Assembly (NCBI GenBank): GCA_020853095.1
Contig: JADYZN010000055.1
Coordinates: 62,001-126,000, forward strand
Direction: 5' to 3'
DNA length: 64,000 nucleotides
DNA from: Phycisphaerales bacterium
GTDB taxonomy: Bacteria; Planctomycetota; Phycisphaerae; Tepidisphaerales; Tepidisphaeraceae
The notes under the pieces were generated by a model. That model was not told the DNA's origin, made no database searches, and was given only the letters and a program-made list of their open reading frames with translations. Positions within the stretch are counted from its first letter, which is position 1; every line of letters begins with the position of its first letter. Below are positions 1 to 64,000 of this stretch, piece by piece. The position numbers and the translations under genes were made by a program.

Positions 1-507
1 GTGCCCAAATCGGCCCACCTGTGCAATGCCACTGTTGTTCACGTAATCCACCGAGCCGCCCCAGGTGTTGGTGGATGCCGATCCATCCGGGCCGGCGTCA
101 TACAGACTGAAATTGGTCGCGGCCAAACCGGCCCGCCCGCTTCCCAGCCCAACCATGGTGGTGGTTGCGCCGCCAAATCCCAACGGAATATTGGCGGCGC
201 TGTTCAGGAAAATGGGCACATCGGCGACAAGAGCGACGGCGCCGGTGTCATTGTCCATGGCGGTTGCGCCGGTCGTCGCGGGAAAGTTGAATCCCGGCTG
301 CTTCAACGCACCGCCCGAACCGGTGGCCGGGTCGAAAAATCCATCAAAAACGGCCGCGGGGCCGCCGGCATTCGTGCCGATCACCGCATGTTCGATCCGC
401 CCGACACCCGTCCCCGGCCCAACCGCCGGCGTAAATTGCGCCATCGCCTCGGAAGTGACAAAAAGCAACGCCAAAGTACCACACCCAATCAATGCCCGAC
501 CACGCAT
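1..507 (-). CDS. Secreted protein, C-terminus cut by window edge
   Basis: The reading frame runs from an ATG at 507 to the window edge with no stop, so only the first 169 residues are seen. A perfect GGAGG lies 5 bases before the ATG. The N-terminus is a signal peptide: MRGR, a hydrophobic stretch (ALIGCGTLALLF) and a likely cleavage site after AMA, before QFTPAV. The mature part is rich in Gly, Ala, Thr, Asn and Pro and has few charged residues, as in exported surface proteins of Planctomycetes. I recognise no domain. A PEP-CTERM-like sorting tail is possible but would lie outside the window. It diverges from the PhoH gene across a very AT-rich spacer. Confidence 0.7.
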   Translation of the reverse strand, partial: MRGRALIGCGTLALLFVTSEAMAQFTPAVGPGTGVGRIEHAVIGTNAGGPAAVFDGFFDPATGSGGALKQPGFNFPATTGATAMDNDTGAVALVADVPIFLNSAANIPLGFGGATTTMVGLGSGRAGLAATNFSLYDAGPDGSASTNTWGGSVDYVNNSGIAQVGRFGH

Positions 508-539
508 AAAACCTCCAGTGAAAGAGAGATGAAATGGCC

Positions 540-660
540 CGACCGTAAGATAAATTATAAATATCTTAACGATTTATACATTAATGCGAATGGTTGACTC
601 CAGTCAACAAAATTTTATTTTTTTACATCACGCCAATACCAGTTCGCTGTTTGTTAATAT
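540..660. promoter_or_regulatory. AT-rich divergent control region with two inverted repeats
   Basis: The two sequence lines covering 541-660 are 28-30% GC by direct count, against about 60% around them. Two perfect inverted repeats are present: TAAGATA at 546-552 with TATCTTA at 562-568, and GTTGACT at 593-599 with AGTCAAC at 602-608 (two-base centre). They sit between the secreted-protein start (507, minus strand) and the PhoH start (721, plus strand). I infer promoters and operator sites for one or both genes. The second repeat is followed by a T-rich run and could alternatively act as a terminator. Confidence 0.4.
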
Positions 661-720
661 GATCATCCATTGACCGGTGGATAATTCGACGTTTTGAATC
701 AATCAGCGGAGGTTTTACAG

Positions 721-2073
721 ATGCCCACACCCAACATCGCCATCAAACACTTTGTTCTCGACACCAACGTGTTGTTGCACAACCCCAGCGCCCTGTTCAT
801 GTTTGCCGACAATGAGGTTGTCATTCCGTTTGATGTGCTCGAAGAACTGGACAAGTTCAAAACCAACAACGATGACCTCGGCCGCAACGCGCGAGGCGTC
901 ATTCGACATCTCGACCGGTTGCGACAGACGGGCAATCTGTCCGAAGGCGTTGCCGTAAAAGAGACCGGCGGGCGGGTTCGCGTCATTCTGGATCAGGACC
1001 AGGCCCTCTGTCCGGGGCTGACCGGCAACACGCCCGACAATCGTATCATTTGCTGCGCATACGCTTTACAGAAACAAGGCCACCGCGTTGTCTTTATTTC
1101 CAAGGACATCAACGCCCGCATCAAAAGCGACGCCCTGGGCCTGGTGGCCGAGGATTTTGAAGCCCAGAAGGTTGATTTTGAACGGCTCTACACCGGCTGG
1201 CGCGAAATGGTCGTCCCCTCGGCCGCCATCGACCAGCTCTACGCCGACAAACAACTCAAGCTCGATGCGCAAGACCTGTTGATCAATGAATTTGTGCTCC
1301 TGAAAGATGACCAGGATCCCAATCACACCGCCTTGTCACGCTGCCGGGGAGAGCAGACGGTCCTGCCGGTCCGCCCGCGCAAAGGGCCGATTTTCGGCAT
1401 CATGCCGCGCAATCTCCAGCAGACCATGGCTTTTGACCTGCTCCTGGATGACTCGATTAAACTGGTCTCCCTGATTGGTTCGGCCGGAACCGGCAAAACC
1501 CTTCTCGCCATTGCCGCCGGCATGACCAAAACCGTCAACGAACAGGCCTATCAAAAGATGCTGGTCGCCCGCCCGATCATGCCCCTCGGCCGTGATATCG
1601 GTTATCTGCCGGGAGACAAAGATGAAAAATTAACCGCCTGGATGCAGCCGATCTTCGACAACCTGTCGTACCTTCTTTCCAATCGACTGGCCGGCGAAGG
1701 CGCCCACCCCACCCATGCCACGCTCTCCTCGGTTGAACAGCGCATCACCCAACTCATGGAAAGCGGACAGGTCATCCTCGAACCGCTGACGTACATCCGC
1801 GGCCGATCCATCCCGCACCAATTCATGGTGGTCGATGAATCACAAAACCTGACCCCACATGAAGTTAAAACCATCGCATCGCGGGTTGGCGAAGGAACCA
1901 AGCTGGTCCTGACCGGAGATGCCACGCAGATCGACAACCCCTACCTGGATTCCTCCAGCAATGGGTTGTCGTATCTGGTGGAACGACTTAAAAACAAAAA
2001 ACTCGTCGGCCACATCACCCTGGCCAAGAGCGAACGCTCCGAGCTGGCCAGCCTGGTGACGGCGGAACTGTAA
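721..2073 (+). CDS. PhoH-family ATPase with N-terminal PIN domain
   Basis: 450 residues in the PhoH2 (YlaK-like) arrangement, a PIN ribonuclease-like domain followed by a PhoH P-loop ATPase. The PIN domain opens with VLDTNVLLH (Asp14) and keeps further acidic residues to about residue 135. The ATPase has Walker A GSAGTGKT at about 253-260, the PhoH motif ARPIMPLGRDIGYLPG, and Walker B FMVVDESQN. Family members are reported to couple RNA unwinding with RNA cleavage, so a cytoplasmic RNA-processing role is likely. I chose ATG 721 because GCGGAGG lies 8 bases upstream; an upstream in-frame TTG at 694 has no such site. Length matches the family. Confidence 0.92.
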   Translation: MPTPNIAIKHFVLDTNVLLHNPSALFMFADNEVVIPFDVLEELDKFKTNNDDLGRNARGVIRHLDRLRQTGNLSEGVAVKETGGRVRVILDQDQALCPGLTGNTPDNRIICCAYALQKQGHRVVFISKDINARIKSDALGLVAEDFEAQKVDFERLYTGWREMVVPSAAIDQLYADKQLKLDAQDLLINEFVLLKDDQDPNHTALSRCRGEQTVLPVRPRKGPIFGIMPRNLQQTMAFDLLLDDSIKLVSLIGSAGTGKTLLAIAAGMTKTVNEQAYQKMLVARPIMPLGRDIGYLPGDKDEKLTAWMQPIFDNLSYLLSNRLAGEGAHPTHATLSSVEQRITQLMESGQVILEPLTYIRGRSIPHQFMVVDESQNLTPHEVKTIASRVGEGTKLVLTGDATQIDNPYLDSSSNGLSYLVERLKNKKLVGHITLAKSERSELASLVTAEL

Positions 2074-2098
2074 ACCGACGGATACTTCGCCTCGCAAC

Positions 2099-2410
2099 TC
2101 ACATTCCTGGCTGCGACACCGCGACACTTTGTCGCACAATCGATTCGGGATGAGAATGTTCGCTGGGTTGCTGTCGTGCCGCCCGGGCGCGATCGCCCGA
2201 TTCCTTGCCGCCGCGTCGTCCGATGCTGGCCATGTGTTCGCGGTTTCGGCTGACGGCCTGACCACCCTTGCGGCCGGCCTCGCGGGCTTCATCGGCCGTG
2301 AATTCGTGGGCGGTTCCCTTGGCATGGGCCGCTCGGCCTCCCTTGCTGGCGATTTCACGCTGTTTCTGGCTGTCCATCGATGCAAAACCCCGATTACTTC
2401 GGTTGGCCAT
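2099..2410 (-). CDS. KGG-repeat stress protein (YciG/GsiB-like)
   Basis: 103 residues, hydrophilic and basic, with a series of short glycine-rich repeats: IASKGGRAAH, AGRKGGQAVS and IGRRGGKESG. These are the KGG motifs of the small stress-induced YciG/GsiB group, which are disordered hydrophilic proteins linked to desiccation and general stress. The start at 2410 follows GGAG at a normal distance. The region between repeats (FTADEAREAG) also fits the repeat period. The tail after residue 80 has no repeats and looks disordered. It converges with the PhoH gene, whose stop is only 25 bases away. No biochemical role is known for the family. Confidence 0.8.
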   Translation of the reverse strand: MANRSNRGFASMDSQKQREIASKGGRAAHAKGTAHEFTADEAREAGRKGGQAVSRNREHMASIGRRGGKESGDRARAARQQPSEHSHPESIVRQSVAVSQPGM

Positions 2411-2540
2411 CGCGCAACTCCTTTCGCTGGTCTGTCTGATCATAGGCACGCAAAACGAGCCTTGCTTCACAGCAACCGCCGTGCCCAACTGTAAGAAGAA
2501 TGAAAATTATTCCAGCTCAGCGATTGAATTCCCCCTCGTC

Positions 2541-2569
2541 TTGGCGAACATTGTGCCGGCGCTTACAGT
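2541..2569 (+). promoter_or_regulatory. Candidate sigma-70-type promoter for the tRNA-binding gene
   Basis: TTGGCG (2541-2546) and TACAGT (2564-2569) are separated by exactly 17 bases and lie 31 bases before the ATG at 2601. Each box matches the consensus at four of six positions. A GAGGA ribosome site follows at about 2590. Confidence 0.45.
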
Positions 2570-2600
2570 ATTTTCATCAAGTTACTCTCGAGGAAAAGTC

Positions 2601-2942
2601 ATGGATACAACAGGAATTATCGAATACGACGACTTCGCCAAGCTGGAGCTTCGCGTCGCGACGGTGCTGGAATGCAAGCCGCACGCCAACGCCGACAAGT
2701 TGCTGGTGCTCCAGATCGACCTGGGGGGTGAAAAGCGACAAATTTGCGCGGGACTCCGCCAACATTACGCCCCTGAACAACTGGTCGGCAAACAGATTGT
2801 CGTGGTGGCCAACCTGGCTTCCCGACAGATGCGCGGCGAAATCAGCCAGGGGATGCTGCTGGCCGCCACGGATGCTTCCAGCGGCCGGGTCATCCTGATT
2901 TCCCCCAGCGAACCGGCGTCCAGTGGAAGCAAGGTAAGCTGA
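2601..2942 (+). CDS. Stand-alone tRNA-binding domain protein (CsaA/MetRS beta-like)
   Basis: 113 residues forming a single OB-fold tRNA-binding domain of the Trbp111/CsaA type, also found at the C-terminus of methionyl-tRNA synthetase. Typical segments are ELRVATVLECKPHANADKL, KRQICAGLRQHY, IVVVANLASRQMRG and SQGMLLAA. The closest resemblance is to the separate MetRS beta subunit. It probably binds the outside corner of tRNA, either helping a synthetase in trans or acting as a chaperone-like factor. The start is ATG 2601 with GAGGA 6 bases upstream; the longer open frame from 2268 lacks coding character. It precedes recN by 29 bases and may be cotranscribed. Confidence 0.88.
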   Translation: MDTTGIIEYDDFAKLELRVATVLECKPHANADKLLVLQIDLGGEKRQICAGLRQHYAPEQLVGKQIVVVANLASRQMRGEISQGMLLAATDASSGRVILISPSEPASSGSKVS

Positions 2943-2971
2943 CTTTACAAACCCTCCATGGGCCGGCCGGC

Positions 2972-4699
2972 ATGTTGCGTGAACTGCACATTTCCAACCT
3001 GGCGGTGATCGCCGATGCGCGCATCGAGCTGTCGGAAGGGTTGAACTGTTTCACCGGCGCCACCGGCGCGGGCAAAAGCCTGGTCATCGGCGCGATCGAG
3101 CTGCTGTTGGGAATGCGGTCGGCCGCCGAGATGTTGCGCCCGGGCGTCGAAGAAGGGCGGGTCAGCGGGGTTTTCTCTCCTCTTAATGAGCAGACGATGC
3201 GCAACCTGGAGCGCATCACGGATGTCGCCTTGTCGAACGAGGAGGAGTTGCTTCTCACCCGCCGCCTCCATGCCAGCGGGCGCAGTTCCATCAGTCTCAA
3301 TGGCCAGCCGATCACGCTGGGGATGCTCAAACAGGTGGCCGAGCATCTGATCGACGTGCACGGCCAGCACGACCACCAGTTTCTGCTCAAACCGTCCAAC
3401 CAGTTGGATGTGCTGGATCAATTCGGGGATTTGTTTCATCTGCGAAACAGGTATCACGATGTTTTTACCCGGTTGACCGCCGCCCGCCGCCAGTTGCGGG
3501 AATTGTCCGCCAGCCGGGCGTTGCGTCAGCAGCAACTGGAACTGTTCCAGTTTCAGGCCGGCGAATTGGATGCGGCCGAACTGGATGTGGGCGAATACGA
3601 GGAATTGCAGGCCCGATCCTCGGTATTGCGCAATCTCGAAAAATTAAAAAAGGAGGCCGGCGCCGTCCATGCCGCGTTGTACGAAATGGATGGCTCGATC
3701 CTCGAACGGCTGAAAATGATGGGGGCGGTTCTGGCCGAGCTGGCCATGCTGGATGGCGCTGTCAAACCGATCGGCGACGGCGTGCGCGATGGCACGGTCC
3801 AGTTGGAAGAAGCCGCCTTCGACCTGTCCCGTTATCTCGACAAGCTGGACCTTGACCCTGGCGAGTCGGCCGAGGTCGAAGACCGCCTCAACACGCTGAA
3901 CCGCATCCTGAACAAATATGGCGGCTCGGTGCGGCAGGCGCTGGCCCATCGCCACGAGATCGGCCAGAAGATCACCGAGCTCGAACGCTCCGGCGACGAA
4001 CAGTCGTCCTTGCAGCAAACGATCGAACCCCTGGCCGACGAATTAAACCGCATCGGCGGGGAACTGTCCCAAAAACGACAGTCCACCGCCAAAAAACTTT
4101 CCCCCCTGGTAGAACGACAACTGGCCGACCTGGGCATGGAAAAGGCGAGCTTCACCGTCACCTTTTCGCCAATGGACAATTCCGGGGGCGATGGGATCGA
4201 GCCGGGGCCATCGGGCCTCGACCAGGTGGAATTCATGGCCCGGACCAATCCGGGCCAGCTCTCACAACCCTTGCGCAAAATCGCCTCCGGCGGCGAATTG
4301 TCCCGGCTCATGCTCGCCCTCAAGGGCATCCTCGCGGCCGGCGACCGCATCAGCGTGCTGGTCTTCGACGAGATCGACGCCAACGTCGGCGGGCGGTTGG
4401 GGTCGATCATCGGCGAAAAATTGCGAAATCTCGCCCGCCACCACCAGGTCTTGTGCATCACCCACCTGCCACAGATCGCGGGATACGCCGACCGGCATCT
4501 GACCGTTCGCAAAACCGTCTCCCGCAACGTCACCCAGACCCGCGTCCAGGTCATGGACGGGGAGGATCGCATCGAAGAACTGGCCGAAATGATCGGCGGC
4601 CAGAAGATCACCCCCACCACCCGCGCCCAGGCCCGCGAACTGCTCGCCGCCGGCCAGATCACCCGTCCTTCCAAACGAACCCGCGTGAAAAAAGGATGA
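2972..4699 (+). CDS. recN: DNA repair protein RecN
   Basis: 575 residues, the normal RecN length. SMC-like ATPase for double-strand break repair. The N-terminus has the typical start MLRELHISNLAVI and Walker A GATGAGKS at about residues 30-37. The middle is long helical coiled-coil, including the segment HGQHDHQFLL that is characteristic of RecN. The C-terminal half holds the ABC signature KIASGGELSRLMLALK and the Walker B ISVLVFDEIDANVGG. ITHLPQIAGYAD follows, with the switch His. It is likely cytoplasmic and acts with RecA at breaks. It lies just behind the tRNA-binding gene. No SOS-type operator was recognised upstream. Confidence 0.97.
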   Translation: MLRELHISNLAVIADARIELSEGLNCFTGATGAGKSLVIGAIELLLGMRSAAEMLRPGVEEGRVSGVFSPLNEQTMRNLERITDVALSNEEELLLTRRLHASGRSSISLNGQPITLGMLKQVAEHLIDVHGQHDHQFLLKPSNQLDVLDQFGDLFHLRNRYHDVFTRLTAARRQLRELSASRALRQQQLELFQFQAGELDAAELDVGEYEELQARSSVLRNLEKLKKEAGAVHAALYEMDGSILERLKMMGAVLAELAMLDGAVKPIGDGVRDGTVQLEEAAFDLSRYLDKLDLDPGESAEVEDRLNTLNRILNKYGGSVRQALAHRHEIGQKITELERSGDEQSSLQQTIEPLADELNRIGGELSQKRQSTAKKLSPLVERQLADLGMEKASFTVTFSPMDNSGGDGIEPGPSGLDQVEFMARTNPGQLSQPLRKIASGGELSRLMLALKGILAAGDRISVLVFDEIDANVGGRLGSIIGEKLRNLARHHQVLCITHLPQIAGYADRHLTVRKTVSRNVTQTRVQVMDGEDRIEELAEMIGGQKITPTTRAQARELLAAGQITRPSKRTRVKKG

Positions 4700-4782
4700 G
4701 ATGTCCGGAGGTCATCGCACCGGCATCGATTCATTTTGATGGCGGGAAAAAATGACTCTTTGGAGTATAAAATTGACTCACG

Positions 4783-7293
4783 ATGAAAGTCGGCGTTCAT
4801 CCCATCCCCCGTGCGGCGGCCGCTGGAATCGCGGTGGTTCTCGTGTTGGTGGCGCTGGTGGTGGGTCTGCTGGATTTGTTCACCAGCGTCTGGATCACGC
4901 CGGGAACGGTCTACGCGGTCCTGATCATGGGATCGTTGTGGGTGCGCGACCGGCGGTTTCTCTGGGGGCTGGTGATGCTTTGTCTGGCGTTGTTGTTCGC
5001 GACCAATGCCATTCGACCCGACCCTGATTTTCATGCCTTGACCAATCGTTTCATCGGCAGCATGGGGATCGTCGGCGTGGGGCTGGTTTGCAGTGCGTTG
5101 ACCGGCACATGGGAACGCCTGGAGGCCGGGCATCAGTTTCTTCAGCGGCAAAGCGCGGAACTTCGCATCGCCAACGATCAACTGGTCACCCATGAGTACA
5201 TGCTCGAACACCTGCTGGCCCTCTCGCGGTCGCTGACCATCGAGTTGAATCGCGACGACATGATGACGCTGATCTGCCAGTCGCTTTGCCAATTGATGGG
5301 CCACTCGAGCGCCGCCGCCATTCAGGAACGTCGCGGCCAGGAAATGGTCGTGGTTTGCCACCATGGTTTTGGACCCAAAGGCCCGGATGCCGATCACATC
5401 GCGCTGGATCATTCTTTCGCCGCGATGATCCTCAATCAGGCCCGGTCGATTGTGATCGATGATTTGACGATGCGGCCGGCCTTGAAAGTGCCCCAGCCAT
5501 GTGATGGCGATCGGTTTGTCTCGGTGGTGGCCGCGCCGTTGCGCATTCGCGGCAAGCTCGTGGGCGCGCTCGAAGTCTACAATCGACGCAAACAAACCTG
5601 GGGCGATGACCAGATCGCCGTCATCGAATCGCTGGCCGCGCAGACCTCCATCAGCCTGGAGGCCGCGCAACTGTTTGAGGAAATCGAGCGGGAACGAAGC
5701 CGGTTCATGGCCATTTTCCGCACGCTGCCGGTGGGGGTGGTGGTCTGCGACGCCGATCAACGCCACGTCCGCGTCAATCCCGCCGCCGCCGCGATGCTGA
5801 ACGTGCCGGCCGACGCCAATTTGATAAACCCCGGCGCCAATCAACATTGGAAAATATCCCACGCCGGCCGGCCGATGGATTTCGATGATCTGCCGTTGTT
5901 CAGGGCGTTCCGGGAGGGGATTGAAATCATTGGTGAGGAACTGGAAATCATCTTCGCCAATGGGCGGCGGCTCTCCATCCTCGCCAGCGCCGCCCCCATT
6001 CGCCAGCGCGACGGCAAAGTCGTCGGCGCGGTCTCCGGTTTCGCCGATGTCACCGTCGCCAAACGGCTTGAACAGGAACTCGACCGCCGCCGCCGGGAGG
6101 CCGAGGAAGCCACGACCCGCAAAACCCGCTTTCTGGCGGCCGTCTCCCACGACATCCGAACCCCAGCCAACGCCATCAACCTGCTGGCGGAACTGATGTG
6201 TCGGACCGCCAGCAATCCGGACATGGCCGACGATATTCCTCAACTTGCCGTTGAGCTGCAATCCAGCGCCTCTGTCCTGACCAATCTGGTGACCGATGTC
6301 CTGGACCTCGCCCGCTACGACACCGGCAAGCTGGAACTCAACGAGACTGAATTTGATCTGTCGGCCGTGCTGGCCGGAGAGGTGCGGCAGAGCCTGCCAC
6401 TGGCACAGGCCAAGGGGTTGGAACTCAACTACGTTCAACCTTCCAACCCGATCCTGATTCGGGGCGACCGCGTCAAGATCGGCCGGATCATCGCCAATCT
6501 GCTGGGAAACGCGATCAAATTCACAAACGAGGGGGCGGTGACGCTGGAATTGTCCCAGCCGGCCGACCAAGGCCCCCGCATCGTGGTGCGCGACACCGGC
6601 GTCGGCATCGATGCCGGGAACCTGCCTCGCATTTTCGATGAATTTTTCCAGTTGCGCAATCCCGAACGCGATCCGGCCAAGGGCACGGGGCTGGGGCTGA
6701 CCATCTGCAAACGTCTGATCGACGCCATGGAAGGAACGATCACCGTTCAAAGCGAACCGGCGAAAGGAACCACGTTCATCGTCTCCCTGCCCGCCACAAG
6801 TCTGTTGTCGCGCGGGAGCGATGTTTTGCCTGATCAAACGACAACCTTCACCCCGCGATCGGACAATTCATCCTTGCGTGGAATGCGCGTGCTGCTGGTC
6901 GAAGATCACGCCCCCACGCGCGGAGCGACCCATCAATTGCTCCAATGCCATGGTGCGCAGATCACCGAGGCCGTCAACGGCGCGCAGGCCATCGAACTGG
7001 CCCGCCGGTTTGATCCCCACGTGCTGCTTCTGGATATGATGCTGCCGGACATGATCGGCTCGGATGTGCTCAGGCGGATTCGCGACAACCCTTCCGCCTC
7101 ACTGCGCAGCGTCATCATCATGACCGGCGACGTCACCGATGAACGCATCCACGAAATCCAAAACCTCGGCATCACCGCATTTTTGCCCAAGCCCATCCGG
7201 GTCGTCGATCTGATTTCAATCCTGATCGCGCGCCATACCTTCGACAATGGCCGGATCATCAACTCCAACCCGCAGGACCATGCTGACCCTTGA
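4783..7293 (+). CDS. Membrane-bound hybrid sensor histidine kinase (GAF-PAS-HisKA-HATPase-REC)
   Basis: 836 residues. Three hydrophobic segments lie at about 12-33, 40-53 plus 58-75, and 90-108. A short coiled linker follows, then a GAF domain (about 135-300), a PAS domain (about 305-430) and HisKA with the H-box FLAAVSHDIRTPANA (His456). The HATPase has N-box LLGNAIKFTNEG, G1 RDTGVGID and G2 KGTGLGLTICKRL. The C-terminal receiver domain has the acidic pair in LLVEDH, the phosphoacceptor Asp751 in LLLDMMLPD, Thr in IIMTGD and Lys in FLPKPI. There is no DNA-binding output domain, so phosphate probably passes onward to another protein. The Nudix gene overlaps its end, so the two are likely cotranscribed. 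The signal sensed cannot be deduced. Confidence 0.93.
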   Translation: MKVGVHPIPRAAAAGIAVVLVLVALVVGLLDLFTSVWITPGTVYAVLIMGSLWVRDRRFLWGLVMLCLALLFATNAIRPDPDFHALTNRFIGSMGIVGVGLVCSALTGTWERLEAGHQFLQRQSAELRIANDQLVTHEYMLEHLLALSRSLTIELNRDDMMTLICQSLCQLMGHSSAAAIQERRGQEMVVVCHHGFGPKGPDADHIALDHSFAAMILNQARSIVIDDLTMRPALKVPQPCDGDRFVSVVAAPLRIRGKLVGALEVYNRRKQTWGDDQIAVIESLAAQTSISLEAAQLFEEIERERSRFMAIFRTLPVGVVVCDADQRHVRVNPAAAAMLNVPADANLINPGANQHWKISHAGRPMDFDDLPLFRAFREGIEIIGEELEIIFANGRRLSILASAAPIRQRDGKVVGAVSGFADVTVAKRLEQELDRRRREAEEATTRKTRFLAAVSHDIRTPANAINLLAELMCRTASNPDMADDIPQLAVELQSSASVLTNLVTDVLDLARYDTGKLELNETEFDLSAVLAGEVRQSLPLAQAKGLELNYVQPSNPILIRGDRVKIGRIIANLLGNAIKFTNEGAVTLELSQPADQGPRIVVRDTGVGIDAGNLPRIFDEFFQLRNPERDPAKGTGLGLTICKRLIDAMEGTITVQSEPAKGTTFIVSLPATSLLSRGSDVLPDQTTTFTPRSDNSSLRGMRVLLVEDHAPTRGATHQLLQCHGAQITEAVNGAQAIELARRFDPHVLLLDMMLPDMIGSDVLRRIRDNPSASLRSVIIMTGDVTDERIHEIQNLGITAFLPKPIRVVDLISILIARHTFDNGRIINSNPQDHADP

Positions 7294-8083
7294 CGCCATC
7301 GGACCGTGGACCGCCTCGCAGGTGCGTGCAAGCATCCAGGCCGACTCGCGCCCCCGTGTCGATGCGGTCGAACGACTCATCGACCAGTCATGGCGGGATG
7401 CCCTTCAGCAGCCCGGCATCCAGTTGTTCGACGGCCCGATGTGCCGGCTCGAATCCTACGCCGCCGATCCCGGCTCGCTGAATTTGACCCTCAGCCCCAC
7501 TTCCTATCGCATTTTTTTCGGCACCAACATGCGATACCCGGAACTGGCCGGCCGATACGGTCGGCAGATCCTCGCCAATCCTCTGGGCGTCAGTTGTCTG
7601 TTGGAAACCGCCGATGACTGGTTATTGCTCGGCCGTCGCAGCGACTCGGTGGCCTATTACCCCGACCGGGTTCATCCCTTCGCCGGCGCATTGGAACCGG
7701 CCGACAATGGGGATGTCTTCGCCGCCGTCCGCCGCGAATTGCATGAAGAACTGGCCTTGAAAGAGTCCCACCTGACAAAGATGCAATGCCTGGCACTGGT
7801 TCGCGACAATCTCCTGAATCAGCCGGAACTGATCTTCATCGCCCGATCCAACCGAACGCTTCGCCAGCTTGAGCGGCTGATGGATCACACCGAGCACCGC
7901 GCCGGCCATCCGCTGGCCGTCACGTTGCCCGCCATCGAGTCGGCCATGACCCAAACCAGCCTCTTGACCCCCATCGCCATCGGTTCGTTGTGGTTTTGGG
8001 GAAGCCAGCGATTTGGCCAAAGCTGGTTTGATCGTCACGCCGCTACGATGACCACTACGATGACCGCTGCGCCAGAACCTTGA
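7280..8083 (+). CDS. Nudix hydrolase family protein
   Basis: 267 residues. The Nudix box is visible as FAGALEP then AAVRRELHEELAL, keeping the REL-x-EE core that binds metal and the pyrophosphate of nucleoside diphosphate-X substrates. Before it is a region of about 115 residues, including TSYRIFFGTNMRYPE, that recalls NUDT22-like UDP-sugar hydrolases; this resemblance is from memory and uncertain. The substrate is therefore unassigned. ATG 7280 overlaps the end of the histidine kinase by 14 bases, suggesting translational coupling. The 3' end overlaps the convergent rimO gene by 29 bases. Confidence 0.75.
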   Translation: MLTLDAIGPWTASQVRASIQADSRPRVDAVERLIDQSWRDALQQPGIQLFDGPMCRLESYAADPGSLNLTLSPTSYRIFFGTNMRYPELAGRYGRQILANPLGVSCLLETADDWLLLGRRSDSVAYYPDRVHPFAGALEPADNGDVFAAVRRELHEELALKESHLTKMQCLALVRDNLLNQPELIFIARSNRTLRQLERLMDHTEHRAGHPLAVTLPAIESAMTQTSLLTPIAIGSLWFWGSQRFGQSWFDRHAATMTTTMTAAPEP

Positions 8084-9527
8084 GCGACCGTCCCCGTTTT
8101 TTCGGGATCTCCGCCACCAGGTCATACCCTTCCGCTCCGGTCACTTTCACCTCGATCAGTTGGCCGGCATGAAGATCATCCCCATGCACGAGGGTCACCG
8201 AGTCGATGTCCGGAGCCTGCCCCGTGCCGCGTGCCACCCACCCATCCTCCGCATCCCGTCCGGCCGGCCGATCCACCAGCACGGTGATCGTCTTGCCCGC
8301 CATCTCCCTGGCTTTCTTAAACGCCACCTTCTGCTGTGCCAGCATCAATTCCTCAACCCGGCGTTGCTTGATCTCATCGGGCACCTGCCCATCCATCTTC
8401 CCCATCGGCGTGCCCGGCTCGGCGCTGAATGCGAACACGCCCATCATGTCGAATCCGAAATCTTCCACAAATCGAATCAGCTCCTGATGTTGCGCCTCGG
8501 TCTCTCCCGGCGAACCGGCGATGAAAGTTGTCCGGATCGTGATCCCCGGAATCCAGTTGCGCAATTTCTCCAGCAACGTTTCGATCTCTTTTCGACTCAC
8601 CCGCCGTCGCATCCGCGTCAAAATGTCGTCGTTGATGTGCTGCAAAGGCATGTCGATGTACGGAACCATCCGGCCGCACTGCGCGATGGTCTGGATCATT
8701 TCATCCGTGAAACAGGATGGATAGGCGTACATCAGCCGCAACCAATGCACATCCTTGAGTTCCCGATCCAACGTTTTAAGCAACCCGCTCAACCCCGGCG
8801 CATAACCGATGTCCGTGCCATAACTTGTGGTGTCTTGGCCGATCAGGTTCAGCTCCACCGCGCCATCCGCCGCCAGTTCCGCGGCCTCGGCCATGATTTG
8901 CTGCGGCGGCTTGGACCGCATCAACCCGCGAATGGATGGGATCGTGCAAAAAGTGCAACCTTGATTGCATCCTTCGCTGATCCGCAAATATGCATAATGT
9001 CGAGGCGTCAACCGCAATCTGGCCCGGTCATCCTCAAAAACCGCCAGCCGATTGGTTTTGGTCTCCTTGATGGCCTGTTGGCCGCTGGCCGCCGCCAGTT
9101 CCTTGGACAGGTCGTGATATTTGCCCAGGAAGTGGCCGTGGTCCTGACGGGGATTGGTCTGCCCGCGAACGGCCTCGACGATGTGTTCACGATCAAAAAC
9201 CCCCACCAGCCGGTCGATCCCCGGCGCTTCGCTCAGCAATTTGGTCTTGTGGCGTTGCACCAGACAACCCGCCACCACGACCCGTTTGCATCGGCCGGTC
9301 CGTTTCAGCTCAATCGCCTCGTGAATCTCCTTCATCGATTCGGTCTTGGATGCCTCTAAAAAACCGCAAGTATTGATAACAATCGCATCCGCATCCGAAG
9401 CATTCGAGGTGATGTTCAATCCATCCTCGGCCAGCAGCCCCAGCATCCGTTCGCTGTCCACCAGATTTTTAGGACAGCCCAACGAAACAAAGGCTACTTT
9501 TTTGATCGATTTGGCCGACTTGGCCAT
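8055..9527 (-). CDS. rimO: Ribosomal protein S12 methylthiotransferase RimO
   Basis: 490 residues. A radical SAM enzyme that methylthiolates an Asp of ribosomal protein S12. The N-terminal UPF0004 domain begins KKVAFVSLGCPKNLVDSE and carries its three cluster cysteines: SLGC, NTCGF and AGCLVQR. The radical SAM motif reads SEGCNQGCTFCTIPSIRG, with the CxxxCxxC cysteines, and is typical of RimO rather than MiaB. A TRAM-like C-terminal domain follows. I chose ATG 9527 because GGAGA precedes it and the product then begins just before the conserved region; a longer frame starts at 9584. The gene is convergent with the Nudix gene and divergent from folC. Confidence 0.95.
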   Translation of the reverse strand: MAKSAKSIKKVAFVSLGCPKNLVDSERMLGLLAEDGLNITSNASDADAIVINTCGFLEASKTESMKEIHEAIELKRTGRCKRVVVAGCLVQRHKTKLLSEAPGIDRLVGVFDREHIVEAVRGQTNPRQDHGHFLGKYHDLSKELAAASGQQAIKETKTNRLAVFEDDRARLRLTPRHYAYLRISEGCNQGCTFCTIPSIRGLMRSKPPQQIMAEAAELAADGAVELNLIGQDTTSYGTDIGYAPGLSGLLKTLDRELKDVHWLRLMYAYPSCFTDEMIQTIAQCGRMVPYIDMPLQHINDDILTRMRRRVSRKEIETLLEKLRNWIPGITIRTTFIAGSPGETEAQHQELIRFVEDFGFDMMGVFAFSAEPGTPMGKMDGQVPDEIKQRRVEELMLAQQKVAFKKAREMAGKTITVLVDRPAGRDAEDGWVARGTGQAPDIDSVTLVHGDDLHAGQLIEVKVTGAEGYDLVAEIPKKRGRSLKVLAQRSS

Positions 9528-9701
9528 GTTCTTCTCCAACACAATTTCGTCGCCAAGCCTAGGATTCTGCGCAAGCCCGGTCAATAGTACGCCTTAACGG
9601 TTGAGTCGTGCGAAAAGAGCATATTTTGATTAGCCAAAATAATGAGTCTGGTTGGTCAATTTGGTTACAAGTACTGGTCCTGTCGTGAGTTGTTGCCCGA
9701 A

Positions 9702-9730
9702 TTGAAACAGGGTTTTGAAAATGATACAAT
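9702..9730 (+). promoter_or_regulatory. Strong candidate promoter for folC
   Basis: TTGAAA (9702-9707) and TACAAT (9725-9730) are exactly 17 bases apart, with five of six matches in each box. Transcription would begin at about 9737, so the mRNA would start at or just before ATG 9741 and be effectively leaderless. There is no Shine-Dalgarno sequence here, which agrees with that reading. Confidence 0.55.
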
Positions 9731-9740
9731 GATGAACCTT

Positions 9741-11231
9741 ATGCCCAGTCGGACAAAAATTCGGCGCACCACTCCCAAGCGGCGAACATCCGCCGTGGCG
9801 ACTCATCCCAGCCGCGGCGCACGCGGCGAGCGGGCGATCTCCACGGCCAAGACCGCACCTTTTGCGCCTCCTGTGGCTTCGACCACAACCGGTAGTGGTT
9901 ATTCCAAAGCCCTTCGCTTTCTCTATTCGCTCAGTGACTATGAGCGCCAGCGGATTGTGCGCTATACCCCGGAGCATTTCAACCTCGACCGCATGCGCAC
10001 CCTTCTGAAGCGGCTGGGAAACCCCCAGGAGAGCTTCAAGTCGGTCCATGTTGCGGGCACCAAAGGCAAAGGCAGCACCTGCGCCATGATCGCGGCGATG
10101 TTGCAGGCGTGCGGATATCGGGTGGGCGTCTACAGCAGCCCACATCTTGTGGATATTCGCGAGCGCATCACAATTAATGGACAGATGATTCCGCAGGCCG
10201 ATTTTGGCCGGTTGGTTCGACAGGTTGAGCCGATCGTGGCCCGGATCAAGCCGCATCCTTCGTATTTCGACGTGCTGACGGCGGTGGCGTTTAAGTATTT
10301 TGCGGATCAGAAGGTGGATATCGCGGTGGTGGAGACCGGCCTCGGTGGCCGTCTGGATTCGACCAACGTGATCAAGCCGGAAGTGACCGCGATCACCAGC
10401 ATCAGCAAGGACCACATGGCCCAGTTGGGCAATACGCTGGGGAAGATCGCCGCCGAGAAGGCGGGGATTTTCAAGAAAGGCGTGCCGGCGGTGTCGGTGA
10501 TTCAGAATCCCGAGGCCGAGGCGGTATTGAAGCAGGTGGCCGAGCAGGTGGGTGCGCCGCTGGACATTCCCGGCAAGAGCATCGAGTTCAGCTACCGTTT
10601 TGAATCCAGCCGGATGCTTGGCCCGCACAATCGGGTCTGCCTGACGACGCCCAACACCCGTTTTGAGCACCTGGCGGTTCCGCTGATTGGCGAGCACCAG
10701 GCGATCAACTGCGGTCTTGCACTGGCCGTCATGGATCGTCTCAAAGGCCGGGGCGTTGAGATCAACGACGCCAAGGCGATGGAAGGGTTGGCCAAGACGG
10801 TCATCCCAGGCCGGATGGAGATGGTCAGCACGACGCCGCGCGTATTGGTGGATGCGGCCCACAACGCCGCCAGCGTGGATGCGTTGATGCGGGCGATCGG
10901 CCAGCACATTCCGTACGATTCGATGGTGGTCATTTTCGGCTGCTGCGGCGACAAGGACATCCCCGGGATGTTGGACCGTATCACCGCCGGAGCCGACAAG
11001 GTGATTTTCACCAACGTCAACAACATCCGCAGCGCCGACCCCAACGAACTGGCGGCGCGGTACGTGGAGCTGTACGGCAAGATGGCGCAGGTGGCGCCGA
11101 CGCTGGATGAGGCGATGGCGATTGCCCAGCGCGCCGTGACCAAGGAAGATCTGATCTGCATCACCGGAAGTTTTTATCTGGTGGGCGAGGCGAAGAAATA
11201 CTTTGCCGCCAAGGCCGCCAGGCCGGAGTGA
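9741..11231 (+). CDS. folC: Folylpolyglutamate / dihydrofolate synthase
   Basis: Mur-ligase-family enzyme that adds glutamate to folates and makes dihydrofolate from dihydropteroate. Conserved parts are ALRFLYSLSDYER, the P-loop HVAGTKGKGSTCAM, YSSPHLVDIRERITING, ETGLGGRLDSTN, the SISKDHMAQLG segment and the C-terminal DAAHNAASVDAL. The catalytic core starts about 50 residues into the product. Before it is a basic, Thr/Pro/Ala-rich stretch (PSRTKIRRTTPKRR) that is not part of the family fold and is probably disordered. The open frame begins at 9642; I place the start at 9741 because a good promoter at 9702-9730 would exclude earlier codons, but 9732 is also possible. A terminator follows. Confidence 0.93.
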   Translation: MPSRTKIRRTTPKRRTSAVATHPSRGARGERAISTAKTAPFAPPVASTTTGSGYSKALRFLYSLSDYERQRIVRYTPEHFNLDRMRTLLKRLGNPQESFKSVHVAGTKGKGSTCAMIAAMLQACGYRVGVYSSPHLVDIRERITINGQMIPQADFGRLVRQVEPIVARIKPHPSYFDVLTAVAFKYFADQKVDIAVVETGLGGRLDSTNVIKPEVTAITSISKDHMAQLGNTLGKIAAEKAGIFKKGVPAVSVIQNPEAEAVLKQVAEQVGAPLDIPGKSIEFSYRFESSRMLGPHNRVCLTTPNTRFEHLAVPLIGEHQAINCGLALAVMDRLKGRGVEINDAKAMEGLAKTVIPGRMEMVSTTPRVLVDAAHNAASVDALMRAIGQHIPYDSMVVIFGCCGDKDIPGMLDRITAGADKVIFTNVNNIRSADPNELAARYVELYGKMAQVAPTLDEAMAIAQRAVTKEDLICITGSFYLVGEAKKYFAAKAARPE

Positions 11232-11259
11232 TGCGATCGACGTAAACATCAAAGCACCG

Positions 11260-11287
11260 GGACAGGCGCGATGCCTGTCCTTTTTTT
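11260..11287 (+). terminator. Rho-independent terminator after folC
   Basis: GGACAGGC (11260-11267) pairs perfectly with GCCTGTCC (11273-11280) across a five-base loop. A run of seven T follows at 11281-11287. It lies 29 bases after the folC stop. Confidence 0.85.
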
Positions 11288-11293
11288 ACTTAT

Positions 11294-11316
11294 CCCCTCT
11301 CCCGGAGGGAGAGGGG
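11294..11316. repeat. REP-like palindrome CCCCTCTCCC-GGA-GGGAGAGGGG
   Basis: A perfect 10-base inverted repeat with a three-base centre, lying between the folC terminator and the leuB start. Palindromes of this CCCTCTCCC/GGGAGAGGG type are scattered as short repeats in many GC-rich bacterial genomes. A second, longer relative lies inside the mod gene at 50402-50441. Its right arm is close to the leuB ribosome site. Confidence 0.6.
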
Positions 11317-11332
11317 GAAAATTGGAGATGAC

Positions 11333-12409
<1,077 letters not shown>

Positions 12410-12428
12410 GGCGGGGCGCATCCCCGCC
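12410..12428 (+). terminator. GC hairpin immediately after leuB
   Basis: GGCGGGG (12410-12416) pairs perfectly with CCCCGCC (12422-12428) around a five-base loop, beginning at the base after the stop codon. There is no T run, so it may be a weak or factor-assisted terminator or an mRNA-stabilising 3' hairpin. Confidence 0.35.
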
Positions 12429-12551
12429 GGATGAATCGTCCAACCTTCGCCGGCGGGCGGTGTCCAATTCTCTGGAGTTTTCAGGCATAGCCAAGGTAAA
12501 ATCACGACGTTGGCCGGCCGGTGCGGCGCGTGCGTGAAAGGAGCTGAAACC

Positions 12552-13319
12552 ATGTTGCGACTGATGGGATGGATGTTGGCGGCGGGGTTGGTCGTGGGGT
12601 TGGCGCAGGCAGCCACGGCCGCTCCCAGGCCGGCGGCGGACCGGTCGGGCAAGGCGACGGGATTGCGGGCGGCGGCCGCGGCGCTGGACGATGCCCACAC
12701 CGCATTGAAGCGGGCCGATGAGGATGCGCGGGGTCGGCGCGACAAGTCGATCACGCTGATCGAACAGGCGTTCACCGAATGCGAAAAAGGGTTGGAAGCG
12801 GCCGAGGGGCCGGGGTGGAAAGACAAGCCCATTCGCGGCGGCGACCAGCGTGATCGCCAGCGCGAGCGCAAGAATTACGACCAGGACAACGTCGGCGCAT
12901 GGCAGGAAGCGCACGATGCGCTCGACGATGCCATGCAGATCATGACCAACGAGTCGGGGACGATCTTCAAAGGGCACAAGGTCGAGGCGATGAAGCTGAC
13001 CAGGGAGGCGCAGAACCTGGTGGAGGGGGGCTTGGAAGGAGCGATCAAATCCGGTGAGCGCGACCGGCGCACCCGGCAGATGCGCGAGCGAAGCGACCGG
13101 TTTTATTCGCGGCTGCCGGGAAAAGTGCGGGACACCGCCTTGTCGATCGCGCCGCATCTGATGATTCAGGATTTGAAGGTGGAGGATGGGGATTCGGAGA
13201 TCGGCCGGCTGTTTCACATTGAAGGGATTTCCGGGAAGCGCGATGCGGAAATGGTGATCAGCGAGGATGGCCAGTTGTGGGAGGCCAAGTTCACGCCGCG
13301 GCGGTATGAGGAGGATTGA
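12552..13319 (+). CDS. Exported helical protein of unknown function
   Basis: 255 residues. I do not recognise the family. A signal peptide is clear: MLRLMG, a hydrophobic core (WMLAAGLVVGLA) and a cleavage site near ATAA, before PRPAAD. The mature protein is strongly charged and helical. It includes a segment repeating Arg, Asp and Glu (GDQRDRQRERKNYDQ) and a section AWQEAHDALDDAMQIM. It ends in a small, more beta-like region (AEMVISEDGQLWEAKF) of the kind seen in PepSY-like or PQQ-like periplasmic domains, which is a guess. AAAGGAG lies 8 bases before ATG 12552 and fixes the start. It is convergent with the HtrA-like gene. Confidence 0.6.
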   Translation: MLRLMGWMLAAGLVVGLAQAATAAPRPAADRSGKATGLRAAAAALDDAHTALKRADEDARGRRDKSITLIEQAFTECEKGLEAAEGPGWKDKPIRGGDQRDRQRERKNYDQDNVGAWQEAHDALDDAMQIMTNESGTIFKGHKVEAMKLTREAQNLVEGGLEGAIKSGERDRRTRQMRERSDRFYSRLPGKVRDTALSIAPHLMIQDLKVEDGDSEIGRLFHIEGISGKRDAEMVISEDGQLWEAKFTPRRYEED

Positions 13320-13355
13320 GGTCTTCGCCTCTCGCCGTGTTTAAGAGCAATCGTT

Positions 13356-13376
13356 GGCCCGCACGGGGTGCGGACC
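13356..13376. terminator. GC-rich hairpin between convergent genes
   Basis: GGCCCGCAC (13356-13364) and GTGCGGACC (13368-13376) form a nine-base stem with one mismatch and a three-base loop. It fills the short gap between two convergent stop codons, so it may end transcription from both sides. It has no T run and could also be a dispersed repeat. Confidence 0.35.
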
Positions 13377-14789
13377 CTACTGGGGGGGTTCGAGGCGCAG
13401 GGTTTGGGTTTGGCCTTCGTGCAGCACCACCAGGACCAGTGGGTCGTGAGGGTTGGTTTTACGAAAGAGTTTGTAGTCGCGTTCAAATTGTTCGAGGTTG
13501 TCCACGGTCTGGCGGTTCATGTCGAGAATGATGTCGTTGATTTGCAGTTTGGCGGTGGCGGCGGTGCTGGAGGGTTTGACGAAGGCGACGACCACTCCCT
13601 TGGCATCGCCGGGCAGTCGGCGCAGATAGGTGTCGTAAAAGACCATTTCGCGGGCGGTGAATCCCAAGTCCTCGGCATAAAATCGTTTGGCGAGCGTTGA
13701 TCGGCGGGGTTGTTCCTCAAGCGTGACGGCGACCTGCCGCAACGGCTGATCGGGGCCTTGATAAAGCCCCAGCGAAAGGGTTTGTCCCACTTTCATGCGG
13801 ATCACCTGCCGGCGGATGATCGAGGGGAGTTCTTCGGGGCGGTCGCCGCGTTGCAGGGGCTGGCCGTTGATCTGAACGATCTTGTCGCCGGGTTTGAGTC
13901 CGGCCCGTTCGGCCGGCGCGCCGGGGATGACGTCGCCGATCTCGACGGCGGGGCGATTTTTCAAGCCCAGCGCCTCGGCCACATCCTTGTTCAAGCCGGC
14001 CATCTGCACGACGCCGATCCAGGGCAGTTTCATCGGGATGCCGGCGACCGGCAGGTCGTCAAAGCTCCAGAGGTAATCGCAGGCCGGGACAAAAAACATG
14101 GGCGGGGACTGGATGCGTTCAAAGATGCTCTGGGCGTTGAGAAAAGCGGACTGGTTGGCCTGAATGTTCACGATCCCCACCGCGTCGCCCTGTGCGTCAA
14201 AGACCGGCGAGCCGATGTCCCCCAGGCCGCTGGTGGTCATGATGTGCGGGATCTCTCCGCGCAGTTCGGCGGCGGCGAGGGTCTGCATGAGATAGGTTCG
14301 ATATCCCTCGGCCTTGGGCAACATGCCGATGGAATAGAGTCGGTCGCCGACGTGAATCGGATGGGGTGAAAAATGCAACGCGGGCCAGTTTTGCGGCCGA
14401 ACCGCCTGCACGTAGGCGAGATTGGTCCGTTCGTCGCGCCCCAGAAACGTCGCTTCCAATTCCTCATCGTCTTGGTTGTCGCGCGGGACGATGATTTTGA
14501 AATCGGTCAGTTGTTCATCGGGGATGCGCGGGTCCACCAGGCCGATGGAACAGAGCACCAGCCCATCGGAACGGATGACAATGCCCGTGCCGATCAATTC
14601 CTGCTTGCCCGCTTCGCTTTCCCACGTGAGCTGGACGGCCACCAAGGAGGGTGAAATCTTCTGATAGAGCTGTTGTGCGAAATCGGTTGTGCTCCGGGTG
14701 GTCGCCGGCGCGGCCGACAGAGATGCGGCAACGAGCAGGCACAGAGGGAGGGTTTTGAAAAGCTGAAGGAGTCGATGCGTAAAAATCAT
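13377..14789 (-). CDS. HtrA/Deg-like protein with PDZ domains but no catalytic triad
   Basis: 470 residues from ATG 14789 in the order signal peptide, trypsin-like fold (about 35-215) and two PDZ domains (about 255-345 and 370-465). The fold is clear from IGTGIVIRSDGLVLC, but the catalytic positions are changed. Where HtrA has NNHVVD this has SIGLVD (His to Gly83). Where it has TDLA this has TNLA (Asp to Asn123). Where it has GNSGGP this has GDIGSP (Ser to Ile192). It is therefore probably an inactive, periplasmic scaffold or chaperone. PDZ carboxylate loops (VEIGDVIPGAPAERAGL; KGVVVAFVKPSST) remain intact. The start with the signal peptide is preferred over ATG 14855; no ribosome site is visible at either. 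Confidence 0.82.
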   Translation of the reverse strand: MIFTHRLLQLFKTLPLCLLVAASLSAAPATTRSTTDFAQQLYQKISPSLVAVQLTWESEAGKQELIGTGIVIRSDGLVLCSIGLVDPRIPDEQLTDFKIIVPRDNQDDEELEATFLGRDERTNLAYVQAVRPQNWPALHFSPHPIHVGDRLYSIGMLPKAEGYRTYLMQTLAAAELRGEIPHIMTTSGLGDIGSPVFDAQGDAVGIVNIQANQSAFLNAQSIFERIQSPPMFFVPACDYLWSFDDLPVAGIPMKLPWIGVVQMAGLNKDVAEALGLKNRPAVEIGDVIPGAPAERAGLKPGDKIVQINGQPLQRGDRPEELPSIIRRQVIRMKVGQTLSLGLYQGPDQPLRQVAVTLEEQPRRSTLAKRFYAEDLGFTAREMVFYDTYLRRLPGDAKGVVVAFVKPSSTAATAKLQINDIILDMNRQTVDNLEQFERDYKLFRKTNPHDPLVLVVLHEGQTQTLRLEPPQ

Positions 14790-14896
14790 TACAGGAGTGT
14801 AGGCGTTTGAGGTGAAAAATTCACGAACCGGCCCGGCGCATCGATGCCGGCGCATGGAACAAGATGAGGGTTGGATTGGATGGACGTCGGCGGGGA

Positions 14897-15847
14897 TTAC
14901 GCCTTCGGGCCGTGTTCTTCGTACCAGGCGATGGTTTTGCGGAGGCCTTCTTCAAAGGGGGTTTGGGCGACAAAGCCGATTTGTTCCCTGGCGCGGGTGA
15001 CATCCAGGCATCGTCGGGGCTGGCCATCGGGCTTGGAGGCATCCCATTGGATTTGGCCGGTAAAGCCGCTGAGGCGGGCGACGAGAATGGTCAGGTCGCG
15101 GATGGTGATTTCGAGGCCGGAGCCAAGGTTCATCGGTTCGGAGGAGTTGTACTTTTCCATCGACAGGACCAGAGCCTCGGCGCAATCCTCCACGTAGAGA
15201 AATTCGCGGCTGGCCGATCCGGTTCCCCATGCGGTGATCTGCTTGTCGCCGCGCCGGCGGGCCTCGACGCATTTGCGGATCAGGGCGGGGATGACGTGCG
15301 AGGAATGGAGATCGAAGTTGTCGCGCGGGCCGTACAGGTTGACCGGCAGCAGGTAGACGCCATTGAGGCCGTATTGCTGGCGATAGGACTGGCACATCAC
15401 CAGCAGGGCTTTTTTGGCCACGCCGTAGGGGGCGTTGGTCTCTTCGGGATAGCCATTCCACAGCTCCGATTCACGGAATGGGACGGGGGTGAATTTGGGA
15501 TAGGCGCAGATGGTTCCCACCTGCACGAATTTTTTCAATCCCACCTGACGAGCCCCTTCGATCAGGTGCAGGCCCATGGCCATGTTGGCGAAGAAAAACC
15601 GGCCGGGATTGTCGCGGTTGGCGCCGATGCCGCCGACTTCGGCCGCCAGATGCATCACGACATCCGGCTTCAGCTCGCGATAAAACCGCTGAACATCGGC
15701 CTCGTGGGTCAGATCAAAATCCTTGCGCCGGGGGATGGAGATGTTGGCGTAGCCGCGCTGGCGCAGTTTTTCGACGACGAACGATCCTAAAAATCCCGCT
15801 CCGCCGGTGAGGGCAATGCGATCGCTCTTTTGAATGGGGCTGCTCAT
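14897..15847 (-). CDS. fcl: GDP-L-fucose synthase
   Basis: 316 residues, an extended short-chain dehydrogenase that epimerises and reduces GDP-4-keto-6-deoxymannose to GDP-L-fucose with NADPH. The N-terminal cofactor loop is [15 protein letters not shown]. The family marker is in [15 protein letters not shown]. The catalytic Ser/Tyr/Lys set lies in VGTICAYP and [32 protein letters not shown] and [13 protein letters not shown] match GDP-fucose synthases. It follows gmd by 21 bases on the same strand, and Gmd makes its substrate, so the pair forms an operon for activated fucose used in surface glycans. Confidence 0.93.
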
Positions 15848-15868
15848 AAATATAGGTGTCGTAGAGGT

Positions 15869-16885
15869 TTAGCTGTTTTCGGCGACCAGTTTTTCGCGTT
15901 TGGCCAGCTTCCAGTCGGCGTCGGTCATCATTTTGGCCAGTGCCTTGAACGTCACCTTGGGTGTCCAGCGAAGCTCTTTTTTCGCCTTGGCCGGGTCGCC
16001 CAGGAGCAAATCCACCTCGGCCGGGCGGAAATATCGGGGATCGACCTCGACGTATTGGTTCCAATCCAGCCCCAGATGGCCAAACACTTCATCCAAAAAT
16101 TCGCGCACCGAGTGGGTTTCACCCGTGGCGACGACGAAATCGTCGGCCTTGTCCTGTTGAAGCATCAGCCACATCGCCTCGACATAGTCGCCGGCAAAGC
16201 CCCAGTCGCGTTTGGCGTCGAGGTTTCCAAGGAACAGTTTTTTCTGCAAACCCTCCTTGATGCGGGTGGCAGCGCGGGTGATTTTGCGGGTGACGAATGT
16301 TTCGCCGCGGCGGGGGGATTCGTGGTTGAACAGGATTCCGTTGCAGGCAAACATATTGTAAGACTCGCGGTAATTGACCGTTTGCCAGAACGAATAGACC
16401 TTTGCGCAGGCATAGGGGCTGCGGGGATAAAACGGGGTGGTTTCGGTCTGGGGGGTCTGGACGACCTTTCCGTACATTTCGGAACTGGAGGCCTGGTAAA
16501 ATCGGACCGGCAGGGCGGTGTCGCGAATGGCTTCCAGCAGGTTCATCGTCCCCAGGGCATCCACCTGCATCGTGTAGACCGGCTGATCGAAGCTGACGCG
16601 GACGTGGGATTGGGCGCCGAGGTTGTAGACCTCATCGGGGCGAACGCGGGTCAGGATTTCGCGCAGGCCGGTTCCATCGACGAGGTCGCCATAGTGGAGA
16701 TAAATCCGCGCATCGGGGTCGTGGGGGTCGCGATAGAGGTGTTCGATCCGGTCGGTGTTGAACGATGAAGAGCGGCGGACAATCCCGTGGACGGTGTATC
16801 CTTTGGACAAGAGCAGTTCCGCCAGATACGAGCCATCCTGACCGGTGATTCCGGTGACGAGAGCGGTTTTACGATCCGTGGCCAT
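15869..16885 (-). CDS. gmd: GDP-mannose 4,6-dehydratase
   Basis: 338 residues. Converts GDP-mannose to GDP-4-keto-6-deoxymannose with bound NADP. The start [19 protein letters not shown] is the family hallmark. [41 protein letters not shown] and [15 protein letters not shown] (Tyr and Lys of the active site) all match, as do [17 protein letters not shown] and [13 protein letters not shown]. Its substrate could come from ManC encoded at 61.6 kb. A weak AAAGGAAA lies 13 bases before the ATG. The 268-base spacer upstream is shared with the divergent AsmA-like gene and should hold promoters for both. Confidence 0.96.
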
Positions 16886-17153
16886 GGTTTAGCAATTTCC
16901 TTTTATTTCGAGCGGCCAAAGAGCGTAGCGGACAGGGCGGGTGGATGCAACTGGAATCCGGTTTCGCCAATTGTATGCAAACGTTTGTCCTGACAGGGTT
17001 TGTGAATCGGTCGCTGGAAGCTGGGCGGACCTTGCCAATCGTGATGGCGCAGGGTGCGAAAGGAGGAGGCATTTCAATCGTGGTGGTAAAATCTACAATC
17101 CTCAACCGCCCATGGGGTGTGGTAAGGTGTCTGGATCACAAAGAGGGGATTGA

Positions 17154-20100
17154 TTGGGAATAAATTCTATGTCCGAAGATCAGAATCGTGGAATGCCGCC
17201 GGCCGGTGAACAAGCAGGTTCCGCCGCACCCGTGCCGCCAAAGAAAAGGAGATGGGGCCGGCGGATATTGATCGGCCTGGGGGTGGTGGCTGTGCTGCTG
17301 GTGATCCTGGTGGCGCTGGCCCCGACGATCATCAGCACGGCCGTGGTGCGCAGGGTGGTCGTTGGCAAGGTCAATGACAGTCTCAATGGCCAAATCAGCA
17401 TGACCGACTGGTCGATCGGTTGGAACAGCGGGGTGGAGGTGCGGGGGCTGGAGGTCAAAGACGACCAGGGGAATGTCATCCTGAGCGCGCCGAGGGTCTT
17501 TACGGGTTTGTCGCTGGTTGATGCGGCCAAGGGGAATTTTGATCTGGGGACGACCATTCTGGAAAACCCCACGTTTCATCTGGTCATTGATGAGGAGGGG
17601 CGGTTAAACCTGTCCAAGTTGAGCAAGCCATCGGGCCAGGCTCCATCGCAACCGAAGTCGGAAGGTGAAAAAGGTTCGCTGCCCAGCGTCAAGGGGACGA
17701 TCAAGATCGAGAATCCCACCGGCACGGTCGTGGCGGCGGGGATACCGGAGGTTTTGAAACTCAACGGCGGATTGATCACGATCGAGGTTCCCAGTCTCGA
17801 TGGGCAGATCACCGATCAGATCAAGCTGCGTTGCGCGGTGGGGGACCGGCCGGAAGGGACGATCGCGCTGGCCGGCACGGTCAATGCGATGGAGAAGGGG
17901 GAGTTTAATCCACAGGCGGTCAAGGTGGATCAGAAGCTGGAGATTGAGAATCTTGACGCGGCGGCGGTGACGCCGTTTTTGAAACTGGCCGGCGTCGATC
18001 TCAAATTGGCGGGAATGACCGATGGGCAACTGGCGATCAATGTGGATGGGTTGAGCCAACTTTCGGCCGATGGAGAGGTCAAAATCGCTGATTTGTCGGC
18101 CACGGGCGAGGTGTTGAACGGGGACACGGTCGCGACCCGGTCGCTGGTGATTCCGATCCAGGCATCGCGTCAGGGCGGACAGTTGAAGGCAAACATCGGC
18201 CTGAAGATGGATGCGGGGAACATCGCGGTCGCGGTGGATGCGCCGGAGGAATCGTTGCGGCAGGTTGGGCCGCTGATTGCCGATGCGATTTCGGCCACGC
18301 TGAAAGGCATTCCGTCGGCCAATCGGCAGATCGCGGCCATTACCGGCAATGGGATGGTGGAATTGACCGCCGAGCTGGATGTGGCCGCGATCGCCAACCA
18401 GTTGTCCCGCACGATCCAACTGACCGATGGAACCAGGCTGACCGGCGGGCGGTTGTCCCATCAGACGATGGTTCGGATCGTCGATGGCGGGGCGAATCTC
18501 ACCTCCAGCACGAAATTAACCGATACCGCAGGGATCGTGCAGGGTCGCAACGGCACGTTGCAACCGGTGACGTTGGAGGCGACGTTGAAGGCGGCCGGTG
18601 GGCAATCGCCGGAATTAAAGGACATTCAACTCAGGCTCGCCAGCGGGTTTGCGAATCTCAACGCGGGGGGGCCGACGCTGCAAAAGCTGGATGCCGCCGG
18701 ACAAATTGATTTGTCCCACTTTCAACAGGAAGTCGGCCAGTTCGTTCAACTGGATGCGTACCTGGTTCCGGTGCTGGAGAAGCTGAGGGGAGAGTCGATC
18801 GAGGCCGGGCCGGAACGGTCAAAGCTGATTCTGGCGGGCCTGATCGACTTGTCGGGTGGAACCAGCGGCGACTTGATGAAGGCCGATGGCAAGCTGGACA
18901 CCTGGGCGCAGGTGAAGGCTAGTCAGTTGCAAATCACCGGCCTTGGCGAGCGGTATGACATCAATGAGCCGGGCGTGGTGCTGGCTTGTTCGGGGGCGAT
19001 CGAGCGGGGAGATTCGCATAAAGAAGCGATCAACGCGATCCGCAATGCGACGCTGATCCTGAAGCTTGGGCCGTTGGACAATCCCACGGCCGACCTGAAT
19101 GCCACGGCCGACGTGGCGTTGGCTCCATTTGCGCTGCCGCAATGGCAGATCAAGGGGCTGCGCATCTCGCTGGGGGCGGTGCAGAATGAACTGGGGCCGG
19201 TGCTGGCGGCGTTGGACAAGGCGGGATTGCGGTTTGAAGGGGGCCAACTGCTGGTGCAGGGGGCGGGGACGTACAGCGCCGATGGGGCGACGTTCAATGA
19301 TTTGCAAGTCAATCCGGTTGGGGTGGCGCTGGCGAAGATCGAGGAGGGTCAGCGCCGGCCGTTGCTTGAGAATTTTTCGGTGAAACTGGCGACCACGGGG
19401 CAGGTGAATCTGGCCGGCGGGTTGGACGTTCAACTGAAGCAGCTCTCGGTGGACAGCCCGGACCTTTTGCACCTTCAAAAGACCGGTGATGCGGATTTGA
19501 TCGTGAAAATTCCGCAAGGTGGTTCGATTCAACCCAGCGGGAAGCTGCAAATCGCCGCCGATCTGGGGAAGCTGAATTCGATGCTGCGGAAGATTGGCGC
19601 CGGCGAAGTCGTGGCGCAAGGCAGCGCGGGCGAATTGCGCAGCGGCAATCTGGCGGGCATCTTAGATGTGGGTTTGGGACAGGGTTCTCAACTGGCGTTG
19701 TCGGCCGATCTGGAGATCACCCATCTGGGCATCTCCACCCCATCCAGCCCGATCGAGAACCAAACGGTTTCATTGACGCTCAAAGGTTCGGCCGATCGGG
19801 ACTTTTCCACGGTTTTCGCCGATTCGTTGACGGTCAAAAGCTCTTTCGCCAACGCCACCGTGACCGATGCGCGCCTGCGGCTGAAAGACCAGGCCGGCGA
19901 ACCGGTCCCGGCTCTGAAGATGGCGCAACAGGCGAAGATCGCGTTGGATGTGGCCGACCTGCCGCGATTGCAGGGATTGATCGAGGCCTTTTCGCCGCCG
20001 GACGCGGAGGGTTCATCCGCCAATCCCCCCGCGCCGGCGCTGCGGGTGAAACGCGGTTCGCTGTCGGCGCAGGTGGTCGTTTCGCAACAGGGCGATTTGA

Positions 20101-21800
20101 CCGTGGTCGATCTCGCCCCCAAGGCCAACGGCGTGGAACTGGAGCGCGGCGAGGGTTCGTACTCGCTGCGGCCGGTTGATTTGAACGCATCCGTGGCGGT
20201 GTCCGATGCGCAATGGCGAATCACCCGGCTGGAAGGCAGCGCCGGCGTGGCCGCGATTTCGTTGCCCGAACCGATCGTCATCGGGCATGAGGACGGCAAA
20301 CTGTCGGCGTCGGGGATTGTTCAGGTCAATGGAGAACTGGTCGATTTAACGCGGCTGCTGGATGTGTTGCAGGGCAGGCGATCCGCCGGGCAGGCGTATC
20401 GGGGCAAGTTCATGCTGGAGCAGAAGCTGTCAACCACCGGCGGCGCGGTCGCGCTCAACGGGGGATTGAAAATTGAGGACTTCAGTTTTCGCGAGGATGG
20501 CCGCGAGGTGTTGAGCGAGAAGCTGATCACCCTGGCGAACGACCTGTCGCTCGATCCACAGGCCAAGAGCGTCGATTTTCGGACCATCTCGCTGGAGATG
20601 CCCACCAGCAAGGCCCTGTCGCTGAAATTGACCGGCCGGATCGAACAATATGACACCCAACGCACGTTTGATGATGTGCAGGCGGATTTGACCTATGACC
20701 TGGAGAAAATCTGGCGGGTGCTCGGCCCGTTGATGAGCCAACCGGGTGCGAAAAACGACCTGGTATTGGCGGGAACGGCATCCCGTTCGTTTCGCATCAA
20801 TGGGTCGTATCCGGCCGATGTTCCGTTCAATCAGGCCATCCGGACGTTGAAGGTCACCGGCAGCGTCGCGGTGGCGAAATTGGAAACCAAGGGGCTGGAT
20901 TTTCAGGACTTGGACCTGCCCATCCTGTTGAAGGATGGAAAGGTGACGCTGGAATCCGACATCGACGTGGCGGCGTTGCAGAAAAAGCCGATCGCCTCGT
21001 GCAACGGCGGAACCGTCGATTTAAGCGGCATGGTCATCGACCTGTCACAGGAACACCCGCGCATCTCAACGCCCAAAAACCACGTCCTGATCCACGGGAT
21101 GCGGCTGAATCCCATCCTGGCCAATTCGGCACTGGGAGACATCACGCCGTTGTTCGCCGATCCCAAGCAGGTCAACGGCGTCGTCGATTTGACGATCGTG
21201 GAGTGCGAGCAGTTGCCGCTGGACAACCTGCTGACCCAGCAGAGCCGCACCAACACCGGCCGGGCCGAGGTGCTGTTGTCGGTGACGGAATTGAACATCG
21301 TCAACCAATTCGCCAATTTTCTCATGGGAATCTTTGACCAGCAGGCCCTGACCGGCCGGGGATTACAGGGCAACATCAAAGACGCCCGCATCACCCTCGA
21401 AGGGGGCGTCGCCACGCAGGACCTGGTTTTTGAGCTGGGCCGATATCCGCTGGCCTTCAACGGCAAGGTTGGCCTGGCCACTCAGCGGCTGATGCCGATG
21501 AACATCACCTTGCCCCCCACGCTGCTGCGGATGATCGACAAGAACCTGATCAAATACCTGCCCGAGGGGATCGCCATCCCCATCACCGGCACCACCCGCA
21601 ACTTCCAGGTGCAGATCGAACAGGTGATCCCCAACCTGCTGGCCGAAGCCGGCAAGCGCGCCCTCATCGAAGGCCTCGGCGGTAATCGCAACAACCGTGA
21701 TGGCAATGATCAGGCCGACCCCAACCGGCGCAAAAAGGATGACAACAACCCCCTGGGAGGACTTGAAGACCTGTTAAAGGGCAACAAGAAAAAGCAATGA
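17154..21800 (+). CDS. Giant AsmA-like inner-membrane-anchored protein
   Basis: 1548 residues. After a Pro/Lys-rich cytoplasmic start (VPPKKRRWGRR), one membrane span lies at about 37-60. The rest is repetitive beta-rich sequence with alternating hydrophobic residues, as in the AsmA/TamB/YhdP group of bridge-like lipid transport proteins. The first block (MTDWSIGWNSGVEVRGLEV) is a typical AsmA N-terminal unit. The end has a last beta unit, IPITGTTRNFQVQIEQV, and a charged tail rich in Asn, Asp and Lys. It probably spans the periplasm and helps move phospholipid or insert outer-membrane components. TTG 17154 has AGGGG at ideal spacing; ATG 17169 is the alternative, but the ribosome site would then be too distant. 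Confidence 0.8.
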   Translation: MGINSMSEDQNRGMPPAGEQAGSAAPVPPKKRRWGRRILIGLGVVAVLLVILVALAPTIISTAVVRRVVVGKVNDSLNGQISMTDWSIGWNSGVEVRGLEVKDDQGNVILSAPRVFTGLSLVDAAKGNFDLGTTILENPTFHLVIDEEGRLNLSKLSKPSGQAPSQPKSEGEKGSLPSVKGTIKIENPTGTVVAAGIPEVLKLNGGLITIEVPSLDGQITDQIKLRCAVGDRPEGTIALAGTVNAMEKGEFNPQAVKVDQKLEIENLDAAAVTPFLKLAGVDLKLAGMTDGQLAINVDGLSQLSADGEVKIADLSATGEVLNGDTVATRSLVIPIQASRQGGQLKANIGLKMDAGNIAVAVDAPEESLRQVGPLIADAISATLKGIPSANRQIAAITGNGMVELTAELDVAAIANQLSRTIQLTDGTRLTGGRLSHQTMVRIVDGGANLTSSTKLTDTAGIVQGRNGTLQPVTLEATLKAAGGQSPELKDIQLRLASGFANLNAGGPTLQKLDAAGQIDLSHFQQEVGQFVQLDAYLVPVLEKLRGESIEAGPERSKLILAGLIDLSGGTSGDLMKADGKLDTWAQVKASQLQITGLGERYDINEPGVVLACSGAIERGDSHKEAINAIRNATLILKLGPLDNPTADLNATADVALAPFALPQWQIKGLRISLGAVQNELGPVLAALDKAGLRFEGGQLLVQGAGTYSADGATFNDLQVNPVGVALAKIEEGQRRPLLENFSVKLATTGQVNLAGGLDVQLKQLSVDSPDLLHLQKTGDADLIVKIPQGGSIQPSGKLQIAADLGKLNSMLRKIGAGEVVAQGSAGELRSGNLAGILDVGLGQGSQLALSADLEITHLGISTPSSPIENQTVSLTLKGSADRDFSTVFADSLTVKSSFANATVTDARLRLKDQAGEPVPALKMAQQAKIALDVADLPRLQGLIEAFSPPDAEGSSANPPAPALRVKRGSLSAQVVVSQQGDLTVVDLAPKANGVELERGEGSYSLRPVDLNASVAVSDAQWRITRLEGSAGVAAISLPEPIVIGHEDGKLSASGIVQVNGELVDLTRLLDVLQGRRSAGQAYRGKFMLEQKLSTTGGAVALNGGLKIEDFSFREDGREVLSEKLITLANDLSLDPQAKSVDFRTISLEMPTSKALSLKLTGRIEQYDTQRTFDDVQADLTYDLEKIWRVLGPLMSQPGAKNDLVLAGTASRSFRINGSYPADVPFNQAIRTLKVTGSVAVAKLETKGLDFQDLDLPILLKDGKVTLESDIDVAALQKKPIASCNGGTVDLSGMVIDLSQEHPRISTPKNHVLIHGMRLNPILANSALGDITPLFADPKQVNGVVDLTIVECEQLPLDNLLTQQSRTNTGRAEVLLSVTELNIVNQFANFLMGIFDQQALTGRGLQGNIKDARITLEGGVATQDLVFELGRYPLAFNGKVGLATQRLMPMNITLPPTLLRMIDKNLIKYLPEGIAIPITGTTRNFQVQIEQVIPNLLAEAGKRALIEGLGGNRNNRDGNDQADPNRRKKDDNNPLGGLEDLLKGNKKKQ

Positions 21801-21872
21801 GAGGTCTGATGGCCGCTCGCCGGTAGGTGGCACGGCCTTGTGATGGATGGGTTGAATTTCAGAAGTGGAAAA

Positions 21873-21945
21873 TGGAGCCGAGCGGGCTCGAACCGCCAAC
21901 CCCCGCGTTGCAAACGCGGTGCTCTCCCAATTGAGCTACGGCCCC
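21873..21945 (-). tRNA. tRNA-Ala (anticodon TGC)
   Basis: The minus strand gives a full cloverleaf of 73 bases without encoded CCA. The acceptor stem GGGGCCG/CGGCTCC includes the G3-T70 wobble pair that specifies alanine. The D arm is GCTC/GAGC, the anticodon arm CCGCG/CGCGG with loop TTTGCAA, and the T arm GGCGG/CCGCT with TTCGAGC. The discriminator base is A. It lies 71 bases downstream of the ESCRT-like operon on the same strand, convergent with the AsmA-like gene. Confidence 0.97.
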
Positions 21946-21958
21946 CGGATGCGCGATC

Positions 21959-21964
21959 AGTATA
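21959..21964 (-). promoter_or_regulatory. Candidate -10 box for tRNA-Ala
   Basis: TATACT on the minus strand ends 13 bases before the mature tRNA 5' end, a normal distance for a short leader. A T-rich stretch lies at the -35 position but no good hexamer. It suggests that the tRNA has its own promoter and does not depend only on the upstream operon. Confidence 0.4.
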
Positions 21965-22016
21965 CGCACGGGGGTGAAAATAAAAAAGTTGAGCCGGCGG
22001 GGGTGGAAAAGGGGAA

Positions 22017-22625
22017 TCAATCCTTCTGTTTGTTGGCGCCCAATTCCCGTGAAATTTCGCTTTCGAGCTGGTCGAGCTTGGACAATTCGGACTTTTCGGC
22101 CGCCAGCACGTCCGCCTGGATCATGCGGTCGATCTCCTCGTCGCTGACCAGGTCCTGTCGGGTCGTGGTCACGCCGCCGGCGATGGCGGATTGCTCCATG
22201 GAATCGAGAAACAGCTCCATGCGTTCCTCGATGCTGCCGGCCTGTGCGACGGCGCGTTCCCACTGGGCCTGGGTCTGCGTCAGGTCCAACTCGCCGAAGA
22301 TGCGGGCGATTTCCTGGGCCATCAGGCCCATTGAGTCGGCGAACTGCTGGCTGGCCTGGGCCTGCTGCTGAATGAGCATGGCGTTCTTGATGGCCAGGAA
22401 CTGCCGTTCGAGCATTTTTTTCACGGCGGCGGTTTTTTTCAGGGCGCTGCGGATGAACTGGTACTGGCCTTCATCGCCGATCTTGCGGGCGTGCTGGGCG
22501 TTGCGGATGAATTCCTCGGAAAATTTTTCCTGCTGCCGGATGGAACGCTCGATGGCGCGCAACCCGGCCTTGATCTTCATTTCCCGTTCGATCCGGCGCT
22601 CGTCTTTGCTTTTGAACAGGCCCAT
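22017..22625 (-). CDS. Small Snf7/CHMP-like (ESCRT-III-like) helical protein
   Basis: 202 residues, almost wholly helical. It begins MGLFKSKDERRIEREMKIK and has a basic first half (QHARKIGDEGQYQF, SALKKTAAVKKMLERQF) and an acidic second half. The order of features resembles eukaryotic CHMP1/CHMP2-type subunits: a basic helical hairpin, a middle helix (GLMAQEIARIFGELDL), a segment ERMELFLDSMEQ, then VSDEEIDRMIQADV and a final amphipathic helix LDQLESEISREL, which occupies the place of a MIM motif. It lacks the PspA/Vipp1 signature near its start. Family assignment is my inference from sequence pattern. AAAGGAATTTCC precedes ATG 22625. It is the last gene of the operon. Confidence 0.6.
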   Translation of the reverse strand: MGLFKSKDERRIEREMKIKAGLRAIERSIRQQEKFSEEFIRNAQHARKIGDEGQYQFIRSALKKTAAVKKMLERQFLAIKNAMLIQQQAQASQQFADSMGLMAQEIARIFGELDLTQTQAQWERAVAQAGSIEERMELFLDSMEQSAIAGGVTTTRQDLVSDEEIDRMIQADVLAAEKSELSKLDQLESEISRELGANKQKD

Positions 22626-22635
22626 GGAAATTCCT

Positions 22636-22761
22636 TTAGCGTATGAATCGGCTTGATCGCACGCGCCGGCACAACCAGCGGATCGGCATCACCAACGCCC
22701 ACATGACCCACTCGGCGGCGTTGTTGCGGTGTAAATTGGAGCTTGGCGTTGACGTGGGCAT
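22636..22761 (-). CDS. 41-residue basic amphipathic small protein
   Basis: A short ORF that fills the gap between two ESCRT-like genes. It starts at ATG 22761, whose A is the last base of the preceding gene's TAA stop (TAATG overlap), and has a perfect AAGGAGG four bases before it. It ends with TAA at 22636, 11 bases before the next start. The product has a polar start (MPTSTPSSNLHRNN), a hydrophobic helix with three Trp (AAEWVMWALVMPIRWLC) and an Arg-rich end (RRVRSSRFIR). That pattern suggests membrane surface binding or a single span. No homologue is recalled. Strong translation signals and position argue that it is real. Confidence 0.6.
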   Translation of the reverse strand: MPTSTPSSNLHRNNAAEWVMWALVMPIRWLCRRVRSSRFIR

Positions 22762-23375
22762 TAAACCTCCTTGTCCATCGCGGCGTTGCGACGGCGGACG
22801 GCTTCATCGGCATCCTTGTACGCCTGATCTTCCTTGACCGCGCCGCGGTCCATGTCGTTCCAGATGTTCATCAGTTCCTGGCCGGCCTGGGTGAGGCCGA
22901 CGTTGGCCAGCGCATCCTTGTCCGACTCAGCGCCCATTTCAAGGATGCCGTCCAGCCTCTGCTGGTACATGTCCTGGCCGACCGTGTCATCCTCGATCCA
23001 CTGGCTGATGCGGGCGACATCCTTGTCGGTGAGATTGAGCCGGCCGAGGGCGCGGCCGCCCTGCTGGTTTTCCTTGATCATCCGCAACCGGCTGACGGTC
23101 AACAGCTCCTTGCTGCGCAGGTTGAGTTCCCGCGCGGCCATGAGCTGTTCCTGGGATTTAAGTTCAAAATCCTGGGCCAGCGCCTTGCGCAACTCGACCG
23201 ATTTTTGCGCCGCGCCCTGCTGGAAGATTTTCTGCTTGGCGGTGGTGATCTCCTCAATGCGGCGAAAGAGGCGGTCGCGCTGTTTGCCGATGAGGATTTC
23301 CTCCTTGCGCAGCTCCTGGCGATCCAGCTCGCTGAGGGTTTTTTTGCGGCCGAAGATTTTGTCGATCAGCGCCAT
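22761..23375 (-). CDS. Second small Snf7/CHMP-like (ESCRT-III-like) helical protein
   Basis: 204 residues. The start IDKIFGRKKTLSELDRQELRK and the continuation KQRDRLFRRIEEITTAKQK resemble the N-terminus of eukaryotic CHMP6 and CHMP4 (a short amphipathic start, FGRKK, then a long charged helical hairpin). The hairpin runs to about residue 105. A looser acidic region follows (LTDKDVARISQWIEDD), then a short helix TQAGQELMNIWNDMD, where CHMP proteins have regulatory helices. No PspA signature is present. Its ATG follows the TAA of the upstream gene with no gap, and GAGGCGGG upstream serves as ribosome site. I infer a membrane-remodelling filament subunit partnering with the other two ESCRT-like products. 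Confidence 0.6.
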   Translation of the reverse strand: MALIDKIFGRKKTLSELDRQELRKEEILIGKQRDRLFRRIEEITTAKQKIFQQGAAQKSVELRKALAQDFELKSQEQLMAARELNLRSKELLTVSRLRMIKENQQGGRALGRLNLTDKDVARISQWIEDDTVGQDMYQQRLDGILEMGAESDKDALANVGLTQAGQELMNIWNDMDRGAVKEDQAYKDADEAVRRRNAAMDKEV

Positions 23376-24848
23376 TTATCCCGCCTCCGGTTCGCTGGAG
23401 GCGGGCCGTTTGGTCGCGGCGGCGGCCGGCGGGGTGGCAACGGGGGCTGATCGTTGGGCCGGCGTTGATTGGGCGGGGGTGGAATTGGCTTGTGGCGACG
23501 CGGGCTGGGATGATTCACGCTCCAGCTCATCGTACAGCGCCTGTTCCTCGGCGCTGAGGCCGGCCGTCGCGGACTGGGCCGCCGTGCCGGCCAGTTCGGT
23601 GTCCGCCTGCAACTGGGCCAGCATCTCCTCGGCCTTGACGGCGTCATCGGTCAATTCCTCGGAATCGGGGAGCTTGGCGGATTGGCCCTGCCGCACCAGC
23701 TCCAGGTTGTGCAGGTGCGTGCTGACGACGTCGATCTGCTGATTGAACACCCCCAGCATCTGCTGGCGGCGCTCCATCTCCTTTTGCAACTGCAAAAGCT
23801 GGCTGGTGACCCGGCGTTTGGTCAGCGGGGCGCGGGCGTCCTTGAACTGCTGTCGCAACTCGGATTCCTTTGCCTCCAGCGCGGACAAATCCTCGTAGGA
23901 CCGGTCGCGCTGCTGGGACAAGGCGGCCCGGCGCTCGGACAACAGGGCGATTTTCTTTTCCGTCTCGCCTTTGCGAGAAAACAGCGTGCGGATGCGTTCC
24001 AGAAACGGCATGTCCGAACCTCCCGTGGAATCGACCGGCGGGGCGGCGGTCCCTTCGCGAAACAGCACCATCCGTCCATCCAGCCGCCTGGCGATCAGGC
24101 CGGCATGGTTGCCGGCGTAACTTTTCAACTCCGCGTCGATCAACTGGATCGGCAGTTGCGTGCGGCCGGCGACTTTGTCGGCCGCGACGCCGCCGCCGGT
24201 CAGTTCGTCGCGGTGGGATTCGATGTCCTGCCGGATGCGCTGGCGCTTGGGTTCTTCGCCTTCGGGGTCGAACAATTCCGACAAGGCCCGGGTTTCCGGC
24301 GGGCCATAGACGTTCCAGCCGCCCGCATCGTTCGGCTCGACCAGGATCAACGTCCGGTCCGCCCGGCGTTCGGCGATTTCGTGCGCTTCGAGCGTAAATC
24401 CGCTGGTGGACATCAGCACCAGCGTCGTCGGTGCGCCTTTCAACGGCGGGGGGATTTCGCCCAGCACCTTGTGAATGTCTCCCGTCTCCATCGGGCGGGG
24501 CGGTTCGCCTTTCAGCAATGCCCTTGTCGGGCTGACGCAGATCACCTTCAGCCGGCCGACCGGTTGGCGCAACAGCAGCAATTTCCGTTTCGCCAGCAGC
24601 ACATCCAGCATCTGCCCGATGGGCATCTTACCTTCCAGCTCGCGGTCGGGCATGCCCGATTCGCCCATCAGACGTTTCAATTCCACCGAATGATCGGATT
24701 GGTTGATGTCGCGAAGCAGCGAACTGACCGGCCGGCGGCCCTGTGCGGTGTCCACCCGCAGCCGTGGATCATCCAGCAGCCCCCGCACGTGGGCGATCAA
24801 TTCCAGTTCACGCTGGCGATGCACCGATGGATCAACGCTGCATTTCAT
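23376..24848 (-). CDS. Large protein: Rossmann-like domain, possible winged helix, ESCRT-III-like C-terminus
   Basis: 490 residues from ATG 24848. Residues 1-100 are helical and charged. Residues about 100-185 form an alpha/beta domain (LKVICVSPTRALL; TTLVLMSTSGFTLEAHEIAE; RTLILVEPNDAGGW) resembling restriction-endonuclease-like folds, though no catalytic QxK motif is seen. Residues about 230-266 (QLPIQLIDAELKSYAG; ARRLDGRMVLFREG) look like a winged helix. Residues 280-445 repeat the small partners' pattern: a short start (LERIRTLFSRK), a long helical hairpin (TSQLLQLQKEMERRQQ) and acidic end helices (SAEEQALYDELERES). A Pro/Ala/Ser-rich tail ends the protein. Winged helix plus ESCRT-III recalls CHMP7. 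It overlaps the preceding 48-residue ORF by 17 bases. Confidence 0.6.
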   Translation of the reverse strand: MKCSVDPSVHRQRELELIAHVRGLLDDPRLRVDTAQGRRPVSSLLRDINQSDHSVELKRLMGESGMPDRELEGKMPIGQMLDVLLAKRKLLLLRQPVGRLKVICVSPTRALLKGEPPRPMETGDIHKVLGEIPPPLKGAPTTLVLMSTSGFTLEAHEIAERRADRTLILVEPNDAGGWNVYGPPETRALSELFDPEGEEPKRQRIRQDIESHRDELTGGGVAADKVAGRTQLPIQLIDAELKSYAGNHAGLIARRLDGRMVLFREGTAAPPVDSTGGSDMPFLERIRTLFSRKGETEKKIALLSERRAALSQQRDRSYEDLSALEAKESELRQQFKDARAPLTKRRVTSQLLQLQKEMERRQQMLGVFNQQIDVVSTHLHNLELVRQGQSAKLPDSEELTDDAVKAEEMLAQLQADTELAGTAAQSATAGLSAEEQALYDELERESSQPASPQANSTPAQSTPAQRSAPVATPPAAAATKRPASSEPEAG

Positions 24849-24978
24849 GCTTCTTGTGCGGCGTCGCGGCAACGACGCCCTCCATGCGCTCTCGATAAAT
24901 CCGCCACCCCATGTACAACCCGACCGCCGCCAGCCACGCCCATCCGGCCACCGAAAAGATGACGTACACCACGGTCAT
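24832..24978 (-). CDS. 48-residue single-span membrane protein
   Basis: A short ORF from ATG 24978 with AAAGGG seven bases upstream, starting 20 bases after the preceding gene ends. It overlaps the start of the next gene by 17 bases. The product has one clear membrane span (VYVIFSVAGWAWLAAVGLYM) followed by a basic segment WRIYRERME and a short polar tail. By the positive-inside rule the tail should be cytoplasmic. Its place in a tightly packed operon with overlapping neighbours supports it being a gene. It could tether the ESCRT-like proteins to the membrane, but this is only inference. Confidence 0.6.
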   Translation of the reverse strand: MTVVYVIFSVAGWAWLAAVGLYMGWRIYRERMEGVVAATPHKKHEMQR

Positions 24979-24998
24979 GCCGGCCCTTTGAACGAAAC

Positions 24999-25925
24999 TC
25001 ACGCCACCCGATCCACCGACGCCCAAAGCCGGCTTCCACAACGCGGGCAGTAATTGGCCGCCATGGAGACCGTCGATCGGCAGACCGGATTGTCGCAGCG
25101 CCGTCGCAGCATCACCGGCGTCGGCAGCGACATCGTCGGATGTCGAAGGCTCAACATCGCCCGCAACCGTTCGGCGACCATGCCGCGCATCCGCCGGCCG
25201 GTGGACAGAACATACCGGCGTTGCAGCGCCCCGGCCAGCATCATCGGCAATCCCCATCCCGCGCCCATCACCGTCAGGACGATCCCCGCCACCAGCCACA
25301 TCGGCCTCAATCCCCATCCGCCGGCGGGGGTTGGCATCGGACCGAATCCTTCGCGCTGAGCCAGCGAGTTGATCTGCCCGATCAACCGCTCGGTGGCTCG
25401 CACGTGCAGCGCCACGTTCAGCCAATGCACCAGATATCCGACGCCCAGTCCGATGGTCCAGATTGTAAATAAGCGGGCGGTCAACGGGCTTTGTCCGCCG
25501 CGATAGGTGGCGCCCATCAACATGGCCCACGAAAACTGCCCGTGCAGGTGCAGGAAAAACGCCCAGATCACGCCAACGCCGCACACCAGCGAAATGCTCC
25601 GCAGCAGCAATCCCTTGTCCGTTCGTGGAATCCACCTGGCCAGCTCGGCCGACTCGGGATAGCCACTCCGCAGCCGCAACCATTCGGCCAGATGCTCCCA
25701 CTGGACGCTCTCCGCACGGGCCAGGTCTCCAAATCGTTTGATCCATTCAAACAGCGGCCACAGGCCAAAGCTCATCACCCCCAGCAACACCGTCCGCGCC
25801 AGCCCCCACATCCCTTTGTCCGGCATCGGCCGGCTGAGACTGTACAACAGCGCGCCCGCCAACCGATCCGGTTCCGCCGAGTCGGCTTGGCCATGCGTCG
25901 GATTGTCCAATGAAATCGCCGTCAT
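24999..25925 (-). CDS. Multi-span membrane protein with C-terminal zinc ribbon
   Basis: 308 residues. Hydrophobic spans are visible at about 42-60, 107-127, 152-172 and 208-232, separated by charged loops. The C-terminus, after basic segments, carries a zinc ribbon with Cys277 and Cys282 (spacing CX4C) and Cys293 and Cys296 (YCPRCG). The neighbouring 94-residue protein has the same unusual CX4C...CX2C ribbon. I do not recognise a named family. The ribbon probably faces the cytoplasm and binds protein or nucleic acid. It starts 12 bases after the preceding gene. Confidence 0.7.
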   Translation of the reverse strand: MTAISLDNPTHGQADSAEPDRLAGALLYSLSRPMPDKGMWGLARTVLLGVMSFGLWPLFEWIKRFGDLARAESVQWEHLAEWLRLRSGYPESAELARWIPRTDKGLLLRSISLVCGVGVIWAFFLHLHGQFSWAMLMGATYRGGQSPLTARLFTIWTIGLGVGYLVHWLNVALHVRATERLIGQINSLAQREGFGPMPTPAGGWGLRPMWLVAGIVLTVMGAGWGLPMMLAGALQRRYVLSTGRRMRGMVAERLRAMLSLRHPTMSLPTPVMLRRRCDNPVCRSTVSMAANYCPRCGSRLWASVDRVA

Positions 25926-25937
25926 CGGTCCTGATTT

Positions 25938-26222
25938 CTAAAACATCGCTACCCGTTTCATTTTAACCTGCTGAGCCACCTCCAGCGCCATGCCGCATCG
26001 CGCGCAAAACCGCGCCTGGGCGGGATTGGCATGGCCGCAGCCCCGCCGTGAACAGACCCGCATCCCATCCGTTGGTTTGCGGGATGATTTTCGTTTGATT
26101 CCCATCAATCCCAGCACCATTTTGGCCAGCATCATGATTGCCCAAGCGCCAAACACCGCCACCGCGATCACCAGGATCGCGATGCAGACCAGCAGCGTGA
26201 GAATGACTTCACCGAGCATCAT
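25938..26222 (-). CDS. Small membrane protein with zinc ribbon
   Basis: 94 residues. The first 40 residues form one long or two short hydrophobic helices (VILTLLVCIAILVIAVAVF; AIMMLAKMVLGLM). A basic linker (KRKSSRKP) follows, then a zinc ribbon with Cys57, Cys62, Cys73 and Cys76, sharing CX4C-X10-CX2CG spacing with the C-terminus of the 308-residue neighbour. The basic linker places the ribbon in the cytoplasm. No specific family is recognised. It begins only 6 bases after the kinase stop, so coupling with kinase translation is likely. Confidence 0.7.
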   Translation of the reverse strand: MMLGEVILTLLVCIAILVIAVAVFGAWAIMMLAKMVLGLMGIKRKSSRKPTDGMRVCSRRGCGHANPAQARFCARCGMALEVAQQVKMKRVAMF

Positions 26223-26228
26223 GGGTTG

Positions 26229-27251
26229 TTACGCCAGCGCCGTCCTGGGGGACAGGGTCTGTCCACAAAACATACAATATCCATCGGAAACATCGGGGTA
26301 AGCGCCGCATTTTGGACATTTCCGAACGTGGGCCACCAGTTGCAACCCGCAATACATGCAAAACTGGTCATCCGGCCCGATCCCGTGGCGGCAATTGGGA
26401 CACAGTCGTCCGTTACCGTGCGGTTTGGGCAGCGGCGGGGGGTGCGATGGCGAAATCGCCTCGGCAAATTCCCGTGCGGATGTAAATCGTTTGTCCAGCC
26501 GCGCATAGGCACGGCGGAATACATCGTCCATGTATTTGGGAATGGCCGGGTTCAGGTCGGTGGGCACTTCGGTGCCGGCCGGTCTTTCGCCGGTCAGCAA
26601 TTCAAAAAATACCACGCCACAGGCATATAAATCCGTTCGCGGATCGGTGGTATCGCCGGAGCGTTGTTCGGGAGACATGTAATCCAGCGTGCCGGCGATG
26701 CTGCGGGCGGCGGAGGATTCCAATGAGGCCGAATAGACCATTGATCCAGTCCGTGTGCCGGCGGCCGCTCGACCGAATCCGAAGTCGGCCACCTTGACCA
26801 TTCCCTGCAACCCGTATCCCTGTCGGCCGGCCGATTCATGCACCAGGATGTTTTCCGGCTTGATGTCGTGATGCACGATTCCCCGCGCATGCGCATATTC
26901 CAGCCCCGCCAGCACCTGTGCCATGATCGTCGCCGCATCGGCCGGGACAAGTGAATGATTCTTGATCATCGGCCGCAAGCTGGTTCCCGCGACGTATTCC
27001 ATGGTCAGATAAGGAGTTGCGGCGTAAGGATCAAATCCGATTGCTCGGACGATGTTGGGGTGGATCAATCCATGCACCGCCAGCCCTTCGCGTTGCAGAT
27101 TGCGCACGTATTGCGGGTCGGTGGGGATTTTGATCGCCACCCACTGATCCGACCAGACATGGTGATGGGCTTTCCAGACCTCGCCAAAGGTCCCCTGGCC
27201 CAGCCGTTCGGTCAGGCAATATTCGCCAATTCTCTGGCCGTTTTCCGGCAT
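26229..27251 (-). CDS. Hanks-type Ser/Thr protein kinase with two C-terminal zinc ribbons
   Basis: 340 residues, no membrane span. The kinase domain (about 8-265) has the Gly loop RLGQGTFGEVW, catalytic Lys41 in VAIKIP, catalytic Asp129 in HHDIKPEN (His replaces the usual Arg of HRD), DFG at 156-158, and SPEQ of the P+1 loop. It should be active. After a Pro-rich linker (PSHPPPLPKP) come two zinc ribbons: Cys284/287/298/301 and Cys312/315/326/329. Most bacterial kinases of this class carry membrane anchors and sensor domains instead, so the ribbons may recruit it to neighbouring membrane proteins with ribbons. It likely regulates the rest of the operon's products by phosphorylation; this is inferred from context. 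Confidence 0.9.
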   Translation of the reverse strand: MPENGQRIGEYCLTERLGQGTFGEVWKAHHHVWSDQWVAIKIPTDPQYVRNLQREGLAVHGLIHPNIVRAIGFDPYAATPYLTMEYVAGTSLRPMIKNHSLVPADAATIMAQVLAGLEYAHARGIVHHDIKPENILVHESAGRQGYGLQGMVKVADFGFGRAAAGTRTGSMVYSASLESSAARSIAGTLDYMSPEQRSGDTTDPRTDLYACGVVFFELLTGERPAGTEVPTDLNPAIPKYMDDVFRRAYARLDKRFTSAREFAEAISPSHPPPLPKPHGNGRLCPNCRHGIGPDDQFCMYCGLQLVAHVRKCPKCGAYPDVSDGYCMFCGQTLSPRTALA

Positions 27252-27259
27252 GGTTTACC

Positions 27260-27652
27260 TCACGCCGCCTTTTCGGCGATCCAGTCACAGGACAACAGAT
27301 TATAGACACCCGCGAAGAGGGTTCCGATGGTCGCGAACGTCCAGGCCGTCGGTCCGGGCAAGGTCCATCCGAACAGCCATAACAGGATGACCCCTTCCAA
27401 CAGCGTGTATCCGAGCACCAGCAGGCCGCCGGCCAGGTTGCTGTCCATTTTCGCCACCCGGCCGATGACAAAAAACGTCGCCCAAGGCCACAGCAGCACC
27501 CCCAGCAGCCAGCCGATGATTTTTCCGGTCCCGGCCACCAGGTCGTGGCGGACCGATTCATCCATCCGCCACCACGAAATGGCCCCCGCCACCACGGCCA
27601 ACGCCAGCGCGGCCGACAATACCTTCCCGACGGTGCTTTTCAGGAATTCCAT
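27260..27652 (-). CDS. Small four-span membrane protein, first gene of the ESCRT-like operon
   Basis: 130 residues from ATG 27652. Hydrophobic segments lie at about 8-27, 45-64, 72-95 and 103-120. Between them are short loops with few charges. I do not recognise a family. It lies 8 bases before the kinase start and heads a series of nine closely spaced genes. TACAAT on the minus strand (27667-27662) ends 9 bases before the ATG and no Shine-Dalgarno sequence is present, so the operon mRNA may begin at the start codon. The -35 region is poor, which lowers confidence in that promoter. The longer frame from 27736 has no support. Confidence 0.65.
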   Translation of the reverse strand: MEFLKSTVGKVLSAALALAVVAGAISWWRMDESVRHDLVAGTGKIIGWLLGVLLWPWATFFVIGRVAKMDSNLAGGLLVLGYTLLEGVILLWLFGWTLPGPTAWTFATIGTLFAGVYNLLSCDWIAEKAA

Positions 27653-27760
27653 GGCCGTCCAATTGTAGCCGCCCCGGCCGGCCCATGCGTTATAAATCGC
27701 GTTAATTTTTGATGGGAAGGCCACCAAGGCCCGCAAAGGGTATGTTGGCCGTGATGCGGT

Positions 27761-28849
27761 TCAACGATATCGGCCAAACTCCATCGCGGCGTCGTACATC
27801 GCCAGGACGTTTTCCGTGGGGGAATTGTCTTGCAGACAATGAGTTGGCGCCAGGCAATAACCGCCGCCGGGCATCATGGTTTGGAGGGTCTGGCGGACGT
27901 CGTCGCGAACATCTTGTGCCGTTCCGCAGGCCACCGGCCCGGCAGTGGAGATGCAACCGTGGAAGGTGAGCCGGTCTCCCCATCGTTTTTTCAGATAAGA
28001 TGGAGACATGTTCGCCGCTTCAGGCTGGAGCGTGTCGATGGCGGTGATGCCCAATTCGAGAAATTCATCGAACGCCCAACTGCTTGACCCGCAACTGTGC
28101 ATCATCACGGGGATGTTCCAAGCCCGGGCCAAGTCCACGTATCGTTTGTGACGGGGTTTGAGAAAGCGCCGGTAGCTGTCCATGCCGATGACCGGGCCGC
28201 GCTGGGTTCCCAGGTCTTCGCCGATCCAAAGGAAATCGACCCGGCCGTTCGCCAGGGACAGTGTTCGTTCCAGTTCCCCGATTTGCACGTCGATCCGGCG
28301 GTCCACGAAATTCTGGAGGGGCGAATCGGGGTCGATGATCTCCATCAGCGTTTGTTCGACGCCCATCAACATGCCGCAGAAGTTCAGGATGTCGGCTGAT
28401 CCTGGCCCGCCGATGTAAATCGCCTTGTCGGGATGGGAGCGGCAGACCTGCTGGACGATGGAATAATCGTAATCATCCGGCGAGGGCATGGGCCAGTGTT
28501 CAAATGCTTCGGCCGGGGCATCCATCAGGGGAAAATCACAAAAATCCCAGTAACCGCCCGATTCGTGTTCAATCCACTGTGTTCGTCTTCCCCAGGCGGG
28601 ATCGACCTGCCGGTCGGGCACTTCCGCATGTAGCCGCCTTCCGTTGTACGGCAGCCAGATGCCGCGAAAATCGATTTCCAGCCTCTGGCGCAAACCCTCC
28701 TCATCATCGGAGGCCAGCCCAAAGTGTTTTTTCATGCGTTGGTTCAGGCCGGGATTGTCAAAATAATGCAAAGGAACCCGGTCAGGTTCCTGGTGGGCAA
28801 AGGCGAGCAGGGTGCGCTCACGGGAGGTGCAGGGGGTCTTGTTGGCCAT
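27761..28849 (-). CDS. Uroporphyrinogen decarboxylase-like (URO-D) protein
   Basis: 362 residues from ATG 28849. The fold is that of URO-D and of MtaA/CmuA-type methyltransferases: SRERTLLAFAHQEPDRVPL at the start, VDFLWIGEDLGTQRGP, a His/Cys pair in PVMMHSCGSSS, TLQPEA, and HGCISTAGP near the end. The true haem enzyme has an N-terminal Arg-rich substrate loop (FMRQAGR) that is absent here, so haem synthesis is unlikely. Such paralogues near PhyH and AraC genes are common in Planctomycetes and Lentisphaerae, and may act in C1 transfer or catabolism of methylated compounds. A 14-base tandem repeat lies directly before the start. It is probably cotranscribed with PhyH. Confidence 0.85.
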   Translation of the reverse strand: MANKTPCTSRERTLLAFAHQEPDRVPLHYFDNPGLNQRMKKHFGLASDDEEGLRQRLEIDFRGIWLPYNGRRLHAEVPDRQVDPAWGRRTQWIEHESGGYWDFCDFPLMDAPAEAFEHWPMPSPDDYDYSIVQQVCRSHPDKAIYIGGPGSADILNFCGMLMGVEQTLMEIIDPDSPLQNFVDRRIDVQIGELERTLSLANGRVDFLWIGEDLGTQRGPVIGMDSYRRFLKPRHKRYVDLARAWNIPVMMHSCGSSSWAFDEFLELGITAIDTLQPEAANMSPSYLKKRWGDRLTFHGCISTAGPVACGTAQDVRDDVRQTLQTMMPGGGYCLAPTHCLQDNSPTENVLAMYDAAMEFGRYR

Positions 28850-28850
28850 G

Positions 28851-28878
28851 GTGGTTTCCCGTTGGTGGTTTCCCGTTG
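28851..28878. repeat. Perfect 14-base tandem duplication
   Basis: GTGGTTTCCCGTTG occurs twice in a row (28851-28864 and 28865-28878) in the gap between PhyH and the URO-D-like gene. It duplicates the bases directly before the URO-D-like start codon and keeps the 42-base frame in step, so an alternative start at 28885 would read through it. Confidence 0.8.
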
Positions 28879-28881
28879 TTG

Positions 28882-29823
28882 TCAACAGATTCGTCGTTTC
28901 GGCTGCGCGTGAGAGTCATCCCATGGGATCAATTTCAACGGCAAATCCTTCCAGTACCATTTCAGTTGATCGCTTTTCCAGTTCGCATAAATTTCCTCCC
29001 AGGTCAGTTCGCAATGCGGATTGAGGGAATGTTCCTCGATTGGCTCGTCGACGCTTTGGTATCGAACATCCAGCGACAGCCGGATCATCCGGGGGACCGT
29101 GCATCGGAGCGCTTTGTGGACGGTCAGGCTGGGAAAGGTGATCAGGTCGCCGGCCTGATAGTCGCCGCGTGCCCAGGCGTTTTCGCCGGGACACAACTGG
29201 ACGGCGATCCCTCCGGCGCCTTTGACGTGTTGGAAGGGGATCACACCGTTGCGGTGCGAATGTCGCAGGATCGTCAGTCCGCCGTGGGCTTGAGGGCAAT
29301 CGCCCAGCGGGATCCAGCAGGTCCAGGTGCCGGTGGTCCCCTGGATCAGTGGAAAGTCCTGATGTGGCGGCGTGGGGGTGATGAGGCGGTGTCCGGTGAT
29401 CATCCGGGCGATGTGCCGGGGATGGACGAAAACATCACGATCAAACAGCAAACGATAAAGCGCCAGTAGCTTTGGATGATGCGGCAGGCGATGCAGTGAT
29501 TCGAGCCGCTGCACATCCTGGTAGGCGTCGATGCTGACGCCGATGTCGGCGCGCATTTGTTCATCGGGAACACGGTTGATCGCATCGAGGTCGATCAGCC
29601 CGCCCATCGGATCCTGGCCGGGCTGGCGCCAGCCGTGGCGTTCGACCACTTCAAGCATTTTCGCTCGCAGGCCCAGTACATCCTCCGGCGGTAGATACCG
29701 ACGAAAATACAGGAATCCATCCTCATCGGCCCTTTTCAGCAACCGGTCGCGGCTGGAAAGCAACGGCGTCGAATCGATGAATGGAATTTCTGATCCGGCC
29801 TCTTGGTTCTGTGGCGTTTCCAT
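28882..29823 (-). CDS. Phytanoyl-CoA dioxygenase (PhyH) family protein
   Basis: 313 residues from ATG 29823. Non-haem Fe(II)/2-oxoglutarate oxygenase fold. The metal triad appears as His and Asp in TPPHQDFPL and a distal His in TVHKALR. DGFLYFRRYLPPEDV near the start is typical. The Arg that binds 2-oxoglutarate is probably in RMIRLSLDVRYQ. The family hydroxylates varied small molecules, and the substrate cannot be named. It lies upstream of the URO-D-like gene on the same strand and diverges from an AraC-type regulator 34 bases away, which probably controls both. A longer frame reaches 29922 but would overlap the divergent gene. Confidence 0.85.
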   Translation of the reverse strand: METPQNQEAGSEIPFIDSTPLLSSRDRLLKRADEDGFLYFRRYLPPEDVLGLRAKMLEVVERHGWRQPGQDPMGGLIDLDAINRVPDEQMRADIGVSIDAYQDVQRLESLHRLPHHPKLLALYRLLFDRDVFVHPRHIARMITGHRLITPTPPHQDFPLIQGTTGTWTCWIPLGDCPQAHGGLTILRHSHRNGVIPFQHVKGAGGIAVQLCPGENAWARGDYQAGDLITFPSLTVHKALRCTVPRMIRLSLDVRYQSVDEPIEEHSLNPHCELTWEEIYANWKSDQLKWYWKDLPLKLIPWDDSHAQPKRRIC

Positions 29824-29857
29824 GTCAATATTGGAACGTTCATGCAAGGCGTTGAAC

Positions 29858-30748
29858 ATGGCTCGCAGTCGACAAAACATGGATAAAACCATCAAATGCT
29901 CCCCGGTCATCGTCCTGGCCAACTGGTATCAGTTCGCGCCGGCGGAACGGGCGTCGCGCACGAGGGTCGAAAGCCGGATGTTGTTGTGGTGCCGGCTGGG
30001 GCGGGGTCGGTTGCGGATCAATGGAGAACAGATGGTCTTTCTTCCGGGGGATTGGGCGCTGTTGCCGTGGCATCATCAAATTGAATATGAGGCGGATGGG
30101 GAGCATCCGTTTCTCGTTGGCGGCATACACCTGATTCCATCGCACGATGAGCGCGTGCCGGTTCGATTTCACGCCGTTCACAGGACCGACGATGCCGATG
30201 TCGATCTTCCCGGCCGGCGGGATCGACGGATCAGGGGGCTGGATGGGATTTTGCGACGGCGATTTCATGCCCGGGGCGATCCATTGCAGATGTTGGCCCA
30301 TTATGTTGTGGAGTGTTTTCAGCGTTCCATGCCGACCCGGCCTTTGATGACCCATCTGGCACACATCCTGATGGATGAATTGGTCCGGGCCGTTCTATCG
30401 CGACCCGCGGATGAACTTCAACCATCACCGACCATGCAACGTCTGCGGGATTTTGTGGAAGCGAATCTGGATCGATCGTTGTCCATTGAAGACCTCGCCA
30501 GGTCGGCGGATTGCGGCGAGGCGACCGTTTTTCGCGAATTTCGTCGCCACGTCCGATTGTCTCCGTGCCGTTGGATCGCCCAGCAACGCGCCAGGCGGGC
30601 CGCCATTTTGCTGAGGACGACGACTTTGTCGGTCAAGGAGATCGGCCGGCGGGTCGGGTTCGTGGATGCGTTGCATTTTTCCCGGCGGTTCAAACGTGAA
30701 ATGGGGGCGTCGCCCCGCGTTTACCGGCTCAGCAAACTGGTGCTGTAA
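29858..30748 (+). CDS. AraC-family transcriptional regulator
   Basis: 296 residues. The N-terminal half has a cupin-like sensor segment (RLGRGRLRINGEQMVFLPGDWALLPW). The C-terminal 100 residues are two helix-turn-helix motifs of the AraC/XylS type: SIEDLARSADCGEATVFREFRRHV and SVKEIGRRVGFVDALHFSRRFKRE, ending GASPRVYRL. Such regulators usually activate an adjacent catabolic operon on binding a small ligand. Here the divergent PhyH and URO-D-like genes are the obvious targets. Either ATG 29858 or ATG 29879 could be the start; neither has a clear ribosome site. The frame further upstream lies within the PhyH gene and is not used. Confidence 0.9.
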   Translation: MARSRQNMDKTIKCSPVIVLANWYQFAPAERASRTRVESRMLLWCRLGRGRLRINGEQMVFLPGDWALLPWHHQIEYEADGEHPFLVGGIHLIPSHDERVPVRFHAVHRTDDADVDLPGRRDRRIRGLDGILRRRFHARGDPLQMLAHYVVECFQRSMPTRPLMTHLAHILMDELVRAVLSRPADELQPSPTMQRLRDFVEANLDRSLSIEDLARSADCGEATVFREFRRHVRLSPCRWIAQQRARRAAILLRTTTLSVKEIGRRVGFVDALHFSRRFKREMGASPRVYRLSKLVL

Positions 30749-30788
30749 GACGGCGATACCACTGGCCGGACTTCTGTTCGAGCAGGGG

Positions 30789-31547
30789 CTAATCCAGCGA
30801 GGCCAGTTCCTGTTCGTTGGCTTCGCCGGCGACGAACCGGCGGACGATCGGGTCGTCGCTGTTGCGGACCGCGGCGGGGGGGCCGTCGACGATCAATTTG
30901 CCTTCGTGCAGCATCACCATCCGGTCGGCCACTTTGAAGGCGCTTTGCATGTCGTGCGTCACGACGATGCTGGTGACGTTCAGTTCGCGCTGAAGTTTGA
31001 GGATCAGTTCGTTGATGACATCCGAACGGATCGGGTCCAGGCCGGTGGTCGGCTCATCGTACAGGATCACTTCCGGCCCCAGCGCGATGGCCCGTGCCAG
31101 CGCCACGCGCTTTCGCTGGCCGCCGGACAGTTCGCCGGGCATTTTTGGCCCCGCATCGGGCAAACCGACCATCGCCAGCTTCTGTTTGACGATGCGGTTG
31201 ATCTCCTCGGAGCCTTTTTGCGTGTGTTCGCGCAATGGGAACGCGATGTTTTCCCGAACCGTCAACGAGTCGAACAGCGCCCCCATCTGGAATAAAAATC
31301 CGAATCGCCGGCGCAGCGGCATCAGTTGTCGCTCCGAAAGCGCGTCGATGCGGGTTCCGTCAAACCAGACCTCCCCGCGATCCGGCCGCAGCAGGCCGAC
31401 GATGTGCTTCAACAGCACGCTCTTGCCGCTGCCGCTGGCCCCCAGGATCACCAGCGACTGGCCCGCCTCGATGTTCAATGACAGGTCATTGAGCACGACC
31501 AGCGGCCCGAATCGCTTTGAAACGTGATGTAGTTCGATGAGGCTCAT
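30789..31547 (-). CDS. mlaF: MlaF/Mkl-type ABC transporter ATPase
   Basis: 252 residues. Motifs in order are Walker A GASGSGKSVLLKHI, Q-loop FLFQMGALFDSLTV, signature LSGGQRKRVALARA, Walker B ILYDEPTTGLDP and switch VVTHDM. The Q-loop with FQxGALFDSxTV and the helical end (VRRFVAGEANEQ) are specific for MlaF of the phospholipid transporter that maintains outer-membrane asymmetry. It follows the MlaE permease gene by 13 bases. No MlaD substrate-binding gene follows directly. ATG 31547 begins at the conserved MSLIELHHVSKRFG; the frame to 31568 is an extension without support. Confidence 0.94.
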   Translation of the reverse strand: MSLIELHHVSKRFGPLVVLNDLSLNIEAGQSLVILGASGSGKSVLLKHIVGLLRPDRGEVWFDGTRIDALSERQLMPLRRRFGFLFQMGALFDSLTVRENIAFPLREHTQKGSEEINRIVKQKLAMVGLPDAGPKMPGELSGGQRKRVALARAIALGPEVILYDEPTTGLDPIRSDVINELILKLQRELNVTSIVVTHDMQSAFKVADRMVMLHEGKLIVDGPPAAVRNSDDPIVRRFVAGEANEQELASLD

Positions 31548-31560
31548 GGGAACAGGATCA

Positions 31561-32385
31561 TCATCCAAAAATCCCGCGCACGCCGTAGATGGTGATGTAC
31601 CAGTCCTTCATCAGCTGCGCGAAGAAGAAATTCAGCACGATGATCGCGATGAAGCTGGTGACGAAGCTCTCGGTGCACGCCCGGCCCACGCCGCTGGCGC
31701 CCGATCCGCAGGTGAATCCCTTGTAACAACTGATCAACCCGATCGCTCCGCCGAAGAAAAAGCTCTTGACGATCCCTTCCATCACCTGCCAGGTGTCCAC
31801 CCCCTGCGCGGAATAAAACCAGTAGGGCTGATTGGGGATGCCCAGCGATTTGACCGCGATCAGCCACCCGCCCAGCACGCCCAGCATGTCGCTGTAGATG
31901 GTCAGCATCGGCGTCAACAACAGGCAGGCGATCAGCCGCGGCACCACCAGGTAACGAATCGGATCGGCCCCCATCACCCGCATCGCGTCAAGCTGTTCGG
32001 TGACGTTCATCGTCCCCAGTTCGGCCGTCAACGCGCCGCCGATCCGGCCGGCCAGCATCACCGCCGCCAGCACCGGCCCGATCTGCTTGACGACCGACAG
32101 GTTGATGATGCTGCCCAGGCGATATTCCTGTCCGATGGTCTTGAATTGCGTGTACGTCTCGATGGCCATCACCATGCCGATGAACGCCCCGGTGATGGCG
32201 ATGACCGGCACCGACCGCACCCCCACCTCGTACATCTGGGGCAGCAGAAGGCGCAGGTTTTTCCAGCGCAAGCCGCCGAACGCCAGCCATCCGAACGCCC
32301 GGCCGGAAAATCGCCAGAAATCGCCAAACACCGCCAGGGCGTTGTTGGTCTTCTGGCCGATGGATTCAATCACCGCAATCGCCAT
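31561..32385 (-). CDS. mlaE: MlaE-type ABC transporter permease
   Basis: 274 residues with about five membrane spans. Family marks are the start region GDFWRFSGRAF, GAFIGMVMAIETYTQF, GPVLAAVMLAGRIGGALTAELGTM, EQLDAMRVMGADPIRYLV and PRLIACLLLTPMLT. It forms the membrane part of the Mla phospholipid transporter and pairs with the downstream ATPase gene. A strong promoter lies at 32395-32423 and its predicted transcript would begin at or within a base or two of this ATG, so it is probably translated from a leaderless mRNA. No Shine-Dalgarno sequence is visible, consistent with that. Confidence 0.94.
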   Translation of the reverse strand: MAIAVIESIGQKTNNALAVFGDFWRFSGRAFGWLAFGGLRWKNLRLLLPQMYEVGVRSVPVIAITGAFIGMVMAIETYTQFKTIGQEYRLGSIINLSVVKQIGPVLAAVMLAGRIGGALTAELGTMNVTEQLDAMRVMGADPIRYLVVPRLIACLLLTPMLTIYSDMLGVLGGWLIAVKSLGIPNQPYWFYSAQGVDTWQVMEGIVKSFFFGGAIGLISCYKGFTCGSGASGVGRACTESFVTSFIAIIVLNFFFAQLMKDWYITIYGVRGIFG

Positions 32386-32394
32386 GGATGATGA

Positions 32395-32423
32395 ATCATA
32401 CGAACGCGCGCCAAAGGTGGCAA
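32395..32423 (-). promoter_or_regulatory. Promoter for mlaE-mlaF
   Basis: On the minus strand TTGCCA (32423-32418) and TATGAT (32400-32395) are exactly 17 bases apart, each matching consensus at five of six positions. The -10 box ends nine bases before the mlaE ATG, which predicts a leaderless transcript. Confidence 0.65.
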
Positions 32424-32445
32424 ACCGGCCATCCGCGCCCCGTTT

Positions 32446-33654
32446 TCAGGTGTGGTAATCGGCGTTGATGGTGATGTATTCCCGTGACAGGTCGCACGTC
32501 CAGAAGGTTTGCGAGGCCTTGCCCATGCGGCAATTCAGCTCCACGCAGACCTCCGGGGATTTCAAATCCGCGCTCAAGTCCGCCGCATCGAACTCCACCG
32601 GCCGGCCGGCGCGGAACACCACGACGTTTTGCAGCGTCAGGATGCACCTATCCGGATCAAAAGGCACGCCGGCCATTCCCGCCGCCGAGACAATCCGCCC
32701 CCAGTTGGGGTCGTTGCCGTGCATGGCGCACTTGACCAGCGGCGAATCGGCGATGGCCCGCGCAATGGCCCGCGCGGCCGGTTCGGTGGCGGCGTTTTTC
32801 ACCTCCACCCGCACCACCTTGGTCGCTCCCTCCCCGTCGGCGGCAATCTGGTATGCCAGCGACCGGCAGACTTCGTTCAGGGCGGAAACAAAGGTTTTGC
32901 GATCCCGCTCGGTGGTGATTTTGACCCCCGACGCCCCCGAAGCGAGGATCGCGGCGGTGTCGTTGGTGGAGGTGTGATCGTCGATCGTGACGGCGTTGAA
33001 GCTGTTGTCGGCGGCGCCGGCAAGCATTTTTCGCAGCAGCGCCGGCGCGATGGCCGCATCCGTGGTCAGATAGGCCAGCATTGTCGCGTGGGGCGGCCCC
33101 ATGCGCGGGCCGATCATCCCCGATCCCTTGCAGACCCCCGCCAGCGTGAGGGTTTGCCGGCCGGCCTTGAACCGCACGGCAGCGGACTTTCGACAGGTGT
33201 CGGTGGTCAGGATGGCATCGGCGAACAATTGGGCGTGTTCAGATGATTTTCCCAGGTATTGGCCCGCCTCGATGATGCCACGCTCGATTTTTTGCATCGG
33301 CAGCACGCGCCCGATGATGCCGGTGGAGGAGGGCAGGATCTGACCGGCGTCGCACCCGGCCACGTCCGCGGCCAGGTCGCACATCCGCCGGGCGTCAACC
33401 AGTCCCTGTCGGCCGGTGCAGGCGTTGGCGTTGCCGGAATTGACGACGATGCCGCGCAGTTTGCCGGAGGCGATGTGTTCGCGGCCGACCTGAATCGGAG
33501 CGGCGAAAACCTTGTTGGTGGTGAAGACCGCCGCGGCGGTGGCCGTCGTGTCGCACAGCAACAAACCGACATCCGGCCTCTGGCGGCGTTTGATGCCGGC
33601 ATAAACGGCCGAGGCTTTGAATCCGGCGGGCGACAACAGGTGCAACTCGGGCAT
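32446..33654 (-). CDS. argJ: Bifunctional glutamate N-acetyltransferase / N-acetylglutamate synthase
   Basis: 402 residues. Transfers acetyl from N-acetylornithine to glutamate and may also use acetyl-CoA, in arginine synthesis. It is made as one chain that cuts itself before a Thr; the site is in ATMLAYLTTDA. Other marks are the start KASAVYAGIKRRQRPDV, VVNSGNANACTG, SSTGIIGRVLPM, CKGSGMI, NSFNAVTIDDHTSTNDT and GNDPNWGRI. The end IKINADYHT-type tail (YITINADYHT) is conserved. A CGGAGAACC ribosome site precedes ATG 33654. It stands alone here without other arg genes. Confidence 0.96.
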   Translation of the reverse strand: MPELHLLSPAGFKASAVYAGIKRRQRPDVGLLLCDTTATAAAVFTTNKVFAAPIQVGREHIASGKLRGIVVNSGNANACTGRQGLVDARRMCDLAADVAGCDAGQILPSSTGIIGRVLPMQKIERGIIEAGQYLGKSSEHAQLFADAILTTDTCRKSAAVRFKAGRQTLTLAGVCKGSGMIGPRMGPPHATMLAYLTTDAAIAPALLRKMLAGAADNSFNAVTIDDHTSTNDTAAILASGASGVKITTERDRKTFVSALNEVCRSLAYQIAADGEGATKVVRVEVKNAATEPAARAIARAIADSPLVKCAMHGNDPNWGRIVSAAGMAGVPFDPDRCILTLQNVVVFRAGRPVEFDAADLSADLKSPEVCVELNCRMGKASQTFWTCDLSREYITINADYHT

Positions 33655-33740
33655 GGTTCTCCGTACGGCAAGGTTGAATCATCGAATCAAAACGTATCCA
33701 AGAGTGTAACAATGTTCCCCGTGGCGCGAAGGAGAAACGT

Positions 33741-34553
33741 TCAGCCCGGATATCGCCAGCGGGTTTTCCAGACCGAGCCATTGCCCAGGTCGGTGATGTA
33801 GAGGTCCTGGCCATCCGGGCCGCCGAAATGGAGATTGGAGGGGCTGGCAAAGGGGAGCGTGATCCGTTCGATCAATTTGCCCCGCGGGTCGAACACGTCG
33901 ATGGAGGCGCCTCGCCAATGGGCGACCAGCAGGTTGCCCTGGGAGTCGAAATCCATTCCATCCGGGCCGCCGGGGTCGTCGCCGGGAAGATGAGCGAACA
34001 GCCGCTTGTTGGCGACTTTTCCCGCCGAGGGCAGATCATACGCCCAGAGCGATTTGGTGAATGTTTCGGCGACGATCAGCCGTTTGTCATCCGCATCGAC
34101 GGCGATGCCGTTGCTGAAGGCGTAGCCTCCATCCAGCAGATTGACCTGTCCGTGGTTCAGCCGGCAATAGACCTGGCCGACGCGGGTTTGGGCGTTGGAG
34201 CCGGCCGGGGCGGTGAAATAAAGATTTTCCAGCGAATCGAAGGCGCAGTCGTTGCATCCGCGAATGGGTTGATGATCAAACATCCGCACCGCGTCGGCGA
34301 TGTGCCCATCGGGAGAGATCGTCAATATCCCCAGTTTCATGTCCGCCACCCACAGGTGGTTGGCCCGGTCCACCTGAAGACCGGCCGGGATGCCGCCGGT
34401 GTTGGCGTGTTCGCGTTTTTCGCCGGTTTGCGGGTTGATTTGCAGGATTCGTCCGGTGGAGGGCGAGACGACGAAAAATCGTCCCTGGCGATCGAAGACG
34501 GGGCCTTCGCTGCCGGGGACATCGGCGGTGATTTGGTGAAATTCGTACGCCAT
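33741..34553 (-). CDS. SMP-30/gluconolactonase family protein
   Basis: 270 residues forming a six-bladed beta-propeller. The start GSEGPVFDRQGRFFVVSPSTG carries the conserved metal-binding Glu (EGP). GCNDCAFDSLENLYFTAP includes the second metal ligand (Asn-Asp). FSNGIAVDADDKRLIVAET and GGPDGMDFDSQGNLLVAHW carry the remaining conserved Asn and Asp. Members hydrolyse sugar lactones or related esters with a divalent metal. The substrate is not defined by the sequence. There is no signal peptide, so it is likely cytoplasmic. A promoter at 34562-34590 lies so close that the mRNA is probably leaderless. Confidence 0.88.
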   Translation of the reverse strand: MAYEFHQITADVPGSEGPVFDRQGRFFVVSPSTGRILQINPQTGEKREHANTGGIPAGLQVDRANHLWVADMKLGILTISPDGHIADAVRMFDHQPIRGCNDCAFDSLENLYFTAPAGSNAQTRVGQVYCRLNHGQVNLLDGGYAFSNGIAVDADDKRLIVAETFTKSLWAYDLPSAGKVANKRLFAHLPGDDPGGPDGMDFDSQGNLLVAHWRGASIDVFDPRGKLIERITLPFASPSNLHFGGPDGQDLYITDLGNGSVWKTRWRYPG

Positions 34554-34561
34554 TTGGCCAC

Positions 34562-34590
34562 ATGATATCCCCGTTGTTGAGGCAAGCCAA
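34562..34590 (-). promoter_or_regulatory. Promoter for the SMP-30 gene
   Basis: On the minus strand TTGGCT (34590-34585) and TATCAT (34567-34562) are exactly 17 bases apart. The -10 box matches consensus at five of six positions and ends eight bases before the ATG at 34553, predicting a leaderless transcript. Confidence 0.6.
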
Positions 34591-34640
34591 TTTGGGGTGA
34601 AATCGCGTGTTGGAGGTTCGCGTTTGGCGTGGGTTTCGGA

Positions 34641-34646
34641 TACAAT
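34641..34646 (+). promoter_or_regulatory. Candidate -10 box upstream of gyrA
   Basis: TACAAT in the context GGATACAAT lies about 107 bases before the gyrA ATG. The -35 region is weak (TTCGCG at 18 bases). The same GGATACAAT string occurs before the moxR gene at 63208-63216. The leader that follows contains a small inverted repeat (AGGCCC/GGGCCT) around 34675-34703. Confidence 0.3.
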
Positions 34647-34752
34647 TTACCCTGCGATTTGGCCGGAATGAAAAGGCCCGCTGACGATGTTTTCAAGGGC
34701 CTGCGCCGGTGTATTGCCGCCGAATCGGCCAAGGCACGATTGAGTAACCGAT

Positions 34753-37386
34753 ATGACCCAAGCCATTCCTCCCGCCGACCGGATTGAAGACCTCCAGATC
34801 GAGCAGGAGCTGCAAGACAGCTATTTGACCTACGCCATGAGCACCATCATGGACCGGGCGCTGCCCGATGTCCGCGATGGGCTGAAGCCTTCGCAACGGC
34901 GCATCATGGTGGCGATGAACGACCTGGGGCTTGGGCCGCGATCCAAGCACCGAAAATGCGCCAAGATCGCCGGCGACACATCGGGCAACTATCACCCCCA
35001 CGGCGAGGCGGTCATCTACCCCACCATGGTCCGGTTGGCGCAGGATTGGAACCTGCGATACCCGCTGGTGGATGGACAGGGAAACTTCGGTTCCACCGAT
35101 GGCGATCCGCCGGCGGCGATGCGATACACCGAAGCACGCATGGCCGCCCCGGCGATGGAGCTGCTGGAGGACCTGAACCTCGACACGGTTGATTTTCAGC
35201 CCAACTACGATGAAACCCGCCAGGAGCCGATGGTTCTGCCCAGCAAGTTTCCCAATCTGCTGGTCAACGGTTCCACCGGCATCGCGGTCGGCATGGCGTG
35301 CAACCTGCTACCGCACAATCTGCGCGAAATCGCCGATGCCATCGTCAAGGTGATCGACAATCCGGACATCGGGTTGAACGAGCTGCTGGAGATCGTGCCG
35401 GGGCCGGATTTTCCGACCGGCGGAGTGATTTGTGGCCGGGATGGGATCATCGAGGGATACAAAAGCGGCCGGGGCAAGCTGACGTTGCGGGGTAAGATGA
35501 GCGTCGAGGAACACAAGGGGCGTTCCTCGATCATCATCGAAGAACTTCCCTACGGCGTGATCCGCCGGACGATCGTCGAATCGGTGGCCGAATGTGTCAA
35601 AAAAGACCTCATCACCGACATCTCCGACGTCAACGACCACTCCGGGCGACAGTACAAGTGCCGGATCGTGGTGGACCTGAAGCGGGATGCCGACCCCAAC
35701 GTCGTCATCAATCAGCTTTATCAGTACACGCCCTGCCAGATCACGGTTTCGATGATCAACATCGCGCTGGTCAACCGCCAGCCCCGGACGATGGGGCTTA
35801 AAGAGTTGATCCAGCATTTCATCGACCACCGCAAGGAAGTGATCATCCGTCGGACGCGGTTTTTGTTGCGCAAGGCGCAGCAGCGCGGCCACCTGCTGGA
35901 AGGGTTGATCTTCGCGGTCTGCGACATCGACGAGGTGGTCAGGCTGATCCGTTCCAGCCGCACGCGCGACGAGGCGATCGTCAAGTTGCGCGAGCGGGCG
36001 TTTCGCATCGCCCCCGATCATCCCAACGCGCCGAAAATCCCCCAGTCGCTGATGGAGCGCGTGGCCGCCAAACCGGTCCTGCTGACGCAGGCGCAGGCCG
36101 AGGCGATCGGGCGGTTGCAGCTCATTCAACTGGTCGGGCTGGAGATCGAGAAGCTGGTCAACGAATACCGCGAGGTGGTGGAGGAGATCCAGGGGTACGA
36201 GGCGATTTTGCGGGATGAATCGCTGGTGATGGACATCATCCGCGAGGACACCTTCGAGATGAAGGAAAAGTACGGCGACGATCGCCGCACGCAGATCACC
36301 GGCGAGGTGTCGGCGTTCAACATGGAATCGCTGATCGCCCAGGAGGAGGTCGTCGTCACGGTTTCGCACGGCGGCTACGTCAAGCGGCTGCCGGTGGACA
36401 CCTATCGCGCCCAGGGACGCGGCGGGCGCGGGATTCGCGGCACCGAATCCAGGGAAGGGGATTTTGTCGAGCATCTGTTCGTCGCCAACACGCACGATTA
36501 TCTGCTGTTTTTCACCAACCAGGGGCGGGTGTACGAGCGGCGGGTGTACGATGTGCCGGAGATGAGCCGGACCAGCCAGGGCAGGGCGATCGCCAACCTG
36601 CTGTCGTTCCAGACGGGCGAAAAAATCGCCAACGTGCTGGCGGTGAAGGATTTCAACAAGGCCGAGCAGTTCCTGCTCTTCGCGACGATGAAGGGGGTCA
36701 TCAAGAAGACCGCCCTGAGCGCGTATTCCAACATTCGTTCCAGCGGCATCATCGCCATCGGGCTGGACGAAGGGGATGAGTTGATCGGGGTGGAGATCAC
36801 CGATGGCAACGACCAGGTGTTGCTGGGAACCCGCCAGGGGCTGGCGATTCGCTTTGAGGAGACCAACGTGCGGGCGATGGGTCGTCCGGCGGCCGGAGTC
36901 ACGGGCATCCGTTTCAAGAAAGAGGGCGATGGGGTGGTCTCGCTGATCGTCGTCCCGCACGGCCGTTCGCCTGATGAGTGCATGGTGCTGACGGCTTGCA
37001 TGAACGGTTATGGCAAGCGTACGCCGGTGGGCGAATACCGTCTGCAGGGACGGGGTGGATCGGGTGTCATCAACATTGATATCTCGGAACGCAACGGCCC
37101 GGTCGTCGCCATGAGGCTCGTCACCGACGCCGATGGTCTGATGCTGATCACCGAGAAAGGGATCCTGATCCGCACGCGCGTCTCCGAAATCCGTGAAACC
37201 GGCCGCAACGCCCAGGGCGTCCGCCTGATCAAACTGGATGAAGGCGACCGCCTCGTCGCCATGGCCCGCGTCGATGCGGATGAAGAACAACCGGCCGATT
37301 CGACCGACCCGGCCGATCCGGCCGCCCCGCAGGAACCGCCCGCCAATGGCAATGGCCAAAATTCCGGTGAAGGCGATTCCCAATAA
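34753..37386 (+). CDS. gyrA: DNA gyrase subunit A
   Basis: 877 residues. The breakage-reunion domain has the winged helix and active Tyr125 in [10 protein letters not shown], and [10 protein letters not shown]. The C-terminal beta-pinwheel begins with the GyrA box AQGRGGRGI, which distinguishes gyrase from topoisomerase IV. Introduces negative supercoils with GyrB, which is not in this window. The quinolone-determining stretch reads [10 protein letters not shown], so the usual Ser83 and Asp87 (E. coli numbering) are Ala86 and Pro90. The tail is acidic and Pro/Asp/Ala-rich, as in many gyrases. No strong ribosome site is seen before ATG 34753. Confidence 0.96.
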
Positions 37387-37388
37387 CG

Positions 37389-38765
37389 ATGTACGATTCG
37401 GCCATGAATGAATCCCACTCGCCACCTCCTTTGGTTGTCCGGCGGTTGTGGCGGGTGATGTTGGCTTGGGGGATCATCATCGCCTGCCTGGGATGGGTGG
37501 TGGTGGGAAATTGGCGCAACGGCTCCCGGCCGCAGGCACAGGGACAGCCAGTCGCGGCGCAAAACATCGCATTGAAATTGTCGGCCCGATATGCGGTGGG
37601 GGTGGCCTCGCTGCAAAAATCATCGGAATCGCGCGACCGGCTGGTCGATACGCTGCTGTCTCAATTGCATGAACAGGTTCATTCGCCGGCCGACCAATTG
37701 CGGCTGGTGATGATCGTCAGCCAGCTCAAATCTCCCGCCGAGGCCGAAATACAACTGAGAACATTGGGATCGAGCGTGTTGCAGCCGGACACCTGGCAGG
37801 ATGCGGATGCGTTGCGGCTGCTGTTTCGCAAAGGATCCGCCGCGATGCCCAAGGAATTGCGTCAGCGGCTACTGGACCACTATGGATGGTATGCCCGCCT
37901 CGCTTTGACCTGCGATCTGCCGGCCGGTGATCCGGCCCGACAGGCCGCCATAAGCCCGGCCATTCGTGGGGCGGTGGGGATGATTGTGATGTTGATGGGG
38001 GTGTCGGCCGCGATGTTGGTGGGTGTCGGGCTGTTGATCGTCGGGTTGATCCGCTGGTTGGGTGGCCGGCGTCTGCGCAGCGCCTTTGTGCCAACGGCGT
38101 TGGATGGAGGGTATTTTCTGGAGGCGATGGCGATCTATCTGCTGGGGATGGTGCTGCTGCCGCTGGGGGTTCGACATTGGTGGCCCGATGTCGGCCTCAA
38201 TGGAACCTGGCTGATGGCGCCGATGGTGGCGTTGGCGGTGGTGTGGCCGGTGATCAGGGGCCTGCCGTGGGCCATGGTTCGACGGCAACTGGGGTGGACG
38301 GCCGGCCGGGGTTTCTGGCGTGAGGTGGGGGCGGGAATCGTCGGGTATTGTGCCGCGTTGCCTTTGATCGTCCTGGGGGTCGTCATCACCTGGGCCTTAA
38401 GCCGTTATTCAAAAGGCGGCCCATCCCATCCGATCATCTACCATCTGGCCGGCGGGGGATGGCAGTTGGCGGGGGTGTATCTGCTGGCGTGCCTCTGGGC
38501 GCCGATCACCGAGGAAACTCTGTTTCGCGGGGCGTTTTATCAACATCTGCGCGGACGATGGGGCTGGATGGCATCGGCCATCGTGGTGGGGTTGATTTTC
38601 GCGGCGTTGCACCCGCAGGGATGGACGGCGATTCCGATCCTGGGGACGATCGGCATTTTCCTGGCGGTCATCCGTGAATGGCGGGGGAGCGTGATCGCCT
38701 CGATGACCGCCCACCTGCTGATCAATGGCGTGACGGTGACGATGCTGGCGCTGTTGCTTCATTGA
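37389..38765 (+). CDS. CPBP (CAAX/Abi) family intramembrane metalloprotease
   Basis: 458 residues. A membrane span lies near the start (LWRVMLAWGIIIACLGWVVV). A soluble helical region to about residue 190 follows, then about seven spans. The C-terminal third holds the three catalytic motifs of the family: EETLFRG (EExxxR), FAALHPQ (FxxxH) and HLLIN (HxxxN). The family includes Rce1-like proteases and bacteriocin-immunity proteins. The substrate is unknown. It starts two bases after the gyrA stop and is probably cotranscribed with it. The soluble N-terminal part of about 150 residues is unusual for the family. The 3' end overlaps the convergent GT2 gene by 44 bases. Confidence 0.88.
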   Translation: MYDSAMNESHSPPPLVVRRLWRVMLAWGIIIACLGWVVVGNWRNGSRPQAQGQPVAAQNIALKLSARYAVGVASLQKSSESRDRLVDTLLSQLHEQVHSPADQLRLVMIVSQLKSPAEAEIQLRTLGSSVLQPDTWQDADALRLLFRKGSAAMPKELRQRLLDHYGWYARLALTCDLPAGDPARQAAISPAIRGAVGMIVMLMGVSAAMLVGVGLLIVGLIRWLGGRRLRSAFVPTALDGGYFLEAMAIYLLGMVLLPLGVRHWWPDVGLNGTWLMAPMVALAVVWPVIRGLPWAMVRRQLGWTAGRGFWREVGAGIVGYCAALPLIVLGVVITWALSRYSKGGPSHPIIYHLAGGGWQLAGVYLLACLWAPITEETLFRGAFYQHLRGRWGWMASAIVVGLIFAALHPQGWTAIPILGTIGIFLAVIREWRGSVIASMTAHLLINGVTVTMLALLLH

Positions 38766-39702
38766 ACCGGGGCGGGTTTTCAACCCCCAGCGAGCGTTGC
38801 ACGATGTACAACGGCCGCTGCTTGATCTCCTCGTACATCCGGCCGATGTATTCGCCCAGAATTCCCGTGCAGATCAGTTGCACGCCCCCCAGGAACAGCA
38901 CGCACAGGATCGTGGTGGTGAACCCGCTGCCGCTGGGTTTGTGAAAATAAAAGAAGCTGAAAAGGAAATAGACCCCCAGCAGAAAAGCGACGATGCTCAC
39001 GACAAACCCCAGATACGTCGCCGCCCGCAACGGCTTGTAACTGAAGCTGATCATCGCATCCATCCCGTAATGAATCAGCTTGCGCAACGTCTGCTTGGGC
39101 TGGCCGGCGGCGCGATCCTGGCGGTCGTAGAGGATGCGGGTCTGGCGAAACCCAAGCCAGCTGCGCAGGCCGGGGATGAACCGGTTGCGCTCCGGCAGAC
39201 GGTTGAATTGATCCACCACCGCGCGGTCCATCAGGCCGAAGATCCCCGCATCCGGCGCGCTGGAAAGATCGGTCATCCATCGCAGCATCGGATAAAACAA
39301 CCGATATCCCAGCCCCCTTGCCCCGTGGCGGTCGCCGCGGGTGCGGCGTTCGGCCAGCACCACCTGGAATCCGCCGGCCCATTGTTCGATCAGTTGGGGG
39401 ATGATCTCCGGCGGATCCTGCAAATCGCCATCCATCAGGATGACGCAATCCCCGCTCGCATGGTGGATGCCGGCCGTCACGGCCGGTTGGTGGCCAAAGT
39501 TGCGCGACAGGTCGATCAGCTTGAATCGCGCATCGTGCTGGTGATAGTCCGCGATCACCCGCGCGGAATCATCCTTCGAGCCGTCGTTGACGAAAAGAAC
39601 CTCCCACGGCCGGCCGATCGGATCAAGCGATTCCTGCAACCGCCGGCGCAGTTCCGGCAGGTTTTCCGATTCGTTGAAGATGGGGACCACGACCGAGATC
39701 AT
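38722..39702 (-). CDS. GT2 glycosyltransferase, dolichol/undecaprenyl phosphate-sugar synthase type
   Basis: 326 residues. The N-terminal GT-A domain begins ISVVVPIFNESENLPELRRRL, with the metal-site motif MDGDLQDPPE and LSRNFGHQPAVTAGI. Two membrane spans near the C-terminus (about 232-262 and 268-292) match the GtrB/DPM1-like group that attaches a sugar to a polyprenyl phosphate for export. It probably supplies sugars for surface glycans. The start is ATG 39702; an upstream TTG at 39720 would add six residues. It follows asnB by 30 bases on the same strand. Confidence 0.9.
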   Translation of the reverse strand: MISVVVPIFNESENLPELRRRLQESLDPIGRPWEVLFVNDGSKDDSARVIADYHQHDARFKLIDLSRNFGHQPAVTAGIHHASGDCVILMDGDLQDPPEIIPQLIEQWAGGFQVVLAERRTRGDRHGARGLGYRLFYPMLRWMTDLSSAPDAGIFGLMDRAVVDQFNRLPERNRFIPGLRSWLGFRQTRILYDRQDRAAGQPKQTLRKLIHYGMDAMISFSYKPLRAATYLGFVVSIVAFLLGVYFLFSFFYFHKPSGSGFTTTILCVLFLGGVQLICTGILGEYIGRMYEEIKQRPLYIVQRSLGVENPPRFNEATAPASSPSRH

Positions 39703-39732
39703 CAAATGGCGATTGTCCAAGCAAGCCGCCGA

Positions 39733-41661
39733 TCAAGTCAAATCCGACTGATCCCGATGCCATAATTCCAGCATCAGCAGGGCGTACAGCCGCTGCGAAT
39801 GGTCCAGTCGGCGTTCAAGGTGTTCTTGCACCATTTGCCGGATCGCCGGCAGTTGAAAATGCGATGAGGCGAACGATCGGCCATCGAACAGATGATCCTC
39901 CAGCATCGGCCGCAGGGAGGTGCGAAACCACTCGCCAATCGGCACGGCAAACCCCATTTTCCGGCGTTGGAACACCTCGGCCGGCAAATCGGCCGCGAAG
40001 GCCCGCCGAAGGATCAATTTCCCCCGCCGTCGGTTGGCAAGCGCTTCGGTGGGCAGTTGGTTCGCCCAGTTGACCACGTCCGGGTCCATGAACGGGCTGC
40101 GCACCTCCAGCGCGTGTTGCATCGAACAGGCATCCACCTTGGCGAACAAATCCCCCGGCAGGTATCCCGCCTGATCGGCCCGCATCGCCGAACGGGTGGC
40201 ATCGCCATCGCGGTCAAACCGCTCGTACAGCTTGCCCATCCAGCGTTCGCTGTTTTCCAACCCGGATTGCCATGCCGGCGACAAAAGTTGTCGCAACGCC
40301 GGTCCATCGAACAGCCGCATGTAACCGGCGTATCGTTCCTCCGGCCGCTGGTCGATCCCGGCCAGAAATCGTTTGAATCTCGTCCATCTTGATTTGGGAT
40401 GCCATCCGGGCAATCGCTGCCAGATTCGAGCGGCCGCGAGCGTCCGCACGATCGACGGCAAACCCGCCAGCGCCTCGCCCATCAACATCGCCCGATAACG
40501 GTCATACCCGCCGAACAATTCATCCCCGCCATCGCCGGACAATGCCACCGTGACGTGCTTGCGTGTCTCACGGGACAGGTCGTGCACCGGCAACGCCGAA
40601 GAATCGGCAAACGGCTCGCCAAACGCCCTGGCCAGTTTCGGCAAATCCTCCGCCGCCCGCGGCTGGACGACAAACCGCTGGTGTTTGGTGCCAAGATGCC
40701 GGGCCACCGCGGCCGCGTGGGCCGTTTCATCGTAGCGCGGGTCGTCAAATCCGATGCTGAACGTGAGGATCGATTGCCCATCTCCCACCGCCTGCTTCAT
40801 CGCCGCGGCGATGATTGAAGAATCGATCCCGCCGGACAGGAAACAACCCAGCGGAACATCGCTCACCAGTTGTCGGCGCACCGCCTGGTGGATGATCCGG
40901 CGGGTTTGTTCCACAGGATTGGTTGATGCTTCAACGTGCGATGGGATCGAAAACGTGCCGCGAACAAGGCTCCGGCCCGTCACGCTCAACGTCCCCGAAG
41001 GAGGTAGTTTTTCGATGTTTCGATAAATCGTCCCCGGCGCCGGCACAAAACCCCAGCACAGGTAATCGCTCAATCCACCCTGGCTGATTGTTTGATCCAC
41101 CCAGGGAACCTGTCGCAACGCCTTCAATTCACTGGCAAACGCAACCGCCCCCGGCCCATCGGTTCCATTCTCCGCCACCGCCCAGTAGAGCGGCTTTTGC
41201 CCCATGCGATCGCGTGCCATGAAGAGCGTTTGCCTGGGATGGTCCCAGATGGCGAAGGCGAACATGCCGTTGAACCGTTCCACGCAACGTTCACCCCACA
41301 GGCCGTATGCCGCCAGCAGCACCTCGGTGTCGCTTTGCGTTCGCCAACGGTGTTCCGGGAGCGATGCGCCCAATTCCTCCCGAAGCGACTGGAAATTGTA
41401 AATCTCCCCGTTGAACACCACCCACCGGCCCGTTCCATCTTCAAACGGTTGGTTGGCCCGCGGGTTCGGGTCGATCACCGCCAGCCTTCGATGCACCAAC
41501 CCCACCGCCGGCCGGCCCGCGTCGATCTCGTGTTCGGCATCGAGATGAATCCCCTCCCCATCCGGCCCGCGGTGCGCAAGACACGCGGACATTCGCTCCA
41601 GGATCGTTCGATCCGAGGCGAATCGCCGCCGCCAGGAGACCACGCCCGCGATTCCGCACAT
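39733..41661 (-). CDS. asnB: Asparagine synthase (glutamine-hydrolysing)
   Basis: 642 residues. The start must be ATG 41661 because Cys2 of MCGIAGVV is the glutaminase nucleophile after Met removal; a frame extends seven codons further. The glutaminase domain has GLVHRRLAVID, VFNGEIYN and SDTEVLLAAY. The synthetase domain has the ATP pyrophosphatase loop GCFLSGGIDSSIIAA, LSGDGGDELFGGYDRY and EVRSPFMDPDVV. This long type, next to a GT2 gene, often belongs to exopolysaccharide loci, where the acceptor may be a sugar acid or amino sugar precursor and not free aspartate. So asparagine synthesis is likely but not certain. Confidence 0.93.
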   Translation of the reverse strand: MCGIAGVVSWRRRFASDRTILERMSACLAHRGPDGEGIHLDAEHEIDAGRPAVGLVHRRLAVIDPNPRANQPFEDGTGRWVVFNGEIYNFQSLREELGASLPEHRWRTQSDTEVLLAAYGLWGERCVERFNGMFAFAIWDHPRQTLFMARDRMGQKPLYWAVAENGTDGPGAVAFASELKALRQVPWVDQTISQGGLSDYLCWGFVPAPGTIYRNIEKLPPSGTLSVTGRSLVRGTFSIPSHVEASTNPVEQTRRIIHQAVRRQLVSDVPLGCFLSGGIDSSIIAAAMKQAVGDGQSILTFSIGFDDPRYDETAHAAAVARHLGTKHQRFVVQPRAAEDLPKLARAFGEPFADSSALPVHDLSRETRKHVTVALSGDGGDELFGGYDRYRAMLMGEALAGLPSIVRTLAAARIWQRLPGWHPKSRWTRFKRFLAGIDQRPEERYAGYMRLFDGPALRQLLSPAWQSGLENSERWMGKLYERFDRDGDATRSAMRADQAGYLPGDLFAKVDACSMQHALEVRSPFMDPDVVNWANQLPTEALANRRRGKLILRRAFAADLPAEVFQRRKMGFAVPIGEWFRTSLRPMLEDHLFDGRSFASSHFQLPAIRQMVQEHLERRLDHSQRLYALLMLELWHRDQSDLT

Positions 41662-41874
41662 GCCCCAAGCGTACGGTGTCATCCGGCGTTCTCAAAGCCG
41701 CCATTCACGCCGTTATCAGACCCTGATTGTCTTCCAACGCCATTTTTTATTTGCCAAACGAAAAAATGAATTGGATATGACGGTTGGATAAAGCCGACCC
41801 CCCGCGCGGCCGAAAGAGATAATGGGTGGCATTGTCAGCACCCGTGCGGCAGGGGGGCGTCGGCAGGAAGCGCC

Positions 41875-42819
41875 ATGGGAAACGTGAACGACAACACGAT
41901 GGTGATGAAGGTTGACGACATCCTGTCCGAGACCCTCAAGCCGCAGAGCAAGGCCTGCCTGATCGTCGTCGCGGGGCGGATGGTCGGTCAAATCCTGACG
42001 TTGCGGAAAAACAAGCTGATTCTCGGCCGCGGAGTCGATTGCGACTTGATGATCGAAGACCCCGGCATCTCGCGAAGGCACGCCCGGCTGGTCTGCACAT
42101 CAGATGGGGCGGTGCAGATCATCGACCTCGATTCGACCAACGGAACTTTCGTCAACGGCCGGCGCATCCAGGCCCAGAGCCTTTCCGATGGCGACAAGAT
42201 TCAGCTCGGCCCGGGCACGATTTTCAAATTTTCCTATCAGGACCAGATCGACCAGCAGTTTCAGCGCCGGCTGTATCAAAACGCCACGCAGGATGGCCTG
42301 ACCCAACTGTACAACCGCAAGTATTTTCTGGATCGGCTGAACACGGATTTCACCCACGCCATCCGCCACGGCCGGCCGCTGAGCGCCGCCCTGATCGACG
42401 TGGATTACTTCAAATCCATCAACGACACCCACGGCCATCTCGTCGGGGATGAGGTGTTGCGCAAACTGGCCGGCGTGCTGCTGGAGGCGACCCGCGATGA
42501 GGACCTGGTCGCCCGGTGGGGGGGTGAGGAATTCGCCATCATCTACCGTGACGCCGATCGCGCCCGCGCCACCATCTGTGGCGAGCGCGTCCGCCGAATG
42601 GTGGAAAAATCCCGCTTTTGCACACCGGAGAAGACCCTGCCGGTCACCGTCTCCATCGGCATCGCGACGCTGGATGGAAATAATCTGCTAGACGCCGAAC
42701 AGCTCATGCGTTCGGCCGATGAATACCTGTATCAGGCCAAGCGCAACGGCCGCAATCGCGTCGAAACCGCCTTGACCCATCGCCCGCCGCCTGCCCGAAC
42801 CCTGTCCGCCGGGGCCTGA
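41875..42819 (+). CDS. FHA-GGDEF diguanylate cyclase
   Basis: 314 residues. An FHA domain (about 28-115) has GR at 51-52, the phosphopeptide-binding SRRHARL, and DLDSTNGTFVNG. A GGDEF domain (about 140-300) has NDTHGHLVGDEVLR and active site GGEEF at 216-220. Upstream by five residues is RDED at 207-210, the RxxD inhibitory site. It should make cyclic di-GMP, be switched by binding a phosphothreonine partner, and be inhibited by its product. A Ser/Thr kinase, such as the one at 26.2 kb, would be needed to make the FHA ligand. AGGAAG precedes ATG 41875. No membrane span is present. Confidence 0.94.
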   Translation: MGNVNDNTMVMKVDDILSETLKPQSKACLIVVAGRMVGQILTLRKNKLILGRGVDCDLMIEDPGISRRHARLVCTSDGAVQIIDLDSTNGTFVNGRRIQAQSLSDGDKIQLGPGTIFKFSYQDQIDQQFQRRLYQNATQDGLTQLYNRKYFLDRLNTDFTHAIRHGRPLSAALIDVDYFKSINDTHGHLVGDEVLRKLAGVLLEATRDEDLVARWGGEEFAIIYRDADRARATICGERVRRMVEKSRFCTPEKTLPVTVSIGIATLDGNNLLDAEQLMRSADEYLYQAKRNGRNRVETALTHRPPPARTLSAGA

Positions 42820-42831
42820 TGGGGGATGGTT

Positions 42832-43668
42832 TTAGGGGTGGTTCTGGATTTCCCTTAACAATTCCGCGTGTGCCGCTGGGCCGGCCGCCAGAAAGGGGAC
42901 TTTCGCCCCCGTGTAATTGCGCAGGTCAAACGGGAAAATCGCCCGTCCGCCCAAATCCGTAAACAACCCACCCGCCTCCAGCACCACCGCCGCCGGCGCG
43001 GCCGCATCCCACAATTTGCCGTTGACCGTCACCGCCCCATGCGCCACCCCGGCGGCCACCGACACCGCCTCCAGCGCCGCCGATCCCAGGATGCGCATCT
43101 TCCATCGCGTCTGACCGATCCATCGCACCGCCCATCCGGGGGTGTGGCCGTTTTTGTCCAGCACGTTGCTGGTGAACAGGACGATCGAGCTGTCCGCCAG
43201 CGGCTGGCGGTGGGCCGTCAATCGCCGGTTGCCCAGCCACGCCCCCTCGCCTCGCGCTGAGGCGTACATCTCGTCGCGGGTCACGTCGTACACCACCCCA
43301 AGGACCGGGTTGCCCTGATCCAGCAGCCCGATGCAGACCGCGAACATGCCCAGCCCGCCGATGAAATTGTTGGTTCCGTCGATCGGGTCGATGACCCAGT
43401 TTCTTCCCATCGGATCGGGACACTCGAACGTGATCGATTCCCCCGTGTCGCTCTCCTCGCCAACGATCCCATCCTCGGCAAATCGCTTGCGCAATCCGGC
43501 CGCGATAAACCGCTGGCTGGCGCGATCCGCCTCCGTCACCGCCTCCTGCGATGCGGCCGCGTTCGTCTTGGTCAGACGTTCCACCTTCCCGTATTTTTCA
43601 CGGACGATTTTCCCCGCGCCCCGCGCCAGTTCCACCGCGTATTGCAGATCGTATGCCAGACTCATCAT
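42832..43668 (-). CDS. Inositol monophosphatase family protein
   Basis: 278 residues. Lithium-sensitive phosphatase fold with the metal-binding motifs GEESDTGE, WVIDPIDGTNNFIGG and WDAAAPAAVVLEAGG. The family includes inositol-1-phosphatase, fructose-1,6-bisphosphatase and histidinol phosphatase; the sequence does not decide between them. It converges with the GGDEF gene, whose stop is 12 bases away. Start codons ATG 43668 and ATG 43665 lie next to each other. The GT4 gene is upstream on the same strand by 45 bases. Confidence 0.9.
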   Translation of the reverse strand: MMSLAYDLQYAVELARGAGKIVREKYGKVERLTKTNAAASQEAVTEADRASQRFIAAGLRKRFAEDGIVGEESDTGESITFECPDPMGRNWVIDPIDGTNNFIGGLGMFAVCIGLLDQGNPVLGVVYDVTRDEMYASARGEGAWLGNRRLTAHRQPLADSSIVLFTSNVLDKNGHTPGWAVRWIGQTRWKMRILGSAALEAVSVAAGVAHGAVTVNGKLWDAAAPAAVVLEAGGLFTDLGGRAIFPFDLRNYTGAKVPFLAAGPAAHAELLREIQNHP

Positions 43669-43713
43669 CGCACAGTACGCCCCTCATCAGGCAGGGGCAA
43701 GCCCCGCGGACGA

Positions 43714-45108
43714 TCATTTGCCGTTCATCGCCGTCTGCGCCAGCTCATACACCTCGACGCATCGCCGCGCCGAATCCGACCAGCTCAGCCTTCGGACCTC
43801 GAAAGACCCGTGTTGTCGCAGCGTGCTGGCCAGCGGCGGGTGTCGAAGGACCGCGATGATCTTGTTGGCCATCTCGTTGATGTCCCAGAAATCGACCTTC
43901 AGGGCGTGGGTCAGGATTTCCGACACCCCCGACTGCTTGGAGATGATCACCGGCACGTCGTTGCTCATCGCCTCCAGCGGCGCGATCCCGAACGGCTCGG
44001 AGACCGATGGCATGACGTACAAATCCGCCATCTTGAAGACCCGGTCCACGTCCCCGCCCCGCAAAAATCCGGTGAACAGCACCTTTTGACCGATCCCCAT
44101 CGCCGCGGCCATCTCGATGGTCCGGCGGATCATGTCCCCCGAGCCGGCCATGACGAACTTGACGTTGTCCATCACCTCCAGAACCTTCTTCGCGGCCGCC
44201 AGAAAATACTCCGGCCCCTTCTGCATCGTGATCCGCCCCAGAAACAGCACGATCTTCTCATCCTTGTGGATCGAATACTTCTCATCCTCCTCCGGATGGG
44301 AGCCGTTGCCGTTGCTCTGGATGGCGTTGTACACCACCTCGACCTTGTCGGGGTCGATTCCATAATGGTGGGTGATCAACGCCTTGGTCAGATGGCTGAC
44401 GGCGATCACCTTCATCGCCCCGTGCATTCCCCGTCGCTCGATGTCGTAGATCCGCTGGTCGATGTGAACGCCCGAACGGTCGAATTCGGTTGAATGAACG
44501 TGTACCACCAGCGGCACGCCCTTGATCCCCGCCACCGCCAGCCCGGCCGGAAAGGTCATCCAGTCGTGCGCGTGAACCACGTCGAAGGTTTCGTTGCGGG
44601 CGATCTCCCCGGCCAGCGCCGCATAGCGCTGAATCTCGGAAAACATGTCCCCGCCATAATTGCTTCCCGCCGCGGGTGTGCCGGCGATCCCCGGCGTCGA
44701 TGGGGCCGACTTTGCTCCACCGGGCGCGGCCATCGGCTGCTGCTGATCGGGCGGCACGACCGTCGCCTGCCGGATGGTCTGATGCTCGGCCACCGTTCGC
44801 GCCGGCGGCGTGACCGGAGCGGCCCCCGGCCGGCGGTATGGATCGGTCATCTGCGAGGGGATCGTCCGAAACGTCACCCTCTCAAATTCATCGAGCCGAA
44901 ATTCGGTGCTCGGCGACTCCAGCGGCGATCCGGGTCTGGGGCTGACCAGCTTCACGTGGGTGGAGAAGGGGGTGCTGACCGGCCTTGGCAACACGAACAG
45001 GATGTCCGTGCCGATGCCGCTCATCGCCTTGGTCAATCCATAGCACGCGGTCCCCAGCCCGCCGCTGATGAAAGGAGGAAATTCCCACCCCAGCATGAAA
45101 ACGCGCAT
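43714..45108 (-). CDS. GT4/GT5-like glycosyltransferase
   Basis: 464 residues. The N-terminal domain begins MRVFMLGWEFPPFISGGLG, as in glycogen-synthase-like enzymes. VVHAHDWMTFPAGL is the usual acceptor-side segment. The C-terminal domain has FLGRITMQKGPEYFL and the E-x7-E motif in PSVSEPFGIAPLEAMS, so it should be active as a retaining transferase. A Pro/Ala/Gln-rich, apparently disordered insertion of about 60 residues lies at 90-150 (for example PPDQQQPMAAPGG) between two strands of the first domain. The donor and product are unknown; starch-like or surface glucan synthesis are possible. Confidence 0.9.
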   Translation of the reverse strand: MRVFMLGWEFPPFISGGLGTACYGLTKAMSGIGTDILFVLPRPVSTPFSTHVKLVSPRPGSPLESPSTEFRLDEFERVTFRTIPSQMTDPYRRPGAAPVTPPARTVAEHQTIRQATVVPPDQQQPMAAPGGAKSAPSTPGIAGTPAAGSNYGGDMFSEIQRYAALAGEIARNETFDVVHAHDWMTFPAGLAVAGIKGVPLVVHVHSTEFDRSGVHIDQRIYDIERRGMHGAMKVIAVSHLTKALITHHYGIDPDKVEVVYNAIQSNGNGSHPEEDEKYSIHKDEKIVLFLGRITMQKGPEYFLAAAKKVLEVMDNVKFVMAGSGDMIRRTIEMAAAMGIGQKVLFTGFLRGGDVDRVFKMADLYVMPSVSEPFGIAPLEAMSNDVPVIISKQSGVSEILTHALKVDFWDINEMANKIIAVLRHPPLASTLRQHGSFEVRRLSWSDSARRCVEVYELAQTAMNGK

Positions 45109-45358
45109 GACCCCAACCGCTCTTTCTTTCTGTACGCCAACTCATCCGCCATTACCCGCGCGCCCGATGGACCTTCCTCCGGCCGGTCCACTGGATTTTC
45201 GCGGCGGCGACACCGTTCAATACACCATCGGCGCTGTGCGCCAAACCAATTTATGACCATCAATCCGGGAAAGCAACGTTCGGACCACCGCACGACCATT
45301 TCAGCCGAATTCAACCCACCTTAAAAGTTTCCCATCCGGCCTGTCAATGGAGAATCCC

Positions 45359-46753
45359 TCATTCCAGATAAACCGATTCCCCCGCGACAATCCGTCGCGG
45401 CAATGTCCGTCCGGCCAACCGATCGGCCCGAACCGCGAACGAGGGTGAAATCTCCACCATCGCCCCCTCCTGCACCTCCACCCCCGCCTCTTTCAACCAG
45501 CGAATCGCCCGCAAGACCTGGTCTCGCCGGCTGGTGTGGGGTGAATCGTTCCCATCGGCGTTTTTGACCGGAGAAAACTCCTCAGACCGCTCGGTGGTGT
45601 AGACCATCGGGTTGTTCGCCAGCGGGATCGCATCGAAAACGAACTGCTCCAGTTTGATCGCGTTGGGCTTGTCCGGCTTGATGGTCCTCCCCTCCTGATC
45701 CACGTAGGGAACCTTCTTTTCGGCACGATGCCATGGCAGGTTCAACCTTCCCCCCTCATTGAGCCGTTCGATAAATCCCACCTTCAGGGCATGAATCGCG
45801 ATCGAGCCGGCGTTGAATCGCAGTTTCCCCTGTTCATCGGTCTGCTTCGCCAACGACTCGGGCAGATCCGAATACTCGATCACCTGCAACACCCCGTCGG
45901 CGAGGACGAAATTCCCCACTTTTTCCAGCGCATCGGCCTTGGGGATCGTCTTGGAAGACATCTCCGACCCCACCAGATCGTGCAATCCCAGAAACAGCGG
46001 GTCGATGCACTGAACCATCGGGTTGTCCACCTGGAAATAGGACAACTGTTCGATTCCCCGGCGTTTCATGTCCGCCAGCGCCCCGCTTCGGGCCAGCGCC
46101 CCCAATGAGCCCCCATGCCCATCGGGGCTTAACGCCAGCGAAGATTCCTCCGCCAGCAGCATCTGACCATCCGCTGCGAAGGCGGGCATCATCCCCTGCT
46201 GAAAAAAGAAGATCGCCGAGCTGTCATAGCCGAAATGCCCATGTTTTTGAAAAAACGCGCGGGTCGGCCCATCGTTGATGTCACTGGTCATGATGTACCA
46301 GGGGATGGTTTTGCCCACCAGTTGCGACCAGGCGGCCAGTTGTTCGGCGAAAACCTGAAACAACGGCTTGTTCCGGATCGGCGTCACCGGAAATTCCCCC
46401 TTGGGCCCATCATATCCCAGCCTCGTCCCCTGCCCGCCGGCCACCAGAAACGCCCCCACCTTTCCCCCCCGCAGCAACTCCATGCCGCGCTGTTCGGCCT
46501 GCCGATACAAGGCCCGATCCTCCGGCTTGGGGTCGCGCGGATAGGCCCTGGCCGGTTGAATCTCCCTGGGCAACTCCAACTTCGGCTTGGTCTTCACCTG
46601 GGTTTGGACCAGTTGGGCGATGGAAGTCAGGTCCAGCAACTGCAATTGCCGGCCCAGCCGACCCCGGCCGGCCTCATCCAGCCGATCCCAGAACCGCAAT
46701 GCCGACCCCTGCCCGATGGATTGAAGTTTGTCCCGAATCGCCTTGATCTCCAT
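45359..46753 (-). CDS. UDP-sugar pyrophosphorylase of the eukaryotic UAP/UDPGP type
   Basis: 464 residues. The nucleotide-binding loop is FLVAGGQGTRLGYDGPKG, followed by the strands PWYIMTSDIND and YFQVDNPMVQCIDP, which contains the uridine and metal site. SSKTIPKADALEKVG and LRFNAGSIAIH match UDP-N-acetylglucosamine pyrophosphorylase of eukaryotes (UAP1). The enzyme would make UDP-GlcNAc or UDP-GalNAc, or UDP-glucose, from UTP and the sugar 1-phosphate. Most bacteria use GlmU for UDP-GlcNAc, so this homologue may serve a separate glycan route. The 250 bases between it and the GT4 gene hold no gene I can support. Confidence 0.88.
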   Translation of the reverse strand: MEIKAIRDKLQSIGQGSALRFWDRLDEAGRGRLGRQLQLLDLTSIAQLVQTQVKTKPKLELPREIQPARAYPRDPKPEDRALYRQAEQRGMELLRGGKVGAFLVAGGQGTRLGYDGPKGEFPVTPIRNKPLFQVFAEQLAAWSQLVGKTIPWYIMTSDINDGPTRAFFQKHGHFGYDSSAIFFFQQGMMPAFAADGQMLLAEESSLALSPDGHGGSLGALARSGALADMKRRGIEQLSYFQVDNPMVQCIDPLFLGLHDLVGSEMSSKTIPKADALEKVGNFVLADGVLQVIEYSDLPESLAKQTDEQGKLRFNAGSIAIHALKVGFIERLNEGGRLNLPWHRAEKKVPYVDQEGRTIKPDKPNAIKLEQFVFDAIPLANNPMVYTTERSEEFSPVKNADGNDSPHTSRRDQVLRAIRWLKEAGVEVQEGAMVEISPSFAVRADRLAGRTLPRRIVAGESVYLE

Positions 46754-46924
46754 GGCTTAAATCCTAAACGCCCGTCAACCGTGATGCCACCCCCACCCCT
46801 GGCCCCACTTCCGACAACTCAAAAGGTGATTTTCACCCTTCCAGAGGTATTTGGAGAGTCGAAATATGGTTTTTGGTTTGTTGAAGCGGGTATTTTCAGG
46901 GTATGCGGGGCAATGCCCGGGGCA

Positions 46925-49522
46925 TCAGGGATGGGCAAGCCCTTCGATGGCCTTGTCGATTTCGCTCATTTGCGGACCTTTTGGCATGACAAACGCGCAC
47001 TTCCCACCGGAACGATTGGCCCACAATTCCCCCAGCCGGCGTTTTTCGCGGCTGTCATCATCGCTCCATCGGTCGGCGCCCTTGTATTCCACCACCAGCC
47101 ATTTGCCCCGGCCAATCTCGGCCAGAAAATCGGGATAGAAGCGGTCGGTGGAGGTTTGCAGCCAGAATGAATGATTCGGCCGGCGGTCAATGTTGCGCAT
47201 CCATCGCCTCACCTTCGAGTGGCTGTCGATGTGGACGGCACAGTCAAATTCCTCCCCGTCGTTTTTCAGCTCGCCCACGCGCCCGATGTGTCGGGTAAAA
47301 CGATATCCTCCCTCGTAAAACCAGTTGGGAGAGTAACAGTCCGGGTCGATGTTCATGGTTCGCTCGACCGACGTCTGGACCTGCGCATCGGAAGCGAAGA
47401 GAAATCGCTCATAGGACTCTTTGCGTTTGGCGTTGCGATGCTCGCCGATGCGGTTCACGATTGATTCGGCCAGACGAAATTTCTCCGCCGCGATGCGGTC
47501 GATCGTCCAGTGCCGTTCCCGCATGATGTTTTCAATCGAGGCCAGCACAAAAGACCGAAGCGAGCTGGGCGTCACGTCCAACTGCCGTACGCGCGGCATC
47601 ATCCATCCGGTCACCATCGGCGGCGTCCAGCCCGGTTCGTTTGTAAAAAGTGACAAGTCGCGATGCAGCGTCTCGACAAAATTGCTCATCTCGACCTTGC
47701 CCGATGCCGTCACGTCGATCTCGCCGGTCTGGCCGCGCGGGCCGGCGCTGGGAAAGATCGTTTCATTCAAGGATGGATCGCACTCCGCCAGTTCCCAGGG
47801 CACTTCCAGCAGGTGCGTCTCCTCAAACAGCGACCAGCCCTCATCGGTCTTGATCGACAACCCGGGGATGCGCAGGGGGGAACGGTCCACGCCCGTTGCC
47901 GCCGGCGCGACGCGCGGCCCCAGGGCGCTCACGATCGCCTGTTGATCCATCAGGGTGTCGCCAATGCCCGCGATGGCTTGGGCTTCCTGGTCCGTCACCT
48001 CGCCGGTGACGACGATTTCGCTGGTTGATTCATCAAACCTCACCCGCGACACGAGATTCACCGGCAGCGCCGTCATGCGCGGCCGGGTTGTCAACACGAT
48101 GCGCTGGGTGTCGAACAACGATGGCGGCGGGGCGGTGTCCTCGATCACCAGATCGCCTGCCTCCAATTTCTGGAACCCCGCGCTCTGGACCAGCGCATCG
48201 CGCAGGTTCCTGGCCGTCTCGATCAGGCTGCCGGAGGTGGCGAAGGCGTATGCGGCGTTGAGCGCATCGTGTTGTTTGCGCTTCGCGCCGGGCAGGCGCA
48301 AAATTCGCCCCAGCACCTGCTCCACCGCGCGCGGCGTGCTGACGTCGCTGACGCTGCACAGCACGTAGGCGAAGGGGCAATCCCATCCTTCCACCAGCGC
48401 CTTGACCGTCACGATGCAGGTGATCGGACAGGTTTCATCCGCCACGTCCACGCCGTCCAGCCCGCGGTTTTTGCCGGTGTGGATCGCGATTTGCGCTTCG
48501 GGGACCTGAAAATCGTCGATCAGTGCCTGCTTGAGCTTCTGGACGTTCAGATCATCCCCCTCCACCGACTGTGCCTGAAAAAGAATGATCGGGCGGATGT
48601 ATTCGCCTGTGTTGGCCCGTTCTTTCACGGCCTGTTCCTGGAGTTGCCTTCGCGTGTCCAGCGCATCCCGCACCACCAGCCGCCAGTCGGCCTCGGTTCG
48701 CAGGCGGATCGGCAGCTTGATCATCTCCTCGGCCTTCAATTCCGCCGCCGACACGTGGGTGAGGATGTTGCTGGCGAACAAACCTTTGGCGGGGTTGTGT
48801 TCGCGCTGCGGCGTGGCGGTCAGCTCCACGATGGCCGAGGGGCGGAATCGCACCAGCGTGTCGAAGCTCAATTCCGTCCGGGCGTTGTGCGCCTCATCCA
48901 TGATCACCAGCGGGCGGTGCATGTTCAGGACGTTGGCCAGGGAATGCGTGACCACGCCGCTGTCGTCGGTGAACCGATCCCGCGCCCCGGTTGACTCGAA
49001 ATGATGCTGCAACGCCCCGTTGACCTCATAGACCTTGCGTCCCTCGGTGTTGTCCACCCGCAACGCCTGAAACGTGGTGGCGATGATGCACGCGGCCCCG
49101 GTCAAATCCGCCCGCGTCACCGACAGCGCCTCGCCCAACTCCATCACCTTCACGTTCCCGGCGAACTTCTCATCCAACACGCGCCGATACCAATGGTCAC
49201 GATTCCGCAGCGCCTTGAGCGTCTGGCCGACGATCGCATTGCTGGGGGCCAGCCACAGCACCGTGGGCGTGGCGGTTTGAAGGTACTTTTCCGCCACGAC
49301 ATGCACCGCGTGCGCGGCGATCGGGGTCTTGCCGCCTCCGGTGGGGACGCGCAGGCAGACGTACGGGAGGTTCTCGATTCCCGGCACGTCGAGGTAGTTC
49401 CGCCCGGTCAGGATGACAAACGCCGTCCGCGCCCCGCGGGCTTCGTTGCCGTGGGTGCGGGCGAGCTTGAAGTAATCTTCCAGCTCCGACAGGACGCGCC
49501 GTTGGTAGTCGCGCAGTTTCAA
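46925..49522 (-). CDS. Type III restriction enzyme, helicase-nuclease subunit (Res)
   Basis: 865 residues. The superfamily 2 helicase core has Walker A RVPTGGGKT at about 58-66 and the DEAH box IMDEAHNART, followed by ELTATPQREH. The second RecA-like domain has ALVEGWDCPFAYVLC and VEQVLGRILRLP. The nuclease is near the C-terminus: FYPDFLAEI and WLVVEYKG supply the PD-(D/E)xK residues. It cuts DNA when two unmethylated sites are met. The only usable start is TTG 49522, because a stop lies in frame just upstream and the product begins at the conserved KLRDYQ. It is last in the mod-brnT-antitoxin-res operon, 12 bases after the antitoxin. Confidence 0.92.
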   Translation of the reverse strand: MKLRDYQRRVLSELEDYFKLARTHGNEARGARTAFVILTGRNYLDVPGIENLPYVCLRVPTGGGKTPIAAHAVHVVAEKYLQTATPTVLWLAPSNAIVGQTLKALRNRDHWYRRVLDEKFAGNVKVMELGEALSVTRADLTGAACIIATTFQALRVDNTEGRKVYEVNGALQHHFESTGARDRFTDDSGVVTHSLANVLNMHRPLVIMDEAHNARTELSFDTLVRFRPSAIVELTATPQREHNPAKGLFASNILTHVSAAELKAEEMIKLPIRLRTEADWRLVVRDALDTRRQLQEQAVKERANTGEYIRPIILFQAQSVEGDDLNVQKLKQALIDDFQVPEAQIAIHTGKNRGLDGVDVADETCPITCIVTVKALVEGWDCPFAYVLCSVSDVSTPRAVEQVLGRILRLPGAKRKQHDALNAAYAFATSGSLIETARNLRDALVQSAGFQKLEAGDLVIEDTAPPPSLFDTQRIVLTTRPRMTALPVNLVSRVRFDESTSEIVVTGEVTDQEAQAIAGIGDTLMDQQAIVSALGPRVAPAATGVDRSPLRIPGLSIKTDEGWSLFEETHLLEVPWELAECDPSLNETIFPSAGPRGQTGEIDVTASGKVEMSNFVETLHRDLSLFTNEPGWTPPMVTGWMMPRVRQLDVTPSSLRSFVLASIENIMRERHWTIDRIAAEKFRLAESIVNRIGEHRNAKRKESYERFLFASDAQVQTSVERTMNIDPDCYSPNWFYEGGYRFTRHIGRVGELKNDGEEFDCAVHIDSHSKVRRWMRNIDRRPNHSFWLQTSTDRFYPDFLAEIGRGKWLVVEYKGADRWSDDDSREKRRLGELWANRSGGKCAFVMPKGPQMSEIDKAIEGLAHP

Positions 49523-49534
49523 TTGCTTGCTGGC

Positions 49535-49894
49535 TCACGTGTTGACGGTCAACTCGATGGAGCGAGGGTTGGCCGAACGCTCGGAGACTTTGAGAAGCTC
49601 GACGCCGATCACCTGCCCGTCGGCGTCAAAATCGAGAATGACACCGGGCGACGCTTCATCACTCTCGGCCACGGGCCGGTTAGAAAGCCGCAACGTCAAC
49701 GTGTCGCTGGGTGCATCGTACACCACGCGTGGTCCGATGCGCGGTGAGAAGCGCAGCTTGTCCGGCGGCGGCAGGAAATCCGGCACAGTTTTCCCTAGTT
49801 CCATCGGCTCGTCCGTGTAAACCACCGGACGCTTCGCTCGCCGGCGCGGATTTGAGCTTCTCGACTCATGCTTGGTTCGGCCGTTCTTTCTCAT
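49535..49894 (-). CDS. Antitoxin-like protein with C-terminal DUF2283 domain
   Basis: 119 residues. The N-terminal 50 residues are basic, with VVYTDEPMELGKTVPDFLPPPDKL, a segment I associate with small antitoxins paired with BrnT-type toxins. The C-terminal part matches DUF2283 in pattern (VVYDAPSDTLTLRLSNRPVAES, PGVILDFDADGQVIGVELL). DUF2283 proteins are often encoded next to toxin genes. The fusion of the two is unusual. The start overlaps the brnT-like gene by 29 bases, which fits coupled synthesis of toxin and antitoxin. It is likely a cytoplasmic binding partner that neutralises the toxin and may repress the operon. Confidence 0.7.
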   Translation of the reverse strand: MRKNGRTKHESRSSNPRRRAKRPVVYTDEPMELGKTVPDFLPPPDKLRFSPRIGPRVVYDAPSDTLTLRLSNRPVAESDEASPGVILDFDADGQVIGVELLKVSERSANPRSIELTVNT

Positions 49895-50171
49895 AACGTC
49901 TTTTCCCGTCTCGCCAGTATCCCGCGCCGAAAATACGGATACGGTTGCCTCGATAGGTGAACCGCACCGTCATGACTTCCCCTTGAACCAAACCAAAGCA
50001 ATAATATCGCTGTTCTTCGGCGCTGTGCTTGACGTCTTGCACAATGAGCCTTCGGGGATCGGCAAAAGCCCGTTCGGCGTCGATGAACGCGACGCCATGC
50101 TTCAGCTGATTGGCGGCGTCTTTTGACAGATCATACTCAAAATCCGACGGTTTGTCCTCCGCATCTTCCAT
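49866..50171 (-). CDS. brnT: BrnT-family (DUF497) toxin
   Basis: 101 residues. A ribonuclease-like toxin of the RelE-related BrnT family. Conserved parts are FEYDLSKDAANQLKHGVAFIDA, the HS-x-EE segment KHSAEEQRYYCFG, TVRFTYRGNRIRIFGAG and the RRYEKE end, which carry the Arg/Lys and Glu residues needed for activity. The usual partner BrnA is replaced by the DUF2283-bearing protein that follows. ATG 50171 comes directly after the mod TAG stop with no gap. Placed between mod and res, it may punish loss of the restriction system; this is inference. Confidence 0.85.
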   Translation of the reverse strand: MEDAEDKPSDFEYDLSKDAANQLKHGVAFIDAERAFADPRRLIVQDVKHSAEEQRYYCFGLVQGEVMTVRFTYRGNRIRIFGAGYWRDGKRRYEKERPNQA

Positions 50172-51812
50172 CTATCCCGCCCTCACTTCCCACGGAACCT
50201 GCTTGAACGTGATGTTGGCGGCCTTCAGGCGGGTCTCCCCCAGGCGGCAGGCTTCGCCATAGATCACTTTAGGCCCATCGTGCCCGGGAAGCGATTCCAG
50301 CACCGCGCCGGTCAGCACGTTCCCGCCGTTGGGTTTTTTGTCGCCAAGGATGCCGTTGAACAGCAGATAGACCGCCCGCCCCTCGAACACCCCCAGCAAT
50401 GCTCCCTCTCCCGGTACGCCGGGGGAGGGGTGGGGTGGGGGCCGCCTTTTGGGCAGCGGGCTGCCCGTCTCGCTGAAAAACACGTGCGCTGCCAGCTCGG
50501 AGAATTTCACGTCCGGGTCGATGCTCCCGAACTCATCGAACAGGGGCTTGCCGAGTGTGCAGAAACGAAACCCGCCCCCCAACCCCTCCACGGCCTGCCC
50601 CTTGGCATTCGTGTATCCCTCCACGACTTTCCTGAGCCGCTGCGAGGTGACATCCCGCGCGATCGTCTCGTCCATCTCGATGCAGATAAACCGCCGATTC
50701 CCCCCGTCCGCCTTGTTCATCTGCAACACCGCGTGCCCCGTCGTCCCCGAACCGGCGAAGGAGTCGAGGATGAGGGAGGTGGAGTCGGCGGCGATTTCGA
50801 AGACTCGCTGCATCAAGCGCGTCGGCTTCGGCGTAATGAATACATCGTCCGATGAATTGAAATCGACGACCGCAACGAGCTCTTTCTTCGCTTCTTGGGT
50901 GTTACCGACTTCAGAATGCATCCAAATTGTCTGCGGCACGATACCTTCTTGGACTTCGGATCGGAACCGCTTCAAGCGTGGCATATTATTTCCGTTTGCT
51001 CCGAACCAAACGCGGTTGTCTGTCCGCAACGCATTCATGTTCTCTTCCGATACGCTCCAGTACCGTCCGCGCGCAGGTCCAGCAATAACTCGACCCGATG
51101 GACAAGTCACTGAATAAGTGCCAAGGCTGTAGTAATTGCGCGCCGTGAGATCGCTTGATGTCCAAGGTCCGCGAGGATCATCATCGGGGTTCGTGTATCT
51201 CGCGTCCGCGCCTTCGCTACGGGTCAACAAGTTTGGTCGCCAAGGACTTGCGTGTTTTGCGTACAAAGCGACGTAATCATGGCTTTCGGAAAGATGCTTT
51301 GCCGAGTTGTTCGGTGAAAAATTCTTCTGCCAAATGATGGTCGAAATGAAGTTAGATCCACCGAAAATCTCGTCCATCACATAGCGGAGCGAGTGGATCT
51401 CATTGTCATCCAAGCTCACAAAGATCGCCCCATCCTCGCTCAAAAACTCCCGCAGCAGGGCCAGTCTCGGATACATCATGCAGAGCCATTTGTCGTGGCG
51501 GGTTAAATCTTCGGCTTCCTTGCCGACGACCTGGCCGAGCCATTTTTTGATCTGCGGGGAATTGACGTTGTCGTTGTAAATCCAGTTTTCGTTGCCGGTG
51601 TTGTAGGGTGGGTCGATGTAGATGCACTTGACCTTGCCGGCGTAGTACGGGAGCAGGGCTTTGAGGGCTTCGAGGTTGTCTCCCTGCACGAGGAGGTTGC
51701 CGGAGTCGGCGTCGCCGGCGCTTCTGGATTTGTCGCAATGGAGCAGGCGATAGGGGACGTTGCGGTGGTGGTTGACGACGGCTTCCTTGCCGGTCCAGGT
51801 CAATGTGGGCAT
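50172..51812 (-). CDS. Type III modification DNA adenine methyltransferase (Mod)
   Basis: 546 residues. Beta-class N6-adenine methyltransferase with the catalytic DPPY in CIYIDPPYNTGNENW and the AdoMet site FAGSGTTGHAV later in the chain. The target recognition part lies between them (about 150-330); its DNA is only 45-47% GC in the two lines I counted, against about 60% in flanks, as often seen for exchanged specificity regions. Near residue 460, PPPHPSPGVPGEG is encoded by a REP-like palindrome (50402-50441). Methylates its site to protect the host and supplies specificity to Res. It heads the operon and ends directly at brnT. Confidence 0.93.
   Translation of the reverse strand: MPTLTWTGKEAVVNHHRNVPYRLLHCDKSRSAGDADSGNLLVQGDNLEALKALLPYYAGKVKCIYIDPPYNTGNENWIYNDNVNSPQIKKWLGQVVGKEAEDLTRHDKWLCMMYPRLALLREFLSEDGAIFVSLDDNEIHSLRYVMDEIFGGSNFISTIIWQKNFSPNNSAKHLSESHDYVALYAKHASPWRPNLLTRSEGADARYTNPDDDPRGPWTSSDLTARNYYSLGTYSVTCPSGRVIAGPARGRYWSVSEENMNALRTDNRVWFGANGNNMPRLKRFRSEVQEGIVPQTIWMHSEVGNTQEAKKELVAVVDFNSSDDVFITPKPTRLMQRVFEIAADSTSLILDSFAGSGTTGHAVLQMNKADGGNRRFICIEMDETIARDVTSQRLRKVVEGYTNAKGQAVEGLGGGFRFCTLGKPLFDEFGSIDPDVKFSELAAHVFFSETGSPLPKRRPPPHPSPGVPGEGALLGVFEGRAVYLLFNGILGDKKPNGGNVLTGAVLESLPGHDGPKVIYGEACRLGETRLKAANITFKQVPWEVRAG
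50402..50441. repeat. REP-like palindrome inside the mod coding sequence
   Basis: CCCTCTCCCGG (50404-50414) pairs with CCGGGGGAGGG (50419-50429) around four bases, with one G-T type mismatch, followed by GGTGGGGTGGGG. It is related to the palindrome at 11294-11316. On the mod strand it keeps the frame open and encodes a Pro/Gly/His-rich insert absent, from memory, in most relatives. Confidence 0.6.
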
Positions 51813-51965
51813 GAGATACTGTTGCTCCCTTCAACGCCGCCGCCGATCATACACGCAATCCGGCCCGGCCAAAACCGCCCGGCCTTATTTGACCCATCCC
51901 TTTTCCACCGCCGGCGATTTGCGAACCTGCCTTCTCGCGGCACTGGTCAGCGCAAATCATTGGCG

Positions 51966-51971
51966 TATACT
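51966..51971 (+). promoter_or_regulatory. Candidate -10 box for ilvD
   Basis: TATACT ends eight bases before the ilvD ATG at 51980, which has no Shine-Dalgarno sequence. The -35 region is poor. It fits the pattern of leaderless transcripts seen elsewhere in the window. Confidence 0.35.
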
Positions 51972-51979
51972 TTCCTTCC

Positions 51980-53659
51980 ATGGACAAGACGTTGAATCGG
52001 TACAGTTCGCGGATCACCCAGCCGGCCGAGCATGGCAGTTCGCAGGCGATGCTTCATGCCACGGGGTTGAACGATGAGGATTTGAAAAAGGCGCAGGTCG
52101 GCATCGCCAGCATGTGGTTTGAGGGAAACCCCTGCAACATGCACCTGAACGACCTGGCGGCGTTCGTCAAGGAGGGGGTGGAGTCGGCCGGGCAGGTGGG
52201 GATGCGGTTTAACACCATCGGCGTTTCCGATGGCATCTCCATGGGGACCGACGGGATGAGCTACTCGCTGCAATCCCGTGACCTGATCGCCGATTCCATC
52301 GAGACGGTCATGTGCGCCCAGTGGTACGATGGGCTGATCGCCATCCCCGGTTGCGACAAGAACATGCCCGGCTGCCTGATCGCCATGGGCCGGCTCAATC
52401 GGCCGGCGCTGATGGTGTATGGCGGGACGATCCAGGCGGGACATCTGGGGGACCAGCCGCTGGACATCGTCTCGGCCTTTGAAAGCTACGGCCAGCTCAT
52501 CAGCGGCAAGATCGACCGCCACACCCGCGATGACATCGTCTGTCACGCCTGCCCCGGCCCGGGCGCCTGCGGCGGCATGTACACCGCCAACACCATGGCC
52601 AGCGCCATCGAGGCGATGGGGATGAGCCTGCCGTACAGCGCCTCGATCCCGGCGGTCGATCCGGCCAAGATTGAGGAATGCCGACAGGCGGGCCGAACCA
52701 TCCGCCGGTTGTTGGAAGAAGACATCCGACCCCGGCAGATCATGACCCGCAAGGCGTTTGAAAACGCCATCGTGACGATCATCGCGCTGGGGGGATCGAC
52801 CAACGCGGTGCTGCACCTGCTGGCGATGGCCCGCGCGGTGGAGGTTCCACTGAAGATCGGCGATTTTCAGGGGTTTTCCGACAAGGTTCCGCTTCTGACC
52901 GACCTTCGCCCCAGCGGCAAATACGTCCAGGAGGACCTGCACCACGTCGGGGGCGTGCCGGCGGTCATGAAAGTGCTGCTGGAACATGGCCTGATCCACG
53001 GCGATTGCCTGACCATCACCGGCAAAACCGTCGCCGAGAATCTGGCCGACCTGCCGGGGTTGCCGCCGGGACAGCAGATCGTCCAGCCGTTCGACAAGCC
53101 GGTGAAAAAGACCGGCCACCTGCGGATTCTGCACGGCAATCTCGCCCCCCAGGGTGCGGTCGCCAAGATCACCGGCAAGGAAGGGTTGCGTTTCAGCGGC
53201 AAGGCCCGCCCGTTCAACAGCGAGGAGGAGATGCTCGAAGGGCTGAAACAGGGGAAAATCAAAAAAGGGGATGTCGTCGTCATTCGATACGAAGGCCCCA
53301 AGGGTGGGCCGGGGATGCCGGAGATGCTATCTCCCACCAGCGCCATCATGGGGGCGGGGCTGGGCAAGGAGGTGGCGTTGATCACCGATGGGAGATTCTC
53401 CGGCGGGTCGCACGGGTTCATCGTCGGCCACGTCTGTCCCGAAGCGCAGGAGGGCGGCCCGATCGCCCTGGTGCGCGAAGGGGATGTGATCACCATCGAC
53501 GCCGAGACAAACACGATGGATGTGGCGCTGTCCGAGGAAGAACTGCTGGAACGCAAAAGCCACTGGAAAATGCCCCCTTATCGCGCCAATGGCGGAACGT
53601 TGTACAAATACATTAAACTGGTCGGCAACGCATCCGAGGGATGCGTGACGGATGGATGA
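51980..53659 (+). CDS. ilvD: Dihydroxy-acid dehydratase
   Basis: 559 residues. An iron-sulfur dehydratase that makes 2-keto acids for valine, isoleucine and leucine. Cluster cysteines are in [27 protein letters not shown] and [19 protein letters not shown]. Other marks are [54 protein letters not shown] and GHVCPEA. The Lys that follows DKNMPGC-type motifs and the catalytic Ser in GRFSGG are present. The next gene begins within its stop codon. LeuB at 11.3 kb acts further along the leucine branch. Confidence 0.97.
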
Positions 53660-54849
53660 ACGCCGAATACTGCGGGTTTTATAACATGAAAGATCGATAT
53701 AACTTTGCCGTGATTGGTTGCGGGGCGCTGGCCCGCAGCGCTCACATCCCCAACATCGCCCGGTCGCCGCGGATGGTGCTGCACACCTGCTGCGATGTCT
53801 CGGCCGAGGCGTTGGATGAGTGCCGAACCAAATTCGGCGCGTTGCACACCACCGGCGATTATCTGGCCGCCATCGCCAACCCGGAGGTGGATGTCATCTG
53901 TCTGGCCACCACCGAAAAGCTGCGATTGCCGGTCATCGCCGCCGCCGCCAAAGCCGGCAAACCGATCTACATCGAAAAGCCCGTGGCCCGCACCCTCAAG
54001 GAGATGTACGAAATTCAGAAGGTGATCCGCGAGTCGGGCATCCCCGCGTGCGTCGGCCACAACCGCCGCTGTTCGCCGGCCATGATCGAGGCCCACCGCA
54101 TCTTCCGCAACCACATGAACGACCCCAAACCCGCCGGCTGGCGATGGGATCGCGAAGGGGCCGACCGGCCCAATCTTCCCTCCAATGGCGTCGCCGGCAT
54201 GACGGTGCGCATCAACGATGACTGGTGGAGCTGGAAAAGCTGGGTGTTCGACAAGGAACAGGCCCCCGAAGGGCAGATGCTCTTTGAAATGACGCATTAT
54301 ACGGACATGTGCAACTGGTTTCTGGACGCCCGGCCGCAACAGGTGGTCGCCCTGGAACGCGGACAACTCAACAGTGGCGTCGTCATCGCCTATAAGACCG
54401 GCGAAATGGCCACATTGTCGATGTACGCCAACGGAACGTTCGGCTATCCCAAAGAGTTGTATGAGATGTTCGGGCAGGGGGGCGCGGTGGTTGTCGATCA
54501 CATGGTCGAAATCCGCACGGCCGGCATTCCTGGAGTTCCGGATCGCATCCCGTTCCCGTATATCAAAGACCGCCATCCCAACGTCGGCACCGAAGGGGGC
54601 ATTTACGGCTGGCTGGCCAAAAAACGGGCCGCCTGCGCTGAGGCCGAACAAAAAGGGGACCCCATGCTCGCCTTCACGGCCGAGCCGGACAAGGGACACG
54701 CCCACGCGATGGAGCGGTTCTTGGATGAAATCATCGGGACCGGCCCCAAGGTCTGCCCGATTGATGATGCCGTGCTGGCCACCCGCGTCGCCTTCGCGGC
54801 CATTCAATCCGCCAAAACCGGCCGTGCGGTCAATCTGGACGAAGTTTAA
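53656..54849 (+). CDS. Gfo/Idh/MocA family oxidoreductase
   Basis: 397 residues from ATG 53656, or 387 from ATG 53686. The Rossmann start is [22 protein letters not shown], and the family Lys is in [30 protein letters not shown] follows the second strand. [12 protein letters not shown] and [13 protein letters not shown] belong to the C-terminal domain. NAD(P)-dependent oxidation or reduction of a sugar, inositol or sugar acid is likely; planctomycetes have many paralogues and the substrate is unknown. ATG 53656 overlaps the ilvD stop as ATGA, which favours translational coupling, but the conserved sequence begins only after the second ATG. Confidence 0.9.
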
Positions 54850-54899
54850 TCTCGATAAATCATTCGGCCGTGCCCGCTGTCTGTGGATGTTGAGGAATC

Positions 54900-56369
54900 A
54901 TGTTAGACCTGCTCAGTGACAAGTTATCCGGCGTCTTCCGCGGCCTGTCGGGACGCGGGCGCATCAGCGAGGAAAACATCCGCGAGGCGATGCGCGAGGT
55001 CCGCACCGCGCTGCTGGAGGCGGATGTCAACTACACGGTGGTGAAGGAGTTCACCGACCGCGTGTTGCAAAAAGCGCTGGGCCAGGAGGTCATCCGCAGC
55101 CTGCAGCCGGGCCAGTTGATGATCAAGATCGTCCACGATGAGCTGGTCGAGCTGATGGGGCCGGTGGATACCAAAATCTACCTCGTCCAGCCCCCGCCGA
55201 CGATCATCATGATGTGCGGCCTACAGGGGTCGGGCAAAACCACCACCTGCGGCAAACTGGCTTTGCTGCTCAAGGGGCGCGGCCATCACCCAATGCTGGC
55301 GGCCGCCGATTTGCAACGTCCCGCGGCGGTGGAACAGTTGCGGGTCCTCGGCGAACAGGTGGGCGTGCCGGTCTACACCGACCCCAGCCGGGTGGCGGCG
55401 CATGGCGACGTGGCCAAAGGGGCGGCCGTCGCGGTCTGTCGGGCGGCCATCCAGCAGGCCAAACAGACCGGCCGGGACATCGTCATCCTTGACACCGCCG
55501 GCCGGCTGCACATCGACGATGAATTGATGGGGGAACTCAAGGAGATCAACGCCCAGCTCAATCCGCACCAGATTTACCTGGTCCTGGACGCCATGAGCGG
55601 GCAGGATGCGGTCAATTCGGCCAAGGCCTTCAACGCCCAACTGGAGCTGGATGGGCTGATCCTGACCAAGTTCGATTCCGACACCCGCGGCGGGGCGCTG
55701 CTGTCGGCCAAGATGGTCACGGGCAAGCCGGTCAAATTCCTGGGCGTGGGGGAAAAACTGGACCGGCTGGAGGAATTTCGCCCCGAAGGGATGGCCCAGC
55801 GCATCCTGGGGATGGGAGACATCGTCGGCCTGGTCAGCGACGCGATGGAAAAGTTCGACCAGGAGGAGACCGCCCGCCTTCAGGAGAAGATGCAAAAGGG
55901 GCAGTTCACGCTCGATGACTTCATGGCCCAGATGTCGCAGGTCAAAAAGCTGGGTCCGATGGGCAAGGTGATGTCCATGATCCCCGGCATGAGCGAGCTG
56001 TCGCGCCAGGTGAACATGGGAGAGGGGGACGTCGAAAACCAGATGGGCCGGATGCACGCCATCTACAATTCCATGACCCGCGTCGAGCGGCAGAAGACGG
56101 AATTGCTCGATGGCAACCGCCGCCGCCGAATCGCCCGCGGCGCGGGGGTCGGATTGAACGAGGTCGGCCAGTTCATCAAACAATTCGAGATGTCCCGCGA
56201 CATGATGCGCGCCGTCGGCGGCATGGGAATGATGGGGAAAATGAGACTGATGAAGTCCCTGATGTCCGGCGGCATCTCCGCCCTGGGCGCCCCCGGCGGC
56301 CCGATCCTGAAAACCAAGCGATCCGGCTTCATGGAAAAAAAAGACCGCAACAAGAAAAAGCGGCGGTAG
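54900..56369 (+). CDS. ffh: Signal recognition particle protein Ffh
   Basis: 489 residues. Binds signal peptides and 4.5S RNA and delivers ribosomes to FtsY. The N domain is at 1-90 (ISEENIREAMREVRTALLEADVN). The GTPase has G1 GLQGSGKTTTCGKLA, DLQRPAAVEQL, G3 DTAGRLHIDDELM and G4 LTKFDSDTRGG with FLGVGEKLDRLEEF. The M domain has a Met-rich end (GGMGMMGKMRLMKSLMSGG) and the RNA-binding segment around IARGAGVGLNEVGQF. TGAGGA lies before ATG 54900. The C-terminus is Lys/Arg-rich. Confidence 0.97.
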   Translation: MLDLLSDKLSGVFRGLSGRGRISEENIREAMREVRTALLEADVNYTVVKEFTDRVLQKALGQEVIRSLQPGQLMIKIVHDELVELMGPVDTKIYLVQPPPTIIMMCGLQGSGKTTTCGKLALLLKGRGHHPMLAAADLQRPAAVEQLRVLGEQVGVPVYTDPSRVAAHGDVAKGAAVAVCRAAIQQAKQTGRDIVILDTAGRLHIDDELMGELKEINAQLNPHQIYLVLDAMSGQDAVNSAKAFNAQLELDGLILTKFDSDTRGGALLSAKMVTGKPVKFLGVGEKLDRLEEFRPEGMAQRILGMGDIVGLVSDAMEKFDQEETARLQEKMQKGQFTLDDFMAQMSQVKKLGPMGKVMSMIPGMSELSRQVNMGEGDVENQMGRMHAIYNSMTRVERQKTELLDGNRRRRIARGAGVGLNEVGQFIKQFEMSRDMMRAVGGMGMMGKMRLMKSLMSGGISALGAPGGPILKTKRSGFMEKKDRNKKKRR

Positions 56370-56464
56370 GGCTTTGCTGGTGCTTCAATTGTGCCGCCGG
56401 TTTTGCGGGAGGGATGGGGTTCCGCCGGCTCATTTCTGATTGAGACGATCCGCAGGCGCCAACA

Positions 56465-56884
56465 TTACGCATCCAGTGGATCGGTGACCAGCACGCCGGC
56501 CTTTTCAAAATCGGCCTTGTTTCGCGTCAACAACCGCAGGCCGTGATGGAGCGCGGTGGCGGCAATGAGGCCGTCGGCCGCGTGCAAGGTACGACCGGCC
56601 TTGGCGGAGGCGGCCGTGATTTCCCCCCACAGTCGGGCGATGGGTTGATCGACCGGCAATACCCATTCGGAGAAATGCCGATCGATCTGGCCCAACCAGA
56701 CTTCCAGTTCATTTCTGCGAGGACTCGCGGCCATTCTTGCAATGCCATGGGCGATCTCGCCAATGGTGATCACACTGAGGAACAAGTCGTCTTCCGCAAT
56801 GGCCGTCAACATTCTGCGGACGGCGGGGTGTCCATTCGGGCGGCGTGCTTCGGAAAGAACGTTGGTGTCCACGAGATATTTCAC
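56465..56884 (-). CDS. PIN-domain toxin (VapC-type)
   Basis: 139 residues from GTG 56884. PIN ribonuclease fold with Asp in YLVDTNVLSEARRP, Glu in ITIGEIAHGIARM, and the C-terminal Asp residues in HAADGLIAATALHHG and LLTRNKADFEKAG. These four acidic positions bind the metal. VapC-like toxins cleave tRNA or rRNA. The GTG overlaps the antitoxin stop as GTGA and GAGGTGG lies just upstream, so I prefer it to the ATG at 56920. Antitoxin and toxin are synthesised together. Length fits the family. Confidence 0.92.
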   Translation of the reverse strand: MKYLVDTNVLSEARRPNGHPAVRRMLTAIAEDDLFLSVITIGEIAHGIARMAASPRRNELEVWLGQIDRHFSEWVLPVDQPIARLWGEITAASAKAGRTLHAADGLIAATALHHGLRLLTRNKADFEKAGVLVTDPLDA

Positions 56885-57120
56885 AGGTCCACCTCGCGAA
56901 TGCACGATTGGTCGCGACAAACGTCCACGCCTTCCAATGTAGGACCGTTGAGCAGCCAGTCCTTGAACGCTGGGCGCTGGCCGGTCAGTTTTTCATATTC
57001 GGCCTTTGGTAGAACAATGTAGTCCTCATTTCGCCGCTGAATCGTCTGAGGCCCCTCGGTCGTCGCCCGCGTCAATACCTCGCTCAATCGATTTTTCGCT
57101 TCAGAAAGATTCCAGGCCAT
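56881..57120 (-). CDS. Phd/YefM-type antitoxin
   Basis: 79 residues. The N-terminal DNA-binding part is a Phd/YefM fold: MAWNLSEAKNRLSEVLTRA, GPQTIQRRNEDYIVLPKAEYEKL. The C-terminal 30 residues (FKDWLLNGPTLEGVDV) should wrap around the toxin. Phd antitoxins are often partnered with PIN toxins as here. It probably represses its own promoter through the paired TCTAGA sites upstream. AGGAG lies six bases before ATG 57120. A TTGACC box lies about 55 bases upstream as a possible -35. Confidence 0.9.
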   Translation of the reverse strand: MAWNLSEAKNRLSEVLTRATTEGPQTIQRRNEDYIVLPKAEYEKLTGQRPAFKDWLLNGPTLEGVDVCRDQSCIREVDL

Positions 57121-57131
57121 GGCTGCTCCTG

Positions 57132-57146
57132 TCTAGATGATCTAGA
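57132..57146 (-). promoter_or_regulatory. Paired TCTAGA operator of the toxin-antitoxin operon
   Basis: TCTAGA occurs at 57132-57137 and again at 57141-57146, separated by TGA. Each is a palindrome and together they lie 11-26 bases before the antitoxin ATG. The position fits an operator for autoregulation by the Phd antitoxin, downstream of a TTGACC/AACAAT-like promoter (17-base spacing). Confidence 0.5.
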
Positions 57147-57285
57147 TTTATTGTTGCATGATATGGGCTTCCGGTCAATACAGCCAGGCTGATTGTTCAT
57201 CCGCCGGGATGTCGATGGAGGGCGGCAGTCCTCTGCCGCCGATTTCTCCAACAACCACGGCGTCGCGGATCGACGCCCTCCAGGT

Positions 57286-58404
57286 TTATTTCAGATTTTC
57301 TGGGTTCAATGGCAGCAGTTCGGGGATGACAAACTGCCCGTCCTTGCGGATCAACTGATCGTCGAACCAGACTTCGCCGCCGCCGTATTCGGGGGTTTGC
57401 AGCAGCACCATGTCCCAGTGGATGTCTGATTTGTTTCCGTTGGAGGCCTCATCGTAACAGGCGCCGGGCGTGAAATGGATCGAGCCGGCGATTTTCTCAT
57501 CGAATAAAATGTCCTTCATCGGGCGGGTGCACCAGGGGTTGAAACCGATGGCGAATTCGCCGACGTAGCGGGCGCCGGCATCGGCATCGAGCACTTCATT
57601 GAGTTTTCGCGTGGCGGTGCTGGTGGCCTCGACGATCTTTCCCTCCTTGAACATCAGCCGGATGTCGTTGTGGGTGGCGCCGCGATAAAGGGTGGGGCAG
57701 TTGAAATGAATCACGCCGTTGACCGAATCGCGCACGGGGGCGGTGAAAACCTCGCCGTCGGGAATGTTGAGCTTCCCATCGCACCCGACCGCGGGAATGC
57801 CCTTGATGGAAAAGCTCAGATCCGTGTCGCGCGGGCCTTTAAGCCGCACGCGGTCGGTTCGTTGCATCCGCTCGATCAGCGGCCGCATCGCTCGTGACAT
57901 TTTCGCATAATCCAGCGTGCAGACGTTGAAATAAAAATCCTCGAACGCCTCGGTGGACATTTCGGCCATCTGCGCCATGGAAGGCGTCGGCCAGCGCAAC
58001 ACCACCCAGCGGGTCTTTTTGACGCGGACGTCGTGGTGGACGCGCTTCCAGACGGATTGCTCGTAAAACTTCTGCTTGTCGGCCGGCACATCCGACAATT
58101 CCGAGACGTTTAACGACCCCCGCGCCCCGATGTAGCACTGCATCCGCTCCATCTGGTGTTTTTCAACGTCCGCGATCAACTCCCATTGATCGGCCGATCC
58201 GTTTTGCAGCAATGCGCGGTGAATGCGATTGTTTTTAAGCAGCACCACCGGCCGGCCTCCGGCCTCGGCGGCCGAACGCACCAGCGCCTCGACAAATTCC
58301 GTCGGGATGTCGATGGCCTCGATGAGAATGTTCTCACCGCTTTGGAGGCCGCAGGAATAATGAATCAACACGTTGGCGAGTTTCTGGACGCGGGGGTCGA
58401 TCAT
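57286..58404 (-). CDS. M29-family aminopeptidase
   Basis: 372 residues. Metal-dependent aminopeptidase of the thermophilic AmpS/PepS group. The start KLANVLIHYSCGLQSGENILIEA is typical. Metal ligands are expected among Glu in DGEVFTAPVRDSVNGVIHF, Glu in VGEFAIGFNP, His in GSIHFTPGACYDEA and His/Asp in SDIHWDMVLL, all visible here. It releases N-terminal amino acids from peptides in the cytoplasm. AAGGAG precedes ATG 58404. It lies 8 bases after the coiled-coil exported protein gene on the same strand. Confidence 0.92.
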   Translation of the reverse strand: MIDPRVQKLANVLIHYSCGLQSGENILIEAIDIPTEFVEALVRSAAEAGGRPVVLLKNNRIHRALLQNGSADQWELIADVEKHQMERMQCYIGARGSLNVSELSDVPADKQKFYEQSVWKRVHHDVRVKKTRWVVLRWPTPSMAQMAEMSTEAFEDFYFNVCTLDYAKMSRAMRPLIERMQRTDRVRLKGPRDTDLSFSIKGIPAVGCDGKLNIPDGEVFTAPVRDSVNGVIHFNCPTLYRGATHNDIRLMFKEGKIVEATSTATRKLNEVLDADAGARYVGEFAIGFNPWCTRPMKDILFDEKIAGSIHFTPGACYDEASNGNKSDIHWDMVLLQTPEYGGGEVWFDDQLIRKDGQFVIPELLPLNPENLK

Positions 58405-58412
58405 GAAGCTCC

Positions 58413-59093
58413 TTAGCGGCCGCCGTCGAGGTTGCCGATGCTGACCAGCCGCTGGTGATTGGATGCCCAGTCGCGGTCATTGGCCCCTTGCCAGCGGCCG
58501 GCGGCGTCGATCCATTGGGCACGGGCGATCTCCATTCTCTGGCGTGCCCGACGCCAGGAAGGATTGGCGGGAATGGACCTGGCGTGCTGATCCCACAATT
58601 CCTGAAGCTGCTGACCGGCCGAGACCAATTCCTGCCGGGCCTGCTCAATCGCCGGTTCGGCCGCCAGCGCATCGGATTCCATCCGGCTCAATTCCTGCCG
58701 CAAGTCCAGCAGTTGATTGGCCAGGGCATAAATCTCAGCCTCCCGTTCGGCCGACTTGGGCTTTTCGTGGAGGGATTCAAGCTGTTGTTCAAGGGTGTAT
58801 TTCCGCTGCCAGATTCGCTGATAGGCGGGGGAGCTGCGCACGGCATCCATGACAGGCTGTCGCAGGGTCTGAAGGCGGTTGGTAACGGTGATCATGTTGG
58901 ACTGGGCGGCCGTCCATGCGGCGGATTGCACAAATTCCCGTTCCAACTGGATGTGGATGCGGTTCATCTCCGAGCGGGCGTAAAAATACCGCGAACGGGC
59001 AAACAGGGCCTCCGAAGGATCGGCCCCGTAACCGATGGCCGGCGCAACCGCCACCATCCAAAACACCCACAACCAGGTATGCCAGCGAGTCAT
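58413..59093 (-). CDS. Exported coiled-coil protein, function unknown
   Basis: 226 residues from ATG 59093. A signal peptide is present (MTRWHTWLWVFWMVAVAPAIGYG, cleaved near GYGA). The rest is a long helix-rich, Gln/Glu/Arg/Ala-rich region, with heptad-like stretches such as IWQRKYTLEQQLESLHEK and ANQLLDLRQELSRMESDAL. I do not recognise a family. A periplasmic scaffold or spacer is a reasonable guess and nothing more. The extended frame upstream of 59093 lacks coding signs. It precedes the aminopeptidase gene closely. Confidence 0.6.
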   Translation of the reverse strand: MTRWHTWLWVFWMVAVAPAIGYGADPSEALFARSRYFYARSEMNRIHIQLEREFVQSAAWTAAQSNMITVTNRLQTLRQPVMDAVRSSPAYQRIWQRKYTLEQQLESLHEKPKSAEREAEIYALANQLLDLRQELSRMESDALAAEPAIEQARQELVSAGQQLQELWDQHARSIPANPSWRRARQRMEIARAQWIDAAGRWQGANDRDWASNHQRLVSIGNLDGGR

Positions 59094-59198
59094 CTTCAAT
59101 CCCGCATCATTATATGCCCGCAACAGTTGAATCGGTCCAGTGGGAGGATGGCTTTGATGAAAAAAAATCGGACCGGCCAAAAACGCCCCCAATCGAGT

Positions 59199-59960
59199 TC
59201 AAACCATCCGCAAAAACCGGGAACGGACCTGCTGGCGGGAATAGGTGTGGGTGATGTCCATCGTGCCGGGCGGGGCATCGGCGGATTCATGCTCAACCGT
59301 GCCGTGGGTGGTCAGCCATTGCTGGCCACGGGCGAAAAAGGCATCAAATTCGGCCGGGGCCATCGGTTTTGCGAAATAGGTGTCCCGTCGAACCGGCATG
59401 ATCCGGCAGAGCGGCTCCCCCTTGCGGATGCGGATTCGGGTTTGGGCCGGGTCCAGTTCGAGGACGCAATGCCACGGATAGCTTGCGGGATACCAGTCGG
59501 TGTCGATCAGGGCGGTCATGGCGCGCCAGGGGCGGCTGAGGTTGGGAATGTCGGTCAGCAGCAGCAGCTCGTTGGGGTCGGTGTGAAGATAGAGATAACT
59601 GCTGATTTTGACTTGGTTTGAGATGGCACGGTAGACGTTGTCGCTGATGACATGCGGCAATTTCTGCCCTTTTTGCCAGAACCAGGCGTATTGCTGGGTG
59701 AGGGGCCGGCCGGGCGAATCATCGGCGCCGGCGTAGTCAAAATCCGATTCGATCACCACATCCGGCTTGACCGTCCAGCGGCCGCGATTTCGCGTGAAAG
59801 TGATGTCGAAGTTGGCCGGCAGGTCAAAACCAAAGGAATTGGCCGCCCGGATGGGGGGGCATTGTTCGGGCCATCCCCGGCCGGGTGGGCGTTTGACGTA
59901 AACCTCCCTGGCGGGCTGCGGGTCGAACAGGTCCTGGCGAAACTTGAAGTAATGGATCAT
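59199..59960 (-). CDS. Uncharacterised protein, possible DUF6065-like
   Basis: 253 residues from ATG 59960, preceded by AGGAGG at ideal spacing. The sequence is soluble, aromatic-rich and probably beta-rich: FKFRQDLFDPQPAREV, PANFDITFTRNRGRW, PHVISDNVYRAISNQVK, SSYLYLHTDPNELLLLTD, YPASYPWHCVLEL and IRIRKGEPLCRIMPVRRD. This is compatible with DUF6065-like proteins, from memory, whose function is not known. No catalytic motif is evident. It is divergent from pgi. A 105-base gap separates it from the next gene on the same strand. Confidence 0.65.
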   Translation of the reverse strand: MIHYFKFRQDLFDPQPAREVYVKRPPGRGWPEQCPPIRAANSFGFDLPANFDITFTRNRGRWTVKPDVVIESDFDYAGADDSPGRPLTQQYAWFWQKGQKLPHVISDNVYRAISNQVKISSYLYLHTDPNELLLLTDIPNLSRPWRAMTALIDTDWYPASYPWHCVLELDPAQTRIRIRKGEPLCRIMPVRRDTYFAKPMAPAEFDAFFARGQQWLTTHGTVEHESADAPPGTMDITHTYSRQQVRSRFLRMV

Positions 59961-60034
59961 GAAAAACCTCCTGTCGCGGCGTCGAAAAGCGTATCGGGCC
60001 GGCCGGATCATGCAACTTCAGGCGATTGTCTCAC

Positions 60035-60063
60035 TTGGCCAATGGCCGGGCAGGGCGTATGCT
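60035..60063 (+). promoter_or_regulatory. Candidate promoter for pgi
   Basis: TTGGCC (60035-60040) and TATGCT (60058-60063) lie 17 bases apart, with four of six matches in each, 43 bases before the pgi ATG. Between them and the ATG is GAGAAGGAA as ribosome site. Confidence 0.5.
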
Positions 60064-60105
60064 ACGCGGATTCAATCGCGAAGAATCGAACGAGAAGGAA
60101 CGCAA

Positions 60106-61509
60106 ATGGATCGGATCGGCCTGTATTGGAAACACGCCACCGCCGAGGCGGTGGGAGATAAGCATGGGGTCACTGACAAGGAATTGAAGGAGCTGGCATC
60201 GCCGTTAAAGGGCCTGACCAAACAGTTCGCCGACGACCGCAAGGCGGGGAAATTGCGCTATCGCGATCTGCCTTACGACGAGGAGATGGTGGATGCGGTC
60301 CATCGCGAGGTGGAACATTTTCGGGATCGCTGCGACACGCTCGTGGTGCTGGGCATCGGCGGCAGCGCCCTGGGGAACGTCGCGTTGCAGCAGGCGCTCA
60401 ACCCCTTCACCTACAACCTGATGTCCGACCGCACCCGGCCGGGGCCGCAGTTGTTCGTGCTGGACAACGTCGATCCGGAGGTGATTCGTTCGGTGGTGGA
60501 CCTGATCGGCCCCCGGCTCAAGCGCACCATCGTCAACGTCATCAGCAAGTCGGGCGAAACCGCCGAGACGGCCGCGCAGTTCATTTTGTTCCGCGATCTG
60601 CTGCTTCAGAAGCTGGGGAAAAAGTACAAAGAGAACATCCTGGCCACCACCGACCCGGCCGGCGGCACGTTGCGCGACATCTGCAACAAGGAAGGATATC
60701 GCACGCTGGAAGTGCCCGATGGGGTGGGCGGACGGTTTTCGGTACTGTCGGCGGTGGGGCTGTTTTCGGCGGCGATGTGCGGGATCGACATCGATGCGCT
60801 GATGCAGGGCGCCGCCGCGATGGACAAGCGTTGCAAGGAGGCCGATCCGCTGGCCAATCCGGCCGCGATGCTGGCCGCGATCCATTACATCCTCAACAAC
60901 AAGGGCAAGAAGATTTCGGTGATGATGCCGTACAGCTCGGCGCTCTATTCGCTGGCGGACTGGTATCGACAGTTGTGGGCCGAATCGCTGGGCAAACAGA
61001 ACGGCCTGCACAAGGAGAACGTCTTCGCCGGCCAGACGCCGGTCAAGGCGCTGGGGACCACCGATCAGCACTCCCAGGTGCAACTGTACCGCGAGGGGCC
61101 AAACGACAAGGTGATCACGTTTGTGGAGGTGGAGCGGTTTTCGCAGAAGGTGGCGATCCCCTCGAGCATGAAAGAGGTGCAGACGCTCAAATATCTGGCC
61201 GGCTCCAATTTCCAGACGTTGATCAATTCCGAAAAGCTGGGAACCGAGTTCGCCCTGCTGGAAAGCAAACGCCCGACGCTGACGTTGACGTTCCCCTCAA
61301 TCACCCCGCAGGCGGTGGGGCAGTTTTTGTACCTGTACGAGGTGGCCGTCAGTTACATGGGCGGGTTGCTGGAGATCAACACCTACGACCAGCCGGCCGT
61401 CCAACTGGGCAAGGACGCCACCTACGCCCTGATGGGCAAGGGCGGGTTTGATGAGCTGGCCCGCAGGATTCAGCCGGTGGCGAGGCGGGACAAGAAATAT
61501 CTGTTATAA
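60106..61509 (+). CDS. pgi: Glucose-6-phosphate isomerase
   Basis: 467 residues. Interconverts glucose-6-phosphate and fructose-6-phosphate. Marks are VLGIGGSALGNVALQQAL, NVISKSGETAETAAQFILF, ATTDPAGGTLRDI, VGGRFSVLSAVGLFSAAMCG, the segment WYRQLWAESLGKQ and GTTDQHSQVQLYREGPNDK. The C-terminal LYEVAVSYMGGLLEINTYDQPAV also fits, with the catalytic Glu and His expected in these parts. The start is ATG 60106 with AAGGA upstream; the frame reaches back to 59959 without support. A perfect TATAAT falls over its stop codon (61505-61510) and may belong to the manC promoter. Confidence 0.96.
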   Translation: MDRIGLYWKHATAEAVGDKHGVTDKELKELASPLKGLTKQFADDRKAGKLRYRDLPYDEEMVDAVHREVEHFRDRCDTLVVLGIGGSALGNVALQQALNPFTYNLMSDRTRPGPQLFVLDNVDPEVIRSVVDLIGPRLKRTIVNVISKSGETAETAAQFILFRDLLLQKLGKKYKENILATTDPAGGTLRDICNKEGYRTLEVPDGVGGRFSVLSAVGLFSAAMCGIDIDALMQGAAAMDKRCKEADPLANPAAMLAAIHYILNNKGKKISVMMPYSSALYSLADWYRQLWAESLGKQNGLHKENVFAGQTPVKALGTTDQHSQVQLYREGPNDKVITFVEVERFSQKVAIPSSMKEVQTLKYLAGSNFQTLINSEKLGTEFALLESKRPTLTLTFPSITPQAVGQFLYLYEVAVSYMGGLLEINTYDQPAVQLGKDATYALMGKGGFDELARRIQPVARRDKKYLL

Positions 61510-61587
61510 TGATGCCGACCCCGCGTGCCGTTGCGCGGCCGATGAACAGGATGGGTCTGATTCACTGAAACCAAACAGCGAACACAC

Positions 61588-62694
61588 ATGGAATATGGCG
61601 TCATCATGGCGGGCGGGTCGGGAACGCGGCTGTGGCCTTTGTCACGCGGCGAAAAGCCCAAGCAACTGCTGCCGATCGTGCGGGGCAAAAGCCTGCTGGA
61701 ATTGTCGTACGAGCGGCTGGCGGGATTGTTGCCGCCGGAACGGATATTCGTCTGCAGCGCCGCCCGTCACGCGGAGGCGATCCTGCAAAATCTCCCTGAT
61801 CTTCCTCCTGAAAACCTGCTGGGCGAGCCGACCGGCCGCGACACCGCCAACGCCATCGGTTTCACGGCGGCGGTCCTGCACCAGCGCGACCCCGACGCGG
61901 TGACGGCGGTCCTGACCGCCGATCACGTGATCGAACCGGTGGATCGCTTCCAGGCCGCCTTACGCACCGGATTTGAAGTCACCCGCCAGGAACCCAACGC
62001 GCTGGTCACCTTCGGCATCATCCCCACCCACGGGCACACCGGGCTGGGATACATCCATCGCGGCGAGGAACTGCGGCTCAAAAGCGGCGACACCGGCGCT
62101 TTTCGGGTTCAGGCATTTCGCGAAAAACCCGACAAGCCCACCGCCGACCGGTACGTTGAATCCGGCCGCTACTATTGGAACAGCGGCATGTTCGTCTGGC
62201 GATGCGACACGGTGATCCGGGAACTGGCCACCCACCTTCCCGAAGCGCACACCGGGCTGACGAAGATCGCAAAGGCCTGGGGCACGCCGCGTCAGCAGGA
62301 GGTGCTGAATCAGATATACCCCACGCTGCCGCGGATCAGCATCGATTTCGCGGTGATGGAGCCGGCCTCGCAGCGCAAGGGCAAAGCCCAGGTCATGACC
62401 GTCGAGATGCCGGTGCAGTGGCTGGACGTGGGATCGTGGCCGGCGCTGTCGGAGACGCTGGAACTGGACGACCACGACAACGCGGTCGAGAGCGATGCCT
62501 GCGTCTTCATCGACTCCAACGACAACATCATCGTCAGCCAGAACCCCCATCATCTGATTTCGATGATCGGCATCAGCGACATGATCATCGTGCAGACCGC
62601 CGATGCGACGTTGATCTGCCCCAAATCCGAAGCCCAGCGGGTCAAGGACCTGGTGGCCAAGGTGAAGGAAAAATTCGGCGACCGCTACCAATAA
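61588..62694 (+). CDS. manC: Mannose-1-phosphate guanylyltransferase
   Basis: 368 residues, the short form without an isomerase domain. Makes GDP-mannose from mannose-1-phosphate and GTP. The signature loop is IMAGGSGTRLWPLSRGEKPKQLL. EPTGRDTANAIGF, VLTADHVIEPVDRF and YIHRGEEL are family-typical, as are VQAFREKPD, YYWNSGMFVWRCD, ISIDFAVME and WLDVGSWPAL. GDP-mannose is the substrate for Gmd at 15.9 kb. A TATAAT at 61505-61510, over the pgi stop codon, is a possible -10 box, though no good -35 is present. Confidence 0.95.
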   Translation: MEYGVIMAGGSGTRLWPLSRGEKPKQLLPIVRGKSLLELSYERLAGLLPPERIFVCSAARHAEAILQNLPDLPPENLLGEPTGRDTANAIGFTAAVLHQRDPDAVTAVLTADHVIEPVDRFQAALRTGFEVTRQEPNALVTFGIIPTHGHTGLGYIHRGEELRLKSGDTGAFRVQAFREKPDKPTADRYVESGRYYWNSGMFVWRCDTVIRELATHLPEAHTGLTKIAKAWGTPRQQEVLNQIYPTLPRISIDFAVMEPASQRKGKAQVMTVEMPVQWLDVGSWPALSETLELDDHDNAVESDACVFIDSNDNIIVSQNPHHLISMIGISDMIIVQTADATLICPKSEAQRVKDLVAKVKEKFGDRYQ

Positions 62695-62708
62695 GCCCCT
62701 ATCCACCC

Positions 62709-63158
62709 ATGCGCACGCTGGCGATTGATCTGGGGACAAGACGAATCGGCCTGGCGCTCTCCGATGAAGGAGGCCGATGGGCGACCCCCTTTGAAGTTCT
62801 CACCGTCACCGATCCGCAACACGCCATCGCGCAACTGCTGCGAATAATCCAGGAACAGGCCGTTGGGCGGCTGGTGGTGGGGCTGCCGTTGAACATGGAC
62901 GACACGATCGGCCCGGCCGCCCGGCAGGCGGCCGCGTGGGGCGGGCAACTGGCCGCACAGTCCGGCAAACCGGTGGTTTTTGTCGATGAACGTCTCAGCT
63001 CCTTCGAGGCCGAGCAGCAACTGAACGATCGCAAACGTCACGGCGAAAAACTCACCCGCCGGCGACGCAAGGAACAACAAGACGCCCTGGCCGCCGCTTC
63101 GTTTTTACAACAATTTCTCGATGGCAAAATCCCGCCCGTTTCCATGCCGTCAAAGTAA
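62709..63158 (+). CDS. ruvX: Putative Holliday junction resolvase RuvX/YqgF
   Basis: 149 residues. RNase H-like fold. The start TLAIDLGTRRIGLALSD is typical and supplies the first catalytic Asp. VVGLPLNMDDTIGPAAR holds a second conserved segment, VVFVDERLSSFEAEQQL the catalytic Glu, and KEQQDALAAASFLQQFL the last Asp. It is thought to act in 16S rRNA maturation and possibly recombination. It begins 14 bases after the manC stop and is probably cotranscribed. The longer frame from 62175 is inside manC and is not used. Confidence 0.93.
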   Translation: MRTLAIDLGTRRIGLALSDEGGRWATPFEVLTVTDPQHAIAQLLRIIQEQAVGRLVVGLPLNMDDTIGPAARQAAAWGGQLAAQSGKPVVFVDERLSSFEAEQQLNDRKRHGEKLTRRRRKEQQDALAAASFLQQFLDGKIPPVSMPSK

Positions 63159-63210
63159 CGGAGGATCATTCCCCGGCGTCGCGAAGATGGCCGAACGGCA
63201 AGCCGGCGGA

Positions 63211-63216
63211 TACAAT
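63211..63216 (+). promoter_or_regulatory. Candidate -10 box for moxR
   Basis: TACAAT in GGATACAAT lies 46 bases before the GTG start. The -35 position is weak. The same nine-base string precedes gyrA. Confidence 0.3.
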
Positions 63217-63262
63217 GCCCATCAGAGAAAACAATCGAACCTTCCGCAACATTAGGTGATGC

Positions 63263-64000
63263 GTGGCGAATCCGCTCATTCAACGGCTTAAAGACAACGT
63301 CCAGACGGTGTTTCTCGGCCATGGTCGGGCGGTGGACCTGCTGCTGATCGGGCTGCTGGCGCGCGGCCACGTCCTGATCGAAGACGTGCCGGGCGTGGGC
63401 AAAACCGTCCTGGCGCGATCGCTGGCCCGCAGTCTCGATTGCAAATTCAGCCGCATCCAACTGACCCCCGACCTGCTTCCCGGCGACGTGCTGGGCGTGT
63501 CGATCTTCAACAGTCACACCCAGAGCTTCGATTTCAAACCCGGACCGATTTTCGCCAACATCGTGCTGGCCGACGAGATCAACCGCACCACCCCGCGCAC
63601 CCAGTCGGCCCTGCTCGAAGCGATGAGCGAGGAGCAGGTCAGCGTCGAAAACCAGACGTTCCCGCTGCAGCGCCCCTTCATGGTCGTGGCGACGCAGAAC
63701 CCCTTTGAATTTGAAGGAACCTATTTCCTTCCCGAAAATCAGCTCGACCGGTTCCTGCTGCGGATATCGGTCGGATATCCCGACCGCGCCGCCGAGCATC
63801 GCATCCTGACCACCCAGCCGGGGCGGTTTTCCATCGAACAGCTTCGTCCGGTTCTCGGCAACGATCAGATCGTCGAACTTCAGGACCAGGTTCCGCGCGT
63901 GAAGCTGGATGGCGCGATCGTCGATTACATCCTCGACGTGGTCGAGGCGACCCGGCACGATGAGCAGTTGCACCTTGGCGTCTCCCCGCGCGGGGCGCTG
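63263..64000 (+). CDS. MoxR-family AAA ATPase, C-terminus cut by window edge
   Basis: 246 residues visible. Starts at GTG 63263 with AGGTGA upstream. Walker A is EDVPGVGKTVLARSLA, Walker B VLADEINRTTPRTQSALLEAM, with the sensor VVATQNPFEFEGTY and arginine finger region LPENQLDRFLLRI. MoxR ATPases act as chaperones that load cofactors or activate partner proteins, usually with a DUF58 and von Willebrand A gene following; those would lie beyond the window. It may be paired with a DUF58 protein here. It begins 104 bases after ruvX. Confidence 0.94.
   Translation, partial: MANPLIQRLKDNVQTVFLGHGRAVDLLLIGLLARGHVLIEDVPGVGKTVLARSLARSLDCKFSRIQLTPDLLPGDVLGVSIFNSHTQSFDFKPGPIFANIVLADEINRTTPRTQSALLEAMSEEQVSVENQTFPLQRPFMVVATQNPFEFEGTYFLPENQLDRFLLRISVGYPDRAAEHRILTTQPGRFSIEQLRPVLGNDQIVELQDQVPRVKLDGAIVDYILDVVEATRHDEQLHLGVSPRGAL

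Follow-up and report, generated by a model that had tools for sequence, protein, structure and literature searches.

Nine open reading frames (g1 to g9) lie on the minus strand of the window, the stretch of 64,000 nucleotides that was analysed (Table 1). The intergenic distances from g1 to g9 are 8, 6, 12, 20, -17, 0, -1 and 10 bases. The initial annotation had described nine one-strand genes with a spacing of -17 to +20 bases, and all the ORFs, their order and the gaps agree with it. To assess constraint, dN/dS was determined against a same-genus relative (L001). The values were 0.03 for g7 and g9, 0.07-0.13 for g1, g2, g4 and g6, 0.26 for g3, and about 0.5 for the smallest ORFs, g5 and g8. 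Based on these values, constraint is strong on the large ORFs and weak on the two small ones.

Table 1. Genes of the nine-gene locus, with their predicted products.
Gene	Position	Strand	Product	Basis
g1	27260..27652	-	130-aa membrane protein, about 3 TM segments	hydropathy
g2	26229..27251	-	Hanks-type Ser/Thr kinase, C-terminal double zinc ribbon	Pfam Pkinase 5.2e-42, DZR 1.2e-7
g3	25938..26222	-	94 aa, one TM segment then zinc ribbon; appears family-specific	Pfam DZR 21.6 bits (under cut-off), hydropathy, recurrence
g4	24999..25925	-	308-aa membrane protein, zinc ribbon at C-terminus; appears family-specific	hydropathy, recurrence
g5	24832..24978	-	48-aa single-TM peptide, 17-base overlap with g6; weakly constrained	hydropathy, recurrence, dN/dS
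g6	23376..24848	-	490 aa; 1-265 alpha/beta domain ending in winged helix; 282-447 ESCRT-III-like helices a0-a5; disordered tail	AlphaFold2
g7	22761..23375	-	204-aa charged helical protein, very conserved	dN/dS 0.03
g8	22636..22761	-	41-aa basic soluble peptide; weakly constrained; recurs in family	hydropathy, recurrence, dN/dS
g9	22017..22625	-	202-aa ESCRT-III protein, Snf7/CHMP type	Pfam, PDB profile, AlphaFold2 + Foldseek

By hydropathy, g1, g3, g4 and g5 have membrane segments and g8 has none, in line with the four membrane proteins and the soluble basic peptide of the initial annotation. The Hanks kinase with two zinc ribbons was also borne out: g2 carries LGQGTFGEV, VAIK and DFG motifs, with HHD in place of HRD, and its double zinc ribbon scores 32.2 bits against a Pfam cut-off of 27.3. 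The zinc ribbons assigned to the membrane proteins g3 and g4 stand in part, as they are under the Pfam cut-off, yet the CxxC pairs are visible. In other classes, relatives of g1 are about 290-330 aa long, have the last ~85 residues in common and are encoded adjoining a Ser/Thr kinase. A family-only profile of g1 matched L083 (2e-11), L079, L102, L099, L100 and L080. An SPFH/Band_7 match in L099 was rejected; it came from an overlapping frame, and the likely gene is without a match.

The product of g9 was analysed by sequence and by predicted fold. Pfam Snf7 (PF03357) was matched by 22 of the 43 g9 homologues at E<=0.01 (best 2.7e-6), while the window's own g9 sequence alone falls below the Snf7 cut-off; PspA_IM30 (PF04012) is absent among the 7 Pfam families matched by the 43 homologues. 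When a g9 profile was searched against the PDB, the first matches were yeast SNF7 (1e-4) and human CHMP3 (7e-4). The AlphaFold2 model (pLDDT 74) has helices at 7-49, 52-110, 116-148 and 162-200, corresponding to the a1-a2/3 hairpin, elbow, a4 and a5, preceded by a short hydrophobic N-terminus (MGLFKS). With this model, the first Foldseek matches were CHMP2A/CHMP3, CdvB and CHMP1B; ranks 1-7 were all ESCRT-III and about half of the top 50 were ESCRT-III, Vipp1 or PspA, with E-values above 0.1, as for the g6 model, which is usual for long helices. A conserved helix is present at the C-terminus, and no clear MIM consensus was seen there by eye. Homologue matches and modelled fold together confirm the earlier assignment of g9 as an ESCRT-III protein of Snf7/CHMP type rather than PspA.

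The other two proteins proposed to be ESCRT-III-like are less close to known families. In the AlphaFold2 model of g6 (pLDDT 86), the C-terminal domain consists of helices H282-291, H296-337, H341-386, H396-423 and H433-447. Foldseek matched winged helices with probability 0.9-0.96, and the long helices matched Vipp1, PspA, CHMP1B and Asgard ESCRT-IIIB with probability 0.2-0.7, without significance. This domain (g6C) matched neither the Snf7 nor the PspA families in sequence and no Pfam family, and it is therefore named ESCRT-III-like by layout only. The third ESCRT-III-like domain of the initial annotation is thus retained as a fold-level match in the model, without the sequence match. For g7 there was no Pfam family and no PDB match. 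Global hhalign of g7 with g6C gave a weak link, P 7.8e-5 (hhalign probability 33%), and no sequence link was found by hhalign between g9 and either of them. On this basis a relationship of g7 to the g6 C-terminal helical domain is probable, and the assignment of g7 to ESCRT-III is only suggestive; of the two small Snf7/CHMP-like proteins described initially, g9 is upheld by sequence and fold. The conserved g6 tail (-EPEAG) is encoded by bases, GGAGGCGGGATAAATG, that probably also serve as the ribosome-binding site of g7, and was therefore rejected as evidence for an MIT-binding motif. The read-through frame of g6 and g7 was also aligned jointly; this alignment was dropped, MAFFT having placed the g6 helical domain over g7.

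The order g1 to g9 is found again in same-family relatives of the window's genome. Conservation of the whole gene order across Planctomycetota, raised in the initial annotation, did not hold: the core kept across the phylum comprises the N-terminal half of g6 (g6N), g6C, AAA1, g9, AAA2, g1 and a kinase, and g7 is present again in some lineages. The two halves of g6 are separate adjoining genes in most loci outside the window's family. The g7 gene occurs in 21 of the 26 genomes of the window's family and, in some classes, as a tandem pair, and g3, g4, g5 and g8 appear to be family-specific.

Outside the window's family 24 loci were read, and in 23 of them one or two AAA ATPases are encoded beside or near g9; these genes are not visible from the window sequence alone. 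Of 392 genomes, 37 have both Vps4_C and g9, where 6.9 would be expected (P 5e-28); the two mostly lie on the same strand and within 1.6 kb. The AAA1 type combines a VPS4-like MIT domain with an AAA domain of the meiotic clade and ends in Vps4_C, which was found in 16 of 17 AAA1 proteins. A profile of 13 AAA1 N-termini searched against the PDB gave VPS4A/B MIT domains as the top 7 matches (E 2.6e-4); single AAA1 sequences gave no significant match to Pfam MIT (one of the six reached 0.21). One AAA1 domain scored 171 bits with VPS4B and 169 with katanin, compared with 136 for the best Cdc48 domain, and the AAA1 motif ATNRPWDLDxAVLSRFEKKILIPLP is without the RPGR of Cdc48. By these sequence comparisons, AAA1 is assigned to the Vps4 type. 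AAA2 carries the Cdc48-type RPGR motif; its N-terminal domain is MIT-like by size and position only, and a profile of AAA2 N-termini gave no MIT match in the PDB.

In the window's lineage no ATPase is linked to the operon. An AAA2 orthologue is encoded elsewhere in the window's genome and is present in 18 of the 26 family genomes, where it is associated with g7 (P 0.02); no neighbour is common to most of these in-trans AAA2 loci. A vps4 gene and an ESCRT-III gene in one locus, the ESCRT criterion of Makarova et al., were found in Planctomycetota outside the window's family and were not found in the window operon, which has just one candidate ATPase, encoded in trans.

These results suggest that, with high probability, the nine genes form an operon for a bacterial membrane-remodelling system of ESCRT-III type, the form taken in this lineage by an ESCRT-III and AAA-ATPase system scattered through Planctomycetota. 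The regulated membrane-remodelling machine of the initial annotation was a reasonable inference, and the AAA ATPases beside g9 in other Planctomycetota, one of Vps4 type, lend it further weight; the link to invaginated membranes proposed with it is conjectural. The g9 protein would be a filament subunit of Snf7/CHMP type, which may bind the cytoplasmic face of the membrane by its short N-terminal hydrophobic segment and polymerise via the helical hairpin. In CHMP7 a winged helix precedes the ESCRT-III core; g6, in which the order is the same, may act as nucleator of the filament or as its partner, and g7 probably supplies another filament subunit. Disassembly or remodelling of the filament would fall to an AAA ATPase whose N-terminal domain is MIT or MIT-like; this enzyme is encoded beside g9 in most relatives and, in the window's lineage, is presumably the AAA2 orthologue at another place in the genome. 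Recruitment of the system would rest with the membrane proteins, and the zinc-ribbon kinase would regulate it by phosphorylation. Membrane remodelling itself, with the cargo, kinase targets and cellular process that it would entail, is what we infer for the system.

A divergent phage-shock-type (PspA/Vipp1) envelope-stress module would account for several of the same observations, and this reading is improbable though not negligible. Here the coiled-coil proteins would stabilise a stressed membrane, with the kinase and the zinc-ribbon membrane proteins, a plausible sensor, reporting the stress, and with no fission or ATPase-driven remodelling in this lineage. The window's genome has no PspA_IM30 match, whereas 9 of 14 control genomes match, and therefore something may fill the PspA role; the fold of g6C is most like Vipp1/PspA, and the operon has no linked ATPase. 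Against this, the g9 sequence matches Snf7/CHMP and not PspA, its relatives are linked to Vps4-type ATPases, and a Pfam search of the operon found no PspB, PspC, PspF or LiaI-type gene. Less probable still are generic coiled-coil scaffolds of a kinase signalling complex, the likeness to ESCRT-III then arising from heptad-like composition. The weak Foldseek E-values fit such scaffolds, as does the lack of a Pfam family for g7 and g6C. Coiled coils also yield spurious matches, such as the PPR matches of g9 in the PDB, which were rejected as composition, no single stretch passing alone. By contrast, independent homologues give Snf7 matches that are co-linear and specific, ESCRT-III proteins make up nearly all of the best fold matches, and linkage of the g9 gene to MIT-Vps4 ATPases is not expected from composition.

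ESCRT-III with Vps4 is regarded as an invention of archaea and eukaryotes, and the bacterial relatives are seen mainly as PspA and Vipp1. Finding a Snf7-type protein, a winged-helix partner and an MIT-Vps4 ATPase together in a bacterial locus shifts where the complete machine occurs and bears on its origin. Planctomycetes are better known than any other phylum for internal membranes and for lacking FtsZ, which was matched in 6 of 392 Planctomycetota genomes and is not detectable in the window's genome; the g9 system is for this reason a concrete candidate for how these bacteria shape membranes and how they divide. A role of g9 as phylum-wide replacement of FtsZ was rejected because FtsZ is missing nearly everywhere but g9 is found in only 56 of the 392 genomes. 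Tentatively, Planctomycetota may hold a complete ESCRT (Snf7-type ESCRT-III, winged-helix ESCRT-III partner, MIT-Vps4 ATPase and regulatory kinase). In some of these bacteria, which lack FtsZ, it may serve cell division or the formation of internal membranes, and it may be either an ESCRT of ancient bacterial origin or the outcome of an exchange with archaea at an early stage.

In a published survey, ESCRT-III with Vps4 is confined to archaea and eukaryotes. The main clade of archaeal ESCRT loci encodes Vps4, ESCRT-III, a winged-helix protein and a membrane Ser/Thr kinase (Makarova et al. 2024, PMC10936438). The window operon shares with these loci an ESCRT-III gene, a winged-helix partner, a Ser/Thr kinase and zinc ribbons, and its relatives share the MIT-Vps4-type ATPase. 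Unlike them it is bacterial, its winged helix is fused to the ESCRT-III-like domain and its kinase carries zinc ribbons, and in relatives two different AAA ATPases can flank g9. The likeness of g9 to eukaryotic CHMP proteins (SNF7/CHMP4, CHMP3) is detectable by sequence and fold, although identity is low, g6 has an additional alpha/beta domain and no ubiquitin-sorting partners were seen. With PspA/Vipp1, of the bacterial ESCRT-III superfamily (PMC8281802), the layout of a0, hairpin and a4-a5 is common and the g6 C-terminal fold matches Vipp1; the differences are the lack of a PspA_IM30 match in g9 and of psp or lia partner genes, and the linkage to a Vps4-type ATPase. Ravi et al. 2024 (PMC11237479), whose main text does not mention Planctomycetes, noted genes of the Snf7 clade and VPS4-like genes in bacteria, and some of these are associated with AAA+ ATPases; the genes reported here are likewise Snf7-like or VPS4-like and in bacteria. 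In the transferred bacterial VPS4 genes of that study snf7 is replaced by an unrelated TPR/6TM gene, whereas in Planctomycetota Snf7-like and MIT-Vps4 genes stand side by side.

All nine minus-strand genes of the operon proposed in the initial annotation (g1 to g9 in transcription order) were found in the sequence with the spacing described. The genome is that of a planctomycete (3.6 Mb, 96% complete). Its nearest named relatives are Phycisphaerae/Tepidisphaeraceae MAGs. The nine-gene order is seen again within the window's family, and the g6-g7-g8-g9 portion is also present in L073, a single-contig genome of 7.19 Mb; thus, the operon is not an assembly artefact. Between the window and a same-genus relative, dN/dS was 0.03 for g7 and g9, 0.07-0.13 for g1, g2, g4 and g6, 0.26 for g3 and about 0.5 for g5 and g8. 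The genes upstream of the operon likely form a separate unit. The 17-base g5/g6 overlap indicates translational coupling, as does the 3′ end of g6, GAGGCGGGATAAATG, the likely ribosome-binding site of g7. For this reason the conserved g6 tail was dismissed as a protein motif.

Coordinates of the features described in the text
Feature	Location	Coordinates	Strand	Remark
Operon g1-g9	window	27652-22017	minus	
g5/g6 overlap	window	24832-24848		17 bases
g6 3′ end	window	23375-23390		GAGGCGGGATAAATG
tRNA-Ala	window	21873-21945	minus	immediately past g9
AsmA-like large protein gene (DUF748)	window	17154-21800	plus	convergent with operon
URO-D-family and phytanoyl-CoA dioxygenase-family genes	window	27761-29922	minus	upstream of operon
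AAA2 orthologue	window's genome (G000), contig 40	~80246-81394 (L110:5249-6394)		
600-700 residue protein	distant locus L083	10471-12411		
600-700 residue protein	distant locus L084	6245-8254		
600-700 residue protein	distant locus L102	6714-8633		
600-700 residue protein	distant locus L101	5678-7579		

The assignment of g9 to the Snf7/CHMP proteins, made by eye, was borne out when set against PspA/IM30: Pfam Snf7 matched 22 of 43 homologues (best 2.7e-6) and PspA_IM30 none. Of 14 control genomes, Sulfolobus alone gave a Snf7 match. In a single-sequence search g9 alone matched CHMP3 at E 0.02, and with a profile of the 43 homologues the first matches in the whole PDB were yeast SNF7 (1e-4) and human CHMP3 (7e-4). 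The hairpin, a4 and the C-terminal helix are all there in the AlphaFold2 model, for which Foldseek ranks 1-7 were CHMP2A-CHMP3, CdvB, IST1-CHMP1B and Loki CHMP4-7, with E-values all >0.1. A g9 copy with 83% identity to the window's lies on a 3.2 kb MAG contig recorded as Gemmatimonadaceae (L011); the contig itself is probably misplaced.

At the threshold used, the window's genome gave no match to PspA, which leaves g9 as its sole recognised gene of the ESCRT-III superfamily, in a cell where FtsZ too is not detected. At the threshold used for it, the FtsZ/tubulin family matched only 6 of 392 genomes drawn across Planctomycetota, compared with 13 of the 14 controls, and neither the window's genome nor any of the 56 genomes with g9. 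A role of g9 as the general division machine of the phylum is ruled out by this patchy distribution (56/392).

Vps4_C was found in 48 of the 392 genomes and together with g9 in 37, where 6.9 were expected. When on the same contig, the two lie on the same strand, about 1.6 kb apart or less. Outside the window's family, 24 loci were read in detail; in 23 of them one or two AAA ATPases are encoded next to or near g9, AAA1 upstream in 17 and AAA2 downstream in 14. AAA1 (~410 residues) has Vps4_C in 16 of 17 cases and an RFEK motif where RPGR would stand. The top seven PDB matches of its N-terminal 90 residues were VPS4A/VPS4B MIT domains, and its AAA domain scored 171 bits against VPS4B, 169 against katanin and 136 against the best single Cdc48 domain. 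AAA2 has a Cdc48-type AAA domain and an N-terminal domain similar in size to that of AAA1 but not recognisable as MIT. A 600-700 residue protein that gave no significant match in Pfam may be a further component: in several distant loci its gene separates a g1-like gene from AAA2 (or g9).

Operons of the window's own lineage carry no ATPase gene, and neither a Vps4_C match nor an AAA1 orthologue was found in the window's genome. An AAA2 orthologue is present on another contig (367 bits to AAA2 of L085). Such orthologues, found in 18 of 26 family genomes, stand alone with neighbours that are not conserved. Their occurrence tends to follow that of g7 (both in 17 genomes, g7 only in 4, AAA2 only in 1, neither in 4; P 0.02), and the stand-alone ATPase is a probable in-trans partner of the operon. 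The most economical reading would be a loss of AAA1 in this family, with AAA2 in trans, a fusion of the winged-helix gene to the ESCRT-III-like one, and a gain of zinc-ribbon membrane proteins beside the kinase. A g1 gene and a kinase gene are likewise found on the downstream side of AAA2 in several distant loci; the membrane protein/kinase pair is therefore an old part of the system.

The two halves of g6 are adjacent separate genes in most loci outside the family, and the N-terminal half has an additional MerR-type HTH in some. In the model (pLDDT 86), residues 1-265 form an alpha/beta domain ending in a winged helix that matches those of RPC39 (prob 0.96) and AF1382 (prob 0.9). A linker joins this domain to a0 (282-291), which is followed by a long hairpin (296-337 and 341-386), a4 (396-423), a5 (433-447) and a disordered tail. 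The predicted helices are arranged in the ESCRT-III layout that Vipp1 and CHMP1B show (PMC8281802); matches of the model include Vipp1, PspA, CHMP1B and Asgard ESCRT-IIIB, none of them significant. At L081, from another class, g6 is likewise fused; this locus is a second version that lacks an ATPase, and in it a gap the size of a gene precedes g9 and two kinases are encoded downstream.

The helical protein g7 had no database match and no link to g9 was found. Compared globally, the profiles of g7 and of the g6 helical domain aligned over 184 columns with P 7.8e-5 (probability 33%); the g7 profile reached members of the g6 C-terminal domain at 3e-4 (reversed sequences, 0.07). By these profile comparisons, g7 and that domain are probably paralogues. 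In some classes g7 is duplicated in tandem.

The analysis shows homologies, domain layouts and genome linkage; each step of the mechanism given here is inferred. By homology, g9 would form filaments on the membrane, which g6 may nucleate or link through its winged helix and ESCRT-III-like domain; the AAA protein would remodel them at the expense of ATP, while placement and timing could be set by the kinase together with the zinc-ribbon proteins of the membrane.

A published survey confines the combination of ESCRT-III and Vps4 to archaea and eukaryotes. Among the open-access titles and abstracts listed on Planctomycetes or Planctomycetota with ESCRT or Vps4, where preprints and most subscription papers are not represented, none reports such a system. 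Ravi et al. 2024 (PMC11237479), from whose main text Planctomycetes are absent, described Snf7-clade proteins of bacteria that occur with AAA+ ATPases, as well as VPS4-like bacterial genes unaccompanied by snf7. Winged-helix proteins and membrane Ser/Thr kinases are also encoded in the archaeal ESCRT loci of Makarova et al. (PMC10936438), a striking parallel to the planctomycete system.
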